A DNA stretch of 64,000 bases, taken from the NCBI GenBank assembly GCA_002162075.1, contig CP021423.1, forward strand, positions 868,001 through 932,000. The letters are read 5' to 3'. Within the stretch, counting starts at the first letter, position 1; each line of letters begins with the position of its first letter. The notes below the pieces were generated by a model that was not told the origin of the DNA, searched no databases, and saw only the letters and a program-made list of their open reading frames with translations. Shown piece after piece: positions 1 through 64,000 of the stretch. The DNA comes from Armatimonadetes bacterium Uphvl-Ar1 (GTDB taxonomy: Bacteria; Armatimonadota; Fimbriimonadia; Fimbriimonadales; Fimbriimonadaceae). Made by a program: the position numbers and the translations under genes.

Positions 1-8
1 AACTTTCA

Positions 9-272
9 GTGGGAGATTTGAAGGCTGGACGAATTGGAGACCAATCTGGTTTGGGTCGGCTCATGGAGTCGCTTTGGAACCGATTGGAGCGAGATGAGGT
101 TGCCCTTTCTGGATGGCATCAGTATGAACTTGGTCGAGAGATGAGCGCGGAAAGTCTAAACCGACTTCGGCTCTTGGGGTTGTGGTACGGTCGCCCTGAG
201 TCTAAGGTGATCTCAAGCTTGATTGAGAGCTTTTTTCGCGAGCGGGGAAAGAGAATCCAGTTACACGATTGA
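9..272 (+). CDS. Small hypothetical protein, possibly the C-terminal end of a gene cut by the window edge
   Basis: I do not recognise this protein. It is about 87 residues, mostly helical and charged, with several Leu/Arg-rich stretches and no membrane segment. The frame is open to the left edge, so the GTG taken as start may be an internal Val of a longer gene. Its last 71 bases overlap, tail to tail, the 3' end of the WD40 gene on the other strand, which makes it less certain. The residue mix looks protein-like rather than like a shadow frame. What it does cannot be said. Confidence 0.4.
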   Translation: MGDLKAGRIGDQSGLGRLMESLWNRLERDEVALSGWHQYELGREMSAESLNRLRLLGLWYGRPESKVISSLIESFFRERGKRIQLHD

Positions 273-3200
273 TGAGGTTGCCATCGGCGTCAACCGAGAT
301 TAAGCTCGATCCGTCCGATGTGAAATGACATCGGTTGACGGTGGTGGAATAGTCGGTCAGGCTGAGAAGTTCAAGTCCTGATTCCGCATCCCAGACATGG
401 ATGATGTGGTCATTTCCGCCGGTGACAATTCGTTTTCCATCGGCTGAGAATGATGCGTCAGATATCCATGATTTATGTTGAAAGACGTGGATTTGCTTAC
501 CGGTGATCGCATCCCATTGTCGGACCGTCCCATCGAATGATGTTGTGACGAGTTGTTGACTATTCGGTGAAAATTTGGACATAAAAAGGCGTGATGTGTG
601 TCCCACTAACGTGTGAATTATTCTTCCAGAGTGGGCGTCGATGATAGTTGCTGTTTCGTCGTTGCTGACGGTCGAGATGAGTCTGGAATCTGGTGAGAAA
701 ATTATATAGCGAGGTTTGTCGGAGTGGACGGGGATGGTACGCAAAATCTTCCGGCTTTCAACTGAGATGATTGACACGGAACCATCGCTATTTACGGAAC
801 TGAGTAGTTGAGCATTGGGTGACATGGCAATTCGAATAGGTTGGGATTTTGGTGCTCTGACCTCCTGGGGGGAATCATATTTTGTGAAAATGAGGATACG
901 TCCATCGGCTTCGAGCGAAGCGAAGTAAGTTTGACCGTTAAAGGAGGCAGACTCGACATCTTCAACTTCAGATTTGAACACACCGTTGAGTGTGCGCTCT
1001 TGGCTGTTTTGGGGATTGAATGTAATGAGACCGAAGGTTTTGGATGCGATGGCAAGGAGGTCTGTTGTGGGATCAAATAATATGCGAGGGAGAGTTGGGG
1101 AATTTGACAACCACTCCTTTTCGATTGTTGATTCAGATGTGATGAGCCTAACTCGTCCGAGAATGTCTGATGCGGCGGAGTATTGGCTACTTGGTGAGGT
1201 AATGAGAATGTTGGGTCCTGGTATTCCAAGTTTGAGTTTTGTGACGAGCAAACTGGGTGGAATTTTCCAAGTTCTCAGTGTGCCATCGTCAGAGGATGTT
1301 GCCAGCATAGAGTCATTATCGAAGAACCAGATGGCGTTGATTCTTCCGGGATGACCGACAAGCGTTCCGATTGGGTCTGGCTTATTTGTATAGTAGAGGT
1401 ACACGGTTCCGTTTGCAGAACCTGAGGCGGTGAATTGTCCGTTTTTGGACTGAGCGGTTGCCATAATTGGCCCTCCAGCATCTTTGTATTCAGTAACGAC
1501 CTTTCCAGATTCGTAGTCAAGAGAGTGCATTGGTCCAGCTGCTAGCCCAACGAGAAGTTGGTTTGTGCTTTTGAAGTGCTGGATGAGACGTATGGATTCT
1601 GGAAATGAGGTATTCCATACAACTTGATCTGTTAATGGGTTTATGCGAGAAATTGAAGTTTGGTTGGTTACAATCCAATCGCTACTTGAAGATTCGGCAT
1701 ATACACTGTAGACGTTTTCCTCTACTTGATAAGATCGCACAGTTCTCCACGTCGTTGTATCTGTCTGATCAACACGTGTCTTTTCTGAATCAAGAACGAA
1801 TATACTCTTATCGTCTTGCGTGAAACCAATCGGTGTGCCTTTCAGAACTTTTGCTTGGTTTCCGATTGAGGTGAGGACTTCAAATTGTTCTTCTCCGGCC
1901 AACCTGGTGATGAATTGTCCTGTTCTGGAGACAGTTCTGACGGGCCAATTGGAATATTGAAAGGAATATTTTTTCGAGCCAGTGGGTGTAAAAATTTCAG
2001 TACCGGATTTTCGGAATGCTGTGAAGAGTTTTGTGTCGGCAATTGGGACTACCGTGATCGTTGGTTCTTTGAGATCAATTTCGGATTCGTATTGGGTCGT
2101 GAGTTGATTGAGGTAATGCCATTCCCAGTTCTTCGCTGGATAGCTCTCAGCTGTTTTTAGGGTTTTGGTGGCGGCAATCCAGTTTCCTAGGTTGACCTGA
2201 CTATTTGCGGCTTGGATAGCACTCAAGTAGACCTGCTCTTGGAGCTGTTTTTGGTTGAGCTCACTCTTTGATAAAGCGGCTTGGGCTTGGTTTGCCAGGC
2301 TCTGATTTGAGAGAGCAAGCCACCCGAGGGCGGCGCAAACTACGGACGCGATTGCCCCGACTCGGAGAGCCGCGCGCCGGGCGGCAAGTTTTTGGCGGCG
2401 GTTTTCCTCCATCGGTAGATGATTTGTGATCCAAGTATCGTTAAAGACTCGTTGATAGAGAGTGTTTCGAGGTGCAAGGAAGTTATTGTAGACGGTGACA
2501 ATGCCGCTCAATCTGAGATGACTGACAACGTCCTTCGGATAATTTGTGACGGGCTGGGGCTTTTTGAGGATGTTTTTGTAAGCCAGGAGGCACGTTGTTG
2601 TGAATTCTTCTGGTTTTGGGTGGGCCGGGCTGAGGAATCCGGTCGCAACTTGGTGGAGATGGGGGTTTGTTTCGGCACCGCTTCGGTGGATGAACTCGGT
2701 GGATATGATTGTGTTAAGTTTTTGAATGTCTGGAGTTTTGCTTTGATGCAGGATTGAGCAGAGGTATTGAGTAAGAAACGGGTGTCCACCGCACCAACCA
2801 TGGATTTGTTTAAGGAGTTTTTTTGCTTCGGTAGGGTTGGACCCAAGATGATTTGCGTATTGAGTGAGGTCTTGAGGTGTGAAGTCCTCGAGGATAATTG
2901 TCTGGGCAATATCGAATGGAGCAACGGCCTGACTTTGGACGAGTTGATATGGCGAGGCCGATCCGATGAGGCACCAAGTGAGGCGTTCGAGGTTGGAGTT
3001 TTGGCTCCGTTCGTTGTATAGGCTTCGGATGGCGGCGAAGAAACCATCGGCAGGGAAAGGGAGGACGCGGACGAAGTCAATTTCGTCGGCAAATATGGTT
3101 ACGGGTTGGTTGAGATGTGAAGGAAGGAGTCTGATTTGAGCAAACAAGGCATTTATTGACCCGATGAGAGTGCATTCCTTACGGTAATCGGCGAAGAAAT

Positions 3201-3498
3201 TGGAGTTGGGGAGTTGCTCTTGGAAAGCTGTGGCGATTCCGGCGCACCATTGATCTTGAGTGAGATTGCTTCCATATCTTTGGAGATCTAGCTTGATGCA
3301 GAGGTGACCGGATTCTTCGAGTCTTGAAATAGTTTGGGCTACGAGACTTGATTTTCCTTTTTGCCTGGCATCGAGAACGGATACAAACTTGTGTTGAGTG
3401 AGGGCGACAAAGATTTGTTCATCCGCGAGCCTCCGGATGTAGCTTGGGTGTTCGGGGGCAAGAGTGCCGCCAGATGCGAAGAAATTTTCTTTTGGCAA
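202..3498 (-). CDS. AAA-like ATPase / WD40 repeat membrane protein
   Basis: A 1098-residue protein in three parts. Residues ~8-350 match the AAA-like family (AAA_35 type) in which an ATPase sits before a repeat domain: a P-loop-like ARQKGKSSL near 44-52 whose first Gly is replaced by Asp, and an acidic Walker B-like FADEID near 136-141. A single membrane helix follows a basic stretch at ~378-396. Residues ~470-1080 form WD40 blades (for example the SADGKRIVTGGNDHIIHVWD type near the C-terminus). The likely arrangement is a cytoplasmic switch joined through one helix to a propeller. The start is TTG, chosen because the family's conserved N-terminal segment begins at residue ~7. It diverges from the Crp-family gene. 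A role in signalling or conflict systems is inference only. Confidence 0.85.
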   Translation of the reverse strand: MPKENFFASGGTLAPEHPSYIRRLADEQIFVALTQHKFVSVLDARQKGKSSLVAQTISRLEESGHLCIKLDLQRYGSNLTQDQWCAGIATAFQEQLPNSNFFADYRKECTLIGSINALFAQIRLLPSHLNQPVTIFADEIDFVRVLPFPADGFFAAIRSLYNERSQNSNLERLTWCLIGSASPYQLVQSQAVAPFDIAQTIILEDFTPQDLTQYANHLGSNPTEAKKLLKQIHGWCGGHPFLTQYLCSILHQSKTPDIQKLNTIISTEFIHRSGAETNPHLHQVATGFLSPAHPKPEEFTTTCLLAYKNILKKPQPVTNYPKDVVSHLRLSGIVTVYNNFLAPRNTLYQRVFNDTWITNHLPMEENRRQKLAARRAALRVGAIASVVCAALGWLALSNQSLANQAQAALSKSELNQKQLQEQVYLSAIQAANSQVNLGNWIAATKTLKTAESYPAKNWEWHYLNQLTTQYESEIDLKEPTITVVPIADTKLFTAFRKSGTEIFTPTGSKKYSFQYSNWPVRTVSRTGQFITRLAGEEQFEVLTSIGNQAKVLKGTPIGFTQDDKSIFVLDSEKTRVDQTDTTTWRTVRSYQVEENVYSVYAESSSSDWIVTNQTSISRINPLTDQVVWNTSFPESIRLIQHFKSTNQLLVGLAAGPMHSLDYESGKVVTEYKDAGGPIMATAQSKNGQFTASGSANGTVYLYYTNKPDPIGTLVGHPGRINAIWFFDNDSMLATSSDDGTLRTWKIPPSLLVTKLKLGIPGPNILITSPSSQYSAASDILGRVRLITSESTIEKEWLSNSPTLPRILFDPTTDLLAIASKTFGLITFNPQNSQERTLNGVFKSEVEDVESASFNGQTYFASLEADGRILIFTKYDSPQEVRAPKSQPIRIAMSPNAQLLSSVNSDGSVSIISVESRKILRTIPVHSDKPRYIIFSPDSRLISTVSNDETATIIDAHSGRIIHTLVGHTSRLFMSKFSPNSQQLVTTSFDGTVRQWDAITGKQIHVFQHKSWISDASFSADGKRIVTGGNDHIIHVWDAESGLELLSLTDYSTTVNRCHFTSDGSSLISVDADGNLINRVTGFSFPAREKSSQSSLRSP

Positions 3499-3546
3499 GG
3501 TAGTGATCTATGTTACATTCTTGGCTCATATTGGATTGCTTTGGAC

Positions 3547-3562
3547 TGTGATGTGCATCACA
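3547..3562. promoter_or_regulatory. CRP-type operator palindrome TGTGA-N6-TCACA
   Basis: TGTGATGTGCATCACA has both half-sites of the classic CRP consensus at the classic 6-bp spacing. It ends 8 bp before the ATG of a Crp/Fnr-family gene and lies 49 bp from the divergent WD40 gene. So close to the start codon, it would most simply mediate autorepression; it could also control the divergent gene. Confidence 0.7.
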
Positions 3563-3570
3563 ATTTGATT

Positions 3571-4206
3571 ATGGATTCTCGAATTCGGGTCATCGGTCAG
3601 CTTCAGTTGTTTTCTGGATTACCGCCTGGTCATATTGAAAAAATTGCGGCGTGCGGAACGTTCATTAGGATTGCCAAGAAGACGGTTTTGATGGAGCAAG
3701 GTGCGCCGGGCCGTTCGATGATTGTTTTGATTCGGGGTCGGGTGAAGATTGAGCAAGGTCCGGCTTTGAGCCAGCTTTCGACGGTTGCTTACCGTGAGGC
3801 AGGAGATGCGGTGGGTGAAATGAGCTTGTTGGACGATGAGCCTCGTTCGGCCCGAGTGACAGCCGTGACGGACTGTCAGGCGATTCAGATCCGAAAAGAG
3901 GATTTCCGCCGGGTGGTGATAGAGAATCCGCAGCTCTGCTTTGAATTATTGAAGGTAACGATGTTGAGGCTACGCGAGGCGACGGAAGAACTGACGACGG
4001 GTCGAATTGAGAGTATTGAAGCGAAGATTATTAGGCTCCTAGAGAAGTTACCGGTGGATGAATCGGGAGTGCTTTCTTTGAATCAAACTCAGTTGGCGAA
4101 GCAGGTCGGATGTTCCCGAGAAGCTTTGAATCGGAATTTGCATACGGTTGTGGATTCGGGCAAGTTGGTTCGTGTTGGTCGTGGGAAATACCGACTTGCG
4201 TCTTGA
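3571..4206 (+). CDS. Crp/Fnr family transcriptional regulator
   Basis: A 211-residue regulator with an N-terminal cyclic-nucleotide-binding beta-roll (about residues 10-115, including GDAVGEMSLLDDEPRSARV, the phosphate-binding-cassette region), a dimerisation helix and a C-terminal winged HTH (LNQTQLAKQVGCSREALNRN, then a GKYRL wing). ATG 3571 was chosen over an upstream in-frame start because family homology begins there and because a CRP-type palindrome lies just before it. No cysteine set typical of an FNR iron-sulfur cluster is visible, so cAMP or another small ligand is more likely than oxygen sensing. A strong hairpin follows the stop codon. Confidence 0.92.
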   Translation: MDSRIRVIGQLQLFSGLPPGHIEKIAACGTFIRIAKKTVLMEQGAPGRSMIVLIRGRVKIEQGPALSQLSTVAYREAGDAVGEMSLLDDEPRSARVTAVTDCQAIQIRKEDFRRVVIENPQLCFELLKVTMLRLREATEELTTGRIESIEAKIIRLLEKLPVDESGVLSLNQTQLAKQVGCSREALNRNLHTVVDSGKLVRVGRGKYRLAS

Positions 4207-4208
4207 AT

Positions 4209-4244
4209 CTCAGCGCGAGGGAGTTTGAACTCTCTCGCGCTGAG
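4209..4244. terminator. Hairpin between convergent genes
   Basis: A 15-bp stem (CTCAGCGCGAGGGAG against its complement, one G-T pair) with a 6-nt loop lies between the Crp gene and the convergent DinB gene. There is no clear U-tract on either side, so it may be a bidirectional terminator or an mRNA 3'-end stabiliser. Confidence 0.6.
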
Positions 4245-4251
4245 GATTGAA

Positions 4252-4701
4252 CTACATATCGTTGTCGCCGTATAGGGTTTGGATGTAATTCACTTGTCCG
4301 ACGTGATAGACGACGTTCCAGTAGTGGAAGCCAGCGATTTCGGCTCCGCTGTGCTCTTCACCCCAGGGCATTGAGTGCATGGCGCTCATTTGTTCGGGGG
4401 TCATAGTTTTGAGGAACTCATTGTAGGTTGCGGTGACTTCTCGACATTTTTGCTCACAGGTGTCGAGATCCCAATTGGTTGAAGCAGTGCTGAACTCTTC
4501 ATAGTTTGCATATGGGGACTGATGATTGGGGTCAATATGCATCAGGAAGAAATGGGGGCTCGTTGCGAGTTCGCGGGCTTGTTCGAGGGCGGATCGTCCT
4601 GTGTCGAGGGGTTTCCAGTTCTGTTTGTCTTCGGGCATCTTGCGGACGGCTTTGAAGAACATGTCGACGGCACCGTTATTCATGGCAATTAGTTGTTCCA
4701 T
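4252..4701 (-). CDS. DinB-family protein
   Basis: A 149-residue helical-bundle protein of the DinB/YfiT-like superfamily, whose members usually bind a divalent metal through three histidines. Candidate ligands are visible: His near residue 50 (SPHFFLMH) and the C-terminal pair in HYWNVVYHVGQVNY. The C-terminal HxGQ...YIQTLYG pattern is typical. The family includes thiol-dependent transferases and damage-inducible proteins, so the reaction cannot be assigned. It converges on the Crp gene and has no obvious operon partner. Confidence 0.8.
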   Translation of the reverse strand: MEQLIAMNNGAVDMFFKAVRKMPEDKQNWKPLDTGRSALEQARELATSPHFFLMHIDPNHQSPYANYEEFSTASTNWDLDTCEQKCREVTATYNEFLKTMTPEQMSAMHSMPWGEEHSGAEIAGFHYWNVVYHVGQVNYIQTLYGDNDM

Positions 4702-4784
4702 TGTAGTGATTGATACCCTAGTGGGTTGTTAAGAGTTGGGGAGATTTCTCTGTTCTGGCAAGTGACACAATTTGACGGAGGTTG

Positions 4785-4813
4785 GGATTCCGGGTCACGC
4801 CCAGGATGACGAG
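4785..4813. repeat. Intergenic repeat, 'ATTCCGGGTCACGCCC' type
   Basis: A diverged copy of the GATTCCGGGTCACGCCC...GATGACGA element that also occurs near 23855 and 24104. The core is an imperfect palindrome. It lies in the 165-bp gap between the DinB gene and the oxidoreductase; I see nothing else in that gap. Confidence 0.6.
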
Positions 4814-4866
4814 TGCTGACGCTCGGTAGGACGACAACCAACGCTCGGAGATGTGTTTCTTCAAAA

Positions 4867-6261
4867 CTATCGGGGCATTTTAACGGTTTGGACTTGACCC
4901 CCTGAATTACGGGATTTTTCGGCTTGGAATCCGATGAGGTGGCTTTCCATGCTTTCGGTCAGATTGGATGTGAGAATGGTTTCATCTCGACGAGCGACGG
5001 CGTGGCAGAAATCCTTGCAGAGCCGAATATCGCCGCCTCCGTGACCATCGAGATTGCCGAAGGCTTGATTGACGTCCCAGCGAATCGCCTTGCGGTTTTC
5101 AAAATCGTAAACGTCGAGGAATCTCTCATCGCCGACGATGTCGCCTTTGGTACCCATGATACGGGTTTTGCGTCCGCCGTAGCTGGTCATTGCTTCCATG
5201 CTGAACGCAGCGGTGACGTTGCCCGCGAATTGCATGTTGACAACTTGGTGGTCAACGACGGTGTTGTCATTTTTGAATACACATTTTCCGTATTGGCCCT
5301 TGCGGAGGGCCTCAAGGATGCCTTGGTCTGTGCGATTTGAGGTTTCGATATGTCCCCAACCCCAAAGTTTTTTGTGCACATAGACTTGGGCGGCGTGGTA
5401 GATGCATGAGTTTTCGATTGGGCAGCCGTCCATGCAGTGGGTTGGGGCTCCTTTGGGGGCGTATTCATCGCGGAAGTACTTGAGTGATCCAAAGCTGGAG
5501 ACTCGTTCGCACGGCGCGTCGATGACCCACCGAAGAATGTCGAGGTCGTGGCACGATTTGGCGAGGAGGGAGGGGTTGGATTGCTTTTCGTTGCGCCAGA
5601 TTCCTCGAACATAGCTGTGGGCAAAGTGGAGGTAGTGAATAGGTTCCATATGCTGAATGCTGACGACGTCGCCGATCATGCCCGATCGGACGACTTCCTT
5701 CATTTGGACAAAATAGGGTGCATAGCGCAGGACATGGCAGACACCGACGATGGCGTTTTTCTTGCGAGCAAGGGCCAAGATGTCTGAACATTCTCGCCAC
5801 GTTTGAGCGATGGGTTTTTCTAGGATCAGATCGTAGCCAGCGTTCAGAGCGGCCATTGCTGGGCCGTAATGCAGGTGGTCTGGTGTGGAGACAAGAACGG
5901 CGTCGGCGAATTTGGGGCGGTCGAAGAGGTGCTCCCAGGTGGTGACGACGTTTTTGGGGTCGAGATTGTGGATTCGGGTGGCGTTCGCGCGTTTGTAGTC
6001 AACAGGATCGGCGACGCCAACGACTTGAAATTCACTTTTGAGCTGAGACTGGAATGAACCGTAGTATCCGCCTCGGTTGCCGTAACCCGCAATGAGGACA
6101 CGGATGGGTCGATCAAGAGGTTTATAGTCGATTCCTTTTGGCGTGGGAAGGCCGGGATCTTGGGGAGTTGATTCGTGCGCGTCCCATGTCAGGAGTTCCT
6201 TGGGTGTGAATGCACCAGCAGCGGTGAGACCCATAGCCTGGAGGAGTTCGCGTCTTGTCAT
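4867..6261 (-). CDS. Gfo/Idh/MocA-family oxidoreductase with Tat signal
   Basis: A 464-residue NAD(P)-dependent oxidoreductase. The N-terminus MTRRELLQAMGLTAAGAF is a twin-arginine signal, so it is probably exported folded with its cofactor. The Rossmann motif VLIAGYGNRGG follows at ~55, then the family's EKP motif (LILEKPIAQT) and the C-terminal alpha/beta domain with a CHDLDILRW segment carrying the usual catalytic His/Asp. The substrate is likely a sugar or inositol-type polyol, but nothing fixes which. ATG 6261 was chosen over an upstream in-frame start because it begins the Tat motif and has TATTCT seven bases upstream. It diverges from the Rossmann gene at 6333. Confidence 0.9.
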   Translation of the reverse strand: MTRRELLQAMGLTAAGAFTPKELLTWDAHESTPQDPGLPTPKGIDYKPLDRPIRVLIAGYGNRGGYYGSFQSQLKSEFQVVGVADPVDYKRANATRIHNLDPKNVVTTWEHLFDRPKFADAVLVSTPDHLHYGPAMAALNAGYDLILEKPIAQTWRECSDILALARKKNAIVGVCHVLRYAPYFVQMKEVVRSGMIGDVVSIQHMEPIHYLHFAHSYVRGIWRNEKQSNPSLLAKSCHDLDILRWVIDAPCERVSSFGSLKYFRDEYAPKGAPTHCMDGCPIENSCIYHAAQVYVHKKLWGWGHIETSNRTDQGILEALRKGQYGKCVFKNDNTVVDHQVVNMQFAGNVTAAFSMEAMTSYGGRKTRIMGTKGDIVGDERFLDVYDFENRKAIRWDVNQAFGNLDGHGGGDIRLCKDFCHAVARRDETILTSNLTESMESHLIGFQAEKSRNSGGQVQTVKMPR

Positions 6262-6268
6262 GCTCGCT

Positions 6269-6274
6269 AGAATA
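6269..6274 (-). promoter_or_regulatory. Probable -10 box (TATTCT) of a leaderless promoter
   Basis: On the minus strand TATTCT ends 7 nt before the ATG of the oxidoreductase at 6261, so transcription would start at or next to the start codon. No good -35 is seen. Confidence 0.5.
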
Positions 6275-6319
6275 GCGACTCCGCGTGTTGAGGTGCAAGT
6301 TTTTTTGATTGTTGATCGG

Positions 6320-6325
6320 TACACT
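6320..6325 (+). promoter_or_regulatory. Probable -10 box (TACACT) of a leaderless promoter
   Basis: TACACT, in the context CGGTACACT, ends 7 nt before GTG 6333. The same GGTACACT string occurs upstream of 15224 and 21275. Confidence 0.5.
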
Positions 6326-6332
6326 GTGCTCC

Positions 6333-7031
6333 GTGAGTGGTCGGGTCATCACGGTTTTAGGTGCGGGCAACATGCGAACTGGCCCGGCGGTGGTTTCGAC
6401 ATTGTCGCAGTGGTATCCAGATTTTCCGGTTACTGTTCACTTGTTTGATGCTAATCCTGAGCGGTTAGAGTTGATACGTTTGCTTGCTGAGCAGTTGATG
6501 GATGCTTGGAATTCGGAAGTTCCGGTCTTTGGATTTCAGGATTGGGATCTGGCTTGCAAGGGGACAACTGATTTAATCGTCACGCTTCACGAAGACTGCG
6601 CGAGGCGGATGCGGGGAGGCGGACGTTCCGTGGCTTTGGAATATTTTGAGAAAGCGGAGCCGATGGACTTTTATCTGGGTGGCGACCGAAACAAGCCGAC
6701 TCCGGTTGATCAACTCAGTGAGCAAACGAAGCGTCTGCTGATTGCTCCCGATTCGGGAGAAGTGAGCCGCGTGTGGATATTGAGAGAGGTCGTTTCAAAT
6801 GTTTTGAGGGAATTGGACGGGGTGAGGGTTTTGAACTTGATGAGGGGTGTGGAGTTGATGGCAGTTGAAGGAGTTGAATGGCCTGATGCGGTGAACGAGG
6901 AAGCATTGACTGTGGTTCCGCACCAGATTCTTCGGTGGGTTCGAGGCGACGAAGAGATGGACGAATTGAGGCGGGCTGGATCTGACTCGCCATTACTCCG
7001 ATGGCTGGTGGAATCGGAGAGAGTCGGGTAA
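6333..7031 (+). CDS. Hypothetical Rossmann-fold protein (glycosidase family 4-like N-terminus)
   Basis: About 232 residues. The start has a dinucleotide-binding look (VITVLGAGNMRTGPAVVSTL) followed by a strand ending in Asp and an ERLELIRLLAEQLMD helix, recalling the NAD-binding half of family 4 glycosidases or other sugar dehydrogenases. The catalytic half of such enzymes is absent, so it is not called one. The C-terminus (VVPHQILRWVRGDEEMDELR) is charged and helical. GTG 6333 is preferred to the TTG 24 bases upstream because a TACACT -10 box ends 7 nt before it. It lies 7 bp before the PH-domain gene and may be co-transcribed with it. Confidence 0.6.
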   Translation: MSGRVITVLGAGNMRTGPAVVSTLSQWYPDFPVTVHLFDANPERLELIRLLAEQLMDAWNSEVPVFGFQDWDLACKGTTDLIVTLHEDCARRMRGGGRSVALEYFEKAEPMDFYLGGDRNKPTPVDQLSEQTKRLLIAPDSGEVSRVWILREVVSNVLRELDGVRVLNLMRGVELMAVEGVEWPDAVNEEALTVVPHQILRWVRGDEEMDELRRAGSDSPLLRWLVESERVG

Positions 7032-7038
7032 GACGACG

Positions 7039-7611
7039 ATGGAAACGATGGTTGAAAAGATTGACATCACGAAATGGAGCCAATTGGAGCCTAAGGTTAA
7101 GACTTTGTGGCGGGTTTCCAATGCGATATATGCGCTGCTGCTCTCTGGTTTAGCGATTATTCCGGATTTGATTGTCCGAAAAGCAACAAAGGGAGCTTGG
7201 CCGCTGTTTCCATTTGCGCTCCCGCTGATTGCATTTGTGGTTTTGGGGCTCTTGATGCAATGGGTGGTGGGTCGGAGTTATTACTGTTATCGCTATAAAT
7301 TAGGTGAAGACGACTTGGCGGTGGCAAAGGGGGTTTTTTGGAAGAGTTGGCGGTTTGTGAACCGAAATCGAATCCAGCATGTTGACTTGACGAGTGGACC
7401 GATTGCCCGGGCATTGGGATTGGTGGAAGTCTCGATCTATGTTGGAGGGATGCCGACTGCCGCAGCGACGATTCCTGGTTTGAGTCAATACGATGCGGAG
7501 CTTTTGCGGGCAAGTTTGGTGAAGGCGGCTGATATGCCGGGCAGCATGATGACTCAGCAAACACAGGAGCTAGTTGAGCCTCCAATTCAGGGTGAGGACA
7601 TTCGTGGCTGA
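7039..7611 (+). CDS. Bacterial PH-domain membrane protein (YdbS-like)
   Basis: A 190-residue protein with two membrane helices (about 27-45 and 57-76) followed by one bacterial PH domain of the bPH_2 type: YRYKLGEDDLAVAKGVFWKSWRFVNRNRIQHVDLTSGPIARALGLVEVSIYVGG. The pattern 'R.RIQHVDLT.GPI.R.LGL' is the family hallmark. A disordered tail follows. Its stop overlaps the start of the three-domain YdbT-like partner by 8 bp, the arrangement usual for the ydbS-ydbT pair. In Bacillus the pair is linked to resistance to membrane-active peptides; the role here is inferred. Confidence 0.88.
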   Translation: METMVEKIDITKWSQLEPKVKTLWRVSNAIYALLLSGLAIIPDLIVRKATKGAWPLFPFALPLIAFVVLGLLMQWVVGRSYYCYRYKLGEDDLAVAKGVFWKSWRFVNRNRIQHVDLTSGPIARALGLVEVSIYVGGMPTAAATIPGLSQYDAELLRASLVKAADMPGSMMTQQTQELVEPPIQGEDIRG

Positions 7612-9168
7612 ACCAATTTTTCAGCGATTACATCCATTGACAATGGTCGTTGAGCTTCAACGATTTGTCCGACAGTTCATATTTTTGATTGGGTATGGGC
7701 TATTTGTTTTGGTGACGGGCCAGGGGGGTGAGCAAGTGGGTTTTGAGCTCATCGGATTAGGAATCGGGGCCCTTGTCATTTTGCCGGCGGTATTCAAATA
7801 TTACAGTTATGGCTATTCGATCACGGACGGTAAGTTACTTGTGAAGTCGGGAATTATTCAGAAGAACTTACGGACGATTCCGCTTGATCGAATACAGAAT
7901 ATCAATGTTAAGCGCGATTGGTTGCACCGGCTGTTGGGTTTGGTTGTTTTGGAGATCGAGACGGCAGCGGGGGCGCAAGCGGAGGCAACAATTTCGTCGC
8001 TGAGTGAAGAGCAGGGCCACGTTCTCCAGGCTCAGTTGTTGGGTCAACAGGCACGAAGTTATTCGCGAATTAAGCGAGAAGATGAGGCGGTGCGGGTTAT
8101 CTACCGGCCAACTTCGTGGGAACTGTTTTTGGTTGGGGCGAGCGAGAACCGGGCGGGAGCAATTGTAGCGGCGATTGCGGGTTTGGGATTTTTTCAGCCG
8201 ATCTTGAACAGTTGGCTTGACGAGCAAGGGACTCAGGTTGTTCGGAATGCTTCACGGTTGGGCGAAGGAGAATGGCGCATATTTGCATTGGGATTCCTGG
8301 TGTTCTTGTTTATAGGCTGGGTGATTTCGATTGTTTCAACTTTTGTAAAATATTATGGATTTGTGCTTAGCGAGAAAGAAGGGAAGCTCAAGCGAGTCTA
8401 TGGTTTGATCAATCATTTTGAAAACATGTTGCCGATTCGCCGAATTCAGACGGTGCATATTGACCAGAACTTGATTCAGAAAAAGTTGAAGATTTGCAAG
8501 ATGTATGCGGCGACGGCGGGGGAATGGCGGTTCAGTCGGGGCAGGAAGGTCAGGGCAATCCTCAATTGCTTTCGGCGCCGTTGCTCACTCCGGTTCTGCG
8601 TGATGACAAGCGGTCGGATCTCTTGCGGCTCACTTTGCCGCAATATGACTTGGAGCATCCTGATTATCAGCGGGTCTCGAAGAAGACAGTTTTGCGACAT
8701 ATGAGAAGTGGCTTTTTAGGGGCTTTGCTTGTGGCAGGTGGAATGACGTTTGGCATTCGCATTTTGGTTGATCATGCTCCGGAAGTTGCTCGGAGAGCAC
8801 CACTTTGGCAATTACAGTACGGACCAACCCTAGTGTTTTGTGGATTTATGGCGTTATCGCTTTTGTCGGGGTTTTTGTATCATCGGTTTGCGCGCTGGAG
8901 TGAATCGAATCGTGTTTTATCGAATCGGCTCGGGTGGTTGAAAGTGAGATGGAATTATCTTCCGATGGCAAAGATTCAGTTGACCGAAGTGACGCAGAAT
9001 CCTGCGCAACGGTGGCTAGGGTTGGGAACCGTGACCTTCTTCTCGGCGGCCCCTTCGTTCAAGAATACAGAAGTAGATGACGTTGACCTGAGCGATGCAA
9101 TGGCTTTGGCGTACGGAACGCATCGAGAGGCAGGGACAACGCCGGACGCGTTGTTCGATGGATTTTGA
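7604..9168 (+). CDS. Bacterial PH-domain membrane protein (YdbT-like), frameshifted
   Basis: One gene split over two frames, about 521 residues once joined. The first part (7604-8518) holds a membrane-helix pair, a PH repeat (SYGYSITDGKLLVKSGIIQKNLRTIPLDRIQNINVKRDWLHRLLG), a second helix pair and the start of a second PH repeat. The second part (8518-9168) continues it, adds another helix pair and a third PH repeat (WNYLPMAKIQLTEVTQNPAQRWLGLGTV). The frames join cleanly at the G5 run 8518-8522, giving TAGGMAVQSG, if one G is restored. GTG 7604 has GGGTGAGG seven bases upstream and overlaps the previous stop. A consensus error is likelier than a dead gene, since both halves look under selection. 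Confidence 0.85.
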
Positions 9169-9171
9169 TTT

Positions 9172-9948
9172 ATGGCACGACGACCGACGCTTAGCCCAAC
9201 GAAGATTACGACTTACCTGGCTTGCCCGGTGAAGTACTACTGGACGTACATAAATCCCAAGGGGAAGTGGTATTTGCGGTCTAAGAGTTACTACTCATTT
9301 GGCACCAGTTTGCACGCGGTTTTGCAGCGGTTTCATGATTCTAGGGATGCGGGGGTAACGACGACGGATGAGGCGATTGCGGCATTGGAAGAGAGCTGGA
9401 TCGAGGCGGGTTATTCGAGCCAAGACGAGATGATGCAGGCTTTGGCGGAGGGGAAACAGATCGTTGAGGCGCATGTTGAGCGGGCGATGCGGGAGCCGAT
9501 CAGTGCACAGACCATTGTGGTGGAGAAGCTTTATCGGAGAGAGCTTGGGCCGTTTGTGCTTTTGGGCCGGGTGGACAGGGTGGATGAGCACGAGGACGGG
9601 ACGATTGAGGTTATTGACTACAAATCTGGCCGGGAAACGGTGATAGAGGAAGAGGTTCGGAACGATTTGGCGATGACTTGTTATCAGTTGATTCTGGCGG
9701 AGCATTTTCCGGATCGGGAAATTGTGGCTTCAATCATCGCGGTGAAAAGTGGGGACAAGGCCACGGCGCAGGTTAAGGGAATTGAGCTTGATGAATTCCG
9801 GGGGGAGATTGAGCTTTTGGGCCGGGAGATATTAGATCGGGACTGGGAGGGGGTTGAACCAGTGGTGAAAGAACGGTTATGTCCGAGATGTGATTTTAAG
9901 TCGTTGTGCGTGCAACATCCGGGATTTGAGTTGCCTGTTTTACAGTAG
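9172..9948 (+). CDS. PD-(D/E)XK nuclease, RecB/Cas4-like with Fe-S cysteines
   Basis: A 258-residue single-domain exonuclease-like protein. It has an N-terminal Cys in TTYLACPVKYYW, a motif with His (TSLHAVLQRFH), the acidic strand LLGRVDRVDEHEDG, the core IEVIDYKSG (D-x-K nuclease motif) and a C-terminal CPRCDFKSLC. One Cys near the start plus three near the end is the layout that holds a 4Fe-4S cluster in Cas4, AddB and related enzymes. No cas genes or repeats lie nearby, so a housekeeping or repair role is more likely than CRISPR adaptation. It starts 3 bp after the preceding PH-domain gene. Confidence 0.88.
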   Translation: MARRPTLSPTKITTYLACPVKYYWTYINPKGKWYLRSKSYYSFGTSLHAVLQRFHDSRDAGVTTTDEAIAALEESWIEAGYSSQDEMMQALAEGKQIVEAHVERAMREPISAQTIVVEKLYRRELGPFVLLGRVDRVDEHEDGTIEVIDYKSGRETVIEEEVRNDLAMTCYQLILAEHFPDREIVASIIAVKSGDKATAQVKGIELDEFRGEIELLGREILDRDWEGVEPVVKERLCPRCDFKSLCVQHPGFELPVLQ

Positions 9949-9975
9949 TTGCTGGGCGATCTTGGCTTGAAGTTG

Positions 9976-9981
9976 TAGAAT
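9976..9981 (+). promoter_or_regulatory. Probable -10 box (TAGAAT) of a leaderless promoter
   Basis: TAGAAT ends 6 nt before GTG 9988 (9 nt before ATG 9991). Confidence 0.45.
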
Positions 9982-9987
9982 GGGGCG

Positions 9988-10719
9988 GTGATGACGAGTT
10001 TGATGGTAGCGGCTTTGGCAATGAACGACACGGCTTTCTCGGCGCGGAGCGGGAATCCGAAGCCGATGGAGGGAGATACCCCTGTTGAAATGCTAAGCGC
10101 GGACATTCGGGTGAAGGTGCCCAGTTGCGAAGTGACCGTGACGTACTCGTTCCGGAATAGTTCGGGGAAGAAAGTGACGGCAACGATGGGGTTTCCGGAA
10201 GAAGGTTATGACGCTTTTTTGGATTCTCAGAACAAGACTTGGTTCAAGAGCTTTAAGAGTTGGGTGGACGGAAAGCCGACGAATGTTTTGGTTCAGAAAG
10301 TCAATGATGATTCGGTTGATCCGGACATGGGCTATTCGGTTTGGTGGGTTAAGCGGATTGATTTTGCAGCAGGGCAGACTCGGACGGTGAAGAATGTTTT
10401 TGTCAGCCGACCGGGTGGAGATGCAATGCCGAGGGAGTTCTTTGAATATATCGTTCATACGGCGCGAACTTGGAAGGGGCCGATCGGGAAGTTGCGACTG
10501 GAAGTGGATGCGAGCGGGTTGAAGAAAGGAACTCGGTATGGATTGATGGCGAAGCCTTTGAAGAGTTCGGGTGACGTTCACGCTTGGTATTGGGAAAAAT
10601 TTGAGCCTACGGAGGCGAATAATTTGATGGTTGCTTGGCCGCGCGGGGACTTTGATTATCCGGCGGAAACGGATTGGAAGACGGTATTGGGGCCGGCGGT
10701 GTTCACAGCGGGGGGTTAA
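9988..10719 (+). CDS. Secreted hypothetical protein
   Basis: A 243-residue protein with a short hydrophobic N-terminus ending near AFSA, read as a signal peptide. The rest looks beta-rich: a segment with VEMLSADIRVKVPSCEVTVT followed by 'YSFRNSSGKKVTATMGFPEEGYD' recalls domains that describe how a surface protein joins others (DUF4424- or VIT-like folds), but I cannot assign it. No catalytic motif is visible. GTG 9988 or ATG 9991 both fit; the first is six bases after a TAGAAT hexamer. It stands alone, 98 bp before galE. Confidence 0.65.
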   Translation: MMTSLMVAALAMNDTAFSARSGNPKPMEGDTPVEMLSADIRVKVPSCEVTVTYSFRNSSGKKVTATMGFPEEGYDAFLDSQNKTWFKSFKSWVDGKPTNVLVQKVNDDSVDPDMGYSVWWVKRIDFAAGQTRTVKNVFVSRPGGDAMPREFFEYIVHTARTWKGPIGKLRLEVDASGLKKGTRYGLMAKPLKSSGDVHAWYWEKFEPTEANNLMVAWPRGDFDYPAETDWKTVLGPAVFTAGG

Positions 10720-10801
10720 TCTGCCCCTCAGCAAGTTGAATTAGCTCGATTTTGGCGATCCCTTAATCCAGATTGGGCTACACCACATGAATCGAATCGC
10801 C

Positions 10802-10807
10802 TAAAAT
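10802..10807 (+). promoter_or_regulatory. Probable -10 box (TAAAAT) upstream of galE
   Basis: TAAAAT ends 9 nt before the galE ATG. The sequence between also holds GAGGT, so the transcript may be leaderless or carry a very short leader. Confidence 0.4.
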
Positions 10808-10816
10808 GAGGTCAAC

Positions 10817-11803
10817 ATGATCTTGGTTTGCGGTGGGGCGGGATACATCGGGTCGCACATGGCGAAGCGATTGCGGCAGGAGGGGGTTGACCATGTGATT
10901 TTTGATAATTTGGAACGGGGAAATGAGGCTGCGATTGGGGGGAGTCAGTTCTTTCGGGGAGATTTGCGAAATCGAGATGACGTGGCGGCAGTTTTTGAGC
11001 AGTTTGATATTCATTTGGTGATGCATTTCGCGGCTTACATTGAGGTGGGCGAGAGCGTGAAGGAGCCAGCAAAGTTTTGGGAGAATAATGTAACGGCGGT
11101 TTGGAACTTGCTTGAAGAGTGTCGGGTGAGGGGAGTTGAGCAGGTTGTGTTTAGTTCGACGGCGGCGGTTTATGGAGAGCCGTCGGTTGTTCCGATTCCG
11201 GAGAATCACCCGAAGAATCCGACGAATCCTTATGGAGATACGAAGCTGGCGGTCGAGCGGATGTTGGCCGGATATGGTCGGGCTTATGGGTTGCGGAGTG
11301 TGTGTTTGCGGTATTTCAATGCATGTGGGAGTGACCCGGAAGGAGAATTGGGGGAAGATCACCGGCCGGAGACGCATTTGATTCCCCGGATATTGCTTGC
11401 GGCGGCGGGGAGGGCACCGGAAATCACGGTTTTTGGGACGGATTACGACACTCAGGATGGGACTTGCATTCGGGATTATGTTCATGTTTGGGATTTGGCA
11501 GATGCGCATTTGCGGGCGGTGCGGTATTTGGAGGCGGGAGGGGCATCGGATCAGTTTAATTTGGGGAGTGGGAATGGGTTTAGTGTGCGTGAGGTTTTGG
11601 ATGCGGTTCGGTCGGTTACGGGGGTGAATTTTCCGGTGAGTTATGGAGATCGGCGGGAGGGTGATCCGGCGCGGTTGGTGGCGGATTCGACGCGGGCGCG
11701 GTCGGTTTTGGGGTGGTCACCGGAGTTTGATGATGTGGCGGTTTGTGTGATTCACGCTTGGGAATGGATGGTCGCGCATCCTGGTGGGTATGAGAGCCGG
11801 TAA
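10817..11803 (+). CDS. galE: UDP-glucose 4-epimerase
   Basis: A 328-residue extended short-chain dehydrogenase that interconverts UDP-glucose and UDP-galactose. The NAD-binding GGAGYIGSHM is at 6-15; the catalytic Ser lies in FSSTAAVYGEP and the Tyr-x-x-x-Lys in NPYGDTKLAVE; CLRYFNACG and a C-terminal DRREGDPARLVAD are family signatures (the last is the epimerase substrate-specificity end). Length and all motifs are normal. It is monocistronic: a 24-nt perfect palindrome follows about 50 bp after the stop. It would feed nucleotide sugars to envelope polysaccharide synthesis. Confidence 0.93.
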   Translation: MILVCGGAGYIGSHMAKRLRQEGVDHVIFDNLERGNEAAIGGSQFFRGDLRNRDDVAAVFEQFDIHLVMHFAAYIEVGESVKEPAKFWENNVTAVWNLLEECRVRGVEQVVFSSTAAVYGEPSVVPIPENHPKNPTNPYGDTKLAVERMLAGYGRAYGLRSVCLRYFNACGSDPEGELGEDHRPETHLIPRILLAAAGRAPEITVFGTDYDTQDGTCIRDYVHVWDLADAHLRAVRYLEAGGASDQFNLGSGNGFSVREVLDAVRSVTGVNFPVSYGDRREGDPARLVADSTRARSVLGWSPEFDDVAVCVIHAWEWMVAHPGGYESR

Positions 11804-11844
11804 GAATGAATGGGCGCTTTTGTCAAAAGTTTGCGCTAGTCAAC

Positions 11845-11880
11845 CCCACCCCTACCCCTCCCCAAGCTTGGGGAGGGGAT
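11845..11880. repeat. C-rich/G-rich palindromic repeat
   Basis: ACCCCACCCCTACCCCTCCCC leads into AAGCTT and GGGGAGGGG; 11855-11878 is a perfect 24-nt palindrome. It is a member of the scattered repeat family in this window. It lies in the 289-bp gap after galE, where the rest shows no gene. It could act as a terminator but has no U-tract. Confidence 0.75.
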
Positions 11881-12092
11881 TTTAAGTAGAAGTTCAAACG
11901 CAAAGTATTGCTAAATCTCATCGATAGTTAAGTTTGTCAACAATTCAGTGGTATGCCGCGAGTTTTGGTTTGGGCATCAATGAACAAATATCCGAGGATG
12001 AGTGAGTCGTGGGCGCATAGCCATTTGCCTAGGTTCACAAATGCTATGTTCAATTGGAACGCAATTAGATTGTCGCTGGTCGTATTTCGGAC

Positions 12093-13013
12093 TTAGGACT
12101 TGAGGTGATCTTCCATTTCAAGTCTAGCGTCTTCGTGTGCGAAGGATAATGCTTGAGCATCGACCAAATCTTTCTGAGCTTCCTTAAAAGAAGATATCAG
12201 AGAATCAAGATCGAAGCGGTCTGCCGAAGTTGAAGGTCGAAACTTTCTTTCAAACCTTCCAAGCTTATTCACCAACTTATGTCGCTTTTGAGAACGAGTC
12301 AATTGTTCAAGGATCAGACTATGTTTCTCAGTTAAGTGTTTGAGTTGAGCTTCTAATGATGCTAACTGGTTTTTGAGTTTTAGCCTGTCTGAATAGAGGG
12401 GTGCGGTTAGGCTGCTGAGGTGACGGTTCCATTCTTGATCTAATGAATTCAACTCAGACTCAATATCGTTCAATGTCTTTTCGATAACCTTTATGGAATT
12501 CTCAATTCTGTCCTGACGACTACGAACACTTTCGATTGTTGTCATTAACTCTTGGGAAATGACCTCCAGGGACTGCACCATGGCCTCGGTAAGCACAGGA
12601 ATTGTATGCAGAACCACTCTATTCATTTGTGGTGGCTCATTTTGGTTGAGCACTTCTAAATAAGATTTTGCTTGACTTACGGAGGAGCAGATTCCGACAA
12701 CTCCCCATGGCGGTGACATAGGAAGGATTTGCTCCACGCCAAAGACAAGTAGAAATGCTAATCCTAATGCGTATGGAATTGGAATGTTGGAGAACGGAAC
12801 AAACGAATTTAGCATGAGATAGAAAATAAAACAATAGGAAACCAGGTCGGTGGCTACGGCGAAGCGATGGCTTGTTTCATTGAATCTGGAGTAATTTTGG
12901 GCACCAGATACCCAGCGAGGGTATCCATTTTGCTTGAGCCAAATCTTATAGAGTGATTCATCGGAGAAAAATTCGGGATATTGTTCTCTCAGAGAGATGA
13001 GGTCATGTTCCAT
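12093..13013 (-). CDS. Hypothetical two-helix membrane protein with coiled coil, paralogue of the next gene
   Basis: A 306-residue protein I do not recognise. Order: a short N-terminal motif (LYKIWLKQNGYPRWVSG), two adjacent membrane helices at ~58-100, a short segment starting WGVVGICSSVSQ, then a long coiled coil (about 150-300) rich in Leu, Glu, Lys and Gln. The neighbour at 13028 has the same layout and the same LY-x-x-WL-x-x-NGYPR opening, so the two are tandem duplicates that have diverged strongly. Base composition is visibly more AT-rich than the flanking genes. Such proteins often scaffold membrane complexes, but no function is assigned. Confidence 0.75.
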   Translation of the reverse strand: MEHDLISLREQYPEFFSDESLYKIWLKQNGYPRWVSGAQNYSRFNETSHRFAVATDLVSYCFIFYLMLNSFVPFSNIPIPYALGLAFLLVFGVEQILPMSPPWGVVGICSSVSQAKSYLEVLNQNEPPQMNRVVLHTIPVLTEAMVQSLEVISQELMTTIESVRSRQDRIENSIKVIEKTLNDIESELNSLDQEWNRHLSSLTAPLYSDRLKLKNQLASLEAQLKHLTEKHSLILEQLTRSQKRHKLVNKLGRFERKFRPSTSADRFDLDSLISSFKEAQKDLVDAQALSFAHEDARLEMEDHLKS

Positions 13014-13027
13014 ACTTTCTTTGGACT

Positions 13028-13951
13028 CTAGTTCAGCAGATTTTCTATTTCATGCTTTGCAGATTCATGAGCGGAGGCGATTTTGTTGGCTTCAGCTATT
13101 TGTGATTCGGTATCTGCAAGGGAAGCGGAGAGGTGTTCAAAAGCGACTGGTATGTCCAATTCGGAGTCATCGCGTTCATTGATGAGTTCGAGGCGTTCGA
13201 TGATCGACGCCCGCTGCTTCAAGATATTAACATCCGACTGTAATTTTTCGCTTTGGGATTTGAGGATATTGAAGGAGCTGGTCAGTTGCTCAAGTTGTTC
13301 GACCGCGATTTTTTCAAGTGCTTCGAGTCGATCGAGTTTGGGCTGAAGAATATTGATCCAAGTGCGATCATCAGATGTGAGCTGCTCTCTCACATCGACC
13401 ATAAGTGACTGAATTGTTTTGACTTCTCTCGCTTGAGATTCTATGCTGACTTGTAGTGCATACATTGACTCTGTGAGGCCATGAAGAACTGGGGTAACTT
13501 TTCGTTCGGCGGCCCGGGCCAAAACTTCGATGTCGTATAGATTTACATCGTTGATGGATGGAGGATCTACCGTTTCAGAGACGTAACGATGACCATAGCC
13601 TTGAGATATGATTGACAAAATTCCCACGGCTTGGATGGGAACTTCCGTTGGAAGTAGAAAGGGAGTAATCCAAATCGTGCCGAAAAACATTGCGACGATT
13701 CCAATAAAGAAGGCTGGAAACTCTGCGAAGGGAAAGCTCAGCAGGGCCAGAATTGAAATCATTGACACAATGATGTAGAGGCCAATGTCTGCAGCTATGC
13801 TTCGTTTGTGGAGCGGAGTATTGTAGAAGTCCTGCCAATGACCAGGGTGTTTTTTGCGAGGGTATCCGTTGACCTCCAACCAGACCTCATAGAGGTAGTT
13901 TCTATCATCTATCGGGGGTGAGTTGATGTAGCCAGGTTGAGTACGATCCAT
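13028..13951 (-). CDS. Hypothetical two-helix membrane protein with coiled coil, paralogue of the previous gene
   Basis: A 307-residue protein. It opens with LYEVWLEVNGYPRKKHPGHW, has two membrane helices at ~52-95, then VPIQAVGILSIISQGYGHRYV and a long coiled coil with ERLELINERDDSELD near the end. The N-terminal motif, helix pair, 'AVGI-S-ISQ' segment and length are shared with the gene at 12093. The last motif (ASAHESAKHEIENLL) also matches SFAHEDARLEMEDHL there. On the minus strand TAACAT ends 6 nt before its ATG and overlaps the gcvT stop codon, so it probably has its own promoter despite the short gap. Function unknown. Confidence 0.75.
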   Translation of the reverse strand: MDRTQPGYINSPPIDDRNYLYEVWLEVNGYPRKKHPGHWQDFYNTPLHKRSIAADIGLYIIVSMISILALLSFPFAEFPAFFIGIVAMFFGTIWITPFLLPTEVPIQAVGILSIISQGYGHRYVSETVDPPSINDVNLYDIEVLARAAERKVTPVLHGLTESMYALQVSIESQAREVKTIQSLMVDVREQLTSDDRTWINILQPKLDRLEALEKIAVEQLEQLTSSFNILKSQSEKLQSDVNILKQRASIIERLELINERDDSELDIPVAFEHLSASLADTESQIAEANKIASAHESAKHEIENLLN

Positions 13952-13957
13952 GTTTGG

Positions 13958-13963
13958 ATGTTA
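13958..13963 (-). promoter_or_regulatory. Probable -10 box (TAACAT) overlapping the gcvT stop
   Basis: On the minus strand TAACAT ends 6 nt before the ATG at 13951 and contains the TAA stop of gcvT. Confidence 0.4.
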
Positions 13964-15040
13964 TGATCTTTTGAAGAATCGTTTGGAGACGATGGTGGCG
14001 GGTTCGTGTTTTCCTCGGATATCGACGGTGCAGGGGGTGCCCAGTTTGATGTCGGAATTGATGAAGGCGAAGGCGATTCCGGTTTCGAGGAGGGGGGAGT
14101 AGACGCCGGAGGTGACTTCGCCGACTTCGGTGCCATCCACGGTGACTTTCATCCCGGGGGTGGGGAATCGTTTGCCATCCATTCGGATGCCTTGGAGTTT
14201 TTGGGTGGTTCCGTTCTCGCGGGCGGCGTTGATCGGCTCTGAGCCGAGGAAGGGTTTGGTTTTGCTGATGACCCAGCCAAGGCCGGCGGCGATGGGGGAG
14301 AGGTCGTCGAGGAGTTCGTGTCCATAGAGGGGGAGTCCGGCTTCGACCCGGAGGGTGTCGCGGGAGCCAAGTCCACAGGGCTCGACTCCGGCTTGGTGGA
14401 GGGCGTTCCAGAGGGCGGAGGCGTCGGATGCGCTGCAGATGAGTTCAAATCCGTCCTCCCCGGTGTATCCAGACCGGGCGGCGAAGGTGGTTACTCCGGC
14501 GATTTCGACGGTAGCGGTGCCAAAAAAGGCGAGGGCTTTGAGATCTTCGGATTGTTGGGTGAGGGAGTAGACAATCTCGGCGGCCTTCGGGCCTTGGACA
14601 GCAATCATTGCGGTTTCGCTGGTTTGATCGGTGAGCGAGATTCCGGCGAGGAGGAGGGATTTGATGTGCGCGAGGTCTTTTTGATGGTTTGCGGCATTGA
14701 CGACCATGCGGTAGGTGTCGGAGGTGATGCGGTAGACGATAATGTCGTCCACGACTCCGCCCGTGGCGTTGGGGAGCATGGAGTATTGACCTTGGTCGTC
14801 AGCAAGGGCGGCGACATCGTTGACCGTGATATGTTCGAGGAATTCGAGGACATTTTCGCCGCGGAATGTGAGGCGAGCCATGTGGGAGACGTCAAACATT
14901 CCGGCTCCGTTGCGGACGGCTTGAGCTTCGGCGATAATGGATTTGTATTGGACGGGGAGTTCGAATCCGGCGAATTCGACCATGCGTCCGTTGAGGCTCA
15001 GGTGGTCGGCGTGGAGGGGGGTTGTTGACGGCTGTGTCAC
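13961..15040 (-). CDS. gcvT: Glycine cleavage system T protein (aminomethyltransferase)
   Basis: A 359-residue tetrahydrofolate-dependent aminomethyltransferase, the T component of glycine cleavage; it releases ammonia from the lipoyl-bound aminomethyl group and makes methylene-THF. Signatures: the N-terminal HLSLNGRMVEFAGFELPVQY, AGMFDVSHMARL, TVNDVAALADDQGQYSMLPN, RSGYTGEDGFEL and GLGSRDTLRVEAGLPLYGHEL. The start is GTG with a TATAAT hexamer seven bases upstream. The H and P proteins are not next to it. Normal length. Confidence 0.95.
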   Translation of the reverse strand: MTQPSTTPLHADHLSLNGRMVEFAGFELPVQYKSIIAEAQAVRNGAGMFDVSHMARLTFRGENVLEFLEHITVNDVAALADDQGQYSMLPNATGGVVDDIIVYRITSDTYRMVVNAANHQKDLAHIKSLLLAGISLTDQTSETAMIAVQGPKAAEIVYSLTQQSEDLKALAFFGTATVEIAGVTTFAARSGYTGEDGFELICSASDASALWNALHQAGVEPCGLGSRDTLRVEAGLPLYGHELLDDLSPIAAGLGWVISKTKPFLGSEPINAARENGTTQKLQGIRMDGKRFPTPGMKVTVDGTEVGEVTSGVYSPLLETGIAFAFINSDIKLGTPCTVDIRGKHEPATIVSKRFFKRS

Positions 15041-15047
15041 GGTTCAG

Positions 15048-15053
15048 ATTATA
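15048..15053 (-). promoter_or_regulatory. -10 box (TATAAT) of a leaderless promoter for gcvT
   Basis: A perfect TATAAT on the minus strand ends 7 nt before the GTG start of gcvT. No TTGACA-like -35 is seen at the usual distance. I see no glycine riboswitch in the leader, which would in any case be nearly absent. Confidence 0.6.
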
Positions 15054-15223
15054 GTCGGGATTGGGTGTTTTGCGGGTTTATCGGTCCCGGTTGGGGTGGG
15101 GGGTGAACCAAACCGGAAAATGAATGCGTCGTGAGTTCAGGTGACTGGTACACTGAGAGGGTTACCAAGTGTGGTTCTGATGCCGGATTGGATGGCATGA
15201 GGATTGCTTTGGGGAAAGACAGT

Positions 15224-16459
15224 ATGGGTTCTTTGGAGATGCTGGTTTGCGAAGAGTGCTTGGCGAAAAACACGTTGGATGGTCGTTTTTGTCGTCAGTG
15301 CGGAACGGAGTTGCCAGAAGATTTGCGTGAAGAGATGAAAGCGGAAGCAGAGAAGTTATTGATTGACGGTCGTCAGTTGTTGAACGACGGGCGGACGGAT
15401 GAAGCGCGGTTGGTAGCAGATGCGGTTTTGGAGATTGATCCGGGCTGTGCCAATGCGCTGGCTCTGAAGGGGGATGTTTTTGAGAAAGAAGGGTTGTTTG
15501 CGGAGGCGCTTGAGGCCTATCAGCGGGTTGCAGAGATTCGCCCTGATCATGCAATGGATCGGATTCGGATTGCGCACATTGAGAAGCTCGTAGCGGCCGA
15601 AGAGATTGCGGTTGAAGAGCCAGTTGGAAATCGCAAAGGGGTTTTGTTAGTTGCGGCGGCGGGGGTTTTGTTGTTATCGGTTTCGGCGGTTTTGTTTATG
15701 GTGAGTTCACAACCCAAAACGGATACATCTGGTTGGGTGGTTTCGAACGAACAGGCAACTGGTTTCTCTCAGATTGATCCGACTCTGGTGCCGACGGTTC
15801 CGGGTGCGGTTAATTCATCAGAATCTTCGGCTCAGCCAACGGCGGATGGTGCGACGGCGGTAACGAACGAGGCTCCTACGCGGCGTGGTGGATTCGTTCA
15901 GACCCGCCCTGATTCGGGATTTGTCCGAGCGGGAAGTCCTTCGGAATTAGGCAATGCGCCGTTCACTCCACCAGTAAATCTAGAGCCATGGCAAAATCCA
16001 CAGCCGAATACAAATACGGCGACGGCTCGTCCGGCGGATGAAGTGGAAGGGACGGCTCAAGCGGCACCTGAGCAACCAGCGGAGAAAGAGGACGATCCAG
16101 GTGTGATTGAGATTCGAACGAAACCGCAGGAGCAGGGAAACAATCCGGGTGCATCAAGCGGAGGAGCCCAGACGGCAGAGGAATTGATCCAGAAGGCTCG
16201 GAATCTTTACATCCAAGAGAATTATTCGGGTGCGGCGGCGGCTTATGAGCAAGCAATCGATAAGGGTGCGACTTCGGGGGCGACTTATCAGCGGTTGGCG
16301 CAATGTTACGAGAAATTGGGCCGTCGAGGCGACGCGATCAAGAATTACCGTAAAGCTGTTGCGGCCTTTGAACGTCAAATTAGTCGTGGAAGTGATTCGA
16401 GTTCGATTCGGGCAGCTAAAGAGAGTTGTGAGCGGGCGATCTCGGCATTGGGAGGCTAA
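15224..16459 (+). CDS. Zinc-ribbon, single-pass membrane, TPR protein
   Basis: About 411 residues. The N-terminus has a zinc ribbon (CEECLAKNTLDGRFCRQCG, two CxxC pairs), then TPR-like helices, one membrane helix (VLLVAAAGVLLLSVSAVLF), a long Pro/Gln/Thr-rich linker and a C-terminal TPR (AEELIQKARNLYIQENYSGA onward). ATG 15224 was chosen because GGGGAAAG lies six bases upstream; an ATG at 15197 is possible. A TACACT -10-like box at 15149 lies in the leader. The next gene starts one base after its stop, and both carry TPRs, so they probably act together. Function unknown. Confidence 0.75.
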   Translation: MGSLEMLVCEECLAKNTLDGRFCRQCGTELPEDLREEMKAEAEKLLIDGRQLLNDGRTDEARLVADAVLEIDPGCANALALKGDVFEKEGLFAEALEAYQRVAEIRPDHAMDRIRIAHIEKLVAAEEIAVEEPVGNRKGVLLVAAAGVLLLSVSAVLFMVSSQPKTDTSGWVVSNEQATGFSQIDPTLVPTVPGAVNSSESSAQPTADGATAVTNEAPTRRGGFVQTRPDSGFVRAGSPSELGNAPFTPPVNLEPWQNPQPNTNTATARPADEVEGTAQAAPEQPAEKEDDPGVIEIRTKPQEQGNNPGASSGGAQTAEELIQKARNLYIQENYSGAAAAYEQAIDKGATSGATYQRLAQCYEKLGRRGDAIKNYRKAVAAFERQISRGSDSSSIRAAKESCERAISALGG

Positions 16460-18070
16460 TTGAGTTTGGGTCGGGTGACGTTCCGGACTTGTTTTTGTTG
16501 GCTCCTGCTCTGCGCAGGGGCTTTTGCATGTGCGGATGTCCCGAAAATGTTTGTGGTTCAGTTGGTTGAGGACGGTGAAAAGTTTCCCGATTTTCAGAGC
16601 TTGATTCTCGATAGTTATTTGGCGGGGGCTTTGGACGAGATTGGGCAGGTTGATTCGGTTGTTTGGTCAATGGGGGATGCTCGATTTCGGGATGTAGCGG
16701 GTCGAGATAGTTTTCCATTGGAGTGGAATTCACCGAGTGAGCAGTTCATTGTTCCGGTTGCGCGGGAAGTTGGGGCGGAGTACACACTTGTTGTTTGGTG
16801 CCAGAAGACGGATGCGGTTGTCCGACCAGTGGCGACTTTGTACCGTGGAAAAGGGTTCCGTAAGATTTGGAGTTACGGGGACTATGATCGGCGAATGGCA
16901 CCGTTTTATACGGGAGAATTGAAACCTCTGAATGAAGATGAGTTCCGGAAGTTTAAGGATTTGGAGCGAAATGGGCGTCCGGAATTTGCGCCAATCATGG
17001 TGGGGCGACAGGTGGACTGGGATTCCACTTCACGGACGATTGCGCGGACTTTTGCGGCATTGATTCAGCAGGGGCCGTTGAAGGATTTGCCAGCTCAGCC
17101 GAAGCAGAATTTGCCGGACGCAGACCCGGGCGATCAGGTTCCTCTGCCGGTGGGGGTTCGGATGGGAGATGCGGGGATGGGGTTGGAAGCAATTGATGTT
17201 TTGGTGGAAAAGGGTGAGGTCGAATCGGCAATTGTTCAATTGCGCGACATGATAGATCGAGAGCCCTTCCGAAATGATTTTCGTTTGCGGCTCGGTGAAT
17301 TGTTGGAGTCTGAAGGACTTTATGTTGAGGCGGCGCGGGAAGCGGTTCGTAGTGCTCAGGTTGTCAAGAAGCCTGCACCGTTCTACCGAATGGCGGCGAT
17401 GAATTGGTTGCGGAGTGGTCACCTTGATCAGGCCCGCGATGCGCTGAACAATTTGTTGGCGAGAGGGGGAGAGGATCGGGAATCTCGGGGGATGATGGGC
17501 GAGCTTTATTTGCGGGAGGGGAATGCGGGTGAGGCAATTGAGTGGTATTCCTCGGCGATTCGGAGTGGGCCAACTCCCGATGTTGTTTACGGACGGGCGG
17601 TTGCTTATGCATTGTCAGGTCAGATTGATCTTTGCCGAGGGGATCTGGCAAGTTTGGTTGATCTTCCAGCGGATCGTCTGAGTGATAGTTATGTGATGGC
17701 GGTTACGGTATGTACGGATTTGCTGGAAGGGGTTGGGGTGCGAATTCGGGATCGAGTGGCGCTCCACAAGATTCATCGCACTGATCCGGAGTTGGTTGCT
17801 CTGACGGCTCGGGATACTCAACTTGCGGAAAGTATTACGGCCTTCATTGAATTGACTCCAGTTCCCAGTCAATTTGCGGGTTCTCATGTCCAGAGAGCTT
17901 TGGCACATAAATTGATGGTACAGGGGGTAACCGAGGTATTTGAGTACGCAACGACGCGGAAAGAGGATCTGGCATCGGAAGGGACTTTGAGCTTGGGGGA
18001 AGCATTGCGAATGCTTCCGGCCTTGCGGAGTCTTTTCGAGCGTGAGCGGTCAAAGACCGCGCTCAATTAG
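16460..18070 (+). CDS. Secreted TPR-containing hypothetical protein
   Basis: A 536-residue protein starting with TTG immediately after the stop of the zinc-ribbon gene, so translation is probably coupled. A signal peptide (FCWLLLCAGAFACA) is followed by a ~200-residue mixed domain with no match I recognise, then TPR helices from ~235 (AIVQLRDMIDREPF..., AAREAVRSAQVVKK..., ARDALNNLLARGG..., AIEWYSSAIRSGP). The cleavage-site region contains Cys (FACAD), but it does not form a good lipobox. It overlaps nothing and leads into the PilZ gene. Confidence 0.7.
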   Translation: MSLGRVTFRTCFCWLLLCAGAFACADVPKMFVVQLVEDGEKFPDFQSLILDSYLAGALDEIGQVDSVVWSMGDARFRDVAGRDSFPLEWNSPSEQFIVPVAREVGAEYTLVVWCQKTDAVVRPVATLYRGKGFRKIWSYGDYDRRMAPFYTGELKPLNEDEFRKFKDLERNGRPEFAPIMVGRQVDWDSTSRTIARTFAALIQQGPLKDLPAQPKQNLPDADPGDQVPLPVGVRMGDAGMGLEAIDVLVEKGEVESAIVQLRDMIDREPFRNDFRLRLGELLESEGLYVEAAREAVRSAQVVKKPAPFYRMAAMNWLRSGHLDQARDALNNLLARGGEDRESRGMMGELYLREGNAGEAIEWYSSAIRSGPTPDVVYGRAVAYALSGQIDLCRGDLASLVDLPADRLSDSYVMAVTVCTDLLEGVGVRIRDRVALHKIHRTDPELVALTARDTQLAESITAFIELTPVPSQFAGSHVQRALAHKLMVQGVTEVFEYATTRKEDLASEGTLSLGEALRMLPALRSLFERERSKTALN

Positions 18071-18089
18071 TTCGGTTCTTTGGAGACGA

Positions 18090-18767
18090 ATGATGCTTGA
18101 ATTTTTGCAAATGGTTGGTCTGCTCGCGGTGGTTTTTGCCGTGAGCATGGTGGTGAGTTACTTGGTTACGGCGAAGAATCGCCGGAAAGTGACGTTTGTT
18201 CCTTTGATGGAAAATGCCCGAGTTCGGATGGTTGGTCCGGGGGGAACATATCGGTGTTACTTCGTTAAGCGGACGAAGAAGGGTTTGGTTTTTAGCGCGC
18301 CTTTGCAGCGGGATCGGTATGTGCCGGTTCGGGTTGGGGAATCCATGATGGTGCAAGCTCCGGTTGCGGATAGTTTGGTGACTTTCCGGAGTTCGGTGAT
18401 TTCTCGGGATGTGGAGACGCATGAGTTTGCTTTGGCCCACCCTCAGCGGATGCGACAGGTTGATCGCCGGGCAGAGGCTCGCGATCGAACAGTTGAAGGT
18501 TCAATTGTTCGCGTGAATGGTGAGCCAGCTAGTCTGATGGACTTGAGCGCAGGTGGAGCGCGAATCGTGAGCAATTCTGACTTGGTACCGGGTGACCGAG
18601 TAACGCTGGATTTGCCCGAGGAATTGGGTTCGATTTGGGGATGGGCATTGGAGTCAGTGCCTTCACAGTTTGGCGGGTCAGTCACGCGTGAATTTCGAGT
18701 TCGCTTTGAAGAGCCGTTAAGCGGACTATCGACATTACGCCGTCGCCATCTTTATCTCGGACGATGA
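18090..18767 (+). CDS. PilZ-domain protein with N-terminal membrane helix
   Basis: About 225 residues: one membrane helix (LEFLQMVGLLAVVFAVSMVV), a YcgR-N-like beta domain (about 50-125) and a PilZ domain from ~130 with RRAEARDRTVEGSI and DLSAGGARIVS. The PilZ signature RxxxR plus D/NxSxxG binds cyclic di-GMP; both halves are present. GGAG lies 4-5 bases before the double ATG, so 18090 is preferred to an upstream in-frame start. It closes the TPR operon; the diguanylate cyclase gene lies 250 bp downstream, which would suit a local c-di-GMP circuit controlling surface or motility functions. Confidence 0.88.
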   Translation: MMLEFLQMVGLLAVVFAVSMVVSYLVTAKNRRKVTFVPLMENARVRMVGPGGTYRCYFVKRTKKGLVFSAPLQRDRYVPVRVGESMMVQAPVADSLVTFRSSVISRDVETHEFALAHPQRMRQVDRRAEARDRTVEGSIVRVNGEPASLMDLSAGGARIVSNSDLVPGDRVTLDLPEELGSIWGWALESVPSQFGGSVTREFRVRFEEPLSGLSTLRRRHLYLGR

Positions 18768-18865
18768 TAAAAAAATTGGCCCCGCCTGGGATGCGGGGCC
18801 TGGTTTGGACTGGAATTTGGAACGGGTCTGGGACTCCCGCTCCTTTGTTGTTGAGGAGGATTCGC
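18768..18865 (-). ncRNA. Candidate small RNA with own promoter and intrinsic terminator
   Basis: On the minus strand a perfect TATAAT (18876-18871) would start a transcript near 18865. It runs ~98 nt through a CTCCT-9nt-AGGAG hairpin whose 5' arm is the anti-Shine-Dalgarno-like TCCTCCTC, and ends at an 8-bp GC stem (GGCCCCGC) followed by seven Ts. The space is otherwise gene-free. No open frame of note was seen. The family is unknown to me and nothing shows it is expressed. Confidence 0.4.
18771..18800 (-). terminator. Intrinsic terminator (minus strand)
   Basis: GGCCCCGC at 18778-18785 pairs with GCGGGGCC at 18793-18800 around a 7-nt loop. Read on the minus strand it is followed by a run of seven Ts. 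It would end the candidate small RNA and could slow readthrough from the PilZ operon on the plus strand. Confidence 0.7.
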
Positions 18866-18870
18866 GTCCA

Positions 18871-18876
18871 ATTATA
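18871..18876 (-). promoter_or_regulatory. -10 box (TATAAT) of the candidate small RNA
   Basis: A perfect TATAAT on the minus strand. No convincing -35, as elsewhere in this window. Confidence 0.45.
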
Positions 18877-19014
18877 TAAACGCCCAAACTTGGGAAATAC
18901 TTCCCTGATTTGCTAAATGTCCTAATTGGGTTGAAGAAAGGTGGCTTTTTGATCGGGAAAACGGCAATTCAGCCTGTTGATTCTTGCAGGATTGCCGACT
19001 ATCCGATTAAGCCC

Positions 19015-19917
19015 ATGTGGACCGATCTGATTGACATCATTGAAAAGAGTGCACGGCGTTTTTGGCGGACGGCAATGAGGGGACATGTTTTTAATCTGGA
19101 GTTGGCAAAGACAATTGGTTTTGCGAGTTTGATGTTGGTGGGAATTTCTCTTGCGGAAGACTGGTTTGCGGGGATGGTTTTTGAGAATGTGGGATTTGTG
19201 TATTTGTACTTTTTGCCGATCTGGTTCTCGGCCCGGAAAGGGGGTCGGTTAGCGGGTGGATTGATTTCGGTGATGACGGCGACGAAATGGGCGATGTTCG
19301 CCGATGCTCGGTATCCGCTTTTGGCTTGGATGTTGAACGTTGTCATTTTGGCGGGGGTGATGATGATTTTTGAAACACTGGAGCGGCGGATGGCTCGGGT
19401 GAGTAAGGAAGCGGCAACGGATCCGTTGACGGGTTTGCTGAACCGCGCTGCGTTTGTCAACCAGGGGAAAGAGATTTTGCACGAGAATGAGAACACACGG
19501 TCACAATGTGCGGTTGTTTTGCTGGATTGTAACAAGTTCAAGGCGATTAATGATCGGTACGGTCATGCAGCGGGGGATGAGGCTTTGAAAGTGCTTGCTC
19601 GGGCGTTGAAGGACAGCTCGCAAGGAGATGATTTGATCGCACGTTTGGGCGGGGATGAGTTTGTGGTTCTGCTAGCGGAGACGGATTCTATTGGCGCGAA
19701 TTTGTTTATGAACCGACTGAATGGAACTTTGCGACGGGCTTCGGCGGAATTGGCATTTGAATTGTCGGCATCAGCGGGGATTGCTTACTATGGCTATGAC
19801 GGGAGGTCTCTCGACATTTTGATGCAGGTCGCGGACGAGAAGATGTATCGCAATAAGCAGCGGTCGAATCTGGCCCTGGCAACGATGGCAGAATCCGGGG
19901 TCTCAAACATCGTTTGA
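19015..19917 (+). CDS. Membrane-bound diguanylate cyclase (GGDEF)
   Basis: About 300 residues. Four N-terminal membrane helices form a small MASE-like sensor (from ~30 to ~120), followed by a GGDEF domain: DPLTGLLNRAAF at its start, LLDCNKFKAINDRYGHAAGD, and the intact active-site RLGGDEFVVL near residue 212. It should make c-di-GMP from two GTP. The inhibitory I-site (R-x-x-D before the active site) is absent, since Gln takes the Arg position, so product feedback is unlikely. ATG 19015 is chosen over an upstream in-frame start because the helices begin after it. Confidence 0.9.
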   Translation: MWTDLIDIIEKSARRFWRTAMRGHVFNLELAKTIGFASLMLVGISLAEDWFAGMVFENVGFVYLYFLPIWFSARKGGRLAGGLISVMTATKWAMFADARYPLLAWMLNVVILAGVMMIFETLERRMARVSKEAATDPLTGLLNRAAFVNQGKEILHENENTRSQCAVVLLDCNKFKAINDRYGHAAGDEALKVLARALKDSSQGDDLIARLGGDEFVVLLAETDSIGANLFMNRLNGTLRRASAELAFELSASAGIAYYGYDGRSLDILMQVADEKMYRNKQRSNLALATMAESGVSNIV

Positions 19918-19946
19918 TTGGGTTATTGAATCGGGTTCGTTGCAGG

Positions 19947-19952
19947 TAAAGT
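19947..19952 (+). promoter_or_regulatory. Probable -10 box (TAAAGT) of a leaderless promoter
   Basis: TAAAGT ends 7 nt before the ridA ATG. Confidence 0.4.
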
Positions 19953-19959
19953 TTTTGGC

Positions 19960-20336
19960 ATGAAGCGCATTCATGCGACAGATCAAGCACCGGGGGCGAT
20001 CGGGCCGTATTCGCAGGCAGTTGAGGCGAACGGATTTGTTTTTTGCTCGGGTTCGATTCCGCTCACACCGGAAGGAGTTTTGATTGAGGGGGATGTTCGG
20101 GCGCAGACTGAACAAGTCATGAATAATATTGAGGGGTTGTTGGGGTCTATGGATTTAAGTTTTGAAAATGTTGTGAAATCGACGATCTTTTTGAGCTCGA
20201 TGGATCACTTTGGGGTGGTCAACGAGGTTTACGGGGCACGTTTTCCGAGTGATCCCCGGCGCGGAGTACGGTGGCGGTGGCAGGATTGCCGAAGAACGTT
20301 GACGTCGAAATTGAAGTGATCTGTGTCCGAAGTTAA
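19960..20336 (+). CDS. ridA: RidA family enamine/imine deaminase, frameshifted
   Basis: A RidA/YjgF-type deaminase that hydrolyses reactive 2-aminoacrylate-like enamines. The first ~98 codons read normally (AIGPYSQAVEANGFVFCSG, LLGSMDLSFENVVKSTIFL, VYGARFPSD). The uncorrected frame then runs into a Trp/Arg-rich tail. Moving back one base at the C4 run 20254-20257 gives the canonical end PARSTVAVAGLPKNVDVEIE and a TAA at 20334. The Arg of PARS is the substrate carboxylate-binding residue, so the corrected frame is clearly the real one. The corrected end overlaps the next gene by 14 bases. Confidence 0.9.
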
Positions 20337-21237
20337 GCGCGTTGTATCGGTCTCGCTTGGGACGAGCAAGCGGGATAAGAGTCACGAGACAGAGGTCTTG
20401 GGGCAGAAGTTCCTGATTGAACGGCGGGGGACGGATGGTGATCGGGCGAAGTTCAAAGCTCTGATGGAGGAGTTGGATGGCCAAGTGGCGGCTCTCGGGG
20501 TTGGGGGGGCGGACATTTGGATCGCGACAAGCAAGAAGCGGTATGCCTTCAAAGAGATTCAGAACCTTGTGAGTGGGGTTAAGCAGACGCCGGTGGTGGA
20601 TGGAAGCGGTCTGAAGCACACACTGGAGCGGGAGACAATTCACCGATTGCAGCGGGACGGGACGGTGGATTTTGCGGTTGAGAAGGTTTTGCTGGTTTCG
20701 GCGGTGGATCGGTTTGGGATGGCTCAGGCGCTCGCTGATGTGTGCCCGGATGTGGTTTTTGGGGATTTGCTGTTTGGATTGGGGTTACCGATGCCGGTTT
20801 CGAGCTATCAAACGGTGGAGGCATTGGCGGGGATTTTATGTCCGATCATTACTCGGTTACCGATTCAGTGGTTTTATCCTACGGGAGAAAAACAGGAGCA
20901 GAGAAAACCGATGTTCCCAAGGCTTTGGATGGGGCGGACATTTGTTTGTGGGGATTGGCATTACATCCGTCGGTATGCGCCAGATGATTTGAGCGGGAAG
21001 ACGATTTTGACTCAGACGGTTCGGAGCGCGGATATTGAATGGTTGCGCGGGACGGGAGCGCGGCGGTTGATTACGACAACACCGGAGATGGGGGGCGAGA
21101 CTTTTGCGACGAATGTGATGGAAGGGGTGATTGTGGCTTTGGTCGGAAAACGCCCGGAGGCGATGACAGAACAGGATTATTTGGACGTCTTGAAAGAGTT
21201 GGACTGGTCGCCGGGGGTGATGGAGTTGAATCCATGA
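20323..21237 (+). CDS. Conserved hypothetical protein (quinate/shikimate-dehydrogenase-associated type)
   Basis: A 304-residue soluble protein. From memory, similar proteins have been annotated 'quinate 5-dehydrogenase', but I see no Rossmann Gly-rich motif, so the name should not be trusted. It opens with VVSVSLGTSKRDKSHETEVLGQ and has VVDGSGLKHTLERETI, VFGDLLFGLGLPMPVSSY and a C-terminal RRLITTTPEMGGETFATNVM. GTG start, overlapping the corrected ridA end. It lies 37 bp before the AAR-like reductase, and the two may form a conserved pair acting on the same substrate. Confidence 0.7.
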   Translation: MSEVKRVVSVSLGTSKRDKSHETEVLGQKFLIERRGTDGDRAKFKALMEELDGQVAALGVGGADIWIATSKKRYAFKEIQNLVSGVKQTPVVDGSGLKHTLERETIHRLQRDGTVDFAVEKVLLVSAVDRFGMAQALADVCPDVVFGDLLFGLGLPMPVSSYQTVEALAGILCPIITRLPIQWFYPTGEKQEQRKPMFPRLWMGRTFVCGDWHYIRRYAPDDLSGKTILTQTVRSADIEWLRGTGARRLITTTPEMGGETFATNVMEGVIVALVGKRPEAMTEQDYLDVLKELDWSPGVMELNP

Positions 21238-21274
21238 GTTCGGTACACTAGCAAACTTCCTGGGAACAGCACCA

Positions 21275-22342
21275 TTGACAAAATTCGCGTTTCTGATTCA
21301 TCCGCTTGAGGCGAAGGATATGGCCCGTAAGTACGGGTTTTTGAAATACTTGCCGGATCGGGTGATTGAGCGGTTGGTGCTTTTTGTTGATCCTAAGATT
21401 GCGGGGCGGATTACGGGGATTGTGAGTCCGTCGGGAGAGACGACGGAGGGGTTGCTCATCGGGGTGGGTTTGACGCCGAGGCAGTTTTTGGAATTACCGA
21501 AGGAAATTGTCTATAAGAAGTTGGTTCGGGCGGTGGAAATGGCCAAGGAGAATGGGGCTCAGATTGTTGGTCTTGGGGCGTTTACGAGTGTTTTTGATGA
21601 TGGGGGGATTACGCTGGCGAAGCGCACGGGGATGGCGATTACGACGGGGAACAGCTATACGGTTGCGACCGCGATTGAGGGAACTTTGGATGCTTGTGAC
21701 CGAGTGGGAATTGACCGCAAGGCGGCGACATTGGCGGTGGTGGGGGCGACGGGTTCGATTGGGCGCGCTTGTGCGGAGGTGATGGCCCCGGAGTTTGGAC
21801 GAGTGATTGTGATTGGTCGGGACTTGGCGCGGACGGAGGCGGTGGCGGCAGAGATTCCGGGAGCGGTGGCATCGGTTGAGATTGCGGATTTGCGGCAGGC
21901 AGATGTTGTAGTGACAGTGACGAGTTCGGAGTCGGATTTGGTGTTGCCGGAGCATTTGAAACAAGGAGCGATAGTTTGTGATGTGAGCCGGCCCCGTGAT
22001 GTGAGTGTGCGGGTGGCGAAGGAGCGACCCGATGTTTTGGTGATTGAGGGGGGGGTGATTGCCGTACCGGGCAAGATGGAAACAGAGTTTGACTTTGGTT
22101 TTCCGCAGGGGACGGCTTATGCGTGCATGAGCGAAACCTTTATGCTCGCGATGCTTGACCGTCCGGAGAGCTTTACGTTGGGAAAGACGGTGAGCGCGGA
22201 GCAAGTGCGTGAGGTTCAGGAGATGGCGCGGCGGCTTGGATTCAAGTTGGCGGGGTATCGGAGCTTTGAGCGGGCGGTTGAGGATTCTCAGATTGAGCGG
22301 GTTCGGGCGGCGCGGCAGGCGGCTGTGCCGGTTGGAGGGTAA
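21275..22342 (+). CDS. Acyl-[ACP] reductase-like / shikimate-dehydrogenase-like oxidoreductase
   Basis: A 355-residue NAD(P)-dependent enzyme. It follows the layout of cyanobacterial long-chain acyl-ACP reductase (AAR): an N-terminal substrate domain with GLGAFTSVFDDGG and TTGNSYTVATA (AAR has ALGGFSSI... and TTGNTHTA), the Rossmann motif VVGATGSIGRACAEVM at ~156, and TAYACMSETFMLAML, where Cys284 aligns with the AAR active-site Cys that carries the acyl thioester. The start is TTG, with a TACACT -10-like box at 21244-21249. AAR makes fatty aldehydes from acyl-ACP; whether this protein does is not shown. The neighbours are the conserved gene upstream and an ABC ATPase downstream. Confidence 0.75.
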   Translation: MTKFAFLIHPLEAKDMARKYGFLKYLPDRVIERLVLFVDPKIAGRITGIVSPSGETTEGLLIGVGLTPRQFLELPKEIVYKKLVRAVEMAKENGAQIVGLGAFTSVFDDGGITLAKRTGMAITTGNSYTVATAIEGTLDACDRVGIDRKAATLAVVGATGSIGRACAEVMAPEFGRVIVIGRDLARTEAVAAEIPGAVASVEIADLRQADVVVTVTSSESDLVLPEHLKQGAIVCDVSRPRDVSVRVAKERPDVLVIEGGVIAVPGKMETEFDFGFPQGTAYACMSETFMLAMLDRPESFTLGKTVSAEQVREVQEMARRLGFKLAGYRSFERAVEDSQIERVRAARQAAVPVGG

Positions 22343-22347
22343 GGGTT

Positions 22348-23088
22348 TTGGTTACGGTTTCGGGTTTGTCGCATCGGTTTGATACGAAGTTCGTTTTGCG
22401 GGATATTGAGTTTGAAGTTGGGGCGGGGGAAATTGCCGTGATTATGGGGAGCAGTGGCGGGGGCAAGACCACTTTATTGAAATGTATTTCTGGGTTGCTG
22501 AAGCCAACAGAGGGGGAGATATTGGTGGATGGCTTGAGCGTGGTGCGTGATCCAGATCATGCCTTGGCGAAGCTGGGGTTGGTTTTTCAGTATGCGGCGT
22601 TGTTTGATAGTTTGACGGTGGAAGACAATGTTCTTTTTGGGTTGCGGCGAGCGAAGAAGGTTTCGCGGGGGGAGGAGAAGGAGATTTTGGGGCGGTTGCT
22701 GGAGCAAGTGGGATTGGAGGACGTGGAGAGCAAACTGCCGAGCGAATTGAGCGGGGGGATGCGCAAGCGAGTGGGTTTGGCGCGGGCGTTGTGTATGGAG
22801 CCTCAGGTTTTACTTTATGATGAGCCGACGAGCGGTCTTGACCCGGTTACGGCTTATTCGATTGATCGTTTGATTGTGGAGACTCGGGATCGGTTGGGCT
22901 TGACCAGTTTGGTGGTGAGTCATGATGTGAGTTCGATTTTCCGGGTGGCAGATCGGATTATCTTCTTGCATCAGGGAGAGATATTGTTCAATGGGAGTCC
23001 AATGGACTTCCGGGCTGTACAGGATGGCCCGATTGGCGAATTAATCGGAAAGGCCCGGTCGGAGAGCCTGGAATTGGTTGATTTGTGA
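22348..23088 (+). CDS. ABC transporter ATP-binding protein, MlaF/Ttg2A-like
   Basis: A 246-residue ABC ATPase: Walker A GSSGGGKTT, Q-loop FQYAALFDSLTV, signature LSGGMRKRVGLARAL, Walker B VLLYDEPTSGLD and switch His SHD. The 'GMRKRVGLARAL' form and FQ-x-AALFDSLTV-x-DNV match MlaF, the ATPase of the retrograde/anterograde lipid transporter. The permease (mlaE) and MCE protein (mlaD) that should accompany it are not in this window, so it is an orphan. It starts with TTG six bases after the stop of the AAR-like gene, which hints at a lipid-related operon. Confidence 0.85.
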   Translation: MVTVSGLSHRFDTKFVLRDIEFEVGAGEIAVIMGSSGGGKTTLLKCISGLLKPTEGEILVDGLSVVRDPDHALAKLGLVFQYAALFDSLTVEDNVLFGLRRAKKVSRGEEKEILGRLLEQVGLEDVESKLPSELSGGMRKRVGLARALCMEPQVLLYDEPTSGLDPVTAYSIDRLIVETRDRLGLTSLVVSHDVSSIFRVADRIIFLHQGEILFNGSPMDFRAVQDGPIGELIGKARSESLELVDL

Positions 23089-23198
23089 GAAATTTGTGAG
23101 GAATGGCTTTTTGTTTGGAGCGGTCTGAACTTTAGCGGCGGCTGAGCGTTTTGTAAGGTATCGAATGGCACGGACATGTGCTCGATGGTGAAACAGTT

Positions 23199-23717
23199 AT
23201 GAAACGAACATTGATGATGGTGATGACAGTAACGGTCGCTTTGGGCATGATGAGTGCCAGCTTTGCCCAGACAGCCGGTCCGCGAGGTGGCGGTCAGCAG
23301 GGCCAAGGCCAGGGTCAACGGGGTGGCGGTCAGGGGATGCGCATGGGTCCGGAAGTGATGCAGAAAATTGAAGCTGCTCACAAGAAGGTTTTGAAGGAAC
23401 TTAAGTTGAACGCAGATCAGACCAAGAAGGTTGATGCGGCGGTCAAGAAACGCGACGAAGCCCGGAAAAAGATGCGCGACCAGATGATGAAGGATCGCGA
23501 AGCGGGCAAGCAAATGGATCGGACGGCTTTGCAAGCGGCAGGCAAGAAGATTCAGGACACTTTTAATGCCGATATGAAGAAGGCGATGGGTGATGCAAAC
23601 TTTAAGAAGTATGAATCTCGGATGAAAGAAGAGATGAAGAAAATCATGGAAGAAGCCCAGAAGAAGGGTCAGGGCGGCGGCGGTGCTCGCGGCGGCGGGA
23701 AGACCGGCGGGAACTAA
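23199..23717 (+). CDS. Secreted helical protein, Spy/CpxP-like
   Basis: About 172 residues. A signal peptide (TLMMVMTVTVALGMMSASFA) is followed by a Gly/Gln-rich linker, a Lys/Glu/Met-rich helical domain (VMQKIEAAHKKVLKELKLN..., then QTKKVDAAVKKRDEARKKM) and a Gly-rich tail. The helical heptads and LNADQTKKVDA recall Spy-type periplasmic chaperones or LTXXQ proteins, though no LTxxQ repeat pair is intact. ATG 23199 starts the signal peptide. A good terminator follows. Confidence 0.7.
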   Translation: MKRTLMMVMTVTVALGMMSASFAQTAGPRGGGQQGQGQGQRGGGQGMRMGPEVMQKIEAAHKKVLKELKLNADQTKKVDAAVKKRDEARKKMRDQMMKDREAGKQMDRTALQAAGKKIQDTFNADMKKAMGDANFKKYESRMKEEMKKIMEEAQKKGQGGGGARGGGKTGGN

Positions 23718-23744
23718 GATTTTTCTTAGAGAGTGAAGGTGAAT

Positions 23745-23774
23745 GCGCGCTCCCGCAAGGGGGCGCGTTTCTTT
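23745..23774 (+). terminator. Intrinsic terminator after the Spy-like gene
   Basis: CGCGCTCCC pairs with GGGGGCGCG (one T-G pair) around a 4-nt loop, followed by TTTCTTT. Confidence 0.75.
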
Positions 23775-23803
23775 ATACGCGCCAACTCCCTTAAAGCCTG
23801 ATT

Positions 23804-23888
23804 CTCCCCTCCCCATCAGGGGAGGGAGGTATCGAAAATGACTTGTGGGATGAGATTCCGGGTCACGCCCGGAATGACGACTTGGTAG
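23804..23888. repeat. Composite repeat unit, copy A
   Basis: A palindrome (CCCTCCCC-atca-GGGGAGGG) followed by a spacer and the GATTCCGGGTCACGCCC...GAATGACGACTTG element. Copy B at about 24055-24138 has the same two parts in the same order with a similar ~20-nt spacer. Confidence 0.75.
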
Positions 23889-23915
23889 TATTTATTGATC
23901 TGGGTTAGTGGATTG

Positions 23916-23950
23916 CCCCCTCCTAAGTCCTCCCCCAAAGGGGGAGGGGG
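23916..23950. repeat. C-rich/G-rich palindromic repeat
   Basis: CCCCCTCCTAAGTCC leads into CCTCCCCC-aaa-GGGGGAGG. Its first 21 bases are identical to 39697-39717. It lies in the 477-bp gene-free stretch between the Spy-like gene and pheT, most of which is repeats. Confidence 0.75.
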
Positions 23951-24044
23951 AAACGAAATTTGTTGTGATTTCGCAAAGTTTTTTCCTGGGGCAGGCTCTC
24001 CGTTTCAATGGAATTACATTATTGTTTTGGTGTGTTGCAAGTCT

Positions 24045-24138
24045 CCCCACCCCTGCCCCTCCCCATCAGGGGAGGGAGGTAACGATTGTGAGTTATTGGA
24101 TGAGATTCCGGGTAACGCCCGGAATGACGACTTGATAG
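24045..24138. repeat. Composite repeat unit, copy B
   Basis: The second copy of the composite unit: CCCCTCCCC-atca-GGGGAGGG, spacer, then GATTCCGGGTAACGCCC...GAATGACGACTTG. It lies ~250 bp after copy A. No coding signal was found around it. Confidence 0.75.
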
Positions 24139-24194
24139 CCGTTCTTCCGTTCCACGGTTCGAGCCGCGGTCAGGAACTTTGGAATCCAAGTTCG

Positions 24195-26273
24195 CTACCG
24201 GAGGGTTGCGCCGAGTTTGGCGAGGGCGGTGACGACTTGGTCGCGGAGGGCGTTGGATTCTTCGTCTTTGAGGTTCGCGTTCATGCGGCGGAATTGGAGG
24301 GCGATTGCGAGGGAGTGGAATCCATCGGGGACGCCTTTGCCTTCGTAGACATCGAAGAGCCAGTGTCGTTCGAGATCGGGGCCACCAGCGGCGAGGATAG
24401 CCGCATCAATTTCGGTGAACGGAACCTCTTTTTTGATGAGGATGGCGATGTCGCGGCGGGAGGCGGGATTTCGGGAAATGCTGTGATAGGTCGGGATACC
24501 GGTGACCTCGTATTTGAGGGGATCCAGCGTGAGTTCCGCCATGACGGTCGTAGCGGGGAGGCTGGCTGACTCGGCGACGAGCGGGTGGATTTGCCCGAGC
24601 AGACCGACTTCTTGGTTGCCGAAAACGACCTTTGCGCATCGCGTGGGGTGGAAGCGGGGGTCGGATGTGTGGCGTTTGAATGTGATGGGGAGGTTGACGC
24701 TGTGGGCGATTTGTTCGAGGGTGCCTTTCAGGGTGAAAAAGTCAGCGGTTGATTGATCCGTTGGACGCCATGATTGCTCTTCGAACGCGCCGTTGCTGAG
24801 AAACGCGATCTGAGTGAATTCGCCTTCGGAGGAGTGAATACGTCCGACTTCGAAGATGTGGATGTTGTCGAGATTGTTTTTGCGCTGAGCATCGGCGAGG
24901 GATGGGAGGATGCTGTTGCGGAGGTAGGCCATTTCGGGGCTATGGGGTTGGCGGACTCGGATTCGGGTTGGTTTTTCTACCTCACCCCCTGACCCCCTCT
25001 CCACTAAAACGGAGAGGGGGGAATCAAGCGGGTGGAGGTCGCGGAGGGAGTGGGAGACGACTTGGTCGAATCCGGAGCGGAGGGCGGCTTCGCGGATTTT
25101 ATCGGTCAGAAGTTCAAATCCTTGGGGGCCGCCGATGGGGGTGGAGCCGATGGGAAGGGCTTCGGGGATTTTTTCGTAACCGTGGACGCGACCGATTTCT
25201 TCGATGAGGTCTTCTTCTCGGAGAATGTCAATTCGCCAGGTGGGGGTTTGGACTTCGATGGAGTCGGGGCTGATGCCAAGGATGGTGAAGCCGAGATTTT
25301 CGAGGTAAGACTGAGCCTGTTCGACGGTGATGTCCATGCCTAGGAGGGTGTTGGTTCGGCGGATGAAAACGGTGAGTTCTTGGGTTTGGGGTGGGGTCGG
25401 GTAGACGTCAATGACTCCGCCAACAGATTTTTCTCCGGTGATTTCGGTGTAAAGCTCGGTGAATCGGTTGAGGGCGGCGACGACGCCTTCGGGGTCAACG
25501 GATCGTTCGAATCGGTAGCTGGCTTCGGTGAAGAGTCCGAGTTCTTTGCGGGTTCGGCGGACAGAAGTATTGACAAAGTGGGCGGATTCTAGGAGGCAAC
25601 GGGTGGTGGATTCGCTGACTTCGGTGGGTTCACCGCCCATGATTCCGGCAAGGGCGATGGCTTGGTCGGCATCGGCAATCACCATGTGATGCGGTTGGAG
25701 TTCATGGGTTGTGCCGTCGAGGGTGGTGAGCTTTTCTCCGGCTTCGGCTTGGCGAACGATGATTCGCTCGCCGGCGAGGGTGTCGAGATCAAATGCGTGG
25801 AGGGGCTGTCCGACTTCGAACATGACATAGTTTGTGAGGTCTACGAGAAGAGAGATTGGGCGTTGACCGATTTGACTAAGGCGCTTTTGGAGCCATTCTG
25901 GACTCGGACCGTTTTGGAGATTTTCAAAAACACGGGCGGCGTAGCGAGTGCAGGATGCGGTTTGGATTTCGACGGAGGTTTTGGCCCAGATGTCGCGATT
26001 GTGAGCGTCGGGGGCAGGGAATCGGTTGGTGGCTCGTGTGTAAAGTTCCGTCGGCTTGCTGGAGGGGTCTTTGGCGAGGAGTTCGCGTGAGAGACCGAGA
26101 ACAGAGGCCCCGTCGCCTCGGTTGGCCATGATATTGATGTCGAGGACGGGTTCGCCTTCGACTTCGGTGATTTCTTCCAGTTCAAAGCCAGTCATAGTGA
26201 GGTGGTCGGCGATGGCTTGGGCGTCGAGATTGGTTTCGACGTAATCCTTGAGCATGGAGATAGTGAGTTTCAT
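24195..26273 (-). CDS. pheT: Phenylalanine-tRNA ligase beta subunit, lacking the N-terminal OB domain
   Basis: A 692-residue beta subunit of the alpha2-beta2 enzyme that charges tRNA-Phe. It opens with B1 (MKLTISMLKDYVETNLD) and passes directly to VLDINIMANRGDGASVLGLSREL, so the ~110-residue EMAP/OB-like tRNA-binding domain of most bacterial PheT proteins is missing; this explains the short length. B3/B4 and B5 (VDVYPTPPQ...), the core, and the C-terminal FDX-ACB anticodon-binding domain (SISRNPASRRDIAIL) are present. At about residues 418-432 an in-frame palindromic repeat encodes the extra SPLSVLVERGSGGEVEKP. It is the last gene of rocD-pheS-pheT. Confidence 0.93.
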   Translation of the reverse strand: MKLTISMLKDYVETNLDAQAIADHLTMTGFELEEITEVEGEPVLDINIMANRGDGASVLGLSRELLAKDPSSKPTELYTRATNRFPAPDAHNRDIWAKTSVEIQTASCTRYAARVFENLQNGPSPEWLQKRLSQIGQRPISLLVDLTNYVMFEVGQPLHAFDLDTLAGERIIVRQAEAGEKLTTLDGTTHELQPHHMVIADADQAIALAGIMGGEPTEVSESTTRCLLESAHFVNTSVRRTRKELGLFTEASYRFERSVDPEGVVAALNRFTELYTEITGEKSVGGVIDVYPTPPQTQELTVFIRRTNTLLGMDITVEQAQSYLENLGFTILGISPDSIEVQTPTWRIDILREEDLIEEIGRVHGYEKIPEALPIGSTPIGGPQGFELLTDKIREAALRSGFDQVVSHSLRDLHPLDSPLSVLVERGSGGEVEKPTRIRVRQPHSPEMAYLRNSILPSLADAQRKNNLDNIHIFEVGRIHSSEGEFTQIAFLSNGAFEEQSWRPTDQSTADFFTLKGTLEQIAHSVNLPITFKRHTSDPRFHPTRCAKVVFGNQEVGLLGQIHPLVAESASLPATTVMAELTLDPLKYEVTGIPTYHSISRNPASRRDIAILIKKEVPFTEIDAAILAAGGPDLERHWLFDVYEGKGVPDGFHSLAIALQFRRMNANLKDEESNALRDQVVTALAKLGATLR
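24977..25022. repeat. C-rich/G-rich palindromic repeat inside pheT
   Basis: CCCCCTCTCC (24993-25002) and GGAGAGGGGG (25011-25020) form a perfect 10-bp stem with an 8-nt loop. The flanking CCTCACCCCCTGA is typical of this repeat type. It is the only copy found inside a gene and keeps the frame open. Confidence 0.8.
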
Positions 26274-26288
26274 GGCGAATTTGAAGGG

Positions 26289-27284
26289 TTAGGCGAATTG
26301 GGAGAGGAATCGGAAATCGTTGTCGAAGAAGTGGCGGAGGTCATCTATGCCGTAGGCCATCATGGGGATTCGTTCGACACCGAGGCCGAATGCGAATCCG
26401 CTGAATTCCCGGGTGTCGATGCCGTATCGTTCGAGAATGTTGGGGTGGATGAGTCCGGCACCGCCGAGTTCGACCCATTTTCCGTTGAAGAGCTTGGGGG
26501 TGGAGATCGCGTAGTCGACGCCGGGTTCGACGAAGGGGAAGAAGTCAGGTCGGAAACGGACATTGACTTCTTGGCCAAACATGGCGCGGGCAAATTCTCC
26601 GAGAGTTCCTTTGAGATGGGCCATGGAGATGCCGCGATCGATCATGAAGCAGTCCACTTGGTGGAATGTGTGGTTGTGGGTGCGGTCAACGGCTTCGTTG
26701 CGGAAGGTGCGGCCGACGGTGAATACTCGGAGAGGTGGTTTTTGAGTTTCGAAGACTCGGCCTTGGAGGGCAGTGCATTGGGTGCGAAGCACTAGATCAT
26801 CTTCGACATAGAAGGTGTCTTGTTCATCCATTGCAGGGTGATCGGGTGGGTAATTGAGAGCGTCGAAGTTGTATTTGAATTGTTCGAGTTCGGGTGATTC
26901 TTGGTAGACGAAGCCCATTGAGCCGAGGGTGCGCTTGATTTTGTTGGTGGTGAGCTGAAGGACGTGTTCGCGACCGTAGCGAGGCGGTCGTCCGGGGAGG
27001 GTGATGTCAATGCGTTCGGCTTCGAACTGTTTTGAGAGTTCGCCGCCTTTGAGGTCTTGAATCCGCTGGTTGAGAAGAGCTTCCACCTGGCTCTTGGCCT
27101 GATTGACGGCGGCACCAAAGAGGGGTTTTTGGTCGTTGGGCAGGGCACCGATGCCCTTCATGAGTCCGCTGAGTTTTCCGGATTTTCCAAGAAATTCAAG
27201 TTCCACTGCGCGGAGGTCGTCGGTGGATTTTGCCGCGTTAATGGCGGTGATCGCTTCGGTTTGGACGGCGGTGACTTGTTCCAT
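26289..27284 (-). CDS. pheS: Phenylalanine-tRNA ligase alpha subunit
   Basis: A 331-residue catalytic subunit. An N-terminal coiled-coil arm precedes the class II core: motif 2-like LLRTHTS-region equivalent VLRTQCTALQGR, FRNEAVDRTHNHTFHQVDCF, the phenylalanine pocket FRPDFFPFVEPGVDYAI and motif 3 GFAFGLGVERIPMMAYGI. GGAGLIHPNILERYGID is also conserved. Length is normal. It lies 15 bp before pheT on the minus strand and 8 bp after rocD. Confidence 0.96.
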   Translation of the reverse strand: MEQVTAVQTEAITAINAAKSTDDLRAVELEFLGKSGKLSGLMKGIGALPNDQKPLFGAAVNQAKSQVEALLNQRIQDLKGGELSKQFEAERIDITLPGRPPRYGREHVLQLTTNKIKRTLGSMGFVYQESPELEQFKYNFDALNYPPDHPAMDEQDTFYVEDDLVLRTQCTALQGRVFETQKPPLRVFTVGRTFRNEAVDRTHNHTFHQVDCFMIDRGISMAHLKGTLGEFARAMFGQEVNVRFRPDFFPFVEPGVDYAISTPKLFNGKWVELGGAGLIHPNILERYGIDTREFSGFAFGLGVERIPMMAYGIDDLRHFFDNDFRFLSQFA

Positions 27285-27292
27285 GCGGCTTG

Positions 27293-28579
27293 TTATGAGA
27301 CGGCTTTGATCGCATCAATGACGCGGTCGATGGCTTCCATGAGGAGGTCTTCTTCGATTGTGAGCGGAGGAGTGAGACGGAAGGTCCGTTTTCGGGTTTC
27401 TTTGGTGAGGATTCCCCGTTCGACCAGAGCGTGGGACATGGCGTAGCTGTCTACGTCTTCGTGAACTTCGATTCCGATGAGGAGGCCCATTCCGCGGATT
27501 TCTTTGATCGCGGGGAGTTTGGCGGCTTTGAGCTTGGCAATGACCTTTTCACCGAGTTCGGTGACGCGGGTGGCGTAGTCGCCGGTTTCAAATTCGGCTA
27601 GTGCGGCGAGGGCGACGGCGGCGCCGAGAGGGTTTCCACCAAAAGTTGAACCGTGGTCGCCGGGTTGGAACATTTTCATGACGTGATCTTTTCCGACCGC
27701 GGCACTGACGGGGAGGATTCCGCCGCCCAGGGCTTTTCCGACCGCGAGGAGGTCAGGCACGGCATTCTCTTCGTGCATGAACGTGAATTTAGTTCCGGTT
27801 CGGTAGAAGCCGACTTGGATTTCATCCCAGATCAGGAGGACATTTTCTGCATCGCATAGTTCTCGTACTTGGGTCATCCAGCCTTTGGGCGGGCAGATAA
27901 TTCCGCCTTCGGCTTGGATGGGTTCGGCGAGGATCGCGACGGTGTTGGGGGTGATTGCGGCTTTGAGGGCTTCGATGTCACCGAACGGGATTATTTTGAA
28001 TCCTGGGGTGAAGGGGCCAAAGTGAGCTTTGTATCCCGGTTCTGAGCTGAAGCCGACGATGGTTGTTGTGCGACCGTGGAAGTTTTCTTCAAAGACGATG
28101 ATTTCGGCTTGGTCGGCTGGAACCCCTTTGACCGTGTAGCCCCATTTGCGGGCGAGTTTGATGCACGTTTCGACGGCCTCTGCTCCGGTGTTCATGGGGC
28201 AGACGCGGTCGAGGCCGCAGAATTCGGCGAGACCGTGGAGAAATAGGCCGACTTCGGCGTTGTTGAATGCGCGGGATACAACGGCGACGTTATCGAGTTG
28301 TTCTTTGAGAGCGTTGACGATTGCGGGGTTGAGGTGTCCGTGAGCGGTTGCGGAGTACGAGCCGATGCAGTCGATGTATTCTTTTCCGGCTTGATCCCAG
28401 ACCCGGGCGTTTTGGCCTCGGATGATGTTAACGGGGAGGGGTTTGTAGTTGAGGGTGCCGTACGCTTGAGAAAGATCAGCGGCTTGTTGATCGGTGAGGG
28501 ATTCGACCATTGATCGGAATTCACCGTTTGAGATTTTTTGCCACATTGTTTCGTTCTGCGTGCAGGCCATGGGGTTCAT
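27293..28579 (-). CDS. rocD: Ornithine aminotransferase (class III PLP aminotransferase)
   Basis: A 428-residue class III aminotransferase. GTLNYKPLPVNIIRGQNARV and YIDCIGSYSATAHGHLNP at the N-terminus, NTGAEAVETCIKLARKWGY, IWDEIQVGFYRTGTKF, the PLP-lysine in LLAVGKALGGGILPVSA, HGSTFGGNPLGAAVALAAL, and a C-terminal TKETRKRTFRLTPPL all match ornithine delta-aminotransferase (ornithine to glutamate semialdehyde). Acetylornithine aminotransferase is the alternative, but the opening NYKPLPV favours RocD. Several in-frame starts exist near the 5' end; an ATG ~36 bases downstream (MWQKI...) is an alternative. First gene of the pheST unit. Confidence 0.85.
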   Translation of the reverse strand: MNPMACTQNETMWQKISNGEFRSMVESLTDQQAADLSQAYGTLNYKPLPVNIIRGQNARVWDQAGKEYIDCIGSYSATAHGHLNPAIVNALKEQLDNVAVVSRAFNNAEVGLFLHGLAEFCGLDRVCPMNTGAEAVETCIKLARKWGYTVKGVPADQAEIIVFEENFHGRTTTIVGFSSEPGYKAHFGPFTPGFKIIPFGDIEALKAAITPNTVAILAEPIQAEGGIICPPKGWMTQVRELCDAENVLLIWDEIQVGFYRTGTKFTFMHEENAVPDLLAVGKALGGGILPVSAAVGKDHVMKMFQPGDHGSTFGGNPLGAAVALAALAEFETGDYATRVTELGEKVIAKLKAAKLPAIKEIRGMGLLIGIEVHEDVDSYAMSHALVERGILTKETRKRTFRLTPPLTIEEDLLMEAIDRVIDAIKAVS

Positions 28580-28716
28580 TGTGAGGGATAGGGACGGCTC
28601 TTGTGAACCCCCATGGGCAGGGAGGCGGGTTTGGAGGGGGACTTTGGCGGAGTTTGCGGGAATTCCGTGGGAAATTTGCGGGGGAATGTGGAAGAAGATG
28701 AGATAGCAGGGAAGCT

Positions 28717-29337
28717 ATGGCAGAGAAGGCAAAGAAGAAGGGCGGGAAGTTACCGATTATTCTCGTGGCGGTTTTGGCCGTTGCGGGAGGCGGGTTCTTC
28801 GCGATGGGGGGCAAGAAGGAGGCTCCGAAGGAAAAGGAAGAAGAGCCTGAAGTGAAGCTTGGGGCCGTTCAGAAATTGGGCGGTGAGTTTTTGGTTAATT
28901 TGAAGGACGGGAAGACTTATCTCTTGGCGGAGATTTCAGTTCAGCTGGATGAGAAAGGTCATGTCAATGATCCGGCGCCAAAGGCAGAGGGTGAGAAAAA
29001 GGACGATCACGGCAAAGGGGGCGGCGAGATGACTTTTTCGATTGCTCGGGACGCGGTGAACATGACTTTGGCAAAGATGTCAGTTGATGACATTACGAAG
29101 CCGGACGGAATGAAGCATTTGAAACGTGAACTTGCGCTAGCGATTAATCATGCGCTCCACGCATCTCACGGGGAGAAATCCGAGGAAGAGAAGAAGAAGG
29201 AGAAGCACGAGAAGGAGAAAAGTGGGGGGCATGAGGATGAGATTGATCACGAGTGGCTGGATGAGCTGGGTCGTGATTCAGAAGAAGGGCCGGTCTTGAA
29301 AGTGTTCTTTGATCGGTTCATGTACCAGAAACGATAA
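28717..29337 (+). CDS. fliL: FliL-like flagellar basal-body-associated protein
   Basis: About 206 residues: a Lys-rich cytoplasmic end, one membrane helix (LPIILVAVLAVAGGGFFAM), a charged linker and a periplasmic domain. The C-terminus LKVFFDRFMYQ matches the usual FliL end, and LGGEFLVNLKDGKTYLLAEIS its first strands. In other bacteria FliL is associated with stator and rotor. Two Lys/Glu/Gly-rich insertions, including a run near residue 155, are longer than usual. No other flagellar gene lies in the window, so the assignment rests on the sequence alone. The 3' end overlaps the convergent glycosyltransferase by 20 bases. Confidence 0.72.
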   Translation: MAEKAKKKGGKLPIILVAVLAVAGGGFFAMGGKKEAPKEKEEEPEVKLGAVQKLGGEFLVNLKDGKTYLLAEISVQLDEKGHVNDPAPKAEGEKKDDHGKGGGEMTFSIARDAVNMTLAKMSVDDITKPDGMKHLKRELALAINHALHASHGEKSEEEKKKEKHEKEKSGGHEDEIDHEWLDELGRDSEEGPVLKVFFDRFMYQKR

Positions 29338-30619
29338 TCTCACTTTGGTAGCCATAGTCATCAGGGTCGGGAGGCGTGTGCCTACCGACCCATTCTCTTA
29401 TTGAAGCTAGGCCAGCGATGGCGAGAATGACCTGGAAGGGGATGGTGGGGAGAGCGAAGCGTCCGTTGCCAAAGAAGATCGCGACGATGACCGCCGTGAG
29501 GAAAATTTGGGGGAGAGCGATGCGGACGAGGAATCGGCCTGATGGTGTGATCAGTCCGAGAATTGTTCCGATCAAGGCGGCCCATAGGAGGATGGCGGTG
29601 TAGGTGTTGGTGTATTGCCGGGCGGCGAGGAAGAGCTCGCGGTTTTTGTCCATTCCGGGGGTGATTTGTTTGTTTGGATCGGTTTGAAAGGACCAGTACG
29701 GAATGTCGGTGGGGTTGTTGAATGTGAAGCTGAGTTTTGCGGGGATCAACGAGAGAGAGCGGGCGGGGTTGGAGCGGATTTCTTGAAGGGCGAGGACGCG
29801 CGTGGTGCGGTCGTTGTTGATTTCGGCAGAGGGAGATTGGGGGATTCCGGGCGGGGTTTGGTAGTTCCCGGTGGCCCCGTGGTTGTGTCCGATCCAGAGG
29901 TTATCACCGCCGTTTGTTGAGATGAACACAAGGTGTCCGTGGGTTCGGTAGGTGCGGACGATCCATGGGGTTATGGTGGTGAGGGCGATGATCCCGCAGA
30001 AGAGAACGGCGATATGGAGTTTGGGCTTTCGGTAGTCGGTGGTGGGCCGAGGGGAGGACGCAAGCGCAAGGGGGATGAGGATGGCTTGGGGACGGACGAG
30101 GGTGGCTAATCCGACGAGGAATCCGGCCCAGCCCCAGCGGGTGTAGGATTGAGCCCAGAGGACGCTTTGGAGGGCGGCGAGGGTGAGAAATGTGTAGAGA
30201 GGTTCGGAGGCGATGATTCCGCTGTACGCGATCATTCCGGGGCTGAGGGCAACAAGCATTCCCGCGAGGAGGCTAAGAGACTGAGAGCCGATGAGTCGGC
30301 GGACGATGCTTGCGGTGAGGAGGGCGCAGAGGAGGGTGAGGGTGGCGTTGAAAACTTTGGCGGCTACTAGGGAAGGGCCTGTAAGCTTGAAGATTGCAGC
30401 GAGGGCCAGAGGGAATCCGGGGGGCCAGTAGGCGGTGTGGCCTTGTTCGGTTCGGTAGCCAAGGGATTGGCTGAGTTCGGTGGCGCGTTGGAGGTACCAC
30501 GCGAAATCGGTTTGGGGCTGGGTGTTGATTTCGGTGAGCCACCAGAGCCGGGCGAGGGCACCGATGGCGATGATGACGAGGGCGGGCCAGTTTCTTTGGA
30601 GGAAAGGGTGGCTCGCCAT
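29318..30619 (-). CDS. Dolichyl-phosphate-mannose-type membrane glycosyltransferase
   Basis: A 433-residue polytopic protein, about nine to ten membrane helices, with the PMT/ArnT-like (GT-C fold) pattern. Between helices 1 and 2 lies QPQTDFAWYLQRATE, with the acidic residue expected near the active site, then HTAYWPPGFPLALA, and LATLVRPQAILIPLALA further on. It should transfer a sugar from a polyprenyl-phosphate donor on the outer membrane face. The acceptor is unknown. The ORF ends with a short soluble tail. Confidence 0.82.
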   Translation of the reverse strand: MASHPFLQRNWPALVIIAIGALARLWWLTEINTQPQTDFAWYLQRATELSQSLGYRTEQGHTAYWPPGFPLALAAIFKLTGPSLVAAKVFNATLTLLCALLTASIVRRLIGSQSLSLLAGMLVALSPGMIAYSGIIASEPLYTFLTLAALQSVLWAQSYTRWGWAGFLVGLATLVRPQAILIPLALASSPRPTTDYRKPKLHIAVLFCGIIALTTITPWIVRTYRTHGHLVFISTNGGDNLWIGHNHGATGNYQTPPGIPQSPSAEINNDRTTRVLALQEIRSNPARSLSLIPAKLSFTFNNPTDIPYWSFQTDPNKQITPGMDKNRELFLAARQYTNTYTAILLWAALIGTILGLITPSGRFLVRIALPQIFLTAVIVAIFFGNGRFALPTIPFQVILAIAGLASIREWVGRHTPPDPDDYGYQSEIIVSGT

Positions 30620-30638
30620 GAATTCTATTTTGACGAGT

Positions 30639-31328
30639 TTAGAGTGCTATTAGTTGGGGGTTTGTTAAGGTTTCGTTGCCTTGGTCGTCCAGCCAGTAAG
30701 CGGATGCGGTGGGAGAGGTGGTGACGACTTGGGTGAGTTCGGTGCCGGTGAAGAGGCAGGCGGCTCCGCCGTCGCATGCGAGGGTTCTGCCTAGGTTGCC
30801 AGATTTGATTAGCTTTTGGAGGGTGGGTTTGCGTTCGGGTTCTTCATCGTAGTGAGGGCAGAAGTCGTAAGGGAGCCAGCCGAGGCAGTCCATCGCGCTC
30901 AGTTCGCCATGAAAGGAATCGGTACTGCATCGCTGGAACCAGGCGTTGGCGCCGGCGGAAGTTCCGGTGATGGGGATTCCTTGTTGCCAGGCTTGGTGGA
31001 GGATTTTATCGAGGCCCCATTCTCGCCAGAGGGCAAGCATGTTGTAGGTTGATCCGCCGCTGACATAGATGATGTCTTGACTGAGAATGTAGTCGGCGAG
31101 GTCTCGGGTTGGTGGGCGGAAGAGTTCGCAGGTTGTGGGTTGGCAGGGGAGTTGTTCGGCGGCTTTTTGGAACCGGGCGATGCGGAAGAGGGAGTCTCCG
31201 GAGGCGGTGGGGATGAGGCAGAGTTTGGGGTTTTGTTTGGGTGTGAGGGTGAGGATGTACCGGTCGAGGGCGGATCGGTGGGGTTGTTCGGAGTCGAATC
31301 CGCCTCCGCCGATGGCGAGGATGGTCAT
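30639..31328 (-). CDS. pepE: Peptidase E (S51 family)
   Basis: About 229 residues. It matches the S51 dipeptidase/cyanophycinase-type fold: MTILAIGGGGFD at the start, KLCLIPTASGDS, IIYVSGGSTYNMLALWREW and the nucleophile elbow GTSAGANAWF with catalytic Ser, then a His/Glu-bearing CPHYDEEPERKPTLQ. The family hydrolyses Asp-X dipeptides. ATG 31328 is used because the family's first strand begins there; an in-frame start 61 codons upstream gives an unlikely Thr/Arg-rich extension. It diverges from the YdcF gene. Confidence 0.87.
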   Translation of the reverse strand: MTILAIGGGGFDSEQPHRSALDRYILTLTPKQNPKLCLIPTASGDSLFRIARFQKAAEQLPCQPTTCELFRPPTRDLADYILSQDIIYVSGGSTYNMLALWREWGLDKILHQAWQQGIPITGTSAGANAWFQRCSTDSFHGELSAMDCLGWLPYDFCPHYDEEPERKPTLQKLIKSGNLGRTLACDGGAACLFTGTELTQVVTTSPTASAYWLDDQGNETLTNPQLIAL

Positions 31329-31371
31329 GGGTGGGGTTTTACCTGGGCTTGGCGGGTGGGTTTTTATGTTG

Positions 31372-31377
31372 TAGTCT
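31372..31377 (+). promoter_or_regulatory. Probable -10 box (TAGTCT) upstream of the YdcF-like gene
   Basis: TAGTCT ends 9 nt before GTG 31387. Confidence 0.35.
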
Positions 31378-31386
31378 AGGGAAGTT

Positions 31387-31989
31387 GTGAAGCAGTTTCT
31401 CCGGCGGAAGTGGGTTCGGTGGGTTTTGGGAGTTGTTGCTGCTCTGCTGGTCGCCTTCGTTGGGACTGCAGTTTTGATTTGGACTAGTGCGGGGAGTTCG
31501 AGCGGGAGCAAGTCTGATGTCGCGATTGTGCTTGGGGCAGCGGTTTGGGGCGAGGAGCCAAGCCCGGTTTTTGAGGGGCGGCTGGATGAGGCGGTTCGAC
31601 TCGTTGCGTCGGGAATGGCGGATCAGGTGATTGTTACGGGAGGCGTAGGTGCGAAGGGGGGATTGAGCGAAGCGGAGGTTGGCAAACGCTACTTGGTTTC
31701 TAAGGGGGTACCGCCAGAGGTGATTCTGGAGGAGAATCGTTCTCGCCGGACGTTTGACAATTTGAAGAATGCCAAGGAGATCATAGAGCGCGAAAGGTTG
31801 ATGAGCTGTTTGGTTGTTAGTGATCCGCTCCATATGCATCGGGCGATGGGGATGGCACGGAAGCTTGGGATGGATGCGGAGGCGAGGCCGACATCGAGCT
31901 CGGCTTATCGAGGATTGGGTTCTCGCTTGAAATTTTTGGCGCGGGAGGTGTGGTTTTTGTGGGGGTTTTGGTTGGGTGGGGGGAGATGA
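31387..31989 (+). CDS. YdcF/SanA-like DUF218 protein
   Basis: A 200-residue protein with one N-terminal membrane helix (VLGVVAALLVAFVGTAVLIW) and a DUF218 domain: VAIVLGAAVWGEEPSPVFEGRLDEA, VIVTGGVGAKGGLSEAEVGKRYL and ILEENRSRRTFDNLKNAKEII, then VVSDPLHMHRAMGMARKLGM. SanA and YdcF relatives are linked to envelope integrity and vancomycin tolerance; the activity is not settled. Short for the family but complete. GTG start nine bases after a TAGTCT hexamer. Confidence 0.83.
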   Translation: MKQFLRRKWVRWVLGVVAALLVAFVGTAVLIWTSAGSSSGSKSDVAIVLGAAVWGEEPSPVFEGRLDEAVRLVASGMADQVIVTGGVGAKGGLSEAEVGKRYLVSKGVPPEVILEENRSRRTFDNLKNAKEIIERERLMSCLVVSDPLHMHRAMGMARKLGMDAEARPTSSSAYRGLGSRLKFLAREVWFLWGFWLGGGR

Positions 31990-32049
31990 ATCAGTGATCC
32001 AGGTACGAATCCACTGGCTAAGGCAGTGCCACCCATACTCTGCAGGCTG

Positions 32050-32493
32050 TTACAGGACGCCGAGGACGGCTTCGAGCTGGACGTTTGAGCTGCGAAGGCG
32101 TTGGCAGAGGGTTCGGCCGATATTGCGAAGGATTTGGAGGCCGATTTGGGGCTGCTCGTTCATGAGTTGATTGAGCTTGTTGGCGGAAATGCGGATGAGT
32201 TGGGAATCGCCGTCGGAGATGACGGTTGCGGAGCGTTCGGATTCGCCGAAAAGGGCGATTTCTCCGACGAGGGCACCTTTTTGGAGTCGGGCGATCGGGT
32301 CGCCATGGATTGTGGTGACGCGGACTTTTCCGTCAAGGATGATGAAGATGTCGTTGGCTTCTTCGGTTTCGTTGACGATGGTTTGCATATCGGTTGCGGT
32401 GATGACTTCGCTGATGCCTGCGATGGCGGCGATTTGATCATCGCTGAGGCCATCGGCCATGTAGCTGTTTTTTATTCCGACGATGCGATCCAT
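32050..32493 (-). CDS. Cyclic-nucleotide-binding domain protein without HTH
   Basis: About 147 residues, a stand-alone cNMP-binding beta-roll: IFIILDGKVRVTTIHGDPIARLQKGALVGEIALFGESERSATVISDGDSQLIRI. The GE-x-ALFGE-x-x-RSATV segment is the phosphate-binding cassette, here with all key Gly, Glu and Arg. No DNA-binding part follows, so it should act on a partner protein rather than a promoter. Converges with the YdcF-like gene; nothing nearby names a partner, but a Crp-family gene is at 3571. Confidence 0.82.
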   Translation of the reverse strand: MDRIVGIKNSYMADGLSDDQIAAIAGISEVITATDMQTIVNETEEANDIFIILDGKVRVTTIHGDPIARLQKGALVGEIALFGESERSATVISDGDSQLIRISANKLNQLMNEQPQIGLQILRNIGRTLCQRLRSSNVQLEAVLGVL

Positions 32494-32540
32494 TGAGATT
32501 TTGATTTTACTTGATTTGAAATTTTGGCCTTGGCTGGCAC

Positions 32541-32574
32541 AAAAAAATCCCCCTGCCGTGCGGTAGAGGGGATT
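32541..32574 (-). terminator. Intrinsic terminator of the pyrophosphatase gene
   Basis: AATCCCC and GGGGATT frame a loop around an inner CCGCACGG-type stem. Read on the minus strand the hairpin is followed by a run of seven Ts just beyond the pyrophosphatase stop. Confidence 0.8.
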
Positions 32575-32587
32575 GACTTGACCGACC

Positions 32588-35500
32588 TTAGGCGTTTGCT
32601 GGGGTTGGGTCGTTGTCTGGAGTGTTATCCGGGGTGTTATCTCCGGAGTCCCCGTGGTCGGCTTTGGCGGCGGTCATTCCGGAACCCATTCCACCGCGCT
32701 TGGACCACCAGATAGCGATGATCAGCATGATTGCGGCGAAGACCGTGATTCCGATTGTGACTCCGGGAGCTTGCTTGGCGATAACGGCCGGGGCAAGGAG
32801 GAGGGCAACGAGGTTCATGACCTTGATGAGCGGGTTGAGAGCGGGGCCAGCGGTGTCCTTGAATGGGTCACCAACCGTGTCGCAGACGACAGCAGCTTTG
32901 TGGGCATCGGTTCCTTTTCCACCGTGAAGTCCATCTTCAATGAGCTTCTTGGCGTTGTCCACATGCCGCCAGAGTTGGCGAGCATGACGGCGAGGAGTTG
33001 TCCGGAAAGGATTGTTCCGGCAAGGAATCCACCGAGGGCTTGAGCACCGACGAGGTTGTATTCAACTCCGTTGATCATTGTGAGCGGCTTGCCAATGCTG
33101 AAGCCGAATGCAACGACGACGGGGAAGAAGATCGCGAGGATGCCGGGGCCGAGAAGTTCGGTTTGGGCAGCCTTGGTCACGATTGCCACGCACTTGGCGT
33201 AGTTGGGTTTGCTTGTCCCTGCCATGATGCCGGGATCGTTGCGGAACTGACTGCGGACTTCTTCGATGAGTTCGAAGGCCGCACGTCCGACCGCGTTGAT
33301 CGAGAAGGCAGAGAAGAGGTAAGGCGCAGCACCACCAATGAGGAGGCCAAGGAAGATTTCGGGGACTTCCAGGCGCATCCCAATTTGGGTGAGCTTTCCT
33401 TCTTCGACATAAGCGTGGAAGAGAGCAACGGCAGCAACGACGGCGGTAGCGATGGCAAAGCCTTTTGTAAGGGCCTTGGTTGTGTTACCGGCTGCGTCGA
33501 GAAGTTGAACTCTTCGGGCACCTTCGGGTGATTCTTCGGCGGCACCGGACATTTCGAAAACGCCTTGGGCGTTGTCGCTGATCGGGCCAAAGGTATCCAT
33601 CGCGAGGATGAATCCTGTGGTGGTGAGGAGTCCGAGACCGACGAGAGCAATTCCGTAGAAGCTGAGAAGGTATCCGCCGTATTCTCCCGGAGGGAAGATG
33701 AGGAGCGGAGCGATGAGACAGGCCACGATGGCGAAGAGGCTGAATACCGAGCTTTCTTTACCGTAGGCAAATCCGGTGATGATCATCGGAGCGGGGCCTG
33801 CAGTTGAGACAGCTCCAAGTTCTTGAACCGGTCGCTTGTGGAGTCCTACGTAGTAGTCGGTGAGGGCTTCGAAGACGAAGGCCATGACGAGACCGAAGAC
33901 GATACAGAGGAGGAACTGCCACCATTGCGCTTCTTTGTGCTTGATGTAAGCCAATTCGGCGTTGATTGATGGGGGCGGGGTTGCCGCTTCAGCCGGGTTT
34001 GCTTGAGAATTCTTGACGAACTCTTGAAGCTTGGCCACGGTGCCTTTGTAAGCAAGTGCGCCGCCTTGGACGGTGCTGAGGTCGAGTTCGGTTGGTTTGG
34101 CGTCAACGCCAGCAACGAGGTCTCCATTCACATCTGCGAAGAGAGTGACGGGGAATGATTTTCCGACTTCGTACTTGCCTGTCTTGTCAGCATCTTGCGC
34201 TTGCTTGAGCTGCGTATCCAACGCTTCTCGGAGGATTGGTCCGACGGTGAAGTTTTGGGTTTGTGGCTCACCAGCCGGATCGGGTGTACCGTCCGGTTTG
34301 GTTGCAGGCCGTGTGACTTCGAGTTGGTAGATTCCGATTTCTTTTCCGTCGTACGCTTCCTTGAAGGAGAGGAACTTGGGTTCAGCAGCAGGATCTGCGG
34401 CTTGGTCGGGGACGGCGAAACCGAGAATTTCGGCTCCGTCATCTTTGAAATTGACGGCCCGGTAGCCTTCAAAGTTTTGAGGATTGTTGAACGGCTTTTC
34501 ACCTGCGCCGAGGACGGCGGTGACGGTTGCGGCTCCGGTCGCTTCGTCGAGATTCAACGCTTTGACTTTGTCAGTTTCGAGAATGTCTTCCGCTTTGACT
34601 TCGTATGGCTCGACGCCTTTTTCTTTCGCGAGATCGCGCTGAGCATCGAGAATAGTCATGGCTTGGTCGCGCATGACGCGAGGTCCAGCACCAAAACCAG
34701 AACCGGGGAGGGCGACGATGTTCGCCGGGACGAGTTCGTTGGTTTTGACGGTTTTGGAGGCGTCCATTCCACCGAGCATCCAGAAGGCTACACCAGCCGT
34801 GAGCAATGCGGCGATTGCAGCTGAGCTGTAGAATCCTTTGCGGATTGCGGTGAGGGGGTCCGAATTGATGTCGTCTGATCCCTTAACACTCATGATTCCG
34901 ACGATGGAGGCAAGGATGCCAACGCCTCGGGCCATGATTGCGAAGAGGATGAGTCTCATCCAGACTTCTGTGGGGAAGAGGGCAGCGGTTGCGGCACCGA
35001 GAACGATAGCGGCAACGAGGGTGACTTCGTAGCTTTCAAAAACGTCTGCGGCCATCCCGGCGCAGTCTCCGACGTTGTCGCCGACGTTATCAGCGATAAC
35101 GGCGGGGTTTCGTGGATCGTCTTCGGGAATTCCGGCTTCGACTTTTCCGACGAGGTCAGCACCGACGTCTGCGGCCTTGGTGAAGATTCCACCACCGACC
35201 CGCATAAAGAGGGCGGCAAGTGATCCACCGAAACCAAATCCGATCAGGAGCTTGGTTGCATTTTCGGGGAAGAAAAGGAAGATGATGGTGGCACCGAGGA
35301 GTCCCATTCCAACGGTGACGAGTCCTGCGACGGAGCCCGACTTGAACGCAATTTCAAGCGAGTTTTTGTAGCTGGTGAGGGCGGCGTTGGCGACGCGCAT
35401 GTTTGCGCTGACCGCAGCAACCATGCCGACATATCCAGCGATATAGCTGGCAAGGACGCCGAAGATGAAACAGACTGAGGTTCCAATGGCAACCAGAGAA

Positions 35501-35865
35501 CCGAATTTTCCGCTGTACATGAAGTACAAACCAATGGCGATGATGATGACGAAGATGCCCATGGTACGGAACTGTTGCTTGAGATAAGCAAGTGCTCCGT
35601 CGCGGATGGCTCCTCCGACTTCTTGCATTTTTTCATTTCCTGGGGATTGTTTTTTGACCCAGTTCCAGATTCCATATGCAAATGCGAGGGCAAGTACCCC
35701 AAAGCCGAGCGAGATTCCGAGCAAGATTTTGTCTTGTTGCGTAAATTCGAGTTTGATGTTGGCTTCACCGCCAGCGGCCATGGCGAATGCCGGGGCCAGG
35801 ACTGCGATGAGCGCTAGGAGCCAGCCGATAAGCCGTTTCCCAGTTGAGTTATTCCAGTGCTGCAT
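32588..35865 (-). CDS. hppA: Membrane-bound proton-translocating pyrophosphatase with a large extra domain, frameshifted
   Basis: About 1092 residues once joined. It pumps H+ by hydrolysing pyrophosphate. The catalytic loop [45 protein letters not shown] is intact, as are TDYYVG and the C-terminal [23 protein letters not shown] has Lys where K+-dependent enzymes have Ala, so it should be K+-independent. Between helices 8 and 9 about 280 residues (~366-643) are inserted, outside the membrane by topology. The frame breaks at 32959-32960: TGGACAAC should read TGGGACAAC, giving GGMWDNAKKL. ATG 35865 is preferred to 35931 because a signal-like helix starts there. Confidence 0.93.
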
Positions 35866-35993
35866 GTTAAAGACGTTCCCTCCGAACGCACAACGAGGCC
35901 GACTCCAGTTGGGCCGGGCCTCCGTTGACATGACGTTTTACCCGTTTGCGGTTTGGCATTGCCAGGGGCTTAGTTTGTGGTTTGGGGATTACG

Positions 35994-35999
35994 TAGACT
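35994..35999 (+). promoter_or_regulatory. Probable -10 box (TAGACT) of a leaderless promoter
   Basis: TAGACT ends 6 nt before the ATG 36006 of the UbiA gene. Confidence 0.5.
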
Positions 36000-36005
36000 A
36001 GGGTG

Positions 36006-36896
36006 ATGGCGACGCAGGCCCGGGGGTGGACTGGATTTAGGGTCTATCTGGAAATGATCAAGATTGAGCATTCGATCTTTGCGCTTCCTTTTGCGATGGT
36101 GGGGATGATTTGGGCGAGTGTTGATGCGGGCTTGGGATTGTGGCCGGGGTGGCGGATTTTTGGGTTGATTGTGGTGGCAATGGTGAGTTGCCGGAGTGCG
36201 GCGATGGCGTGGAACCGGATTGCAGATCGGGATATAGATGCGTTGAATCCTCGGACGAAAGTGAGGGCGATACCGGCGGGGTTGCTGAGTTTGCGTACGG
36301 CGAATTTGTATTTATATGGAAGCGTCTTGATTTTCTTTGGTGCGGCAGGGTTGTTGAATGGATTGGCTCTTGCACTCGCTCCGATTGCTTTGCTGGTGAC
36401 CCTTGGGTATTCCATGACGAAGCGATTTACGCCGCTTTGTCATTTTGTTTTGGGTTTGGGACTAGGGATTGCTCCGGCGGCGGCTTGGGTTGCGGTTCGG
36501 GGGAGTTTGGACTGGAAAGTAGTGGTTTTGACGGGAGCGGTTCTGTTCTGGACGGCGGGATTTGACATCATTTATTCTTTGCAAGATGAGGAGTTTGACT
36601 CTGACCAGGGATTGCGTAGTTTGCCGCAGACTTTGGGAAAAACTAAGGCGTTGGCAGTGAGCCGGATTTGCCATGTGATGGCAATTGGGTTTTTGGCTTG
36701 GGGGGTGTGGTTATTGGGTGGTGGAATATGGGGTTGGGCTGGGGTTGTGTTTGCCGCGGGGTTGCTGGCGTACGAGCAGAGCTTGGTCAAGCCGAATGAT
36801 TTGAGCCGGGTAAATCTGGCGTTTTTCACTTTGAACGGATTTGTTTCGATGGGTGTGTTTTTGTTTTTGTTGGTGGATTGGATGGTGCGAGTGTGA
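36006..36896 (+). CDS. UbiA-family prenyltransferase
   Basis: About 296 residues and eight to nine membrane helices. Both Asp-rich metal/diphosphate motifs are present: NRIADRDIDALNPRT and, after the fifth helix region, DIIYSLQDEEFDSDQGLRSLP. The latter form, with SLPQTLG next, is typical of 4-hydroxybenzoate polyprenyltransferases, including the MqnP enzyme of the futalosine menaquinone route. It should attach a polyprenyl chain to an aromatic acid. No other quinone genes are adjacent, so which quinone is open. ATG 36006 has a TAGACT -10 box six bases upstream. Confidence 0.87.
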   Translation: MATQARGWTGFRVYLEMIKIEHSIFALPFAMVGMIWASVDAGLGLWPGWRIFGLIVVAMVSCRSAAMAWNRIADRDIDALNPRTKVRAIPAGLLSLRTANLYLYGSVLIFFGAAGLLNGLALALAPIALLVTLGYSMTKRFTPLCHFVLGLGLGIAPAAAWVAVRGSLDWKVVVLTGAVLFWTAGFDIIYSLQDEEFDSDQGLRSLPQTLGKTKALAVSRICHVMAIGFLAWGVWLLGGGIWGWAGVVFAAGLLAYEQSLVKPNDLSRVNLAFFTLNGFVSMGVFLFLLVDWMVRV

Positions 36897-37005
36897 CAAT
36901 GTTGACTTGTATAAGCAGTTTGCCTTTCGCTGGATATGGCTGTTTAACTCCATTCCAGTTCATTGGGGAGGGTGAGCGAAGACACTTTCAGTTGGTGGTT
37001 TTGGT

Positions 37006-37599
37006 ATGAGCAGTGTTTTGGGACGTACGAATCGAGTTTGGCCGGAGGAGTGGTGGAAGTTGGTGGGTTTTGGGGATCGGGAGAGTGTTGTTTCTGCGTT
37101 GAAAGCTGAACCGCGCCCGGTATTGGCGATGGGTTCGCCAGGAATTTGGGCGCACGAGTTACGAGGGCTGGGATGTGACTGGTTGGTTTGTGATTCGGGT
37201 GGAGTTGAACGGGCTCGCGACGAGGGCGAGGCGATGCAAATCATGATGGGGGAGATTGTGCAAAGGGTCTCTAATTCGCCGGATGGGGGGATTTCGGTTT
37301 GGTTTTTGAGTGTGGCGCGGGCTTGGGAGGAGTTCCAGATCAACGGGGCGTTGGCGGCATTGGAATCGGCTCGGGAGGAACGGCTTGTTGATCATCTGGG
37401 CTTACATGTGGCGGGTCGGGCGATGGGAGTTGCGAGTTTGTGGCGGTTTCATGATGCATTTGATGTTGTTTTGTGTCGCCCGGGGGAGGAGTTTGACTCG
37501 GTTTTAGCGACGGCGCGGGAGCGACGGGTTGGGGTTGTTCAGGATGGGGGCGCGGCCCTTGGATATGGTCCGGTTTTGCGGGAGGTGCATTGTGGGTGA
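37006..37599 (+). CDS. Hypothetical protein, possible degenerate aldo/keto-reductase-like barrel
   Basis: About 197 residues. VWFLSVARAWEEFQINGALAALESAREERLVDHLGLHVAG followed by FHDAFDVVLCRPGEEFDSVLATARERRVGVVQDG resembles the middle of an aldo/keto reductase (strand, helix pair with I/L-x-GL-x-x, strand, then 'V-x-V-x-D'). The catalytic Tyr and N-terminal half are not visible. It may be a partial or repurposed barrel. It begins 109 bp after ubiA and is followed by a repeat. Confidence 0.55.
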   Translation: MSSVLGRTNRVWPEEWWKLVGFGDRESVVSALKAEPRPVLAMGSPGIWAHELRGLGCDWLVCDSGGVERARDEGEAMQIMMGEIVQRVSNSPDGGISVWFLSVARAWEEFQINGALAALESAREERLVDHLGLHVAGRAMGVASLWRFHDAFDVVLCRPGEEFDSVLATARERRVGVVQDGGAALGYGPVLREVHCG

Positions 37600-37650
37600 C
37601 CGATTAGAAGTAGCTGGATATGATCATCAGGTCAACTCAATTATGCCACT

Positions 37651-37680
37651 CTCTAAGTCCCTCCCCATCGGGGAGGGGGG
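37651..37680. repeat. C-rich/G-rich palindromic repeat
   Basis: CTCTAAGTCCCTCCCC-atc-GGGGAGGG. Stem 37659-37666 / 37670-37677. It lies in the 200-bp gap before the small membrane protein gene; nothing else is visible in that gap except the strong ribosome-binding site at its end. Confidence 0.75.
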
Positions 37681-37800
37681 AGACAACTCTGTCGATAAGT
37701 CACAGTTGCTACGGAAACTTGCCCGGTCAGGACGGAGCGATTTTAAGGTAGAAAATCTTTTTATGTCGTTTCCGAATGTAGGTGGTTTAGAAGGAGGTGC

Positions 37801-38061
37801 ATGGTGGGTGAGGTGAAAGTGGCGTTGCAATGGGCGGCGGTTGTTTGTTTGCTGTTTGCGGTGAGTTGGGTGGTTCGTTCGGGAAAGGATCGGGTTCGAG
37901 GGATTTTGATGGGAGTTGCATTTACTTTTATGGCGGGAGTGATGTGGGGATATGGCTCTGGTTGGCCGGACGGGGCGGTATTTGGCATGTTGGGTTTGGT
38001 GTTTGTTTGTTTGGTTGGGGATTTTCTGGTGCGTGCGGCGCGGAAGGGAGTTGAATCGTGA
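37801..38061 (+). CDS. Small two-helix membrane protein
   Basis: An 86-residue protein with three hydrophobic stretches (VALQWAAVVCLLFAVSWVV, ILMGVAFTFMAGVMWGYG and VFGMLGLVFVCLVGDFLV) and Arg/Lys-rich turns. I do not recognise it. The start is supported by one of the best Shine-Dalgarno sequences in the window, AAGGAGG at 37791-37797, three bases before ATG 37801 and six before GTG 37804. A short frame starting GTG 38058 overlaps its stop but runs into a repeat. Confidence 0.65.
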   Translation: MVGEVKVALQWAAVVCLLFAVSWVVRSGKDRVRGILMGVAFTFMAGVMWGYGSGWPDGAVFGMLGLVFVCLVGDFLVRAARKGVES

Positions 38062-38097
38062 TAACGAAGTGTTTGTTATTCGCTCTCGGTGTGGTCT

Positions 38098-38156
38098 CCA
38101 CACCTCTTCCCCCCGGATCGAGTCCGGGGCAGGCTCTCCCCATCAGAGGAGGGAGG
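38098..38156. repeat. Composite C-rich/G-rich repeat
   Basis: CCCCGGA-tcgag-TCCGGGG is followed by GGCAGGCTCTCCCCATCAGAG and GGAGGGAGG. A weaker second copy (CGGGCTCTCC...GCGGAGGGA) follows at about 38208-38243. Together they fill most of the gap before the amine oxidase. Confidence 0.65.
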
Positions 38157-38292
38157 AAGCGAAGAGATTTGCGTGATTTGTCCACACAACTCACCAATGG
38201 ATCAAGCGCGGGTCGGGCTCTCCTTCTATCATTGCGGAGGGAAATATGCTCCTGACTTATTTGAGCGGAGTTATAAGTGTGGTGATGGTGAA

Positions 38293-39659
38293 ATGAAGAT
38301 TGGCGTTGTTGGAGCGGGGATTGCGGGGTTGCGGGTGGCGATGCTCCTAGAACAAAAGGGGCATGACGTAACGGTTTTTGAAGCACGTGACCGGGTTGGA
38401 GGGAGGATGTTGACGGTTGAGCGGGGAGAGGGGTGGTATGAGGCGGGGGGAGAGTGGATTGATGCGGATCATCACCGGGTGTTGCGACTTTGCCGGGAGT
38501 TTGGGGTTGCGCCGGAGAAGTCGAGTCAGTGGCCCGGTCTGGTTGTTTATCAAGGGGAGTTCGCTACCGAAAATCAGGTTTGGCCCGAGGCGGAGGCGGA
38601 TGCGGCCCTGGTTCATGAGGGAGCGGTTCAATTGATTGAGCAATGGCGGAAGGATGGGGCGCCTGATGGATTGTTGAACCGCGATTTATTGGATTTGGAT
38701 TCGATGGATATGCCTTTGGGGAAATGGTTGGATCGGGTGTGTTCCGGTGCGCAAGGGCGATGGTGGGCAGAGGCGGTGACGCGGAGTGATGAGGGTGAGG
38801 ACACGGCGCAAGTTGGGTTGCTGGGTTGGTTAAGGGGATATGCGCACTACTTGGAGCGGTCAGAAGGGGAAATGAGTTTGTATCGCATTGGGGGTGGCGG
38901 GGGCGGCTTTGTGAGCAGATGGCAGAGCGATTTAGCGATGTTAGGCTCGGACGTGCAGTTCAGAGGATTCAACCGGAATCAGGTGAGATTGAGTTTGTTG
39001 ATGGGGAGCGGCTTGTGTTTGACCGTGTTGTGGGTGCGGTTCCGGGGCCGATCCTTGATCGGCTCATTGATGGAGTTGATCGCGCCGCTGAGGATGGTCG
39101 GGAGCCGGAGATTGGTGAGGTTCGTGAGTGGAGTGTTAGGAAGTCAAGGACTCGGATGGCGCGGGCCGTTAAGGTTGTTTTGGAGTTTGATCGGCCGTGG
39201 TGGCGGGAGAAAAATTGGACAGGTCGAATGATTTGTGACCTGCCTTGTCAGCAGACTTGGGAGATTGGCCGAGGGAATTTGCATGCTCTGGGGTGCTATG
39301 TCTGTGGGGATGAAGCCAAGTGGCTTGTGAGGCGAGAAGATTCTGTTGATGTCGCTTTGCGCGCTTTGTCAGAGATTCATCCTGAAGCGAGTCGGTATTT
39401 CATGGGAGGAATAGTGCAAGACTGGATTCATGATGAATACAGCTGGGGCGCATTTCCCTACTATCCTCCAGGGTCTGCTCCTCGTTCATTGCAGTTCAAA
39501 GTCATTGATCCTGATATGGCTGCGGGCGTTGTGTCGGAACGAAAGAGCTGGGTTGGGCCCTGGGGACGACTGCATGTTGCAGGGGATTGGGCCTGCAGTT
39601 GGATGGGCTTTATAGAGGGGGCTTTGGAAAGTGCGGAGCGGGTTGCGGGGGAGATTTAG
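38293..39659 (+). CDS. Flavin-dependent amine oxidase family protein, frameshifted
   Basis: About 455 residues once joined. The FAD-binding Rossmann motif KIGVVGAGIAGLRVAMLLEQKGHDVTVFEARDRVGGRM opens the protein. GWYEAGGEWIDADHHRV is the second conserved FAD-contacting block, and GRLHVAGDWACSWMGFIEGALESAERVA the C-terminal one; both are clear monoamine oxidase hallmarks. The frame breaks at the G5 run 38899-38903; restoring one G gives RIGGGGGRLCEQMAERFSD, matching family order. ATG 38293 is the natural start, and the upstream in-frame extension is repeat sequence. The substrate cannot be told from sequence. Confidence 0.87.
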
Positions 39660-39696
39660 GGGGCTATTTTTAGGAGGCGATTCAGGTCTAAACGAT

Positions 39697-39733
39697 CCCC
39701 CTCCTAAGTCCTCCCCCAGTGAGAGAGGGGGGG
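39697..39733. repeat. C-rich/G-rich palindromic repeat
   Basis: Shares its first 21 bases with 23916-23936 and ends in GAGAGAGGGGGGG. The rest of the ~300-bp stretch 39660-39963 holds no gene I can support; an open frame at 39789-40004 is considered spurious. Confidence 0.7.
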
Positions 39734-39963
39734 CGACAATCCTTGTCAGCACATTTGTTCTTTAGCGAAACTCCATTATGAATCAATTTTGGATGCAGGC
39801 AGAATGGGCAAGCTAAAAGTTCATTTGACAATGAAGATGGCCCTGTTGGGATTACTGGGTTTTGCGGAATGGGGTGGAGGGTGGTTGTGTGGTGAACCAA
39901 TAAGTTCTACGGGCCAGGGCAATTGCGAGGGCGTTGTTGACCTGGCGAACCACGGAGGGCCTC

Positions 39964-40764
39964 ATGGATATGGGCAAGGAAGAACAGCAGATAAAAGAGA
40001 TTAAGGAGCTTCGGAGTCAGCTTACGGGTTGGCGCTGGAGTTTGTTCGGCGTTGGCGTACTGATCGTCATCGCTTCAGTTGGGACAATCAACACAGCATT
40101 TCGGGGCTTGGTTGACAAGGGTCCCCAACAAGACTTGTTTGTGAAAACACTGACAACGGAGCTTGAGCGCGACGTGAAGCCGATTGTTGAGGATATGACT
40201 CGACAAACGATTCGCGAAGTACAGCCCGAGATCAACAAGGCGGTTGAAGACGTGAATCAGCAGATGCCGATTTTGGCGCAAGCCGCTTTGAGCGAACTTG
40301 ACCAATTGCAAGCGAATTTGCCGGCGAAGAGCGAGAAGGTTTTGCAAGAAACTTTCGTTGCAATGTTGCAGAAGAAGGAAACCGACTTGCAGGAGATGTT
40401 CCCGGAAGCGACACCGGAGCAGATTGAGCGGTTGTTGACCAACTTGGCAGAAAGTGCAGGAGCAGAAGCGCAAGGCGCGGCATTGGAACTTTTTGGTAAG
40501 CACCACGAAACGCTCATGGCGATTCATGAGAATTTGGAAGTTATTGCCGAGAAAGAGCGACCTCATCTTGAGGGAGTTGATCCGAGCTGGGAGATGGGTT
40601 TGCTTGTGATGGACATTTTGCGAGAAGACCTCGAGCGAGCGCGTCCGGACAAGGGTGCAACGATGGCGAGCAAGTCAGAAGAGTTCACTTCGGCGAAAAC
40701 GGTTGCAAAAGTTGCCCCAGTTAAGCCGGTGAAAGCAGTGAAGAAAGAAGGAGCAAAGAAATGA
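39964..40764 (+). CDS. Single-pass membrane protein with long helical domain (tandem paralogue 1)
   Basis: About 266 residues. A short N-terminal helix, then one membrane helix (WSLFGVGVLIVIASVGTIN), then a long helical extracytoplasmic domain with repeated patterns such as ELERDVKPIVEDMTRQTI, VQPEINKAVEDVNQQMPILAQAALSELDQL and an acidic/Lys tail. The downstream gene has the same layout and the same EVQPQ...IP...LPIL-x-x-AL/DLE spacing, so the two are tandem duplicates. ATG 39964 or 39970. Function unknown; a spacer or scaffold in the envelope is plausible. Confidence 0.72.
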   Translation: MDMGKEEQQIKEIKELRSQLTGWRWSLFGVGVLIVIASVGTINTAFRGLVDKGPQQDLFVKTLTTELERDVKPIVEDMTRQTIREVQPEINKAVEDVNQQMPILAQAALSELDQLQANLPAKSEKVLQETFVAMLQKKETDLQEMFPEATPEQIERLLTNLAESAGAEAQGAALELFGKHHETLMAIHENLEVIAEKERPHLEGVDPSWEMGLLVMDILREDLERARPDKGATMASKSEEFTSAKTVAKVAPVKPVKAVKKEGAKK

Positions 40765-41555
40765 GTGCGGAAGAGTCAAAAGTGACAGAGGAAGTGACGG
40801 AAGAGGTAGCGTCGAAGTATGTTGCTGAAGAGTTAGCGGCGACTAAGAAGGCACTGCAAGGCGTTCAGATTTTCGGATCCGCGTTCGTCTTCGGATTGAT
40901 GTGCTTCTTGTTCTCGATTGCTAACGGATTTGCAACGAACTTGGAGCCGAAAGAGGCTGCGAAGATCACGAAAGGATTGGTTTCTCAGCGATTGGATGAA
41001 GTTCAGCCGCAGGTGAGCGAATATTTGCGAGCCGAGATTCCTACTTTGATCAAGAGCGTTCCGGATATGGCGAAGAGCCAGTTGCCGATTTTGCGCGAAG
41101 ACCTTGAGAACACCTTGACGGTGGAGATTGAAGGATTGGCGAAAGAGACAAGCGGTCAATTGGATACGGCATTGGATGCGTTTTTGGTTGAAAAGCAAGA
41201 CGAGTTCAAGACGATTATTTTGGCGGGCCAGGACAAAGAGTCGACGGACGAAGTGGCGGCAGCGATGCGCGTGATGTTCTTGGATTACTTGACGGAAGAC
41301 CATGGCCAAGATGAGTCCATCCAGACGAAACTTGACAAGGCTCTGGTTGCTTTGAAGGATATTGAGCAGCGCACTCACCGTATGGCTTATGCGAAAGATC
41401 TTGATGCAGTTGAGAAGAAGACTCGACGCGCAGTGGCTTGCTTGTTCACGACCGTGCAGGACAACAAGGATGCCTTGCCGATTCCGAGCCAAGAAGAAGC
41501 CCAGTCAACGGTTGCAGGACTGTTGAATTCGGCGAACGACGTTACTCCGCGATAA
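40761..41555 (+). CDS. Single-pass membrane protein with long helical domain (tandem paralogue 2)
   Basis: A 264-residue paralogue of the previous gene. One membrane helix (VFGLMCFLFSIANGF) near 45-60, then SQRLDEVQPQVSEYLRAEIPTLIKSVPDMAKSQLPILREDLENTL, matching REVQPEINKAVEDVNQQMPILAQAALSELDQL upstream in order and spacing. AAGGAG at 40748-40753 lies seven bases before an ATG that overlaps the previous stop (ATGA), so the two are translated together. A strong terminator follows. No function is assigned. Confidence 0.75.
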   Translation: MSAEESKVTEEVTEEVASKYVAEELAATKKALQGVQIFGSAFVFGLMCFLFSIANGFATNLEPKEAAKITKGLVSQRLDEVQPQVSEYLRAEIPTLIKSVPDMAKSQLPILREDLENTLTVEIEGLAKETSGQLDTALDAFLVEKQDEFKTIILAGQDKESTDEVAAAMRVMFLDYLTEDHGQDESIQTKLDKALVALKDIEQRTHRMAYAKDLDAVEKKTRRAVACLFTTVQDNKDALPIPSQEEAQSTVAGLLNSANDVTPR

Positions 41556-41601
41556 CTGCTGAGCTAGACCCTATCTCTGGGCTGGAGATGGGACTTTGAT
41601 A

Positions 41602-41648
41602 GGGGCGTTTGCGCTAGGGATGGCGCAGCGCCCCGCTTTTCTTTTTGT
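41602..41648 (+). terminator. Intrinsic terminator after the tandem paralogues
   Basis: GGGGCG...TGCGC-loop-GCGCA-GCGCCCC is followed by GCTTTTCTTTTTG. Confidence 0.75.
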
Positions 41649-41664
41649 TGAGCAGAACCTTTAT

Positions 41665-41703
41665 GTCTACATAAGCGTCTACTAATATATGAAACAAGTA
41701 GAC
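41665..41703. promoter_or_regulatory. Candidate operator: GTCTAC repeats
   Basis: GTCTAC at 41665 and 41677 (12 bp apart) and its inverse GTAGAC at 41698 surround the start codon of the small gene at 41689. The spacing suits a dimeric regulator, possibly the gene's own product, but this is a guess. Confidence 0.3.
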
Positions 41704-41919
41704 AAGATTCTGGTGTCGGGAGCTTTTGGCTCGTTGTTGGAGTGGGGTCGGTCGGAAGCAGATCGGGTGATCCGCGAGTTTGAGATGGGTTTGGATTTTG
41801 ATTTTTCGGCTTTGGGTGAGGGCCGTCGGAAGGTTTTGCGGATGGAGTTGGTTAAGCGCGGATACTCGGTGGTGGAGGGTCGGTTGGTTCGATTGAAGAG
41901 TGGTCGGTTAGTGGCTTAG
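41689..41919 (+). CDS. Small hypothetical protein
   Basis: A 76-residue soluble, basic protein with alternating helices and a final short strand pair (GYSVVEGRLVRLKSGRLVA). It could be a small DNA- or RNA-binding protein. Repeats of GTCTAC surround its start, and a hairpin terminator follows, so it looks like an independently controlled gene. I do not recognise it. Confidence 0.55.
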   Translation: MKQVDKILVSGAFGSLLEWGRSEADRVIREFEMGLDFDFSALGEGRRKVLRMELVKRGYSVVEGRLVRLKSGRLVA

Positions 41920-41935
41920 TCAGATTAGGCGAAAT

Positions 41936-41976
41936 GAAGTCTCCCTCTGATTTTGGGGGAGACTTCTTGCTTGTTT
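41936..41976. terminator. Hairpin between convergent genes
   Basis: GAAGTCTCCC pairs with GGGAGACTTC and is followed by TTGCTTGTTT on the plus strand. It sits between the small gene and the convergent gpmA. Confidence 0.7.
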
Positions 41977-41977
41977 C

Positions 41978-42586
41978 TTAGCTCAGAACTTCTACAGAGT
42001 TCATTGTGCCGTCGGAGTTGAGATCGTAAACGAGGGGGACTCCGGTGGCGAGTTCTTTGGCGAGGATTTGTTCGGGGGTGAGGTTTTCCAGGGCCATCAC
42101 GATGCTCCGGTTGGAGTTGCCGTGGGCGACCACGAGGACGTCCTTGCCTTGTTTGATGTCACCGAGGATGGCGCGCTCGAAAAATGGAAGAGTGCGTTCT
42201 CGGGTGTCCTTGAGGGATTCGCCGCCGGGAGGGGCGACGTCGTAGGATCGGCGCCAGATATGGACTTGCTCTTCGCCATATTTTTCGCGCATATCGTCCT
42301 TATTGAGTCCGGCAAGGTCACCGTAATCGCGTTCGTTGAGAGCTTGGTCGCGGATGACGGGGGTGGAAGTTTTTCCGGAAGCATCGAGGATGTTCGCGAG
42401 GGTGTCTTGAGCGCGGCGCAGTCCCGATGTGTAGGCGACGTCGATCGAGACATTTTTGATGAGCTCGCCGGCGCGGCGGGCTTCGGCGATGCCTTGTTCG
42501 GTGAGGGGGACGTCCACCCATCCGGTAAATCGGTTTTCTAGGTTCCAAAGGGATTGACCGTGGCGGACGAGGATGAGTTTGGGCAT
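41978..42586 (-). CDS. gpmA: 2,3-bisphosphoglycerate-dependent phosphoglycerate mutase
   Basis: A 202-residue histidine phosphatase superfamily enzyme that interconverts 3- and 2-phosphoglycerate. Active-site [20 protein letters not shown] with the phospho-His, [26 protein letters not shown] and the second His in [20 protein letters not shown]. Slightly short for GpmA (about 230-250), with a compact middle, but [12 protein letters not shown] is diagnostic for dPGM. The ATG start lies seven bases after a TAACCT hexamer. Confidence 0.92.
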
Positions 42587-42593
42587 GGGCCGG

Positions 42594-42599
42594 AGGTTA
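42594..42599 (-). promoter_or_regulatory. Probable -10 box (TAACCT) of a leaderless gpmA promoter
   Basis: On the minus strand TAACCT ends 7 nt before the gpmA ATG. A divergent TATTCT box lies 15 bp away, so 40 bp hold two back-to-back promoters. Confidence 0.45.
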
Positions 42600-42614
42600 C
42601 CTTTTGGGGTGGGA

Positions 42615-42620
42615 TATTCT
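42615..42620 (+). promoter_or_regulatory. Probable -10 box (TATTCT) of a leaderless promoter
   Basis: TATTCT ends 6 nt before the ATG 42627 of the SnoaL-like gene. Confidence 0.45.
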
Positions 42621-42626
42621 GGGCGT

Positions 42627-43019
42627 ATGGTTGGAGAGTTGATGCGAGCTTATGTAGATGCGTTTAATCGGCATGACTTGGAAGGAATGCTGGCGACTTT
42701 GCATGACGAGGTTGTTCATGAGTTGAATGAAGGGGGTGTTGAGGTGGGGATTGATGCGTTTCGGGAATTTCGGAAGCATATGGATGCTTGTTACCGGGAG
42801 CAACTGCGGGATGTGACTTACTTTGAAAATGGCGACCGGGGGGCGATCGAGTGTTTTTGTGATGGCGAGTATTTGAAGACGGACGGTGGTTTGCCGGAGG
42901 CGAGAGGCCAGCGTTATTCGATTCGGGTAGCGGTGTTTTATGAGGTTCGGGAGGGCAAGTTGGGTCGTGTGACCAGTTTTTATAATTTGCGCGAATGGAT
43001 TGCGGCCGTCAGTAAGTAG
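42627..43019 (+). CDS. SnoaL-like / NTF2-fold protein
   Basis: About 130 residues in the NTF2-like fold. [31 protein letters not shown] is the standard opening of SnoaL/ketosteroid-isomerase-like proteins, followed by [22 protein letters not shown] and [22 protein letters not shown]. The fold hosts many small-molecule enzymes and binding proteins, so the reaction is not assigned. ATG 42627 is chosen over an upstream start because a TATTCT hexamer ends 6 bases before it. It is divergent from gpmA and 8 bp before the AraC gene. Confidence 0.85.
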
Positions 43020-43022
43020 ATT
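43017..43022 (+). promoter_or_regulatory. Probable -10 box (TAGATT) overlapping the previous stop
   Basis: TAGATT contains the TAG stop of the SnoaL-like gene and ends 5 nt before GTG 43028 of the AraC gene. Confidence 0.35.
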
Positions 43023-43027
43023 TCAAT

Positions 43028-43968
43028 GTGAGCGCGGAAGAATCTGGGATCGGAAGAGAGCCTATCGGCACGATAGTGCCGACACGCTCTTGGCGAGAGG
43101 TTGTTCCGAATGAGGTTAAGTTCTATGCGATTTCGGATTGGGGTTTTTGGGATGGCGTTCAACTTGTGCATATGGCTCATGCACTGCCTTCTTTTTCTTT
43201 GTCATCAAATGTTCACACATTGTTTGTGTACCGGGGTGCTCCAATTCGGTATCGGCTGAAAGGTGGTGCGGAAGCTGGTGACGTTGTTATTTACCCTGAC
43301 TCGGTTTCCTTCATTCCGGCGGATACTCCTTATGAGGTGGAGGCGGACGACTTGACTCATGAGGATATTGGGTTGAAGATTTTGCCTGAGTTCATGGAGT
43401 CAGCAGCGCGAGAGGCGGGAATTGAAGTTGACGGATTTGAATTCCAAGCGACTTTTTCTCGCTCGGATGCTCGGGGTGCCGAGATTTTGAAGATGTTGCT
43501 TGAGGATTTTGAGATGGGGTGTCCTTATGGTCGTGAGTTCGGTCAGAGCTTGGCAAGAAAACTTGCGGTTCATGTCTATTCGACATACGGAAACAACCAG
43601 TCAGTCCGCTCTGAGCACGCTGGTCCGTTGTCGGCCCGGGCTCTCCGTGAGATTGAGCATTTTGTTAAGGCAAATATTGGTGAGAAAATTGGACTAGCGG
43701 AAGTCTCTGGTATGGCGGGATATAGTTCTTCCCATTTTCATAGAATTTTCAAAGAGTCTACGGGATTGAGGCTCCATGACTATATGATGCGTATTCGGTT
43801 GGGGTAGCGAAGGATTTGTTAACTACGACTGAATCATCTATTTCATCGATTGCTTATGACACGGGATTTTCTGATCATAGTCATTTGAGCCGCAATTTTG
43901 AGAAAGTTTATGGGTTGTCGCCGAAGGAGTATCGGCGAACTGAATTGACCTCGGCAAGATCGTCGTAA
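43028..43968 (+). CDS. AraC-family transcriptional regulator, frameshifted
   Basis: About 313 residues once joined. The N-terminal half is a ligand-binding cupin-type domain (LFVYRGAPIRYRLKGGAEAGD..., SVSFIPADTPYEVEADD). The C-terminal half has both AraC HTH motifs: IGLAEVSGMAGYSSSHFHRIFKESTGLRLHDYMMRIRLG, then, after the break, KDLLTTTESSISSIAYDTGF and HLSRNFEKVYGLSPKEYRR. The uncorrected frame stops at 43807. One extra G in the G4 run 43801-43804 restores RLGVAKDLL and ends at TAA 43966. GTG start. A 9-bp palindrome lies beyond its end, before the PEP-CTERM gene. Confidence 0.9.
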
Positions 43969-43986
43969 GGGTTGATCAGATTGTTC

Positions 43987-44011
43987 ACATTTGCTTGACA
44001 AGAGCAAATGT
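43987..44011. promoter_or_regulatory. Candidate operator palindrome upstream of the PEP-CTERM gene
   Basis: ACATTTGCT and AGCAAATGT form a perfect 9-bp inverted repeat with a 7-nt spacer, overlapping a TTGACA. It is 22 bp before the PEP-CTERM start and 19 bp after the AraC gene. It could be the AraC-family target or a hairpin that ends that transcript. Confidence 0.4.
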
Positions 44012-44032
44012 AGATTGACAGTGGTGAAAGCC

Positions 44033-44659
44033 ATGAATCGAACAAAACTAACAACCCTCTTGCTTTTGGCCGCTCTTTCGGGATCAGCCTTGGCACAACA
44101 AACGTTTGACGTCTCCGTTTCTCCGACACAAACTTCGGCAGACAACATCGGCGTCCTTTTCTCTTATACAACCGGGGGGACAACCGTAGGGTTGATCGCT
44201 CCGCTTGACTTGACCGCTCCAGTTGGTCAAACGACGACGACGAGCTTTGGGACAAATGTTGAATTGAGCTCACTTCAGTACGGAATTCTTGGTTCTTATG
44301 GCGAATCTGGGGTCACGGTTGGAGTCGACTCCATTGTTGCCCAAACTTTGGTTGGGAAGTCATGGGATCAAGTTTTCGGAGTTGGTCTCTTTTCTGAGTC
44401 AACGATTCGGACGGCCCTTGATACGGACAACTTTGGGTTGCAGTTTGCTTTTGCAGACTATTTGGCAACTCTGTCGTTTGATGTGAATGGATCTTCCCGC
44501 GACCTTTACGCTGAACTTGGTTCGGATGTGACTTTGCTCAACTTTTCGAATGCCAGTTTGAATGGTTCGGCAAGCGTTGAGGCGGTTCCAGAACCGGCTA
44601 CCATGCTGGTTCTCGGGATGGGAGCTGTCGCGGCAGCGATTCGACGTAAGCGAAAATAG
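44033..44659 (+). CDS. PEP-CTERM sorting-signal protein
   Basis: About 208 residues. A signal peptide (LTTLLLLAALSGSALA) is followed by a beta-rich extracellular domain without recognised motifs and the C-terminal sorting signal AVPEPATMLVLGMGAVAAAIRRKRK: a VPEP motif, a membrane helix and a basic end. Such proteins are processed by an exosortase and usually put in the extracellular matrix or cell surface. No exosortase is in the window. The ATG at 44033 starts the signal peptide. Confidence 0.88.
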   Translation: MNRTKLTTLLLLAALSGSALAQQTFDVSVSPTQTSADNIGVLFSYTTGGTTVGLIAPLDLTAPVGQTTTTSFGTNVELSSLQYGILGSYGESGVTVGVDSIVAQTLVGKSWDQVFGVGLFSESTIRTALDTDNFGLQFAFADYLATLSFDVNGSSRDLYAELGSDVTLLNFSNASLNGSASVEAVPEPATMLVLGMGAVAAAIRRKRK

Positions 44660-44673
44660 TTGCTGGCTGATTT

Positions 44674-44710
44674 GGGATGGGGGTTTGAGACATTCCCATC
44701 CGATTTTTTC
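44674..44710. terminator. Intrinsic terminator between convergent genes
   Basis: GGATGGG and CCCATCC form a stem, followed on the plus strand by GATTTTTTC. It lies between the PEP-CTERM gene and the convergent upp. Confidence 0.75.
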
Positions 44711-44721
44711 TTCTAATGTGG

Positions 44722-45342
44722 CTAAAGAGTCCCGAAAAGGCGGTCGCCGTAATCGCCGAGTCCGGGGAGGATATATTTTTTTTCGTTGAGTTCTCGGTCG
44801 AGAGCGGCGACGTAGATGGGGACATCGGGGTGGTCTTCGTTCATTTTTGCGACCCCTTCCGGTGCCGCGACGACGCTGACCAGAATCACGGAGTGGGGTG
44901 ATTCGGCTTTGACTAGCTTGATCGCTTGGGATGCGGATCCGCCGGTGGCGAGCATGGGATCGACGACGATTGCCACTTTTTCGGTGAGGTTTGGCAGTTT
45001 GCAATAGTATGAGCTGGCTTTCGCTGTTTTTTCATCTCGTTCGAGGCCGACATAACCAACGGCAACATCGGGAAAGAGTTCGAGGAACGGTTCGAGCATT
45101 GATAGCCCGGCGCGGAGGATTGGGATGACAGCGAGGGGTGTGCGAAGGGTGATGGCATCGGTCGTCTCAAGAGGGGTTTGAACTTGAGAAGACTTGACGG
45201 GGAGCGTGACGGTGCTTTCCAGGGCGAGGATTGTGGAGAGAATTTTGGCGGAGCGGCGAAAAGTTTGGGGGTCGGTAGATGTGTTTCGGAGATTGGCGAG
45301 GAGGTGGTGGGCCAGGGGGTGGGTCGAAACGTGGACGGACAT
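44722..45342 (-). CDS. upp: Uracil phosphoribosyltransferase
   Basis: A 206-residue pyrimidine-salvage enzyme joining uracil and PRPP to UMP. Signatures: LANLRNTSTDPQTFRRSAKILSTILALE, VIPILRAGLSMLEPFLELFPDVAVGYVG, the PRPP loop VDPMLATGGSASQAIKLV and the uracil-binding end YVAALDRELNEKKYILPGLGDYGDRLFGT. Normal length. It diverges from glmU; a TAGCAT hexamer lies eight bases before its ATG. PRPP would come from the Prs enzyme encoded nearby at 46779. Confidence 0.95.
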   Translation of the reverse strand: MSVHVSTHPLAHHLLANLRNTSTDPQTFRRSAKILSTILALESTVTLPVKSSQVQTPLETTDAITLRTPLAVIPILRAGLSMLEPFLELFPDVAVGYVGLERDEKTAKASSYYCKLPNLTEKVAIVVDPMLATGGSASQAIKLVKAESPHSVILVSVVAAPEGVAKMNEDHPDVPIYVAALDRELNEKKYILPGLGDYGDRLFGTL

Positions 45343-45350
45343 AGTGCTGA

Positions 45351-45356
45351 ATGCTA
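45351..45356 (-). promoter_or_regulatory. Probable -10 box (TAGCAT) of a leaderless upp promoter
   Basis: On the minus strand TAGCAT ends 8 nt before the upp ATG. Confidence 0.4.
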
Positions 45357-45393
45357 CACGAAAAGCGACGGCGGGGTATTGTTTGGTCTGCCC

Positions 45394-46782
45394 ATGAGTG
45401 AGACCCTTGCGATTGTTTTAGCCGCCGGCCAAGGCACGCGGATGAAGAGCGATTTGCCGAAGGTTTTGCATCCGGTGGTTGGGGTTCCGTTGGTGGGTTG
45501 GGTACTCCGGAGTTTGGGGAAAGCAGGGATTTCTGATGTTTGTGTCGTTGTGGGTCATGGGGCGGAAAAAGTTCGTGAGACACTTGGAGATGGCGCTCGC
45601 TTTGCTGTTCAATCGGAGCAGAAGGGGACAGCTCATGCGGTGATGTGCGCGGGCGATGCGCTGGCAGAGGCTGGTGGTTCGGTTTTGATTTTGGCGGGGG
45701 ATGTTCCGATGCTGAGCGCGGAAACAATGCGGAAGTTAGTTGCGATACGGGAGGAATCGGGGGCTGATTTAGCTTTAGCCACTTTTCGGCTTACGGATCC
45801 GACGGGATATGGTCGGATATTGCGAGACGGTGCGGGGAACGTCATTGGGATTGTTGAGCAAAAGGATGCGACGGATGAGCAGCGAGCGATCACTGAGGTG
45901 AATCCAGCGGTTTACTGCTTTGAAGCCAAGAAGTTGAGAGAATTGCTCCCTCGTGTGGGAAATGAAAATGCACAGGGCGAGTATTACTTGCCCGATTTGG
46001 TAAAGCTGATTGTTGAGGATGGAGGGCAGATTGTGGGAATGGAAAGCCCGAGTCCGGACGAGTTTTTGGGGATAAATGATCGGTGGCAATTGGCGGAAGC
46101 TAATGAGATCATGCGGCGGAAAATTTTGCGCCAGCATGGGGAAGCCGGAGTGACGTTGTTGGATATCAACTCGATCACGATTGGGCCAGATGTTGAGATT
46201 GGGCAGGATTCAGTTATTCACCCCAATACCGTGATTGAAGGGAGCACTTCCATTGGTGCTGGGAGTGCGATTGGGCCGAATAGTTGGATCAAGGATTCAG
46301 TGGTTGGGCCGCGGTGCCGAGTTTTTATGAGTCATCTGGATCAAGCAAGGATGGCAGAGGGGAGTCGCTGTGGTCCGTTTGCCAATTTGCGTCCGGGGGC
46401 AGATTTGCAGGAAGAAGTGAAAGTTGGCAATTTTGTTGAGATCAAGAATGCCGTGATCGGATCGGCGACGAGCATTAGTCACTTGACTTATATTGGTGAC
46501 GCTCGGGTGGGTAGTCGAAGCAATATTGGTGCGGGGACGATCACTTGCAATTACGATGGCTTTGACAAGTTTATGACTGAGATTGGGGATGACTGTTTTG
46601 TTGGGTCGAATTCGACCTTGGTTGCACCGGTTAAGATAGAGGATGGCTCGTTTATTGCGGCGGGCAGTGTTGTGACTCGCGATGTGCCTTCTGGTGCGAT
46701 GGCAATTGGTCGCGGGAAGCAGGAAAACAAAGAGCAGTGGTATACGGCGTGGCGGGCGCGGAAAACATCGGAAAAACAATGA
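45394..46782 (+). CDS. glmU: Bifunctional UDP-N-acetylglucosamine pyrophosphorylase / glucosamine-1-phosphate acetyltransferase
   Basis: A 462-residue enzyme that makes UDP-GlcNAc for peptidoglycan. The N-terminal uridylyltransferase has LAAGQGTRMKSDLPKVLHPV, EQKGTAHAVMCAGDAL and ILAGDVPML; the C-terminal left-handed beta-helix acetyltransferase has repeated hexapeptides and the active-site GNFVEIKNAVIG, HLTYIGDARVGSRSNIGAGTITCNYDG, GDDCFVGSNSTLVAPV. ATG 45394 is chosen because the Rossmann-type motif begins ten residues in; the in-frame upstream extension is the divergent upp gene. It overlaps prs by one ATGA. Confidence 0.95.
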   Translation: MSETLAIVLAAGQGTRMKSDLPKVLHPVVGVPLVGWVLRSLGKAGISDVCVVVGHGAEKVRETLGDGARFAVQSEQKGTAHAVMCAGDALAEAGGSVLILAGDVPMLSAETMRKLVAIREESGADLALATFRLTDPTGYGRILRDGAGNVIGIVEQKDATDEQRAITEVNPAVYCFEAKKLRELLPRVGNENAQGEYYLPDLVKLIVEDGGQIVGMESPSPDEFLGINDRWQLAEANEIMRRKILRQHGEAGVTLLDINSITIGPDVEIGQDSVIHPNTVIEGSTSIGAGSAIGPNSWIKDSVVGPRCRVFMSHLDQARMAEGSRCGPFANLRPGADLQEEVKVGNFVEIKNAVIGSATSISHLTYIGDARVGSRSNIGAGTITCNYDGFDKFMTEIGDDCFVGSNSTLVAPVKIEDGSFIAAGSVVTRDVPSGAMAIGRGKQENKEQWYTAWRARKTSEKQ

Positions 46783-47744
46783 AGAATGATCTTGCTGGAT
46801 TGAAACTTTTTGCGGGCAATGCTCACAAAGACCTCGGGATGAAGGTTGCGGACTACTTGGGCGTTCAGCTTGGTGGTTTGACCTCGACAAAGTTTAGCGA
46901 TGGTGAGATTCGCTTGATGGTGGAGGAGAGTGCCCGGGGGAACGATGTTTTTATAATTCAGCCGACATGTGCGCCGGTGAATGACTCCTTGATGGAGTTG
47001 CTGATCATGCTGGATGCGTTCCGGCGGGCAAGTGCGCGGCGGTTGACGGTGGTTATGCCTTATTACGGTTATGCCCGGCAGGATAAGAAAGTGAAACCTC
47101 GTGAGCCGATTACTGCTCGATTGGTGGCAGATTTGATTGTTACGGCGGGAGCGCACCGAGTTGTGGCAGTGGATTTGCACGCGGAGCAGATTCAGGGATT
47201 CTTTGATGTTCCGGTTGACCACCTGTATGGTGGTCCAATTTTGGGTCGGTACTTCCAAGATGAGGGAATGGCTGAGCAAGATGACATCATCGTCGTAAGC
47301 CCGGATGTTGCAGGGGTTCCACGAGCGCGGAGTTTGGCGGAAATGTTGAAAGCCCCGATTGCGATCATTGCCAAACGGCGTCCAGAGCCGAACAAGGTTG
47401 ACATTGTCGAGATCATTGGTGATGTTGAAGGGAAGCGATGCATCATGATTGATGACATGATTGATACGGGGGGATCGATCATTATGGGGGCCGAGCAACT
47501 GTTGAAACGCGGGGCTACTGAGGTGATGTGTTGCTGTTCTCACGCGGTGTTCAGCGGGAATGCTTCGCAGCGATTGCAGGATAGTATTGTGAGCAGAGTC
47601 GTCACGATGGATACATTGCCACTTGGTTCAGAAAAGCAGTTTCCTAAACTGACGGTTTTGCCGAGTGCGCCTTTATTGGGTGAGGCGATTCGCCGGATTC
47701 ATCTGAATGAGTCGATCAGTACATTGTTCAACGATTGGCGATAG
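46779..47744 (+). CDS. prs: Ribose-phosphate pyrophosphokinase (PRPP synthetase)
   Basis: A 321-residue enzyme that makes PRPP from ribose-5-phosphate and ATP for purine, pyrimidine, His and Trp synthesis. Signatures: SDGEIRLMVEESARGNDVFIIQP, YYGYARQDKKVKPREPITARLVADL, VDLHAEQIQGFFDVPVDHLYGGP, VSPDVAGVPRAR and the PRPP loop IMIDDMIDTGGSI. Length normal. Its ATG overlaps the glmU stop; the glmU-prs pair is common in bacteria. Confidence 0.96.
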   Translation: MKNDLAGLKLFAGNAHKDLGMKVADYLGVQLGGLTSTKFSDGEIRLMVEESARGNDVFIIQPTCAPVNDSLMELLIMLDAFRRASARRLTVVMPYYGYARQDKKVKPREPITARLVADLIVTAGAHRVVAVDLHAEQIQGFFDVPVDHLYGGPILGRYFQDEGMAEQDDIIVVSPDVAGVPRARSLAEMLKAPIAIIAKRRPEPNKVDIVEIIGDVEGKRCIMIDDMIDTGGSIIMGAEQLLKRGATEVMCCCSHAVFSGNASQRLQDSIVSRVVTMDTLPLGSEKQFPKLTVLPSAPLLGEAIRRIHLNESISTLFNDWR

Positions 47745-48197
47745 ATGAGCGATTTGAAGAGACCAGTTGTCGAGCTGGAGTGGACGGTTGAGCTGGGTAA
47801 GCAATTGGCTCAAAAGAGGATTCCGGTTGCGATTGCTGGTCTTGTCGCGGCGGGATTTGGGGCCGTGTTTATCGGCATTTTTGGAGCCTTCTTGGGGGTT
47901 GCGGTTGTTTTTGTTTCGACGGCGGAGCTTTGGATGCCGATGCGCTTTAAGTTGACGAGCTATGAGGCTTCGGCGCGAGTTGGGCTGAGTGTAACGGCGA
48001 TCCGATGGGAGAATGTTAAGCGGGTTTTAGAGACAGATCAGGGTGTAACGCTCTCTCCATTGGAAAAAAGTTCTCGTTTGGATGCATTTCGGGGGGTTTA
48101 TCTGCGATTTAGTAGCAACCGGAGCGAAGTTTTAGCCAAAATAGCCGAACTTACCGAACGAAATGGAAGCGACCTGGACAGAGAAGCTGACGCCTGA
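47745..48197 (+). CDS. Membrane protein with PH-like domain (first gene of the unknown membrane cluster)
   Basis: About 150 residues. Two adjacent membrane helices (VAIAGLVAAGFGAVFIGIFGAFLGVAVVFV) are followed by a small beta domain of bacterial-PH character: FKLTSYEASARVGLSVTAIRWENVKRVLETDQGVTLSPLEKSSRLDAFRGVYLRF. The 'I-W-ENVKRV...G-x-x-LSP...SRL-x-x-FRGV' pattern is that of PH-like membrane proteins, as in the pair at 7039 and 7604. It starts at the first base after the prs stop and overlaps the next gene by 35 bases, so it leads the cluster. Confidence 0.7.
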   Translation: MSDLKRPVVELEWTVELGKQLAQKRIPVAIAGLVAAGFGAVFIGIFGAFLGVAVVFVSTAELWMPMRFKLTSYEASARVGLSVTAIRWENVKRVLETDQGVTLSPLEKSSRLDAFRGVYLRFSSNRSEVLAKIAELTERNGSDLDREADA

Positions 48198-48537
48198 GGA
48201 GGAAGAGTATTTGATTGCTCAACTGGCCTATGAGGTGAAGCGGCGGAAGATGGAGACACCGGCGGTGTTTTTCATTGAAGCGCACAAGCCTTTGGCGGGG
48301 TTGTCCGAATCTCTTTCGGTGGTATTGACCCCTTTTCTTGCTCCTTTTATTGGTTTGGGAAACGTCCAGGGGTATGGTCGCTTGTTGAACAACCGTGATG
48401 CGGTTGATCGTTTGCTATTGGCTTTGGAGGATCCGAGTGATCCAGTGAAGCCGGTGAAACCGCTTTCGATGATGGAAGAGGGAACTGAAGGAACTGCAAT
48501 GACGAGTAAGAATGCTGAGGTGAATTCCGATGTTTAA
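48163..48537 (+). CDS. Hypothetical protein (cluster gene 2)
   Basis: About 124 residues. Central segment RRKMETPAVFFIEAHKPLAGL precedes a hydrophobic stretch (LSVVLTPFLAPFIGLGNVQGYG) and a helical NNRDAVDRLLLALED. The 'R-K-M-ETPA-x-FF-IE-x-HKPL' sequence looks conserved and structured rather than random. The protein is probably membrane-peripheral. It overlaps both its neighbours (35 bases upstream, 8 downstream), so co-translation is likely. I cannot name the family. Confidence 0.65.
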   Translation: MEATWTEKLTPEEEEYLIAQLAYEVKRRKMETPAVFFIEAHKPLAGLSESLSVVLTPFLAPFIGLGNVQGYGRLLNNRDAVDRLLLALEDPSDPVKPVKPLSMMEEGTEGTAMTSKNAEVNSDV

Positions 48538-49495
48538 TTGGTTACAAGGTGAACAGTATCTTGATACTGCTCCGGTGGGGATTTTCGTGACCCTTTTGGT
48601 GGTGGTGTTCATCTTGGTGAATATTAGTCGGGCCAAGAAGGGGAGCGAGGGGTTGTTCATTCGCCGGATTTCAGGTTTGAACGCGATTGATGATGCGATT
48701 GGGCGAGCTACAGAAATGGGCCGTCCGGTTTTGATGGTTCCGGGGATTGGGGCTCTTGATGCGATTTCTGTTCAGGCGGTCAACATTTTTGCTCAGGTCA
48801 CGAAGTCAGCGGCTCAGTTTTCAACTCCGGTTCGGCTTTGCTGTGGGAATGCGGCGGTTTATGCTTTTGCCCAGGAAGTTATTCGAGACGTTTATTCTCA
48901 GCAGGGGATGGGCGACCGGTTTACTCCTGAAACGGTTCAGTATATTTCTGAACAGCAGTTTGCGTTTGCGGCTGGGGTCAGCGGGATTATTCACCGGGAA
49001 AAGGTTGCAGCGACGTTTTTGCTCGGGGCGTTCTATGCAGAGTCTTTGATTTTTGCTGAGACATCAAACGCAATTGGAGCGATTCAGGTCGCAGGTTCCA
49101 CTCAGGTGACGCAGACACCGTTCTTTATTGCGGCTTGTGACTATGTTTTGATTGGGGATGAGTTTTATGCGGCGTCGGCTTATTTGACTCGGGAGCCGGT
49201 TTTGGTCGGATCGTTGGTTGGGCAAGATTGGGCGAAAATCCTAGTTGCGAGCACAGTTCTCTTCGGGACAATTTTCCAGTCAGTTGAATTGACGGGAATG
49301 ACGACCGAGCATCGGGCCGGAAACGCAATGGTTTCCGTTGCCGAGTCAAGCAATGGGGAGCGGACCGAGGAGCGGAAGAAGAAGACCGATACGATGACAA
49401 ATCGCTTGTTTAACCCCTTCATTCCGGAAGAATTGACGAAGATTGAGCGCGAGAAAAAAGAGACAGCGCAGGCAGCTGAGGGAGAGGGCGAATAA
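48530..49495 (+). CDS. Membrane protein, possibly DUF6754 type (cluster gene 3)
   Basis: About 321 residues. One N-terminal membrane helix (VGIFVTLLVVVFILVNIS), then a domain with VLMVPGIGALDAISVQAVNIFAQV, VRLCCGNAAVYAFAQEVI and AAFTFLL-like AATFLLGAFYAESLIFAE, then a second helix (LVASTVLFGTIFQS) and a charged cytoplasmic tail. From memory it resembles proteins called DUF6754; I could not check that. GAGGTG lies eight bases before its ATG, and its stop overlaps the next start (TAATG). Confidence 0.7.
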   Translation: MFNWLQGEQYLDTAPVGIFVTLLVVVFILVNISRAKKGSEGLFIRRISGLNAIDDAIGRATEMGRPVLMVPGIGALDAISVQAVNIFAQVTKSAAQFSTPVRLCCGNAAVYAFAQEVIRDVYSQQGMGDRFTPETVQYISEQQFAFAAGVSGIIHREKVAATFLLGAFYAESLIFAETSNAIGAIQVAGSTQVTQTPFFIAACDYVLIGDEFYAASAYLTREPVLVGSLVGQDWAKILVASTVLFGTIFQSVELTGMTTEHRAGNAMVSVAESSNGERTEERKKKTDTMTNRLFNPFIPEELTKIEREKKETAQAAEGEGE

Positions 49496-50427
49496 TGAAC
49501 TTGATGCAATACATGCTGGCTCAGCAGGCCATCGAAGAGACGTTTTGGCGAAAGGCGCCGGGCCAAGGTTTGATTCTTTGGGTGGTTATTGGTTTGGCCC
49601 TCGGGACAGGTCTTTGTTTCTTGCTTTCTACGGTTCCGACGAATCTGCGGAAGAAAGTCATTTTTACGTTTACGTTCCTTGCGGGATTGCCTTATGTTTT
49701 GGCCTTTTTGTGGCCAAGGCCGATTAGCGCGGACTTCACAAATGATATTCCCCGAAACAAAGGAGAAGAGATTGGTTTCTTCATCAATCAGGCAGTGGAG
49801 CCGGTCGGGACGCTGACAAATATCCTCGGCGGGTTCTTGCTCGGGGTTGGGATTTTCTCCTTAGTTCGTGTTCATTCGATCCGGATTAAGCGAAGACAGG
49901 AGAACTGGGGTTACTCCCTTGTTCTGTTGGCAAGCTTTGCAATCATGACGGTAGTCGGATTTTGGGACTGGCGACTGAGAGCATTTGTTGATCAAACGGG
50001 GGCGTTGAACGTGCGGGATAACTGGCAACCTGTGAACTATGCACAGGATTTGCTGTTTGAAGGGATTTATCAGCAGATGGATTCGGCAATGTTCTCGATG
50101 ATTGCCTTCTTCATCCTTTCGGCGGCGTACAGAGCCTTTCGAATTCGGAGTGTGGAGGCGACGGTTATGATGGCATCGGCGTTGATTTTGATGCTGAACC
50201 TTATGGGGGCACTCACCTATGCATGGGGTGAGGGGATCAACAACTTGGTGGTTCAAACGGGTAATCCGTTCTTGATGAACTTCAAACTGAACGTTTTTGC
50301 GGATTGGCTTCGGTCGACGATGCAGATTCCGGCGATTCGGGCGATTGATTTTGGTGTTGGCCTTGGTGCGTTGGCGATGGGTCTTCGGCTTTGGCTCGGT
50401 TTGGAAAAAGGTGGTGTAACGGCATGA
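49495..50427 (+). CDS. Polytopic membrane protein (cluster gene 4)
   Basis: About 310 residues with roughly seven membrane helices (for example LILWVVIGLALGTGLCFLLS, VIFTFTFLAGLPYVLAFL, SLVLLASFAIMTVVGFWDW, MFSMIAFFILSAAYRAF). A loop after the second helix reads PRPISADFTNDIPRNKGEEIGFF. No transport-family signature is recognised. It overlaps the next gene by ATGA. It is likely the main membrane subunit of the cluster. Confidence 0.7.
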   Translation: MNLMQYMLAQQAIEETFWRKAPGQGLILWVVIGLALGTGLCFLLSTVPTNLRKKVIFTFTFLAGLPYVLAFLWPRPISADFTNDIPRNKGEEIGFFINQAVEPVGTLTNILGGFLLGVGIFSLVRVHSIRIKRRQENWGYSLVLLASFAIMTVVGFWDWRLRAFVDQTGALNVRDNWQPVNYAQDLLFEGIYQQMDSAMFSMIAFFILSAAYRAFRIRSVEATVMMASALILMLNLMGALTYAWGEGINNLVVQTGNPFLMNFKLNVFADWLRSTMQIPAIRAIDFGVGLGALAMGLRLWLGLEKGGVTA

Positions 50428-51374
50428 CAATTTGGGAAAAGATGCAGAAAGTTGACCGTCGCATTTTGTATGCGATTTTGGTTGTGTGCGTTTGTGTTGG
50501 GTTGTTCTTCCCAACTACGATTCCGACTGATCCTGACCCCAGCAGCAAGTCGTTTTATGCTGAAGTGATGAAGCTGGAGAAAGGGTCTACAGTCATTATT
50601 CAGACAGATTGGACTAACAGTACTCGTGGTGAGAGTATGGGTCACTTTGAGAATTTGATGCGGTTGATGATGCACGGTGATCATAAGTTCGTGTTCTATT
50701 CAGCGGCTGACCCGGCGGCTCCCCAGGTAGCGCGGACGGTTCTGGCCCGTATTGTTGCCGAACGCAAAGGTCAGGGACTCCGGGAGTACAAGGTAGGCGA
50801 GGATTACATTGACCTTGGATTCTTCCCAAACGCTGAGGCAACGAATACCACGATGGGATCGAACTTGCGCTCAGTGTGGGCGAATCGCAAGTCGAAGACA
50901 CCGACGGGAGGCGAAGTTGATGTTTGGCAAACGCCGGTGCTTAAAGATGTCAAGAACATCGGGGATATTGACATGATGATAGTTGTGACGGCATCGGCTT
51001 CGATTGATGTTGCGATTCAGCGACTCGCGCAGAAGGTTCCGATCACGGCGATGGTTACGGGAGTTACTGGTCCGGGGGTTTTGCCGTTCTACCAATCGGG
51101 GCAGGTCAAGGGACTAGCGATAGGATTGAAAGGCGTTTATGACGTTGAGTACATGATGGTCAACGGGATCAACGATGTTGAGGTGGAAGGCCAGAAAGTC
51201 GTTGAGTGGGACAAAGTTGGCAAGGTTGACCGGGTGAGCGAAGGGACTACGTTCTCGCGGGGGCGGGCCTATTACGGGACGCTCCACGTTGCACTGGTTT
51301 TGCTGATCTTGGCGGTAATCATGGGCAACGTTGCGATGTTTGCGAGCCGACGACGAAAAGGAGATGCAGTCTGA
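50424..51374 (+). CDS. Two-helix protein with extracytoplasmic domain (cluster gene 5)
   Basis: About 316 residues. An N-terminal helix (ILYAILVVCVCVGLFFP) and a C-terminal one (LHVALVLLILAVIMGNVAMF) flank a ~230-residue extracytoplasmic domain. It contains GSTVIIQTDWTNSTRGESMGHFENLMRLMM, HKFVFYSAADPAAPQVARTVL and IDMMIVVTASASIDVAIQRL, then TGVTGPGVLPFYQSGQVKGL. Two alternating alpha/beta layers suggest a substrate-binding or sensor fold, not a known one. AAGGTGG lies upstream of ATG 50424; the stop overlaps the next ATG (TGATG). Confidence 0.7.
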   Translation: MTIWEKMQKVDRRILYAILVVCVCVGLFFPTTIPTDPDPSSKSFYAEVMKLEKGSTVIIQTDWTNSTRGESMGHFENLMRLMMHGDHKFVFYSAADPAAPQVARTVLARIVAERKGQGLREYKVGEDYIDLGFFPNAEATNTTMGSNLRSVWANRKSKTPTGGEVDVWQTPVLKDVKNIGDIDMMIVVTASASIDVAIQRLAQKVPITAMVTGVTGPGVLPFYQSGQVKGLAIGLKGVYDVEYMMVNGINDVEVEGQKVVEWDKVGKVDRVSEGTTFSRGRAYYGTLHVALVLLILAVIMGNVAMFASRRRKGDAV

Positions 51375-52168
51375 TGGACTATGATGCAATCAAGATAACG
51401 GCGGGGGTGATTGCCACGATTGGCCTGTACAGCATCCTCTACAAAGAAAACAAGTTCTACCGGTTCTTTGAGCATGTGTTCTTGGGATTGGCGGCGGGCT
51501 ACACAATTGTTGCTCAGTGGAAAGATACGTTGTATCCCCAGTGGTGGCTCAAAATGTTTGGTCAGGTTGCCGATGTCGATGCGGCAACGGGTGCGGTGAC
51601 GAGTCCGGCGGTTCCGGGGAACTGGATTTATGCGGCGATGCTCCCGATTGGGCTTTTGGCTTACTTGGTCTTTAATCGGAAGCACAACTGGATGAGCAAG
51701 ATTCCGATTGGGGTCATTTTGGGCTTGTGGTCTGGACAACAGATTCAAATTTGGTGGAACACCTGGGGTCCACAAATTTACAGTTCGATGCAGCCGATTA
51801 TTCCGACGACTTTCAGCACTTTGTCAGTGCCGGCTACGGTTGAGGTCGTCAATGGTCAGGTAATGCCAATTCAGGATCCAGTTGCTTTGGCGAACGTTCA
51901 GCAGCAATTGGCAAACAACCTTTACTTGACTCAAGCGTTGACGAACTTCATTTTTGTCTTGACCTTCGCCTCGGCGTTTAGCTACTTCATTTTCAGCTTT
52001 GAATTGAAGGGCAAGTTCTTGACCGGGATCAACAAGTTTGGTCGCTGGATGCTGATGATTGGTTTTGGTGCGATCTTTGGTAGTACGGTTATGGCTCGAT
52101 TTGCGTTGGTCATTGACCGGATGAGCTATATCGTGAACGAGTGGGTGCAGGCATTAACGCAGAGGTAA
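51374..52168 (+). CDS. Polytopic membrane protein (cluster gene 6)
   Basis: About 264 residues with five or six membrane helices (ITAGVIATIGLYSIL, IYAAMLPIGLLAYLVFN, IPIGVILGLWSGQQIQIWW, FIFVLTFASAFSYFIFSFEL and a C-terminal MLMIGFGAIFGSTVMARFAL). A ~65-residue extracytoplasmic loop with many Gln/Val lies between helices 4 and 5. It begins with NKFYRFFEHVFLGLAAGYTI. AAGGAG lies upstream of its ATG. It closes the cluster; recO follows within 10 bp. No family recognised. Confidence 0.7.
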   Translation: MDYDAIKITAGVIATIGLYSILYKENKFYRFFEHVFLGLAAGYTIVAQWKDTLYPQWWLKMFGQVADVDAATGAVTSPAVPGNWIYAAMLPIGLLAYLVFNRKHNWMSKIPIGVILGLWSGQQIQIWWNTWGPQIYSSMQPIIPTTFSTLSVPATVEVVNGQVMPIQDPVALANVQQQLANNLYLTQALTNFIFVLTFASAFSYFIFSFELKGKFLTGINKFGRWMLMIGFGAIFGSTVMARFALVIDRMSYIVNEWVQALTQR

Positions 52169-52174
52169 CCGCTT

Positions 52175-52912
52175 ACGGCTGAAGTCACTGCTTCCGCACT
52201 TGTCTTGAATCGATCAGACGCTGGTGAAAACGACCGGCGTCTGATTCTTTTGACGGAGTCGCAGGGTTTGGTGGATGTTGTGGCGAAGGGGGCGAGGAAG
52301 TCGGGAAGTCGTCTAGCCGGTGGGAGTGAACCGATGGTTTTAGCGGAGTTCACTTGGGCTGAAGGGCGCGCGCGAAGTTTTGTCCAGCATGTGAAACCGG
52401 TTACGAGCTTTCCTGGGTTGAGGCAGAATTATGATCGCATGATGGGGGGGATAGCCTGGTGCGATTCGGTGAGGTCATTCTTGCCTTTTGGGGCACCAGC
52501 GGATGAAATTTTTGCTTTATCGGTTCGGATTTTGCGGACTTTGGAAGAAGAGCGTGACGTGGTTCCCGTTTTGGCGTGGGGTTTTGCCCGGCTTTTGATG
52601 GAGGATGGTTTGGCACCGGATTGGTTGGTTTGTGCGGTGACGGGAGAGGCATTAGCGAAGACTCCGGTTGCGTTTGATTTTGCGGTGGGTGGTCCAGTGG
52701 AAAATCCTGAATTGGCGAGTGGTCAGGTGGAGTGGGTTGATTTTGAGGTTCTCGTGGGATTGATGCGGATTGGGGAGTTGGAGGAGCCACCGCTCAAGTT
52801 TCGGCACGGAGTAGTGAGTCTCAACTTGTTACGAATGGTGATGGAATACCACACGGATCGGAAATGCGTTGCGCTTCGGAGTTTGATTTCGGACCTGAGA
52901 TCATCAGGATAG
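52175..52912 (+). CDS. recO: DNA repair protein RecO, possibly ACG start
   Basis: About 246 residues. RecO loads RecA on gapped DNA together with RecF/R. The N-terminal OB fold reads ASALVLNRSDAGENDRRLILLTESQGLVDVVAKGARKSGSRLAGGSEPM, and the helical C-terminal half includes DVVPVLAWGFARLLMEDGLAPDW. The first normal start codon, TTG 52205, would remove part of the first conserved strand (ALVL). An ACG at 52175, 9 bases after AGAGG, would give the full fold as AEVTASALVLN. ACG is a known but rare start; a consensus error in ATG is the alternative. It lacks the usual zinc-binding Cys set. Confidence 0.85.
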   Translation, partial: TAEVTASALVLNRSDAGENDRRLILLTESQGLVDVVAKGARKSGSRLAGGSEPMVLAEFTWAEGRARSFVQHVKPVTSFPGLRQNYDRMMGGIAWCDSVRSFLPFGAPADEIFALSVRILRTLEEERDVVPVLAWGFARLLMEDGLAPDWLVCAVTGEALAKTPVAFDFAVGGPVENPELASGQVEWVDFEVLVGLMRIGELEEPPLKFRHGVVSLNLLRMVMEYHTDRKCVALRSLISDLRSSG

Positions 52913-52937
52913 GCAACTGTCAACCGGGGTGGCTGAG

Positions 52938-52943
52938 TAGAAT
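52938..52943 (+). promoter_or_regulatory. Probable -10 box (TAGAAT) of a leaderless promoter
   Basis: TAGAAT ends 6 nt before the ATG 52950 of the peptide-binding lipoprotein. Confidence 0.5.
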
Positions 52944-52949
52944 GTGGCT

Positions 52950-54575
52950 ATGAAGATGAAGTTTTCATCGATGGCGATGTTGCTCATGGGAGCGATAGCT
53001 TTGGGAGTTTTTGCGGGCTGCGGTCAGGGTTCGGGCGGCGGCGGATTTAGCCAACGTGGCGCGGCGGCAGAGGACAATGTTCTTCGCTATCCGATTCCGA
53101 ATAATCCGACAAGTCTTGATCCGGCGATTGTGCAGGATGGCGATACGCTTGACTTGCTGTTACAAACTTATGAAGGTTTGGTCGGCTGGGATGAGAACAA
53201 TGAAGTTGTGGGTTTGCTGGCGGAAAGTTGGGAAGTGACCCCGGACGCCAAGACGTTCACGTTTACGATGCGTGAGGGGGTCAAGTTCCAGAACGGTCGT
53301 GTTGTCACGGCAGAGGATGTGAAGTGGAGCATTGAGCGGGCTTGTAATCCGGTTATGGCATCTACGACATGCACGGCTTATCTGGGTGACGTTGTGGGGG
53401 TAGTTGAAATGAATGCGGGAGATGCCGATTCTATTTCCGGAATTGAAGTATTGGATGAGAAGACGATCAAGTTCAGCTTGAAGCAGCCGACTCCGTACTT
53501 CCTTGGGAAGTTGACTTATATTGTTTCGGCAGCAGTACCAAAGGAATCGGTTCCGGCGGATCGACAAATCAATAAGGCGGAAGAGGTTGTTGGAACTGGC
53601 CCTTACAAGATGGTGCAGTATGAGGACAAGCAGTTAGCGGTTTTGGAACCGTTTGACGAGTATTGGGGGGGCAAGCCTTCGCTCTCCAAAATCGAGCGCC
53701 CAGTCATTTTGCAAGCAGATACCCGATTGACAAAGTTCAAGAACGGTGAGCTTGATATGTTGCTGTTGCAGCGACAGGATTTGAAAGGAGTGGAGTCTGA
53801 TCCAGAACTCAAGAGTCAAATCAACTTCCAGCCTCGGGCGGCTATTTGGTATGTCGGGATGAACTCGTTGCAATACAAGCCGTTTGCCGACGTGCGAGTG
53901 CGGCGCGCTTTTGCCATGGCAATTGACCGGGACGTGATTGTGAATGAACTTCTTGGTGGCGTGAACCAGGTGGCGAAGACAATTGTTCCGCCGGGGATTC
54001 CGGGGCACCGAGAAGAAGGTGCGGGATTTGGTTTTGATCCGGAAGAGGCCAAGAAGTTGCTTGCGGATGCGGGCTATCCAGGAGGAAAGGGAATGCCCCA
54101 ACTGGAGATTAACTTCCGAGAAGGGTATCCGGACATCAAGACTGTAGCCGAAGCGGTTGCCGGCCAGATCAAGCAGAATTTGGGCATTGATGTACGGGCT
54201 CAGCCGATGGAGTGGGGCAAGTATTTGGAAGAATATAACAACAAGCGATTGACGTTCTATCATATGCGATGGTCAGCCGACTTTTACGACATGCAGAACT
54301 TCTTGAGTCACATGTTGGCGACGAATGGTCCAGAAAACAAGTTTGGCTACAGTAACGCCGAATTTGATAAGTTGTGCCAGCAAGCGGATACGACGGTGGA
54401 AATGGATAAGCGGATTCCGCTTTACCAGAAGGCGGAAGACATCGCTTTGCAAGATGCGGCCTGGATTCCGATCTACTTCCAACGTGACGTTGAATTGGTC
54501 TCGCCAGCAATCAAGAATCTGCGGCCGAGCCTGGGCGGTTACTTGCCGCACACAGAAGCGACGGTCACTCGATAA
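52950..54575 (+). CDS. ABC transporter substrate-binding lipoprotein (peptide/oligopeptide type)
   Basis: About 541 residues. A lipoprotein signal (MLLMGAIALGVFAGC, lipobox VFAGC) is followed by the SBP_bac_5 fold: RYPIPNNPTSLDPAIVQDGDTLDLLLQTYEGLVGW, LAESWEVTPDAKTFTFTMREGVKFQNG, ADVRVRRAFAMAIDRDVIV and AWIPIYFQRDVELVSPAIKNL. It would capture oligopeptides or other cargo for an OppBCDF/DppBCDF importer. No permease is adjacent; an OppF-type ATPase is encoded at 62199. A TAGAAT hexamer ends six bases before the start. Confidence 0.9.
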   Translation: MKMKFSSMAMLLMGAIALGVFAGCGQGSGGGGFSQRGAAAEDNVLRYPIPNNPTSLDPAIVQDGDTLDLLLQTYEGLVGWDENNEVVGLLAESWEVTPDAKTFTFTMREGVKFQNGRVVTAEDVKWSIERACNPVMASTTCTAYLGDVVGVVEMNAGDADSISGIEVLDEKTIKFSLKQPTPYFLGKLTYIVSAAVPKESVPADRQINKAEEVVGTGPYKMVQYEDKQLAVLEPFDEYWGGKPSLSKIERPVILQADTRLTKFKNGELDMLLLQRQDLKGVESDPELKSQINFQPRAAIWYVGMNSLQYKPFADVRVRRAFAMAIDRDVIVNELLGGVNQVAKTIVPPGIPGHREEGAGFGFDPEEAKKLLADAGYPGGKGMPQLEINFREGYPDIKTVAEAVAGQIKQNLGIDVRAQPMEWGKYLEEYNNKRLTFYHMRWSADFYDMQNFLSHMLATNGPENKFGYSNAEFDKLCQQADTTVEMDKRIPLYQKAEDIALQDAAWIPIYFQRDVELVSPAIKNLRPSLGGYLPHTEATVTR

Positions 54576-54580
54576 ATCTG

Positions 54581-55807
54581 GTGGCAACGCTCGTTGCTGG
54601 TCGCTTCGTTCCCTCTCCGGGTGCCTTGAGTTGGCATCCGGAGGGGGAATCGGTTCGTTTGGGGTGGCAAAGTCACGGTGGTGCTGGGCGTCTGCATCCT
54701 GCTCGGGCTTTTCCGATGCGGTTAGTGGTTGAAGTTCCGGATGGAGCGGCTCGGGTCTCGGCGGTTGTTATGCGAGGGGTTTTTGCGGCTTGTGCGGCGG
54801 TTCGCCATGAACCGCTGGGGGCGATTGGTGCGGTCTTACTTGTCCGAGGTGGGGAAGGAGTGGCCCCATTTCAATTGAATTTGGTGAATGGTCGTCACTA
54901 TGGGGATGGGGGTGATGGGGTTTCGGTTGAGCGGATCAATGGGGACGGAACAAGCTTGCGGCAAGTGGGGGTTGTGGAAGGGGCTGATGGAGAGAATTAC
55001 CGAGTTGATGAGCTACGGATAGAGTTTGGGCGAGTTCGTAGTGTTTCGGGACTAGAATTCCGGGATATGGGGACTCCCGCGAGTTTTGCAGTGTTTGAGG
55101 TTTTGTTTGAGGCGGAAGTGGGAGCGGTCTGTCCTTTCCGGGGGCATGGGGAGAAAATCTCACTTGCCGAATTGGGAAGTATTGTTCGGCTAAGGGATTG
55201 GGGGCGGTTTGACGCATCGGTGGCGCAGTTGCGGCGGGGGATTTTGGAGTCGGGTGATCTGGATGAAGGGAAAGGTTCAGCCCTGACATTTTTGGCGGTC
55301 GTGGCGGCGGCGATTTTGGATTTTGGTGGCGATCGAGAGATGCACCGATTTCAGCTTGATGCGGCTCGGGAATTGGATGCTCTGACTGATCCGCGACAGG
55401 TTGCGGATCGGGCGGCGGCATTGGCGGATCAACTCCTTGAGGGCTATTTGCCAAATCGCAAGTCAGATTCAGGGAAGGTAATTGACCGCGCAATTCGTTA
55501 CATCGAATCCCGATTCACGCAAGAAATGGATGATGATGATGTGGCCTCGGAAGTCGGCTTGAGTACAAGTCATTTCCGAGCACTCTTTCGTGAGCGGGTC
55601 GGGGTGCCGTTCCACAAGTACATTTTGAATATGCGTTTGGAGAAAGCGCGTCAGGAGATTTTGACTACGGAATTGGCGATTCGGGAGATTTCGGAAGGGA
55701 TGGGATTTGTGAGTTCGGCGCATTTTAGCCGGGCATTTAGTCAGAGATTCGGAGTGTCGCCTAAAGTAATGCGTGAAAATTCGAACTCTGATGCAAATAC
55801 GGGGTGA
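54581..55807 (+). CDS. AraC-family transcriptional regulator
   Basis: A 408-residue regulator, one of the larger AraC members. The N-terminal ~290 residues form an unrecognised, mostly beta domain, then a helical segment (AAALADQLLEGYLPNRKSDS). The C-terminal ~100 residues hold two HTH motifs: DDDVASEVGLSTSHFRALFRERVGVPFHKYILNMRLEKAR and IREISEGMGFVSSAHFSRAFSQRFGVSPKVMR. GTG start, five bases after the stop of the peptide-binding protein, so the two may be co-transcribed. The ligand is unknown; the pairing suggests regulation by something the binding protein collects. Confidence 0.88.
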   Translation: MATLVAGRFVPSPGALSWHPEGESVRLGWQSHGGAGRLHPARAFPMRLVVEVPDGAARVSAVVMRGVFAACAAVRHEPLGAIGAVLLVRGGEGVAPFQLNLVNGRHYGDGGDGVSVERINGDGTSLRQVGVVEGADGENYRVDELRIEFGRVRSVSGLEFRDMGTPASFAVFEVLFEAEVGAVCPFRGHGEKISLAELGSIVRLRDWGRFDASVAQLRRGILESGDLDEGKGSALTFLAVVAAAILDFGGDREMHRFQLDAARELDALTDPRQVADRAAALADQLLEGYLPNRKSDSGKVIDRAIRYIESRFTQEMDDDDVASEVGLSTSHFRALFRERVGVPFHKYILNMRLEKARQEILTTELAIREISEGMGFVSSAHFSRAFSQRFGVSPKVMRENSNSDANTG

Positions 55808-55838
55808 AGAATCTTTGGGGCAGGCCGAGGATTACATT

Positions 55839-55988
55839 ATGATTTGGATCGGCATCGCAGCGTGTTACTTGATTGCGGCAGGTGCGTTTTATACTCTTGC
55901 GGCGAAAACAGCGGCACCGGCAGTTGAACTGAGGGTTGTTGAGGGTGGGGCCGGTGAGTATTCGGCTGACCAATCGCGGGCCGCTTAG
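55839..55988 (+). CDS. Small single-helix membrane protein
   Basis: A 49-residue candidate: one membrane helix (IWIGIAACYLIAAGAFYTLAA) and an acidic tail. ATG 55839 was chosen because it starts the hydrophobic part. Its end touches the convergent lemA. No recognised family. Short open frames like this arise by chance, so it is only tentative. Confidence 0.35.
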   Translation: MIWIGIAACYLIAAGAFYTLAAKTAAPAVELRVVEGGAGEYSADQSRAA

Positions 55989-56539
55989 AATTTGACTTGA
56001 ACAGTTTCTCGTTCGACAGGGTTTGTGATTTCGAATAGTTCTCGGGACTTGAATGATCCGATTCCGGCGATGATGCTGCTCGGGAATGTTTCGAGTAGGG
56101 TGTTGTACTCGGTGACGACGTCGTTGTAGTACTGGCGAGAGAAGCTAATTTTTGATTCTGTTTCGCGCAGTTCCGACTGTAACTCGGTCATGTTGGTGTT
56201 GGCCTTGAGGTCGGGATAGTTTTCGACGAGGCCAAAGAATCCGGTGAGGGCTCCGGCAAGGGCACCTTCTGCTTTTCCTTTATCGGCGACACCGGTCGCG
56301 CCCATCGCTTGATTTCGGGCGGCGATTACTCGTTCCAGGGTGTCTTTCTCGTGGGACATGATTCCCTTGACAGTTTCGACAAGGTTAGGAATGAGATCAT
56401 ATCGGCGTTTGAGCTGGACATCAATCTGCGCCCATGCGTTCATGGTGAGCTGGCGCATTTTAACGAGCTTGTTGTACATGGCGATGAAGCCGATGGCGAA
56501 CAAGAGGAAGATGACGAAGAAGGCAATGGCCCAACCCAT
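55985..56539 (-). CDS. lemA: LemA family protein
   Basis: A 184-residue LemA protein. One N-terminal membrane helix (IAFFVIFLLFAIGFIAMY) is followed by the family's long helices: KLVKMRQLTMNAWAQIDVQLKRRYDLIPNLVETVKGIMSHEKDTLERVIAARNQAM, then FGLVENYPDLKANTNMTELQSELRETESKISFSRQYYNDVVTEYNTLLETFPSSIIAG. Every hallmark is present and the length is normal. The cellular role of LemA is not known with certainty. It lies 46 bp after the small lipoprotein gene on the same strand. Confidence 0.93.
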   Translation of the reverse strand: MGWAIAFFVIFLLFAIGFIAMYNKLVKMRQLTMNAWAQIDVQLKRRYDLIPNLVETVKGIMSHEKDTLERVIAARNQAMGATGVADKGKAEGALAGALTGFFGLVENYPDLKANTNMTELQSELRETESKISFSRQYYNDVVTEYNTLLETFPSSIIAGIGSFKSRELFEITNPVERETVQVKF

Positions 56540-56585
56540 AGTTACCAGTTAGGACGTGAGAATAGGGGTCAGGGTTGCAGGCAGT

Positions 56586-57017
56586 TTATCGCTCGACCTT
56601 CTTGGCGAGGGTCAGGCTGGGTTTGCCAAAGTTGGTTGGGTCTTTGAGTTCGATTTTGCCTTCGGAAAACGTGATCGTGATGGGTTGATTTTGAGCTTGG
56701 GTTTCCTTGGGAAGTTTTTCGAGTGGTTGATCCATGAGATGGGTGATGGTTAGGGTGGCTTGCTTTTCCCCCAGGGCGGCGTTGCCGATTGCAGGAAATC
56801 CTCCGCGAATGAGTTCAAATGTCCGGTCGGGTTTGATAGTCAGGATGACCCGCTGGATTGTGCCAGCGATGACGGGATTTTCTTCGGCGAGTTCGGGCGA
56901 CACCAGAGTTTCGTCCATTCCTTCCCAGGTGCCGACCCATTTTTTCGTGTGGTTTGCGCAACCAGTTGACCCGATGAGAACGAGGGCCAGCGGTATGATT
57001 CGGAGCATGGCGGGCAT
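56586..57017 (-). CDS. Small lipoprotein
   Basis: About 143 residues. A lipoprotein signal ([16 protein letters not shown], lipobox STGC) is followed by a beta-rich domain ([13 protein letters not shown]..., [47 protein letters not shown]) recalling lipocalin-like or 'WG-x-W' stress lipoproteins. The start is either ATG 57017 (nine bases after TACACT on that strand, with GGAG four bases before) or ATG 57008. Either way it overlaps the start of purL on the other strand. Confidence 0.72.
56994..56999 (+). promoter_or_regulatory. Probable -10 box (TATGAT) of a leaderless purL promoter
   Basis: TATGAT ends 7 nt before ATG 57007. It lies inside the lipoprotein coding region on the other strand. 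Confidence 0.45.
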
Positions 57018-59265
57018 GGCTCCAGAAGTGTATCGTTCGATGGGATTGCGGGATTCAGAGTTTGAACGCATAGTGGAGTTGATGGGGCGTGAGCCTAGCT
57101 TGACGGAAGTGGGGATGTTCGCGGTGATGTGGAGCGAGCATTGTGGTTATAAGTACTCCCGTCCGATCTTGAATTACTTTAGCAAATATAAAGAGGCGAT
57201 GGAAGGGGAAGGCCTGGAGAACGCGGGGATTGTGGACATTGGGGATGGGTGGGGGATTGCGATGAAGGTGGAAAGCCATAACCATCCGAGTGCGGTTGAA
57301 CCGTATCAGGGAGCAGCAACGGGAGTTGGGGGGATTATCCGCGATATTTTCACGATGGGGGCCAGGCCAATTGCGTGTTTGAATAGTTTGCGGTTTGGGC
57401 CGATTCGGAATGGAAAGGCACCGGATGAAGTAGTGAAACGGAACCGGTTTTTGGTGGATGGTGTTGTGCGCGGAATTGCGGGCTACGGGAACTGCGTTGG
57501 GGTCCCAACGGTGGCAGGGGAGGTGAGCTTTCACCCGAGATTTAACGGTCGTCCGCTTGTGAATGCGATGTGCGTGGGCATTCTTCGGGTTGATGAAGTT
57601 GCAACGGCGGGTGCGGGGGGAGTTGGGAACCCAGTGATCTATTTGGGATCGGCAACCGGAAAGGATGGGATTCACGGAGCGACTTTTGCGAGTGAGGAAC
57701 TGGCGGATGATGATGATTCAAAGCGGCCGAATGTTCAGATTGGGGATCCGTTTGCTGAGAAGCAGTTGATTGAGGCGACTCTTGAGGCTCTGAAGACGGG
57801 GGCGGTGCATTCGATTCAGGATATGGGGGCAGCGGGCCTGACTTGCTCGACGATTGAGATGAGTGCAAAGGGGGATGTGGGAATGGATGTGAATCTTGAC
57901 CTTGTACCGATGCGGGAATCGGACATGACGGGTTACGAGCTGATGCTGAGCGAAAGTCAGGAGCGGATGTTGGCGGTGGCTCATAAGGGGCGTGAGCAAG
58001 AGGTGATTGATGTTTTTGAGAAGTGGGGAGTTCATGCTCGGGTGATTGGACATGTGACGGATACGGGTCGAGTTGTGGTGACACGGCATGGCGAAGTCAT
58101 CGCGGATGTCACGGCGAAGCACTTGGCAGATATGTGCCCGACCTATCAAATCGAGGGGGTGGAGCCAGAACACTGCCGGTTGGCGCGAGAGTTTGATATT
58201 GAATCGGTGCCGGTGCCGGCGGATTTGGGTCAGGCATTGCTCGATTTGGCCGATGTTCCGACTTTGGCAAGTAAGGAATGGGTTTACCGGCAGTATGACC
58301 ACCAGGTTCAGACGCAGACGGCACTCCTGCCCGGGGATGGGGATGCGGCCGTTTTAGCTCCACGGGGAACCAATAAAGGTTTGGCAGTCAAGATTGATGG
58401 GAATGGACTTTGGGTTCGATTGAGTCCCTATGTTGGCGGTCAGCTGGCGGTTGTTGAAGCGGCCCGAAACGTGGCTTGTACGGGAGGAAATCCGGTGGCG
58501 GCAACGGATGGATTGAATTATGGATCACCAGAGGATCCGGGGATTTATTGGACTTTTGACCAAAGCGTGAAGGGGGTTGCAGATGCGTGTGAGGCGATGC
58601 GCACGCCAGTTATTAGCGGTAATGTGAGCTTTTACAATCACGGTGATCTGGGAGAAGTCTTGCCGACGCCGATGATCGGGATGCTGGGAATTTTGGAAGA
58701 CGCCGATCACCGGATCGGCGGGCTTGTGACTGATTCGACGGATGTGTTGTTGATTTTAAGTTACGATCTGCCGGAAGTGCCCCAAGAAGGGATTGGCGCG
58801 AGTGCTTATTTGACGGAATTTCATGGGGTGGAGAACGGGGTACCGGTTCCGCCGGTATTGCATTCGGAGCGATTGCTATGTGACACGTTGGTCAAATTGG
58901 CGGCACATGGTTTGATTGAAGCTGCGCATGATGTGAGCGAGGGTGGGTTGGCGTTTGCGGTGGCTGAGATGTTTCTGAAGTCGAACCGAGGGGTGGTTGT
59001 TGATTTGCCGGAAGTCGAAGGGATTCGGCGAGATGACTCCCGACTATTCGCAGAATTACCAGGTTTTGTCTTGTTGGCAGTGAATTCTGAGAAAATAGGG
59101 AAAGTCCGGGAGCAAATTCCGGAGGGACTCAGTCTGAGACCGTTAGGCCGCTTGATTGAGGAAAGGTCGCTTAGATTCCGATATGAAGAGAGGGAAGTCG
59201 CCTCGGTGAATATACGGGATTTTGTGTCACGGCACAAAAATTGCGTCGTTCTGGCACTGAAGTAG
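57007..59265 (+). CDS. purL: Phosphoribosylformylglycinamidine synthase subunit PurL
   Basis: About 752 residues, the small PurL that works with separate PurS and PurQ to make FGAM in purine synthesis. Motifs: [81 protein letters not shown] and a repeated second half with VNSPEDP-type [14 protein letters not shown] and [16 protein letters not shown]. Some start choice remains: ATG 57007 is 7 nt after TATGAT; ATG 57016 has GGAG ten bases before it. The start overlaps the divergent lipoprotein. Confidence 0.95.
57027..57032 (-). promoter_or_regulatory. Probable -10 box (TACACT) of the small lipoprotein gene
   Basis: On the minus strand TACACT ends 9 nt before ATG 57017 and lies inside the purL coding region. 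Confidence 0.4.
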
Positions 59266-59302
59266 GTTCGCTTGCTTCTTAGGTACGAGCAACTTCGTCG
59301 CC

Positions 59303-59308
59303 TATAAT
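59303..59308 (+). promoter_or_regulatory. -10 box (TATAAT) upstream of the large TPR gene
   Basis: A perfect TATAAT, 32 nt before the ATG 59341. Unlike most promoters here this gives a short leader with a possible AGGGA ribosome-binding site. Confidence 0.55.
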
Positions 59309-59340
59309 GAAACCACTTGAGCAAACAGGGATAATTCGAC

Positions 59341-61347
59341 ATGAAACGCACACACTTTCTGACACTGACCGTAATGACATCACTGGGAGCGATGTCGTTT
59401 GGTACGACGTTGCCCACATTTGATGAATCAGCGGCAACGTTGCCAGGAATTCAAGCGGAAGCCCAGAGCCAAGGCCCTGGCAAACTCCCGGCAGAGAACA
59501 TTGACGGTTCAAAGGTGAATGGTGCAACTCAGAAAGAAGCATCAGACATTATCAAAGAATTTAATGATGGGCAAGCGGATGATTTGATGGGCTCCGCAAT
59601 GATTGCATTGGCAAAGTTTGAAGCTTTGCATGTAAAGGATGACAAGAATCTTTCGGTCATGACATGGATCGGATATCTGTCTACGGTAACAGGTAGCCAC
59701 GCACGAGCAATTGAAGTTTTAGAAGCGATCCGCAATGCGAGCGGCGACGAAGCCGTGAACATCATGAATTTGCGAAACCTGTCGGCGAGCTACTACTTGA
59801 GCCAGCAGTACGCGAATGCGGCTGGAGTATTGGTTGAGCTTGATCAGAAGGTACCGGAGCAAGCGGACATTTTGGCACTCTTGGGAAGCAGCTATGTTCT
59901 GGGTAAAGAGTATGCGAAAGCGATTGCTCCCCTTGAACAAGCAGCTGGTTTGCTCACAAATGATCCAGATTCTTTGCGAAACGTGAATGTTGACCTTGGC
60001 ATTAGCTACGCCAGAACGGGTGATCAGGACAAAGCAATGATGGTCTTTGACCGCATGAAGTCGGACGAGAGCCTGACTTCAGTTCAGCTGGGCTGGATGG
60101 GCTTTATCTACTTGCAGAATAAGCGATACGATGATGCGATTTCGGTTTTGGAACGCAGCTATGCGATTGATGGCACAAACCAAGGCGTTGTGAATAATTT
60201 GGCCAATGCTTATTTGAGCCGAGGCGCTTCCGGAGATGAAGCCAAAGCGGTAGCGATGTTCGAAGAACTTTCGGGAATGGGATCGGGTAATCCCGTTGCG
60301 GACTACAATATTGGTTCGCTTTACCTGAGCCGAGGCGACTATGCGAAAGCCAAGCCTTACTTGGTTCGAGCAGCGCGAAGCAACGATCCGTTTGCATTGA
60401 ATAACCTTGGGCGAGCGCACGAAGGTTTGAACGAAAATGCGGAAGCGGCAACGAACTATTCAAAAGCGAGTGATTTGCGGACGGACAATGCGACGTTCGC
60501 GAAAAATGCTGGATTCGCGTTGATCCGAGTGGGTAACGATGCGGCGGCGATTAAGTATTTGGAGCGAGCAATGAGCATCGAGAAGTCTTCGGATATCTTG
60601 GTTCCGCTTGCAGGTGCTTATGACCGAGCGGGCATGAGCGAAAAGGCGATGGCGATTTGGATGATGCCGGAAGTACGGTCATCCCGAGAGAACGACGCTG
60701 ACTATTGGTTCAGCATGGGTGCATCTCATGCGGCAGCGGGGCAAACAGCCGAAGCAGAAGCGGCCTATCGGCGAAGCCTTCAGATTCGACCGGACAATGC
60801 AGATGTCGTGAACAATCTGGGTGTCTTGCTCTTTAAGAAAGAAGACTATGCAGGAGCTTTAGACTGCTTTAAGAAGCAGGCGGCAATGCAACCAGAGAGC
60901 GTCGATGCGAAGTTGAACGTGGCGGCTTGCCATGTTCGATTGGGCCAGATCAATGAAGCGGTTGACATTTGGCGCGGCGTTGTCCGAACTAATCCGGAGC
61001 GAGTGGATATTCGACTTGATTTGGCTGACGGACTTTGGAACACCGGAGACACCCCCGGCGCACGGTTCCACTATGCGACGGTGAACCGAACCAACCCGAA
61101 CAATGCTCGCGCATTGAACGGTCTGGGGATGTGGGCGTTGCTCCAAACCCAGAACGATGAAGCGGAAAGTTATTTCCGAAAATCAATTTCTGCGGACAGA
61201 AAATTTGTGCCGGCCTTCCAAAACTTGGCAGTTGTTCTGGAACGCCAGAACAAAATTGCCGAGGCGGTGAAGGTTCTTGAGGCAGCTTTGGCGATGGAAC
61301 CGAATAATGATGCAGTCAAGCAGCAGCTGGCTCGGCTAAAATCGTAG
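59341..61347 (+). CDS. Secreted/periplasmic TPR-repeat protein
   Basis: A 668-residue protein with a signal peptide (LTLTVMTSLGAMSFG) and a linker, then about 14 TPR units (for example YLSQQYANAAGVLVELDQKVPEQADILALLGSSYVLGKEYAKAI, MGAS-HAAAGQTAEAEAAYRRSLQIRPDNADVVNNLGVLLF, LNAR-type ALNGLGMWALLQTQNDEAESYFRKSISADRKFVPAFQNLAVVLERQNKIAEAVKVLEAAL). TPRs bind partner proteins; a structural or assembly role in the envelope is likely. Codon use differs from the usual pattern here (fewer CGG, more CGA arginines), consistent with high expression. It has its own TATAAT promoter. Confidence 0.85.
   Translation: MKRTHFLTLTVMTSLGAMSFGTTLPTFDESAATLPGIQAEAQSQGPGKLPAENIDGSKVNGATQKEASDIIKEFNDGQADDLMGSAMIALAKFEALHVKDDKNLSVMTWIGYLSTVTGSHARAIEVLEAIRNASGDEAVNIMNLRNLSASYYLSQQYANAAGVLVELDQKVPEQADILALLGSSYVLGKEYAKAIAPLEQAAGLLTNDPDSLRNVNVDLGISYARTGDQDKAMMVFDRMKSDESLTSVQLGWMGFIYLQNKRYDDAISVLERSYAIDGTNQGVVNNLANAYLSRGASGDEAKAVAMFEELSGMGSGNPVADYNIGSLYLSRGDYAKAKPYLVRAARSNDPFALNNLGRAHEGLNENAEAATNYSKASDLRTDNATFAKNAGFALIRVGNDAAAIKYLERAMSIEKSSDILVPLAGAYDRAGMSEKAMAIWMMPEVRSSRENDADYWFSMGASHAAAGQTAEAEAAYRRSLQIRPDNADVVNNLGVLLFKKEDYAGALDCFKKQAAMQPESVDAKLNVAACHVRLGQINEAVDIWRGVVRTNPERVDIRLDLADGLWNTGDTPGARFHYATVNRTNPNNARALNGLGMWALLQTQNDEAESYFRKSISADRKFVPAFQNLAVVLERQNKIAEAVKVLEAALAMEPNNDAVKQQLARLKS
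61337..61342 (+). promoter_or_regulatory. Probable -10 box (TAAAAT) within the end of the TPR gene
   Basis: TAAAAT ends 8 nt before GTG 61351 of nadK and lies within the last codons of the preceding gene. Confidence 0.35.
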
Positions 61348-61350
61348 TTA

Positions 61351-62202
61351 GTGCGGATTCACACGATCGTCAATCTATTTCGCCCGGATGCGGTTCAGGC
61401 AGCTAAAGAAGCTCTGGACGGCCTCCGGGCGAGTTCTGTTACGTTTGGTGCGGATCGGGATTCGGCGGCGGCATTGGGGGTGGAAGCCGTTGCGCCAGAA
61501 GAACTTGGTAAAGCGGATTTGATGGTGTCGTTTGGGGGAGACGGCACTTTGATTCGGGCGGCGCACCTCTGTAGTGAAAGTGGAACGCCAATTTTGGGGG
61601 TCTATTTTGGGCGATTTGGATTTGTGACTCAGTGTATGCCGAGTGAGGTTGGGGCAGCGTTGAGTTCGTTTATTGACGGTCAGGCGGAGATTGATGAGCG
61701 GATCATGGTTCAGACCGAGTTGATCCGAAATGAACGGAGCGTGGCTACTTTGCATAGCCTCAATGAGGCAGTCGTTCAGCGGTCGGCGACGACGCGGATT
61801 TTGACTTTTGATGTAAAAGTGGATGGGACGCGGATGAGTCGTTACCCGGCGGATGGGGTGATGGTTTCGACTCCGACGGGATCCACGGCTTATAGCTTGA
61901 GCGCGGGGGGGCCCATTGTTGATCCAGGTGTTAATGCACTCTTGATCACGGCAATCATGCCTCATACACTCAGCGCAAGGCCTTTGGTCGTTCGCAGCGA
62001 GGCGGTGATTGACATTCAGATCGAAACGCGAGGGGACGCGGTTTTGAGTTGTGATGGACAGAGTCGGTTGCATTTGTTGAGTGGGGATTCGGTGCGGATT
62101 ACGAAATCTCCCCGCGTGACTCGCTTGGTGAGTGTGGATTCTCAGGATTTCTTGAGTAAGCTGGCGAATCGGTTTCAATGGAGCAAGAGCTCACGGATAT
62201 GA
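61351..62202 (+). CDS. nadK: NAD kinase
   Basis: A 283-residue NAD kinase that makes NADP. The GGDGTLIRAAH motif (VSFGGDGTLIRAA) is the catalytic ATP site; LNEAVVQRSATTRILTF, RYPADGVMVSTPTGSTAYSLSAGGPIV and LITAIMPHTLSARPLVVR complete the family. GTG start, three bases after the preceding stop and eight after TAAAAT. Its stop overlaps the next start. Confidence 0.94.
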   Translation: MRIHTIVNLFRPDAVQAAKEALDGLRASSVTFGADRDSAAALGVEAVAPEELGKADLMVSFGGDGTLIRAAHLCSESGTPILGVYFGRFGFVTQCMPSEVGAALSSFIDGQAEIDERIMVQTELIRNERSVATLHSLNEAVVQRSATTRILTFDVKVDGTRMSRYPADGVMVSTPTGSTAYSLSAGGPIVDPGVNALLITAIMPHTLSARPLVVRSEAVIDIQIETRGDAVLSCDGQSRLHLLSGDSVRITKSPRVTRLVSVDSQDFLSKLANRFQWSKSSRI

Positions 62203-63116
62203 TGAATTCAGCTTTGGAGGTGAAGGGGGTTTCGGTTGAGTTTTCAACTTCGGGCGGGACGATTCGAGCAGTTGATGGGGTGGATGTGGACGTTCAGCCG
62301 GGGGAAGCACTCGCTTTGGTGGGGGAATCTGGTTGCGGGAAAACGACTTTGGCGCGGGCGATTTTGGGGCTTCAGCCAACGGCGGGAGGGGAGATTTCGG
62401 TTGCCGGTGAGCGCGTTGATGGTCGAATGGGTGAGCAAGCGAAACGGATTGGAATGGTTTGGCAGGATCCTTTCGCGAGCATTCAGCCAAAGTGGAAGAT
62501 TCGGCGAATTTTAGAGGAACCGTCGGCAATTTGTGGGGAGGGTGTCGAGATCGGTGCACTTCTTGACATGGTGGGCTTGTCGGAATCTTTGGCTGATCGG
62601 TACCCCCATGAGCTGAGTGGCGGACAAAGGCAAAGAGCGGCTATCGCTCGGGCGATTGGCTTGAAGCCGCCGCTGGTGATTTGCGATGAGCCGACGGCGG
62701 CTCTTGACTTGAGTATTCAGGCGCAGATTCTGAATTTGCTGAAGGATTTGAAAGCTGAAACGGGTTGTGCCTTCCTGTACATTACTCACGACTTGTTGAC
62801 GGTTCGGTATTTGGCGGATCGAGTTGCGGTGATGTATATGGGACAGATTGTGGAGATCGGAGAAACCGCGAAGGTATTTGAAAATCCTAAGCATCCGTAT
62901 ACTCAAGCATTGTTAGCATCTTCGCCGGATTTGTCCCAGCTTGGGGTGATTCCCGATGCTCCATTGGGAGAAATTCCTGATCCAACGCAGAAGATTGTGG
63001 GTTGCAGATTTGCGAGTCGGTGTCCTTTTGTTCAGGATGTTTGTCGGCAAACGACCCCGCAATTTGATGTGCCGACGGGACACCAGGCTTTGTGCCATTT
63101 TCCGCTTGTTCAGTAG
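62199..63116 (+). CDS. oppF: ABC transporter ATP-binding protein, OppF/DppF type
   Basis: About 305 residues. Walker A GESGCGKTT, Q-loop MVWQDPFASIQPK, signature LSGGQRQRAAIARAIG, Walker B VICDEPTAALDLS, switch His ITHD, then the C-terminal oligopeptide-transporter domain with KHPYTQALLASSPD and the Cys-bearing GCRFASRCPFVQDVC. This is the second ATPase of oligopeptide/dipeptide importers. The partner ATPase and permeases are not adjacent. The ATG overlaps the nadK stop (ATGATG). The peptide-binding protein is encoded at 52950, about 9 kb away. Confidence 0.88.
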   Translation: MMNSALEVKGVSVEFSTSGGTIRAVDGVDVDVQPGEALALVGESGCGKTTLARAILGLQPTAGGEISVAGERVDGRMGEQAKRIGMVWQDPFASIQPKWKIRRILEEPSAICGEGVEIGALLDMVGLSESLADRYPHELSGGQRQRAAIARAIGLKPPLVICDEPTAALDLSIQAQILNLLKDLKAETGCAFLYITHDLLTVRYLADRVAVMYMGQIVEIGETAKVFENPKHPYTQALLASSPDLSQLGVIPDAPLGEIPDPTQKIVGCRFASRCPFVQDVCRQTTPQFDVPTGHQALCHFPLVQ

Positions 63117-63172
63117 TCATTGCTATACCTAATTGGGGTACTGGATTTCCGGTAGATTATTTCTTAACAATT

Positions 63173-63862
63173 ATGTCGGACGGACTAACCCCGCGTCGAG
63201 CTTTAGCGGAAGAGCGTGAAGCAGTTGAACTTGATCTCCTCGAAATGGTGAACAAGGCAGTCGCGATGTTTAATTTATCCGTCCGGGGACTGCATACGGT
63301 TGATCGTGAGCTTGCGCGCGAAGCGTTGGCGGCGGATGACGAAATTGACCGCCTTGAGTTGGAGATTGAAGCACGGTGTTTGGATGTTTTAGCGTTGCAA
63401 CAGCCGATGGGCAGTGATTTGAGAGAGATCGGTACGGTTCTCAAGATCATCACGGATATTGAACGAGTGGGTGATTTGAGTGTTGATGTCGCGAAGATCA
63501 CGCTCAAGATTGACAAGTTGATGGGCCGAGCAGATTTTGTTGATTTACCTAAGCTCTCGAGCGTCGTGACTCGGATGTTGAGCGAGTCGGCGCAGATGTT
63601 TAGCCGGAAATCTGCGGATGGTTTGGAGCTGATTGCCCAGCTTGAAGACGAAGTTGATGATATGTATCGGGAGTTCCGTTCACAAACTCATGAGTTTATG
63701 CAAGCGCATCCGGAAGATATGGTGGTCGCGAGTTGGATGCTTTTGGCGTTGCACCACATTGAACGGGTTGCAGATCACGCGCTGAATATTGCGGAGCGAG
63801 TTGTCTTTATGGTGACGGGTGAGATGCGGCAAATTGTCCCAGATGACCCAGATCGTGGATAA
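63173..63862 (+). CDS. phoU: Phosphate transport system regulator PhoU
   Basis: About 229 residues, the two-repeat all-helical PhoU fold. Each repeat has the metal-binding E/D-x-x-x-D pattern: first DDEIDRLELEIEARCLDVLALQQPMGSDLREIGTVLKIITDIERVGDLSVDVAK, second QLEDEVDDMYREF... and ALHHIERVADHALNIAERVVFMVTG. PhoU represses the Pho regulon and is usually beside pstSCAB; those genes are not in the window. ATG 63173 was chosen over an upstream in-frame start by homology. Confidence 0.93.
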   Translation: MSDGLTPRRALAEEREAVELDLLEMVNKAVAMFNLSVRGLHTVDRELAREALAADDEIDRLELEIEARCLDVLALQQPMGSDLREIGTVLKIITDIERVGDLSVDVAKITLKIDKLMGRADFVDLPKLSSVVTRMLSESAQMFSRKSADGLELIAQLEDEVDDMYREFRSQTHEFMQAHPEDMVVASWMLLALHHIERVADHALNIAERVVFMVTGEMRQIVPDDPDRG

Positions 63863-63906
63863 TTCTGCGTCGCCCTCCCTTACTGCCTCGTCTGAAACAT
63901 TTAATC

Positions 63907-64000
63907 ATGTTGCCTTGGCTTTTGACTTATTCTGGGACAGTAACTGGGCCAGTACAGACGGAACCGCTGAAGACTAAGACGGTTCAAATTCGGTCGGCTC
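63907..64000 (+). CDS. Possible gene start running off the window
   Basis: An ATG at 63907 opens a frame (MLPWLLTYSGTVTGPVQTEP...) that stays open to the window edge, 31 codons. It might begin the next gene. There is no clear ribosome-binding site or -10 box, and 31 codons are too few to judge. Confidence 0.3.
   Translation, partial: MLPWLLTYSGTVTGPVQTEPLKTKTVQIRSA

Follow-up and report, generated by a model that had tools for sequence, protein, structure and literature searches.

Do the six overlapping genes that lie between prs and recO in Armatimonadetes bacterium Uphvl-Ar1 encode parts of one membrane machine, and if so, what would drive it? The window, the whole 64,000-nucleotide stretch of DNA that we analysed, carries these genes on its plus strand, with prs ending at 47744, directly 5' of the first of them. 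A first-pass annotation had described six open frames on one strand that overlap or touch one another, and this was confirmed:

g1, 47745..48197, plus strand: 150-aa membrane protein with a single strongly hydrophobic segment; its C-terminal part is soluble
g2, 48163..48537, plus strand: small conserved 124-aa protein with invariant E39, P43 and P57, without a family
g3, 48530..49495, plus strand: DUF6754 protein (Pfam E 4.7e-90), predicted transmembrane (TM) helix, Rossmann-type domain, TM helix
g4, 49495..50427, plus strand: 310 aa, seven predicted TM helices, conserved SAAYRAFR motif
g5, 50424..51374, plus strand: 316 aa, predicted TM helix, Rossmann-type domain, TM helix
g6, 51374..52168, plus strand: 264 aa, six to seven predicted TM helices, invariant E33, R242 and R249, Gly-rich helix

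The successive junctions overlap by 35 bases, 8 bases, 1 base (TAATG), 4 bases (ATGA) and 1 base (TGATG), exactly as annotated. AAGGAG-type sites had been placed before the internal starts; a clean AAGGAG precedes g6 only, and the other internal starts have GAGG- or GGAG-like sequences. We start g5 at the ATG of ATGA (50424) and not, as the mechanical ORF does, at a TTG further upstream (50391). Hydropathy bears out the seven helices proposed for g4 and the two helices with a ~230-residue domain proposed for g5; for g6 it gives six to seven, where five to six had been counted. The flanking genes are as described in the present genome, prs on the 5' side and recO on the 3' side. In our neighbourhood survey, prs is a neighbour in 12 of 60 loci and recO in 17 of 60, and prs, glmU and recO were rejected as functional partners since this neighbourhood is local to Fimbriimonadales only.

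The g1-g6 arrangement is not chance, because 43 of 55 Armatimonadota loci keep g1-g2-g3-g4-g5-g6 in the same order on one strand. Of the other loci, most are missing genes on one flank, in many cases close to the end of a contig; two deviate only through a sorting artefact caused by over-long ORF starts, and one contains an additional g3. The quartet g3-g4-g5-g6 is also conserved outside the phylum, in about ten further candidate phyla. Homologues scattered in other genomes, which would have refuted a single system, thus did not appear. Six genomes contain two diverged quartets, and in the four that have a sister genome with two quartets, every member matches the same copy. Because the quartet duplicates as a block and its copies keep their own partners, these data support a co-dependent g3-g6 membrane complex, albeit without interaction data. 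The first-pass reading of the cluster as one membrane system is supported by this kept order and block duplication.

That reading was right, and understated, as only part of the system lies inside the window. The system has two further cytosolic parts, which had been missed and which are more strongly conserved: a MutL/GlmL-type actin-fold (ASKHA) ATPase, encoded in the present genome at about 662.0-663.8 kb of the chromosome, and a barrel-sandwich/KOW protein ('lip') at about 23.4-24.6 kb, both outside the window. The ATP-site motifs DCGSTTTK, DIGGATTD and GSGG are invariant in MutL, and mean column identity across phyla is 66% for MutL (12 proteins) and 59% for lip (17 proteins). A frameshift that splits lip in the present assembly counts against a working system, although lip is intact in all seven congeners. 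All eight genes occur together in five diverse Armatimonadota (L146, L147, L148, L151 and L157), and in L147, L148 and L151 they are contiguous: g1-g6 stand exactly as in the window, and MutL and lip come next. These two are also found within a few kb of the quartet in Fermenti-, Zixi- and Riflebacteria and others, and in other phyla g2 sits before MutL or after g6.

Across the Armatimonadota surveyed, DUF6754 is present in 252 of 291 genomes and MutL in 261 of 291, and the two occur together across the phylum, also where they are not linked. Of the near-complete genomes, 179 contain both genes, 10 contain neither and 5 contain just one of them (Fisher p 1.1e-12, without correction for relatedness). 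The distribution of lip and g5 is alike, barring single missing pieces in fragmented MAGs, and DUF6754, MutL and lip, though unlinked, are absent together in about four lineage losses. No conserved partner gene outside the eight was found in the neighbourhoods of the quartet, MutL and lip loci. It is therefore highly probable that the eight genes are one system, since they form one operon in several lineages, include two genes that co-occur when unlinked, and contain a g3-g6 unit that duplicates and diverges together; interaction data are again lacking. The proposed eight-gene machine occurs in nearly all Armatimonadota and in many other phyla that have been little studied, most of them candidate phyla, and it is apparently previously undescribed. 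We found no description of it in the GlmL, ASKHA and Armatimonadota literature, and full-text search found DUF6754 named in no paper; this absence is weak evidence, because the search covered open-access papers only. A cellular system that is conserved in about ten phyla while most of its parts lack a family or literature is a rarity.

Only g3 has a family, itself without known function. It had been suspected to be of DUF6754 type, and it is a full-length member (PF20539; 301.6 bits against a curated cut-off of 27). In other phyla and deep Armatimonadota, g3 is longer and has an extracytoplasmic N-terminal part, FN3-like by our reading, which is absent from the present g3. Profile search gave no Pfam or NCBIfam family for g1, g2, g4, g5 or g6, in keeping with the earlier remark that no family of known function is recognisable, and there was no Pfam family among 43 relatives of g4 or 40 relatives of g6. 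Membership of a known transporter family, the other outcome that would have been refuting, did not appear either: Pfam scans of 40-85 relatives of g4, g5 and g6 gave just isolated weak hits. The PH-like label attached to g1 is merely plausible, because only 3 of 27 relatives match bPH_6, with a best E of 0.028.

In AlphaFold2 models of g3 (mean pLDDT 86) and g5 (mean pLDDT 94, pTM 0.91), a soluble domain sits between two TM helices, and the charge pattern (positive-inside) places this domain in the cytosol for g3 and outside the cytoplasm for g5. The two are thus predicted to be TM-Rossmann-TM proteins facing opposite membrane sides, with g4 and g6 as a polytopic core. Both domains share the Rossmann fold of the Sir2, CODH epsilon, MT0777 and RCK kind (Z 10-11.5 for g3, 8-8.8 for g5). 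However, they have no sequence similarity to these beyond chance, no characteristic motif was recognised in them, and the fold matches are weak, with none at E < 1e-3 in Foldseek for either protein. A PDB sequence search with g3, g5, lip and MutL gave nothing convincing. Profile comparison is suggestive of g3/g5 paralogy (pairwise E 3e-4, probability only 39%).

We propose, with a probability of roughly 0.6, that g1-g6 make up the membrane and membrane-proximal portion of an eight-component ATP-driven inner-membrane machine acting on an envelope substrate, a substrate that remains a guess. In such a machine, g3 would present its Rossmann-type domain to the cytosol and g5 a similar domain outside, while g4 and g6 would form the polytopic core. 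We infer that an ATP-driven cycle of the MutL-like protein would couple via lip to the cytosolic domain of g3, and that this would be relayed through g4/g6 to g5, which may then act on the substrate by exporting, inserting or remodelling some component of the envelope. That ATP drives mechanical or transport work, though inferred, has somewhat better than even odds; envelope export or remodelling specifically is a doubtful inference with no known substrate or phenotype. The MutL ATPase could also have a regulatory or chaperone role instead of a driving one. Tentatively, and at slightly less than even odds, this would be a new class of ATP-driven envelope machine: four inner-membrane proteins would form a complex that has Rossmann domains in mirrored positions on either face, and it would be driven by a MutL-type ATPase together with a barrel-sandwich adaptor. 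MutL/GlmL-type ATPases, although named for mutases, may then serve a membrane complex as its power source or regulator. Through the unlinked co-loss and the block duplication, what was a vague cluster of unknown membrane genes becomes a defined system of eight parts whose engine is an obvious target for mutation, and its function is therefore directly testable in cultured Armatimonadota.

The same proteins might instead form a gated sensor or channel, in which the g3 Rossmann domain binds a ligand or nucleotide in an RCK-like manner and gates a path through g4/g6, g5 senses outside, and the MutL-like protein regulates. MthK RCK domains are indeed among the best matches of g3 (Foldseek E 3.6e-3; VIA Z about 10), but the match is fold-level only, because Sir2, PGK, CODH epsilon and MT0777 score equal or better. 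Both g6 and g4 do have invariant charged residues within or close to their predicted TM helices, and a response regulator adjoins lip in Fimbriimonadales; however, we saw no pore or selectivity motif, and a dedicated, extremely conserved ATPase with a barrel-sandwich protein would be unusual in a channel. We consider this arrangement unlikely.

Slightly weaker still is the case for a transmembrane redox or ion-coupling complex with Rnf/Nqr logic, in which lip would be the RnfC/NqrA-like cytosolic subunit and the Rossmann domains would be cofactor sites. lip has the barrel-sandwich hybrid signature shared by RnfC/NqrA subunits and biotinyl/lipoyl domains, its relatives matching Biotin_lipoyl (13 of 17), RnfC_N (10 of 17, best E 1.2e-5) and NQRA_N (7 of 17), and CODH epsilon and transhydrogenase domain III are among the fold matches of g5. 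Yet the aligned lip relatives have no invariant Cys across phyla, so that lip is without conserved Fe-S cysteines; its C terminus carries a KOW/SH3-like part, scans of relatives of g4, g6 and g5 revealed no family of Rnf or Nqr membrane subunits, and Rnf/Nqr complexes have no role for an ASKHA ATPase.

GlmL-family proteins are named as mutase accessory proteins, and the MutL-like ATPase could accordingly be a reactivase or chaperone that repairs a B12-dependent or other enzyme, with the membrane proteins as mere anchors. It belongs to PF13941 (430.9 bits, above cut-off; E 3.5e-129), resembles the GlmL and ornithine Or-4 models, and has the full ASKHA motif set. It is, however, about 600 aa long against about 450-460 for GlmL/Or-4, falls short of the NCBIfam GlmL cut-offs at both levels (equivalog, 229 of 475 bits; subfamily, 188.7 of 204 bits), and is tied to a membrane complex, its conserved partners being membrane proteins, instead of to a mutase operon. 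Methylmalonyl-CoA mutase was rejected as a partner, as just 3 of the 36 genomes tested have it (the search did not extend to glutamate and ornithine mutases). We regard a reactivase as improbable. Co-transcription of unrelated housekeeping membrane genes with no common machine, which the site between prs and recO and the lack of any shown interaction would permit, was already disfavoured and is the least credible account, since about four lineages have lost DUF6754, MutL and lip together although these are unlinked, and the quartet is duplicated as a block.

Links to known envelope functions were likewise rejected. TonB/ExbB/ExbD coupling fails since ExbD is absent from the present genome and all Fimbriimonadales tested, and present in several genomes without the module. 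ExbD adjoins the system in Fermentibacteria and WOR-3. An outer-membrane versus monoderm explanation was rejected because BamA/Omp85 is found in 36 of 36 genomes tested, with or without the module. Polysaccharide export had seemed promising from the Wza/Wzz genes that neighbour MutL in two genomes, but Poly_export is found in 35 of 36 regardless of the module.

The six plus-strand open reading frames (g1 to g6, window 47745-52168) that the first-pass annotation had described as overlapping genes for uncharacterised membrane proteins were confirmed, with overlaps of 35, 8, 1, 4 and 1 bases; the most likely start of g5 is the ATGA at 50424, not the TTG at 50391. The window spans C1:868001-932000 of a closed 2.99-Mb genome, and its named relatives in public databases belong to the Fimbriimonadaceae (Armatimonadota). 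The only family match among them was DUF6754 (PF20539), in g3. Scanning 27-85 relatives of each of g1, g2, g4, g5 and g6 yielded no consistent Pfam family, and there was no match to a transporter family or to an Rnf or Nqr membrane family. Window 43991-44659 encodes a secreted protein whose C-terminus (VPEPATMLVLGMGAVAAAIRRKRK) is PEP-CTERM-like.

Of 291 Armatimonadota species genomes, 252 contained DUF6754; the 14 control genomes all lacked it. All six genes lay on one strand in the same order in 43 of the 55 Armatimonadota loci fetched. Most of the others lacked genes on one side, often close to a contig end; two seem shuffled only because the starts of mechanically called frames were placed too far upstream, and another carries a second g3. 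A single scan of named genomes, limited to the best 80 loci, also recovered g3-g4-g5-g6 (the quartet), with its gene order unchanged, in Poribacteria, WOR-3/Stahlbacteria, Zixibacteria, Coatesbacteria, Fermentibacteria/Aegiribacteria, Riflebacteria, Edwardsbacteria, Latescibacteria, Eisenbacteria and CSSED10-310. The order-conservation check proposed earlier was passed by g1-g6 across Armatimonadota and by g3-g6 in other phyla, and neither scattered homologues nor a known transporter family, the outcomes named as refuting, appeared.

Two further genes lie within a few kb of the quartet in Fermentibacteria/Aegiribacteria, Zixibacteria, Riflebacteria and others. In these non-Armatimonadota loci they encode a long MutL-type protein (MutL, PF13941) and a 370-aa protein (lip). 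The MutL partner falls within PF13941 but below the GlmL cut-offs. All eight genes occur together in five fetched loci. Among Armatimonadota loci, L147 (genome G281) and L148 (G248) both read g1-g2-MutL-lip-g3-g4-g5-g6, and L151 (G207) reads g1-g2-g3-g4-g5-g6-MutL-lip, in which the pair comes immediately after the arrangement seen in the window. The system extends beyond the window, which holds g1-g6 and neither MutL nor lip. Positions in the window's genome (C1, contig; L, fetched locus) are:

C1:662352-663824, MutL, extent of the family match (the complete gene is L133:7002-8846 on the minus strand)
C1:23441-24558 (about), L138:5442-6568, lip, split into two frames
L138:6565-7233, same strand as lip, OmpR-type response regulator after lip

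By our own reading of the sequence, lip is split where a run of G residues near L138:6085 differs in length by one base. It is intact in all seven congeners tested, and an assembly error and a recent mutation cannot be distinguished here. The OmpR-type regulator lies directly 3' of lip in Fimbriimonadales (L138 and also L139, L144, L153 and L182-L187), often overlapping it, and is possibly a regulator or read-out of the eight-gene system.

MutL was found in 261 of 291 Armatimonadota genomes. Among near-complete genomes, 179 carried both MutL and DUF6754, 10 neither and 5 only one (Fisher p = 1.1e-12, relatedness not corrected); a sub-cut-off MutL match in G253 was scored as absence in the count of 10. 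The five are MAGs of at least 130 contigs, so missing pieces are a likely explanation; the three of them tested (G004, G012, G196) all have lip. Both lip and g5 were also absent from the module-less genomes G001-G003, G005, G133, G134, G253, G046, G048, G049 and G051. Counted by group code and not on a tree, the module-less genomes represent about four lineages (f6/f8, part of f13, part of f41, and f1/g25). As the genes sit in two or three places in most genomes, their joint absence is stronger evidence for one system than adjacency. We conclude that the eight genes constitute one system, for which there are no physical interaction data. G133 and G134, of a Fimbriimonadaceae-family small-genome lineage (1.5 Mb, 97% complete), have lost the whole module and kept Omp85.

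Six loci (L085, L093, L099, L102, L112, L126) each contain two quartets, differing by ~32-60% in sequence within a locus. Copy matching was read on the four whose sister locus also holds both quartets: in L093/L099 and L102/L126, the g3, g4, g5 and g6 of a given quartet all have their closest match in one and the same quartet of the sister locus, with no swapping between copies. The nearest relatives vary for L085 and L112. Correlations between the distance matrices of the four genes are 0.78-0.94, in part through shared phylogeny. The quartet is inherited as a unit. Quartets are accompanied by a single g2, MutL and lip in L102, L126, L087 and others. On the simplest reading, the four quartet proteins form one complex, depend on each other and share a single cytosolic pair, MutL and lip; paired quartets, which in several loci have only one MutL, lip and g2 between them, hint that membrane modules may be exchangeable around a shared engine.

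Topology and folds of the system's proteins are predictions. AlphaFold2 models of g5 (pLDDT 94, pTM 0.91) and g3 (pLDDT 86, pTM 0.77) share an architecture of transmembrane helix, Rossmann-type alpha/beta domain and transmembrane helix, and MT0777 and CODH epsilon are among the fold matches of both; hhalign links g3 to g5 weakly. The positive-inside rule predicts a cytosolic g3 domain and an outward-facing g5 domain. The longer g3 of other phyla has, as we read it, a signal-like and FN3-like part before the first helix, consistent with an N-out topology. There are seven helices in g4 and six to seven in g6, and both proteins have conserved charged residues. MutL retains the ASKHA ATP motifs; lip combines a barrel-sandwich hybrid domain with a KOW-like C-terminus and has no invariant cysteine. 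Mean column identity across phyla is 66% for MutL (12 sequences) and 59% for lip (17 sequences), far higher than for the membrane proteins.

These features suggest a possible mechanism. ATP turnover by the MutL-like protein would be the starting step, lip would relay the ATP-driven change to g3's cytosolic domain, and g4/g6 may pass it on to g5, the output being work on an envelope component. We rate envelope export or remodelling at a probability of only about 0.3, because no conserved ninth partner was found to name the substrate. A gated sensor or channel is a weaker possibility, a redox or ion-coupling complex is somewhat more doubtful, and a reactivase is improbable. Mere co-transcription is the least credible. 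We know of no system in which a membrane quartet of this kind is combined with a MutL-type ATPase, and the open-access literature searched (subscription literature was outside the scope) neither mentions DUF6754 nor describes such a system. Because its components lack families and this combination is unlike any system known to us, we call the system categorically new, its function being unproven.

Several identities were rejected: a methylmalonyl-CoA mutase partner, the mutase being rare; an outer-membrane explanation, Omp85 occurring in carriers and non-carriers of the module alike; polysaccharide export, whose genes are present whether or not the module is; and a TonB/ExbB/ExbD link, which fails in Armatimonadota, ExbD being absent from this genome and its order. 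In three Fermentibacteria/Aegiribacteria loci (L101, L115, L123), a gene for a TonB-dependent-receptor-like protein comes after the quartet, together with ExbB, ExbD and TonB-like genes. MutL or MutL-lip adjoins Wzz/Wza-like polysaccharide export genes in L140 (G163) and L152 (G223), and a gene for a secreted phosphodiester-glycosidase-like protein in L141 (G217) and L152; neither arrangement is general.
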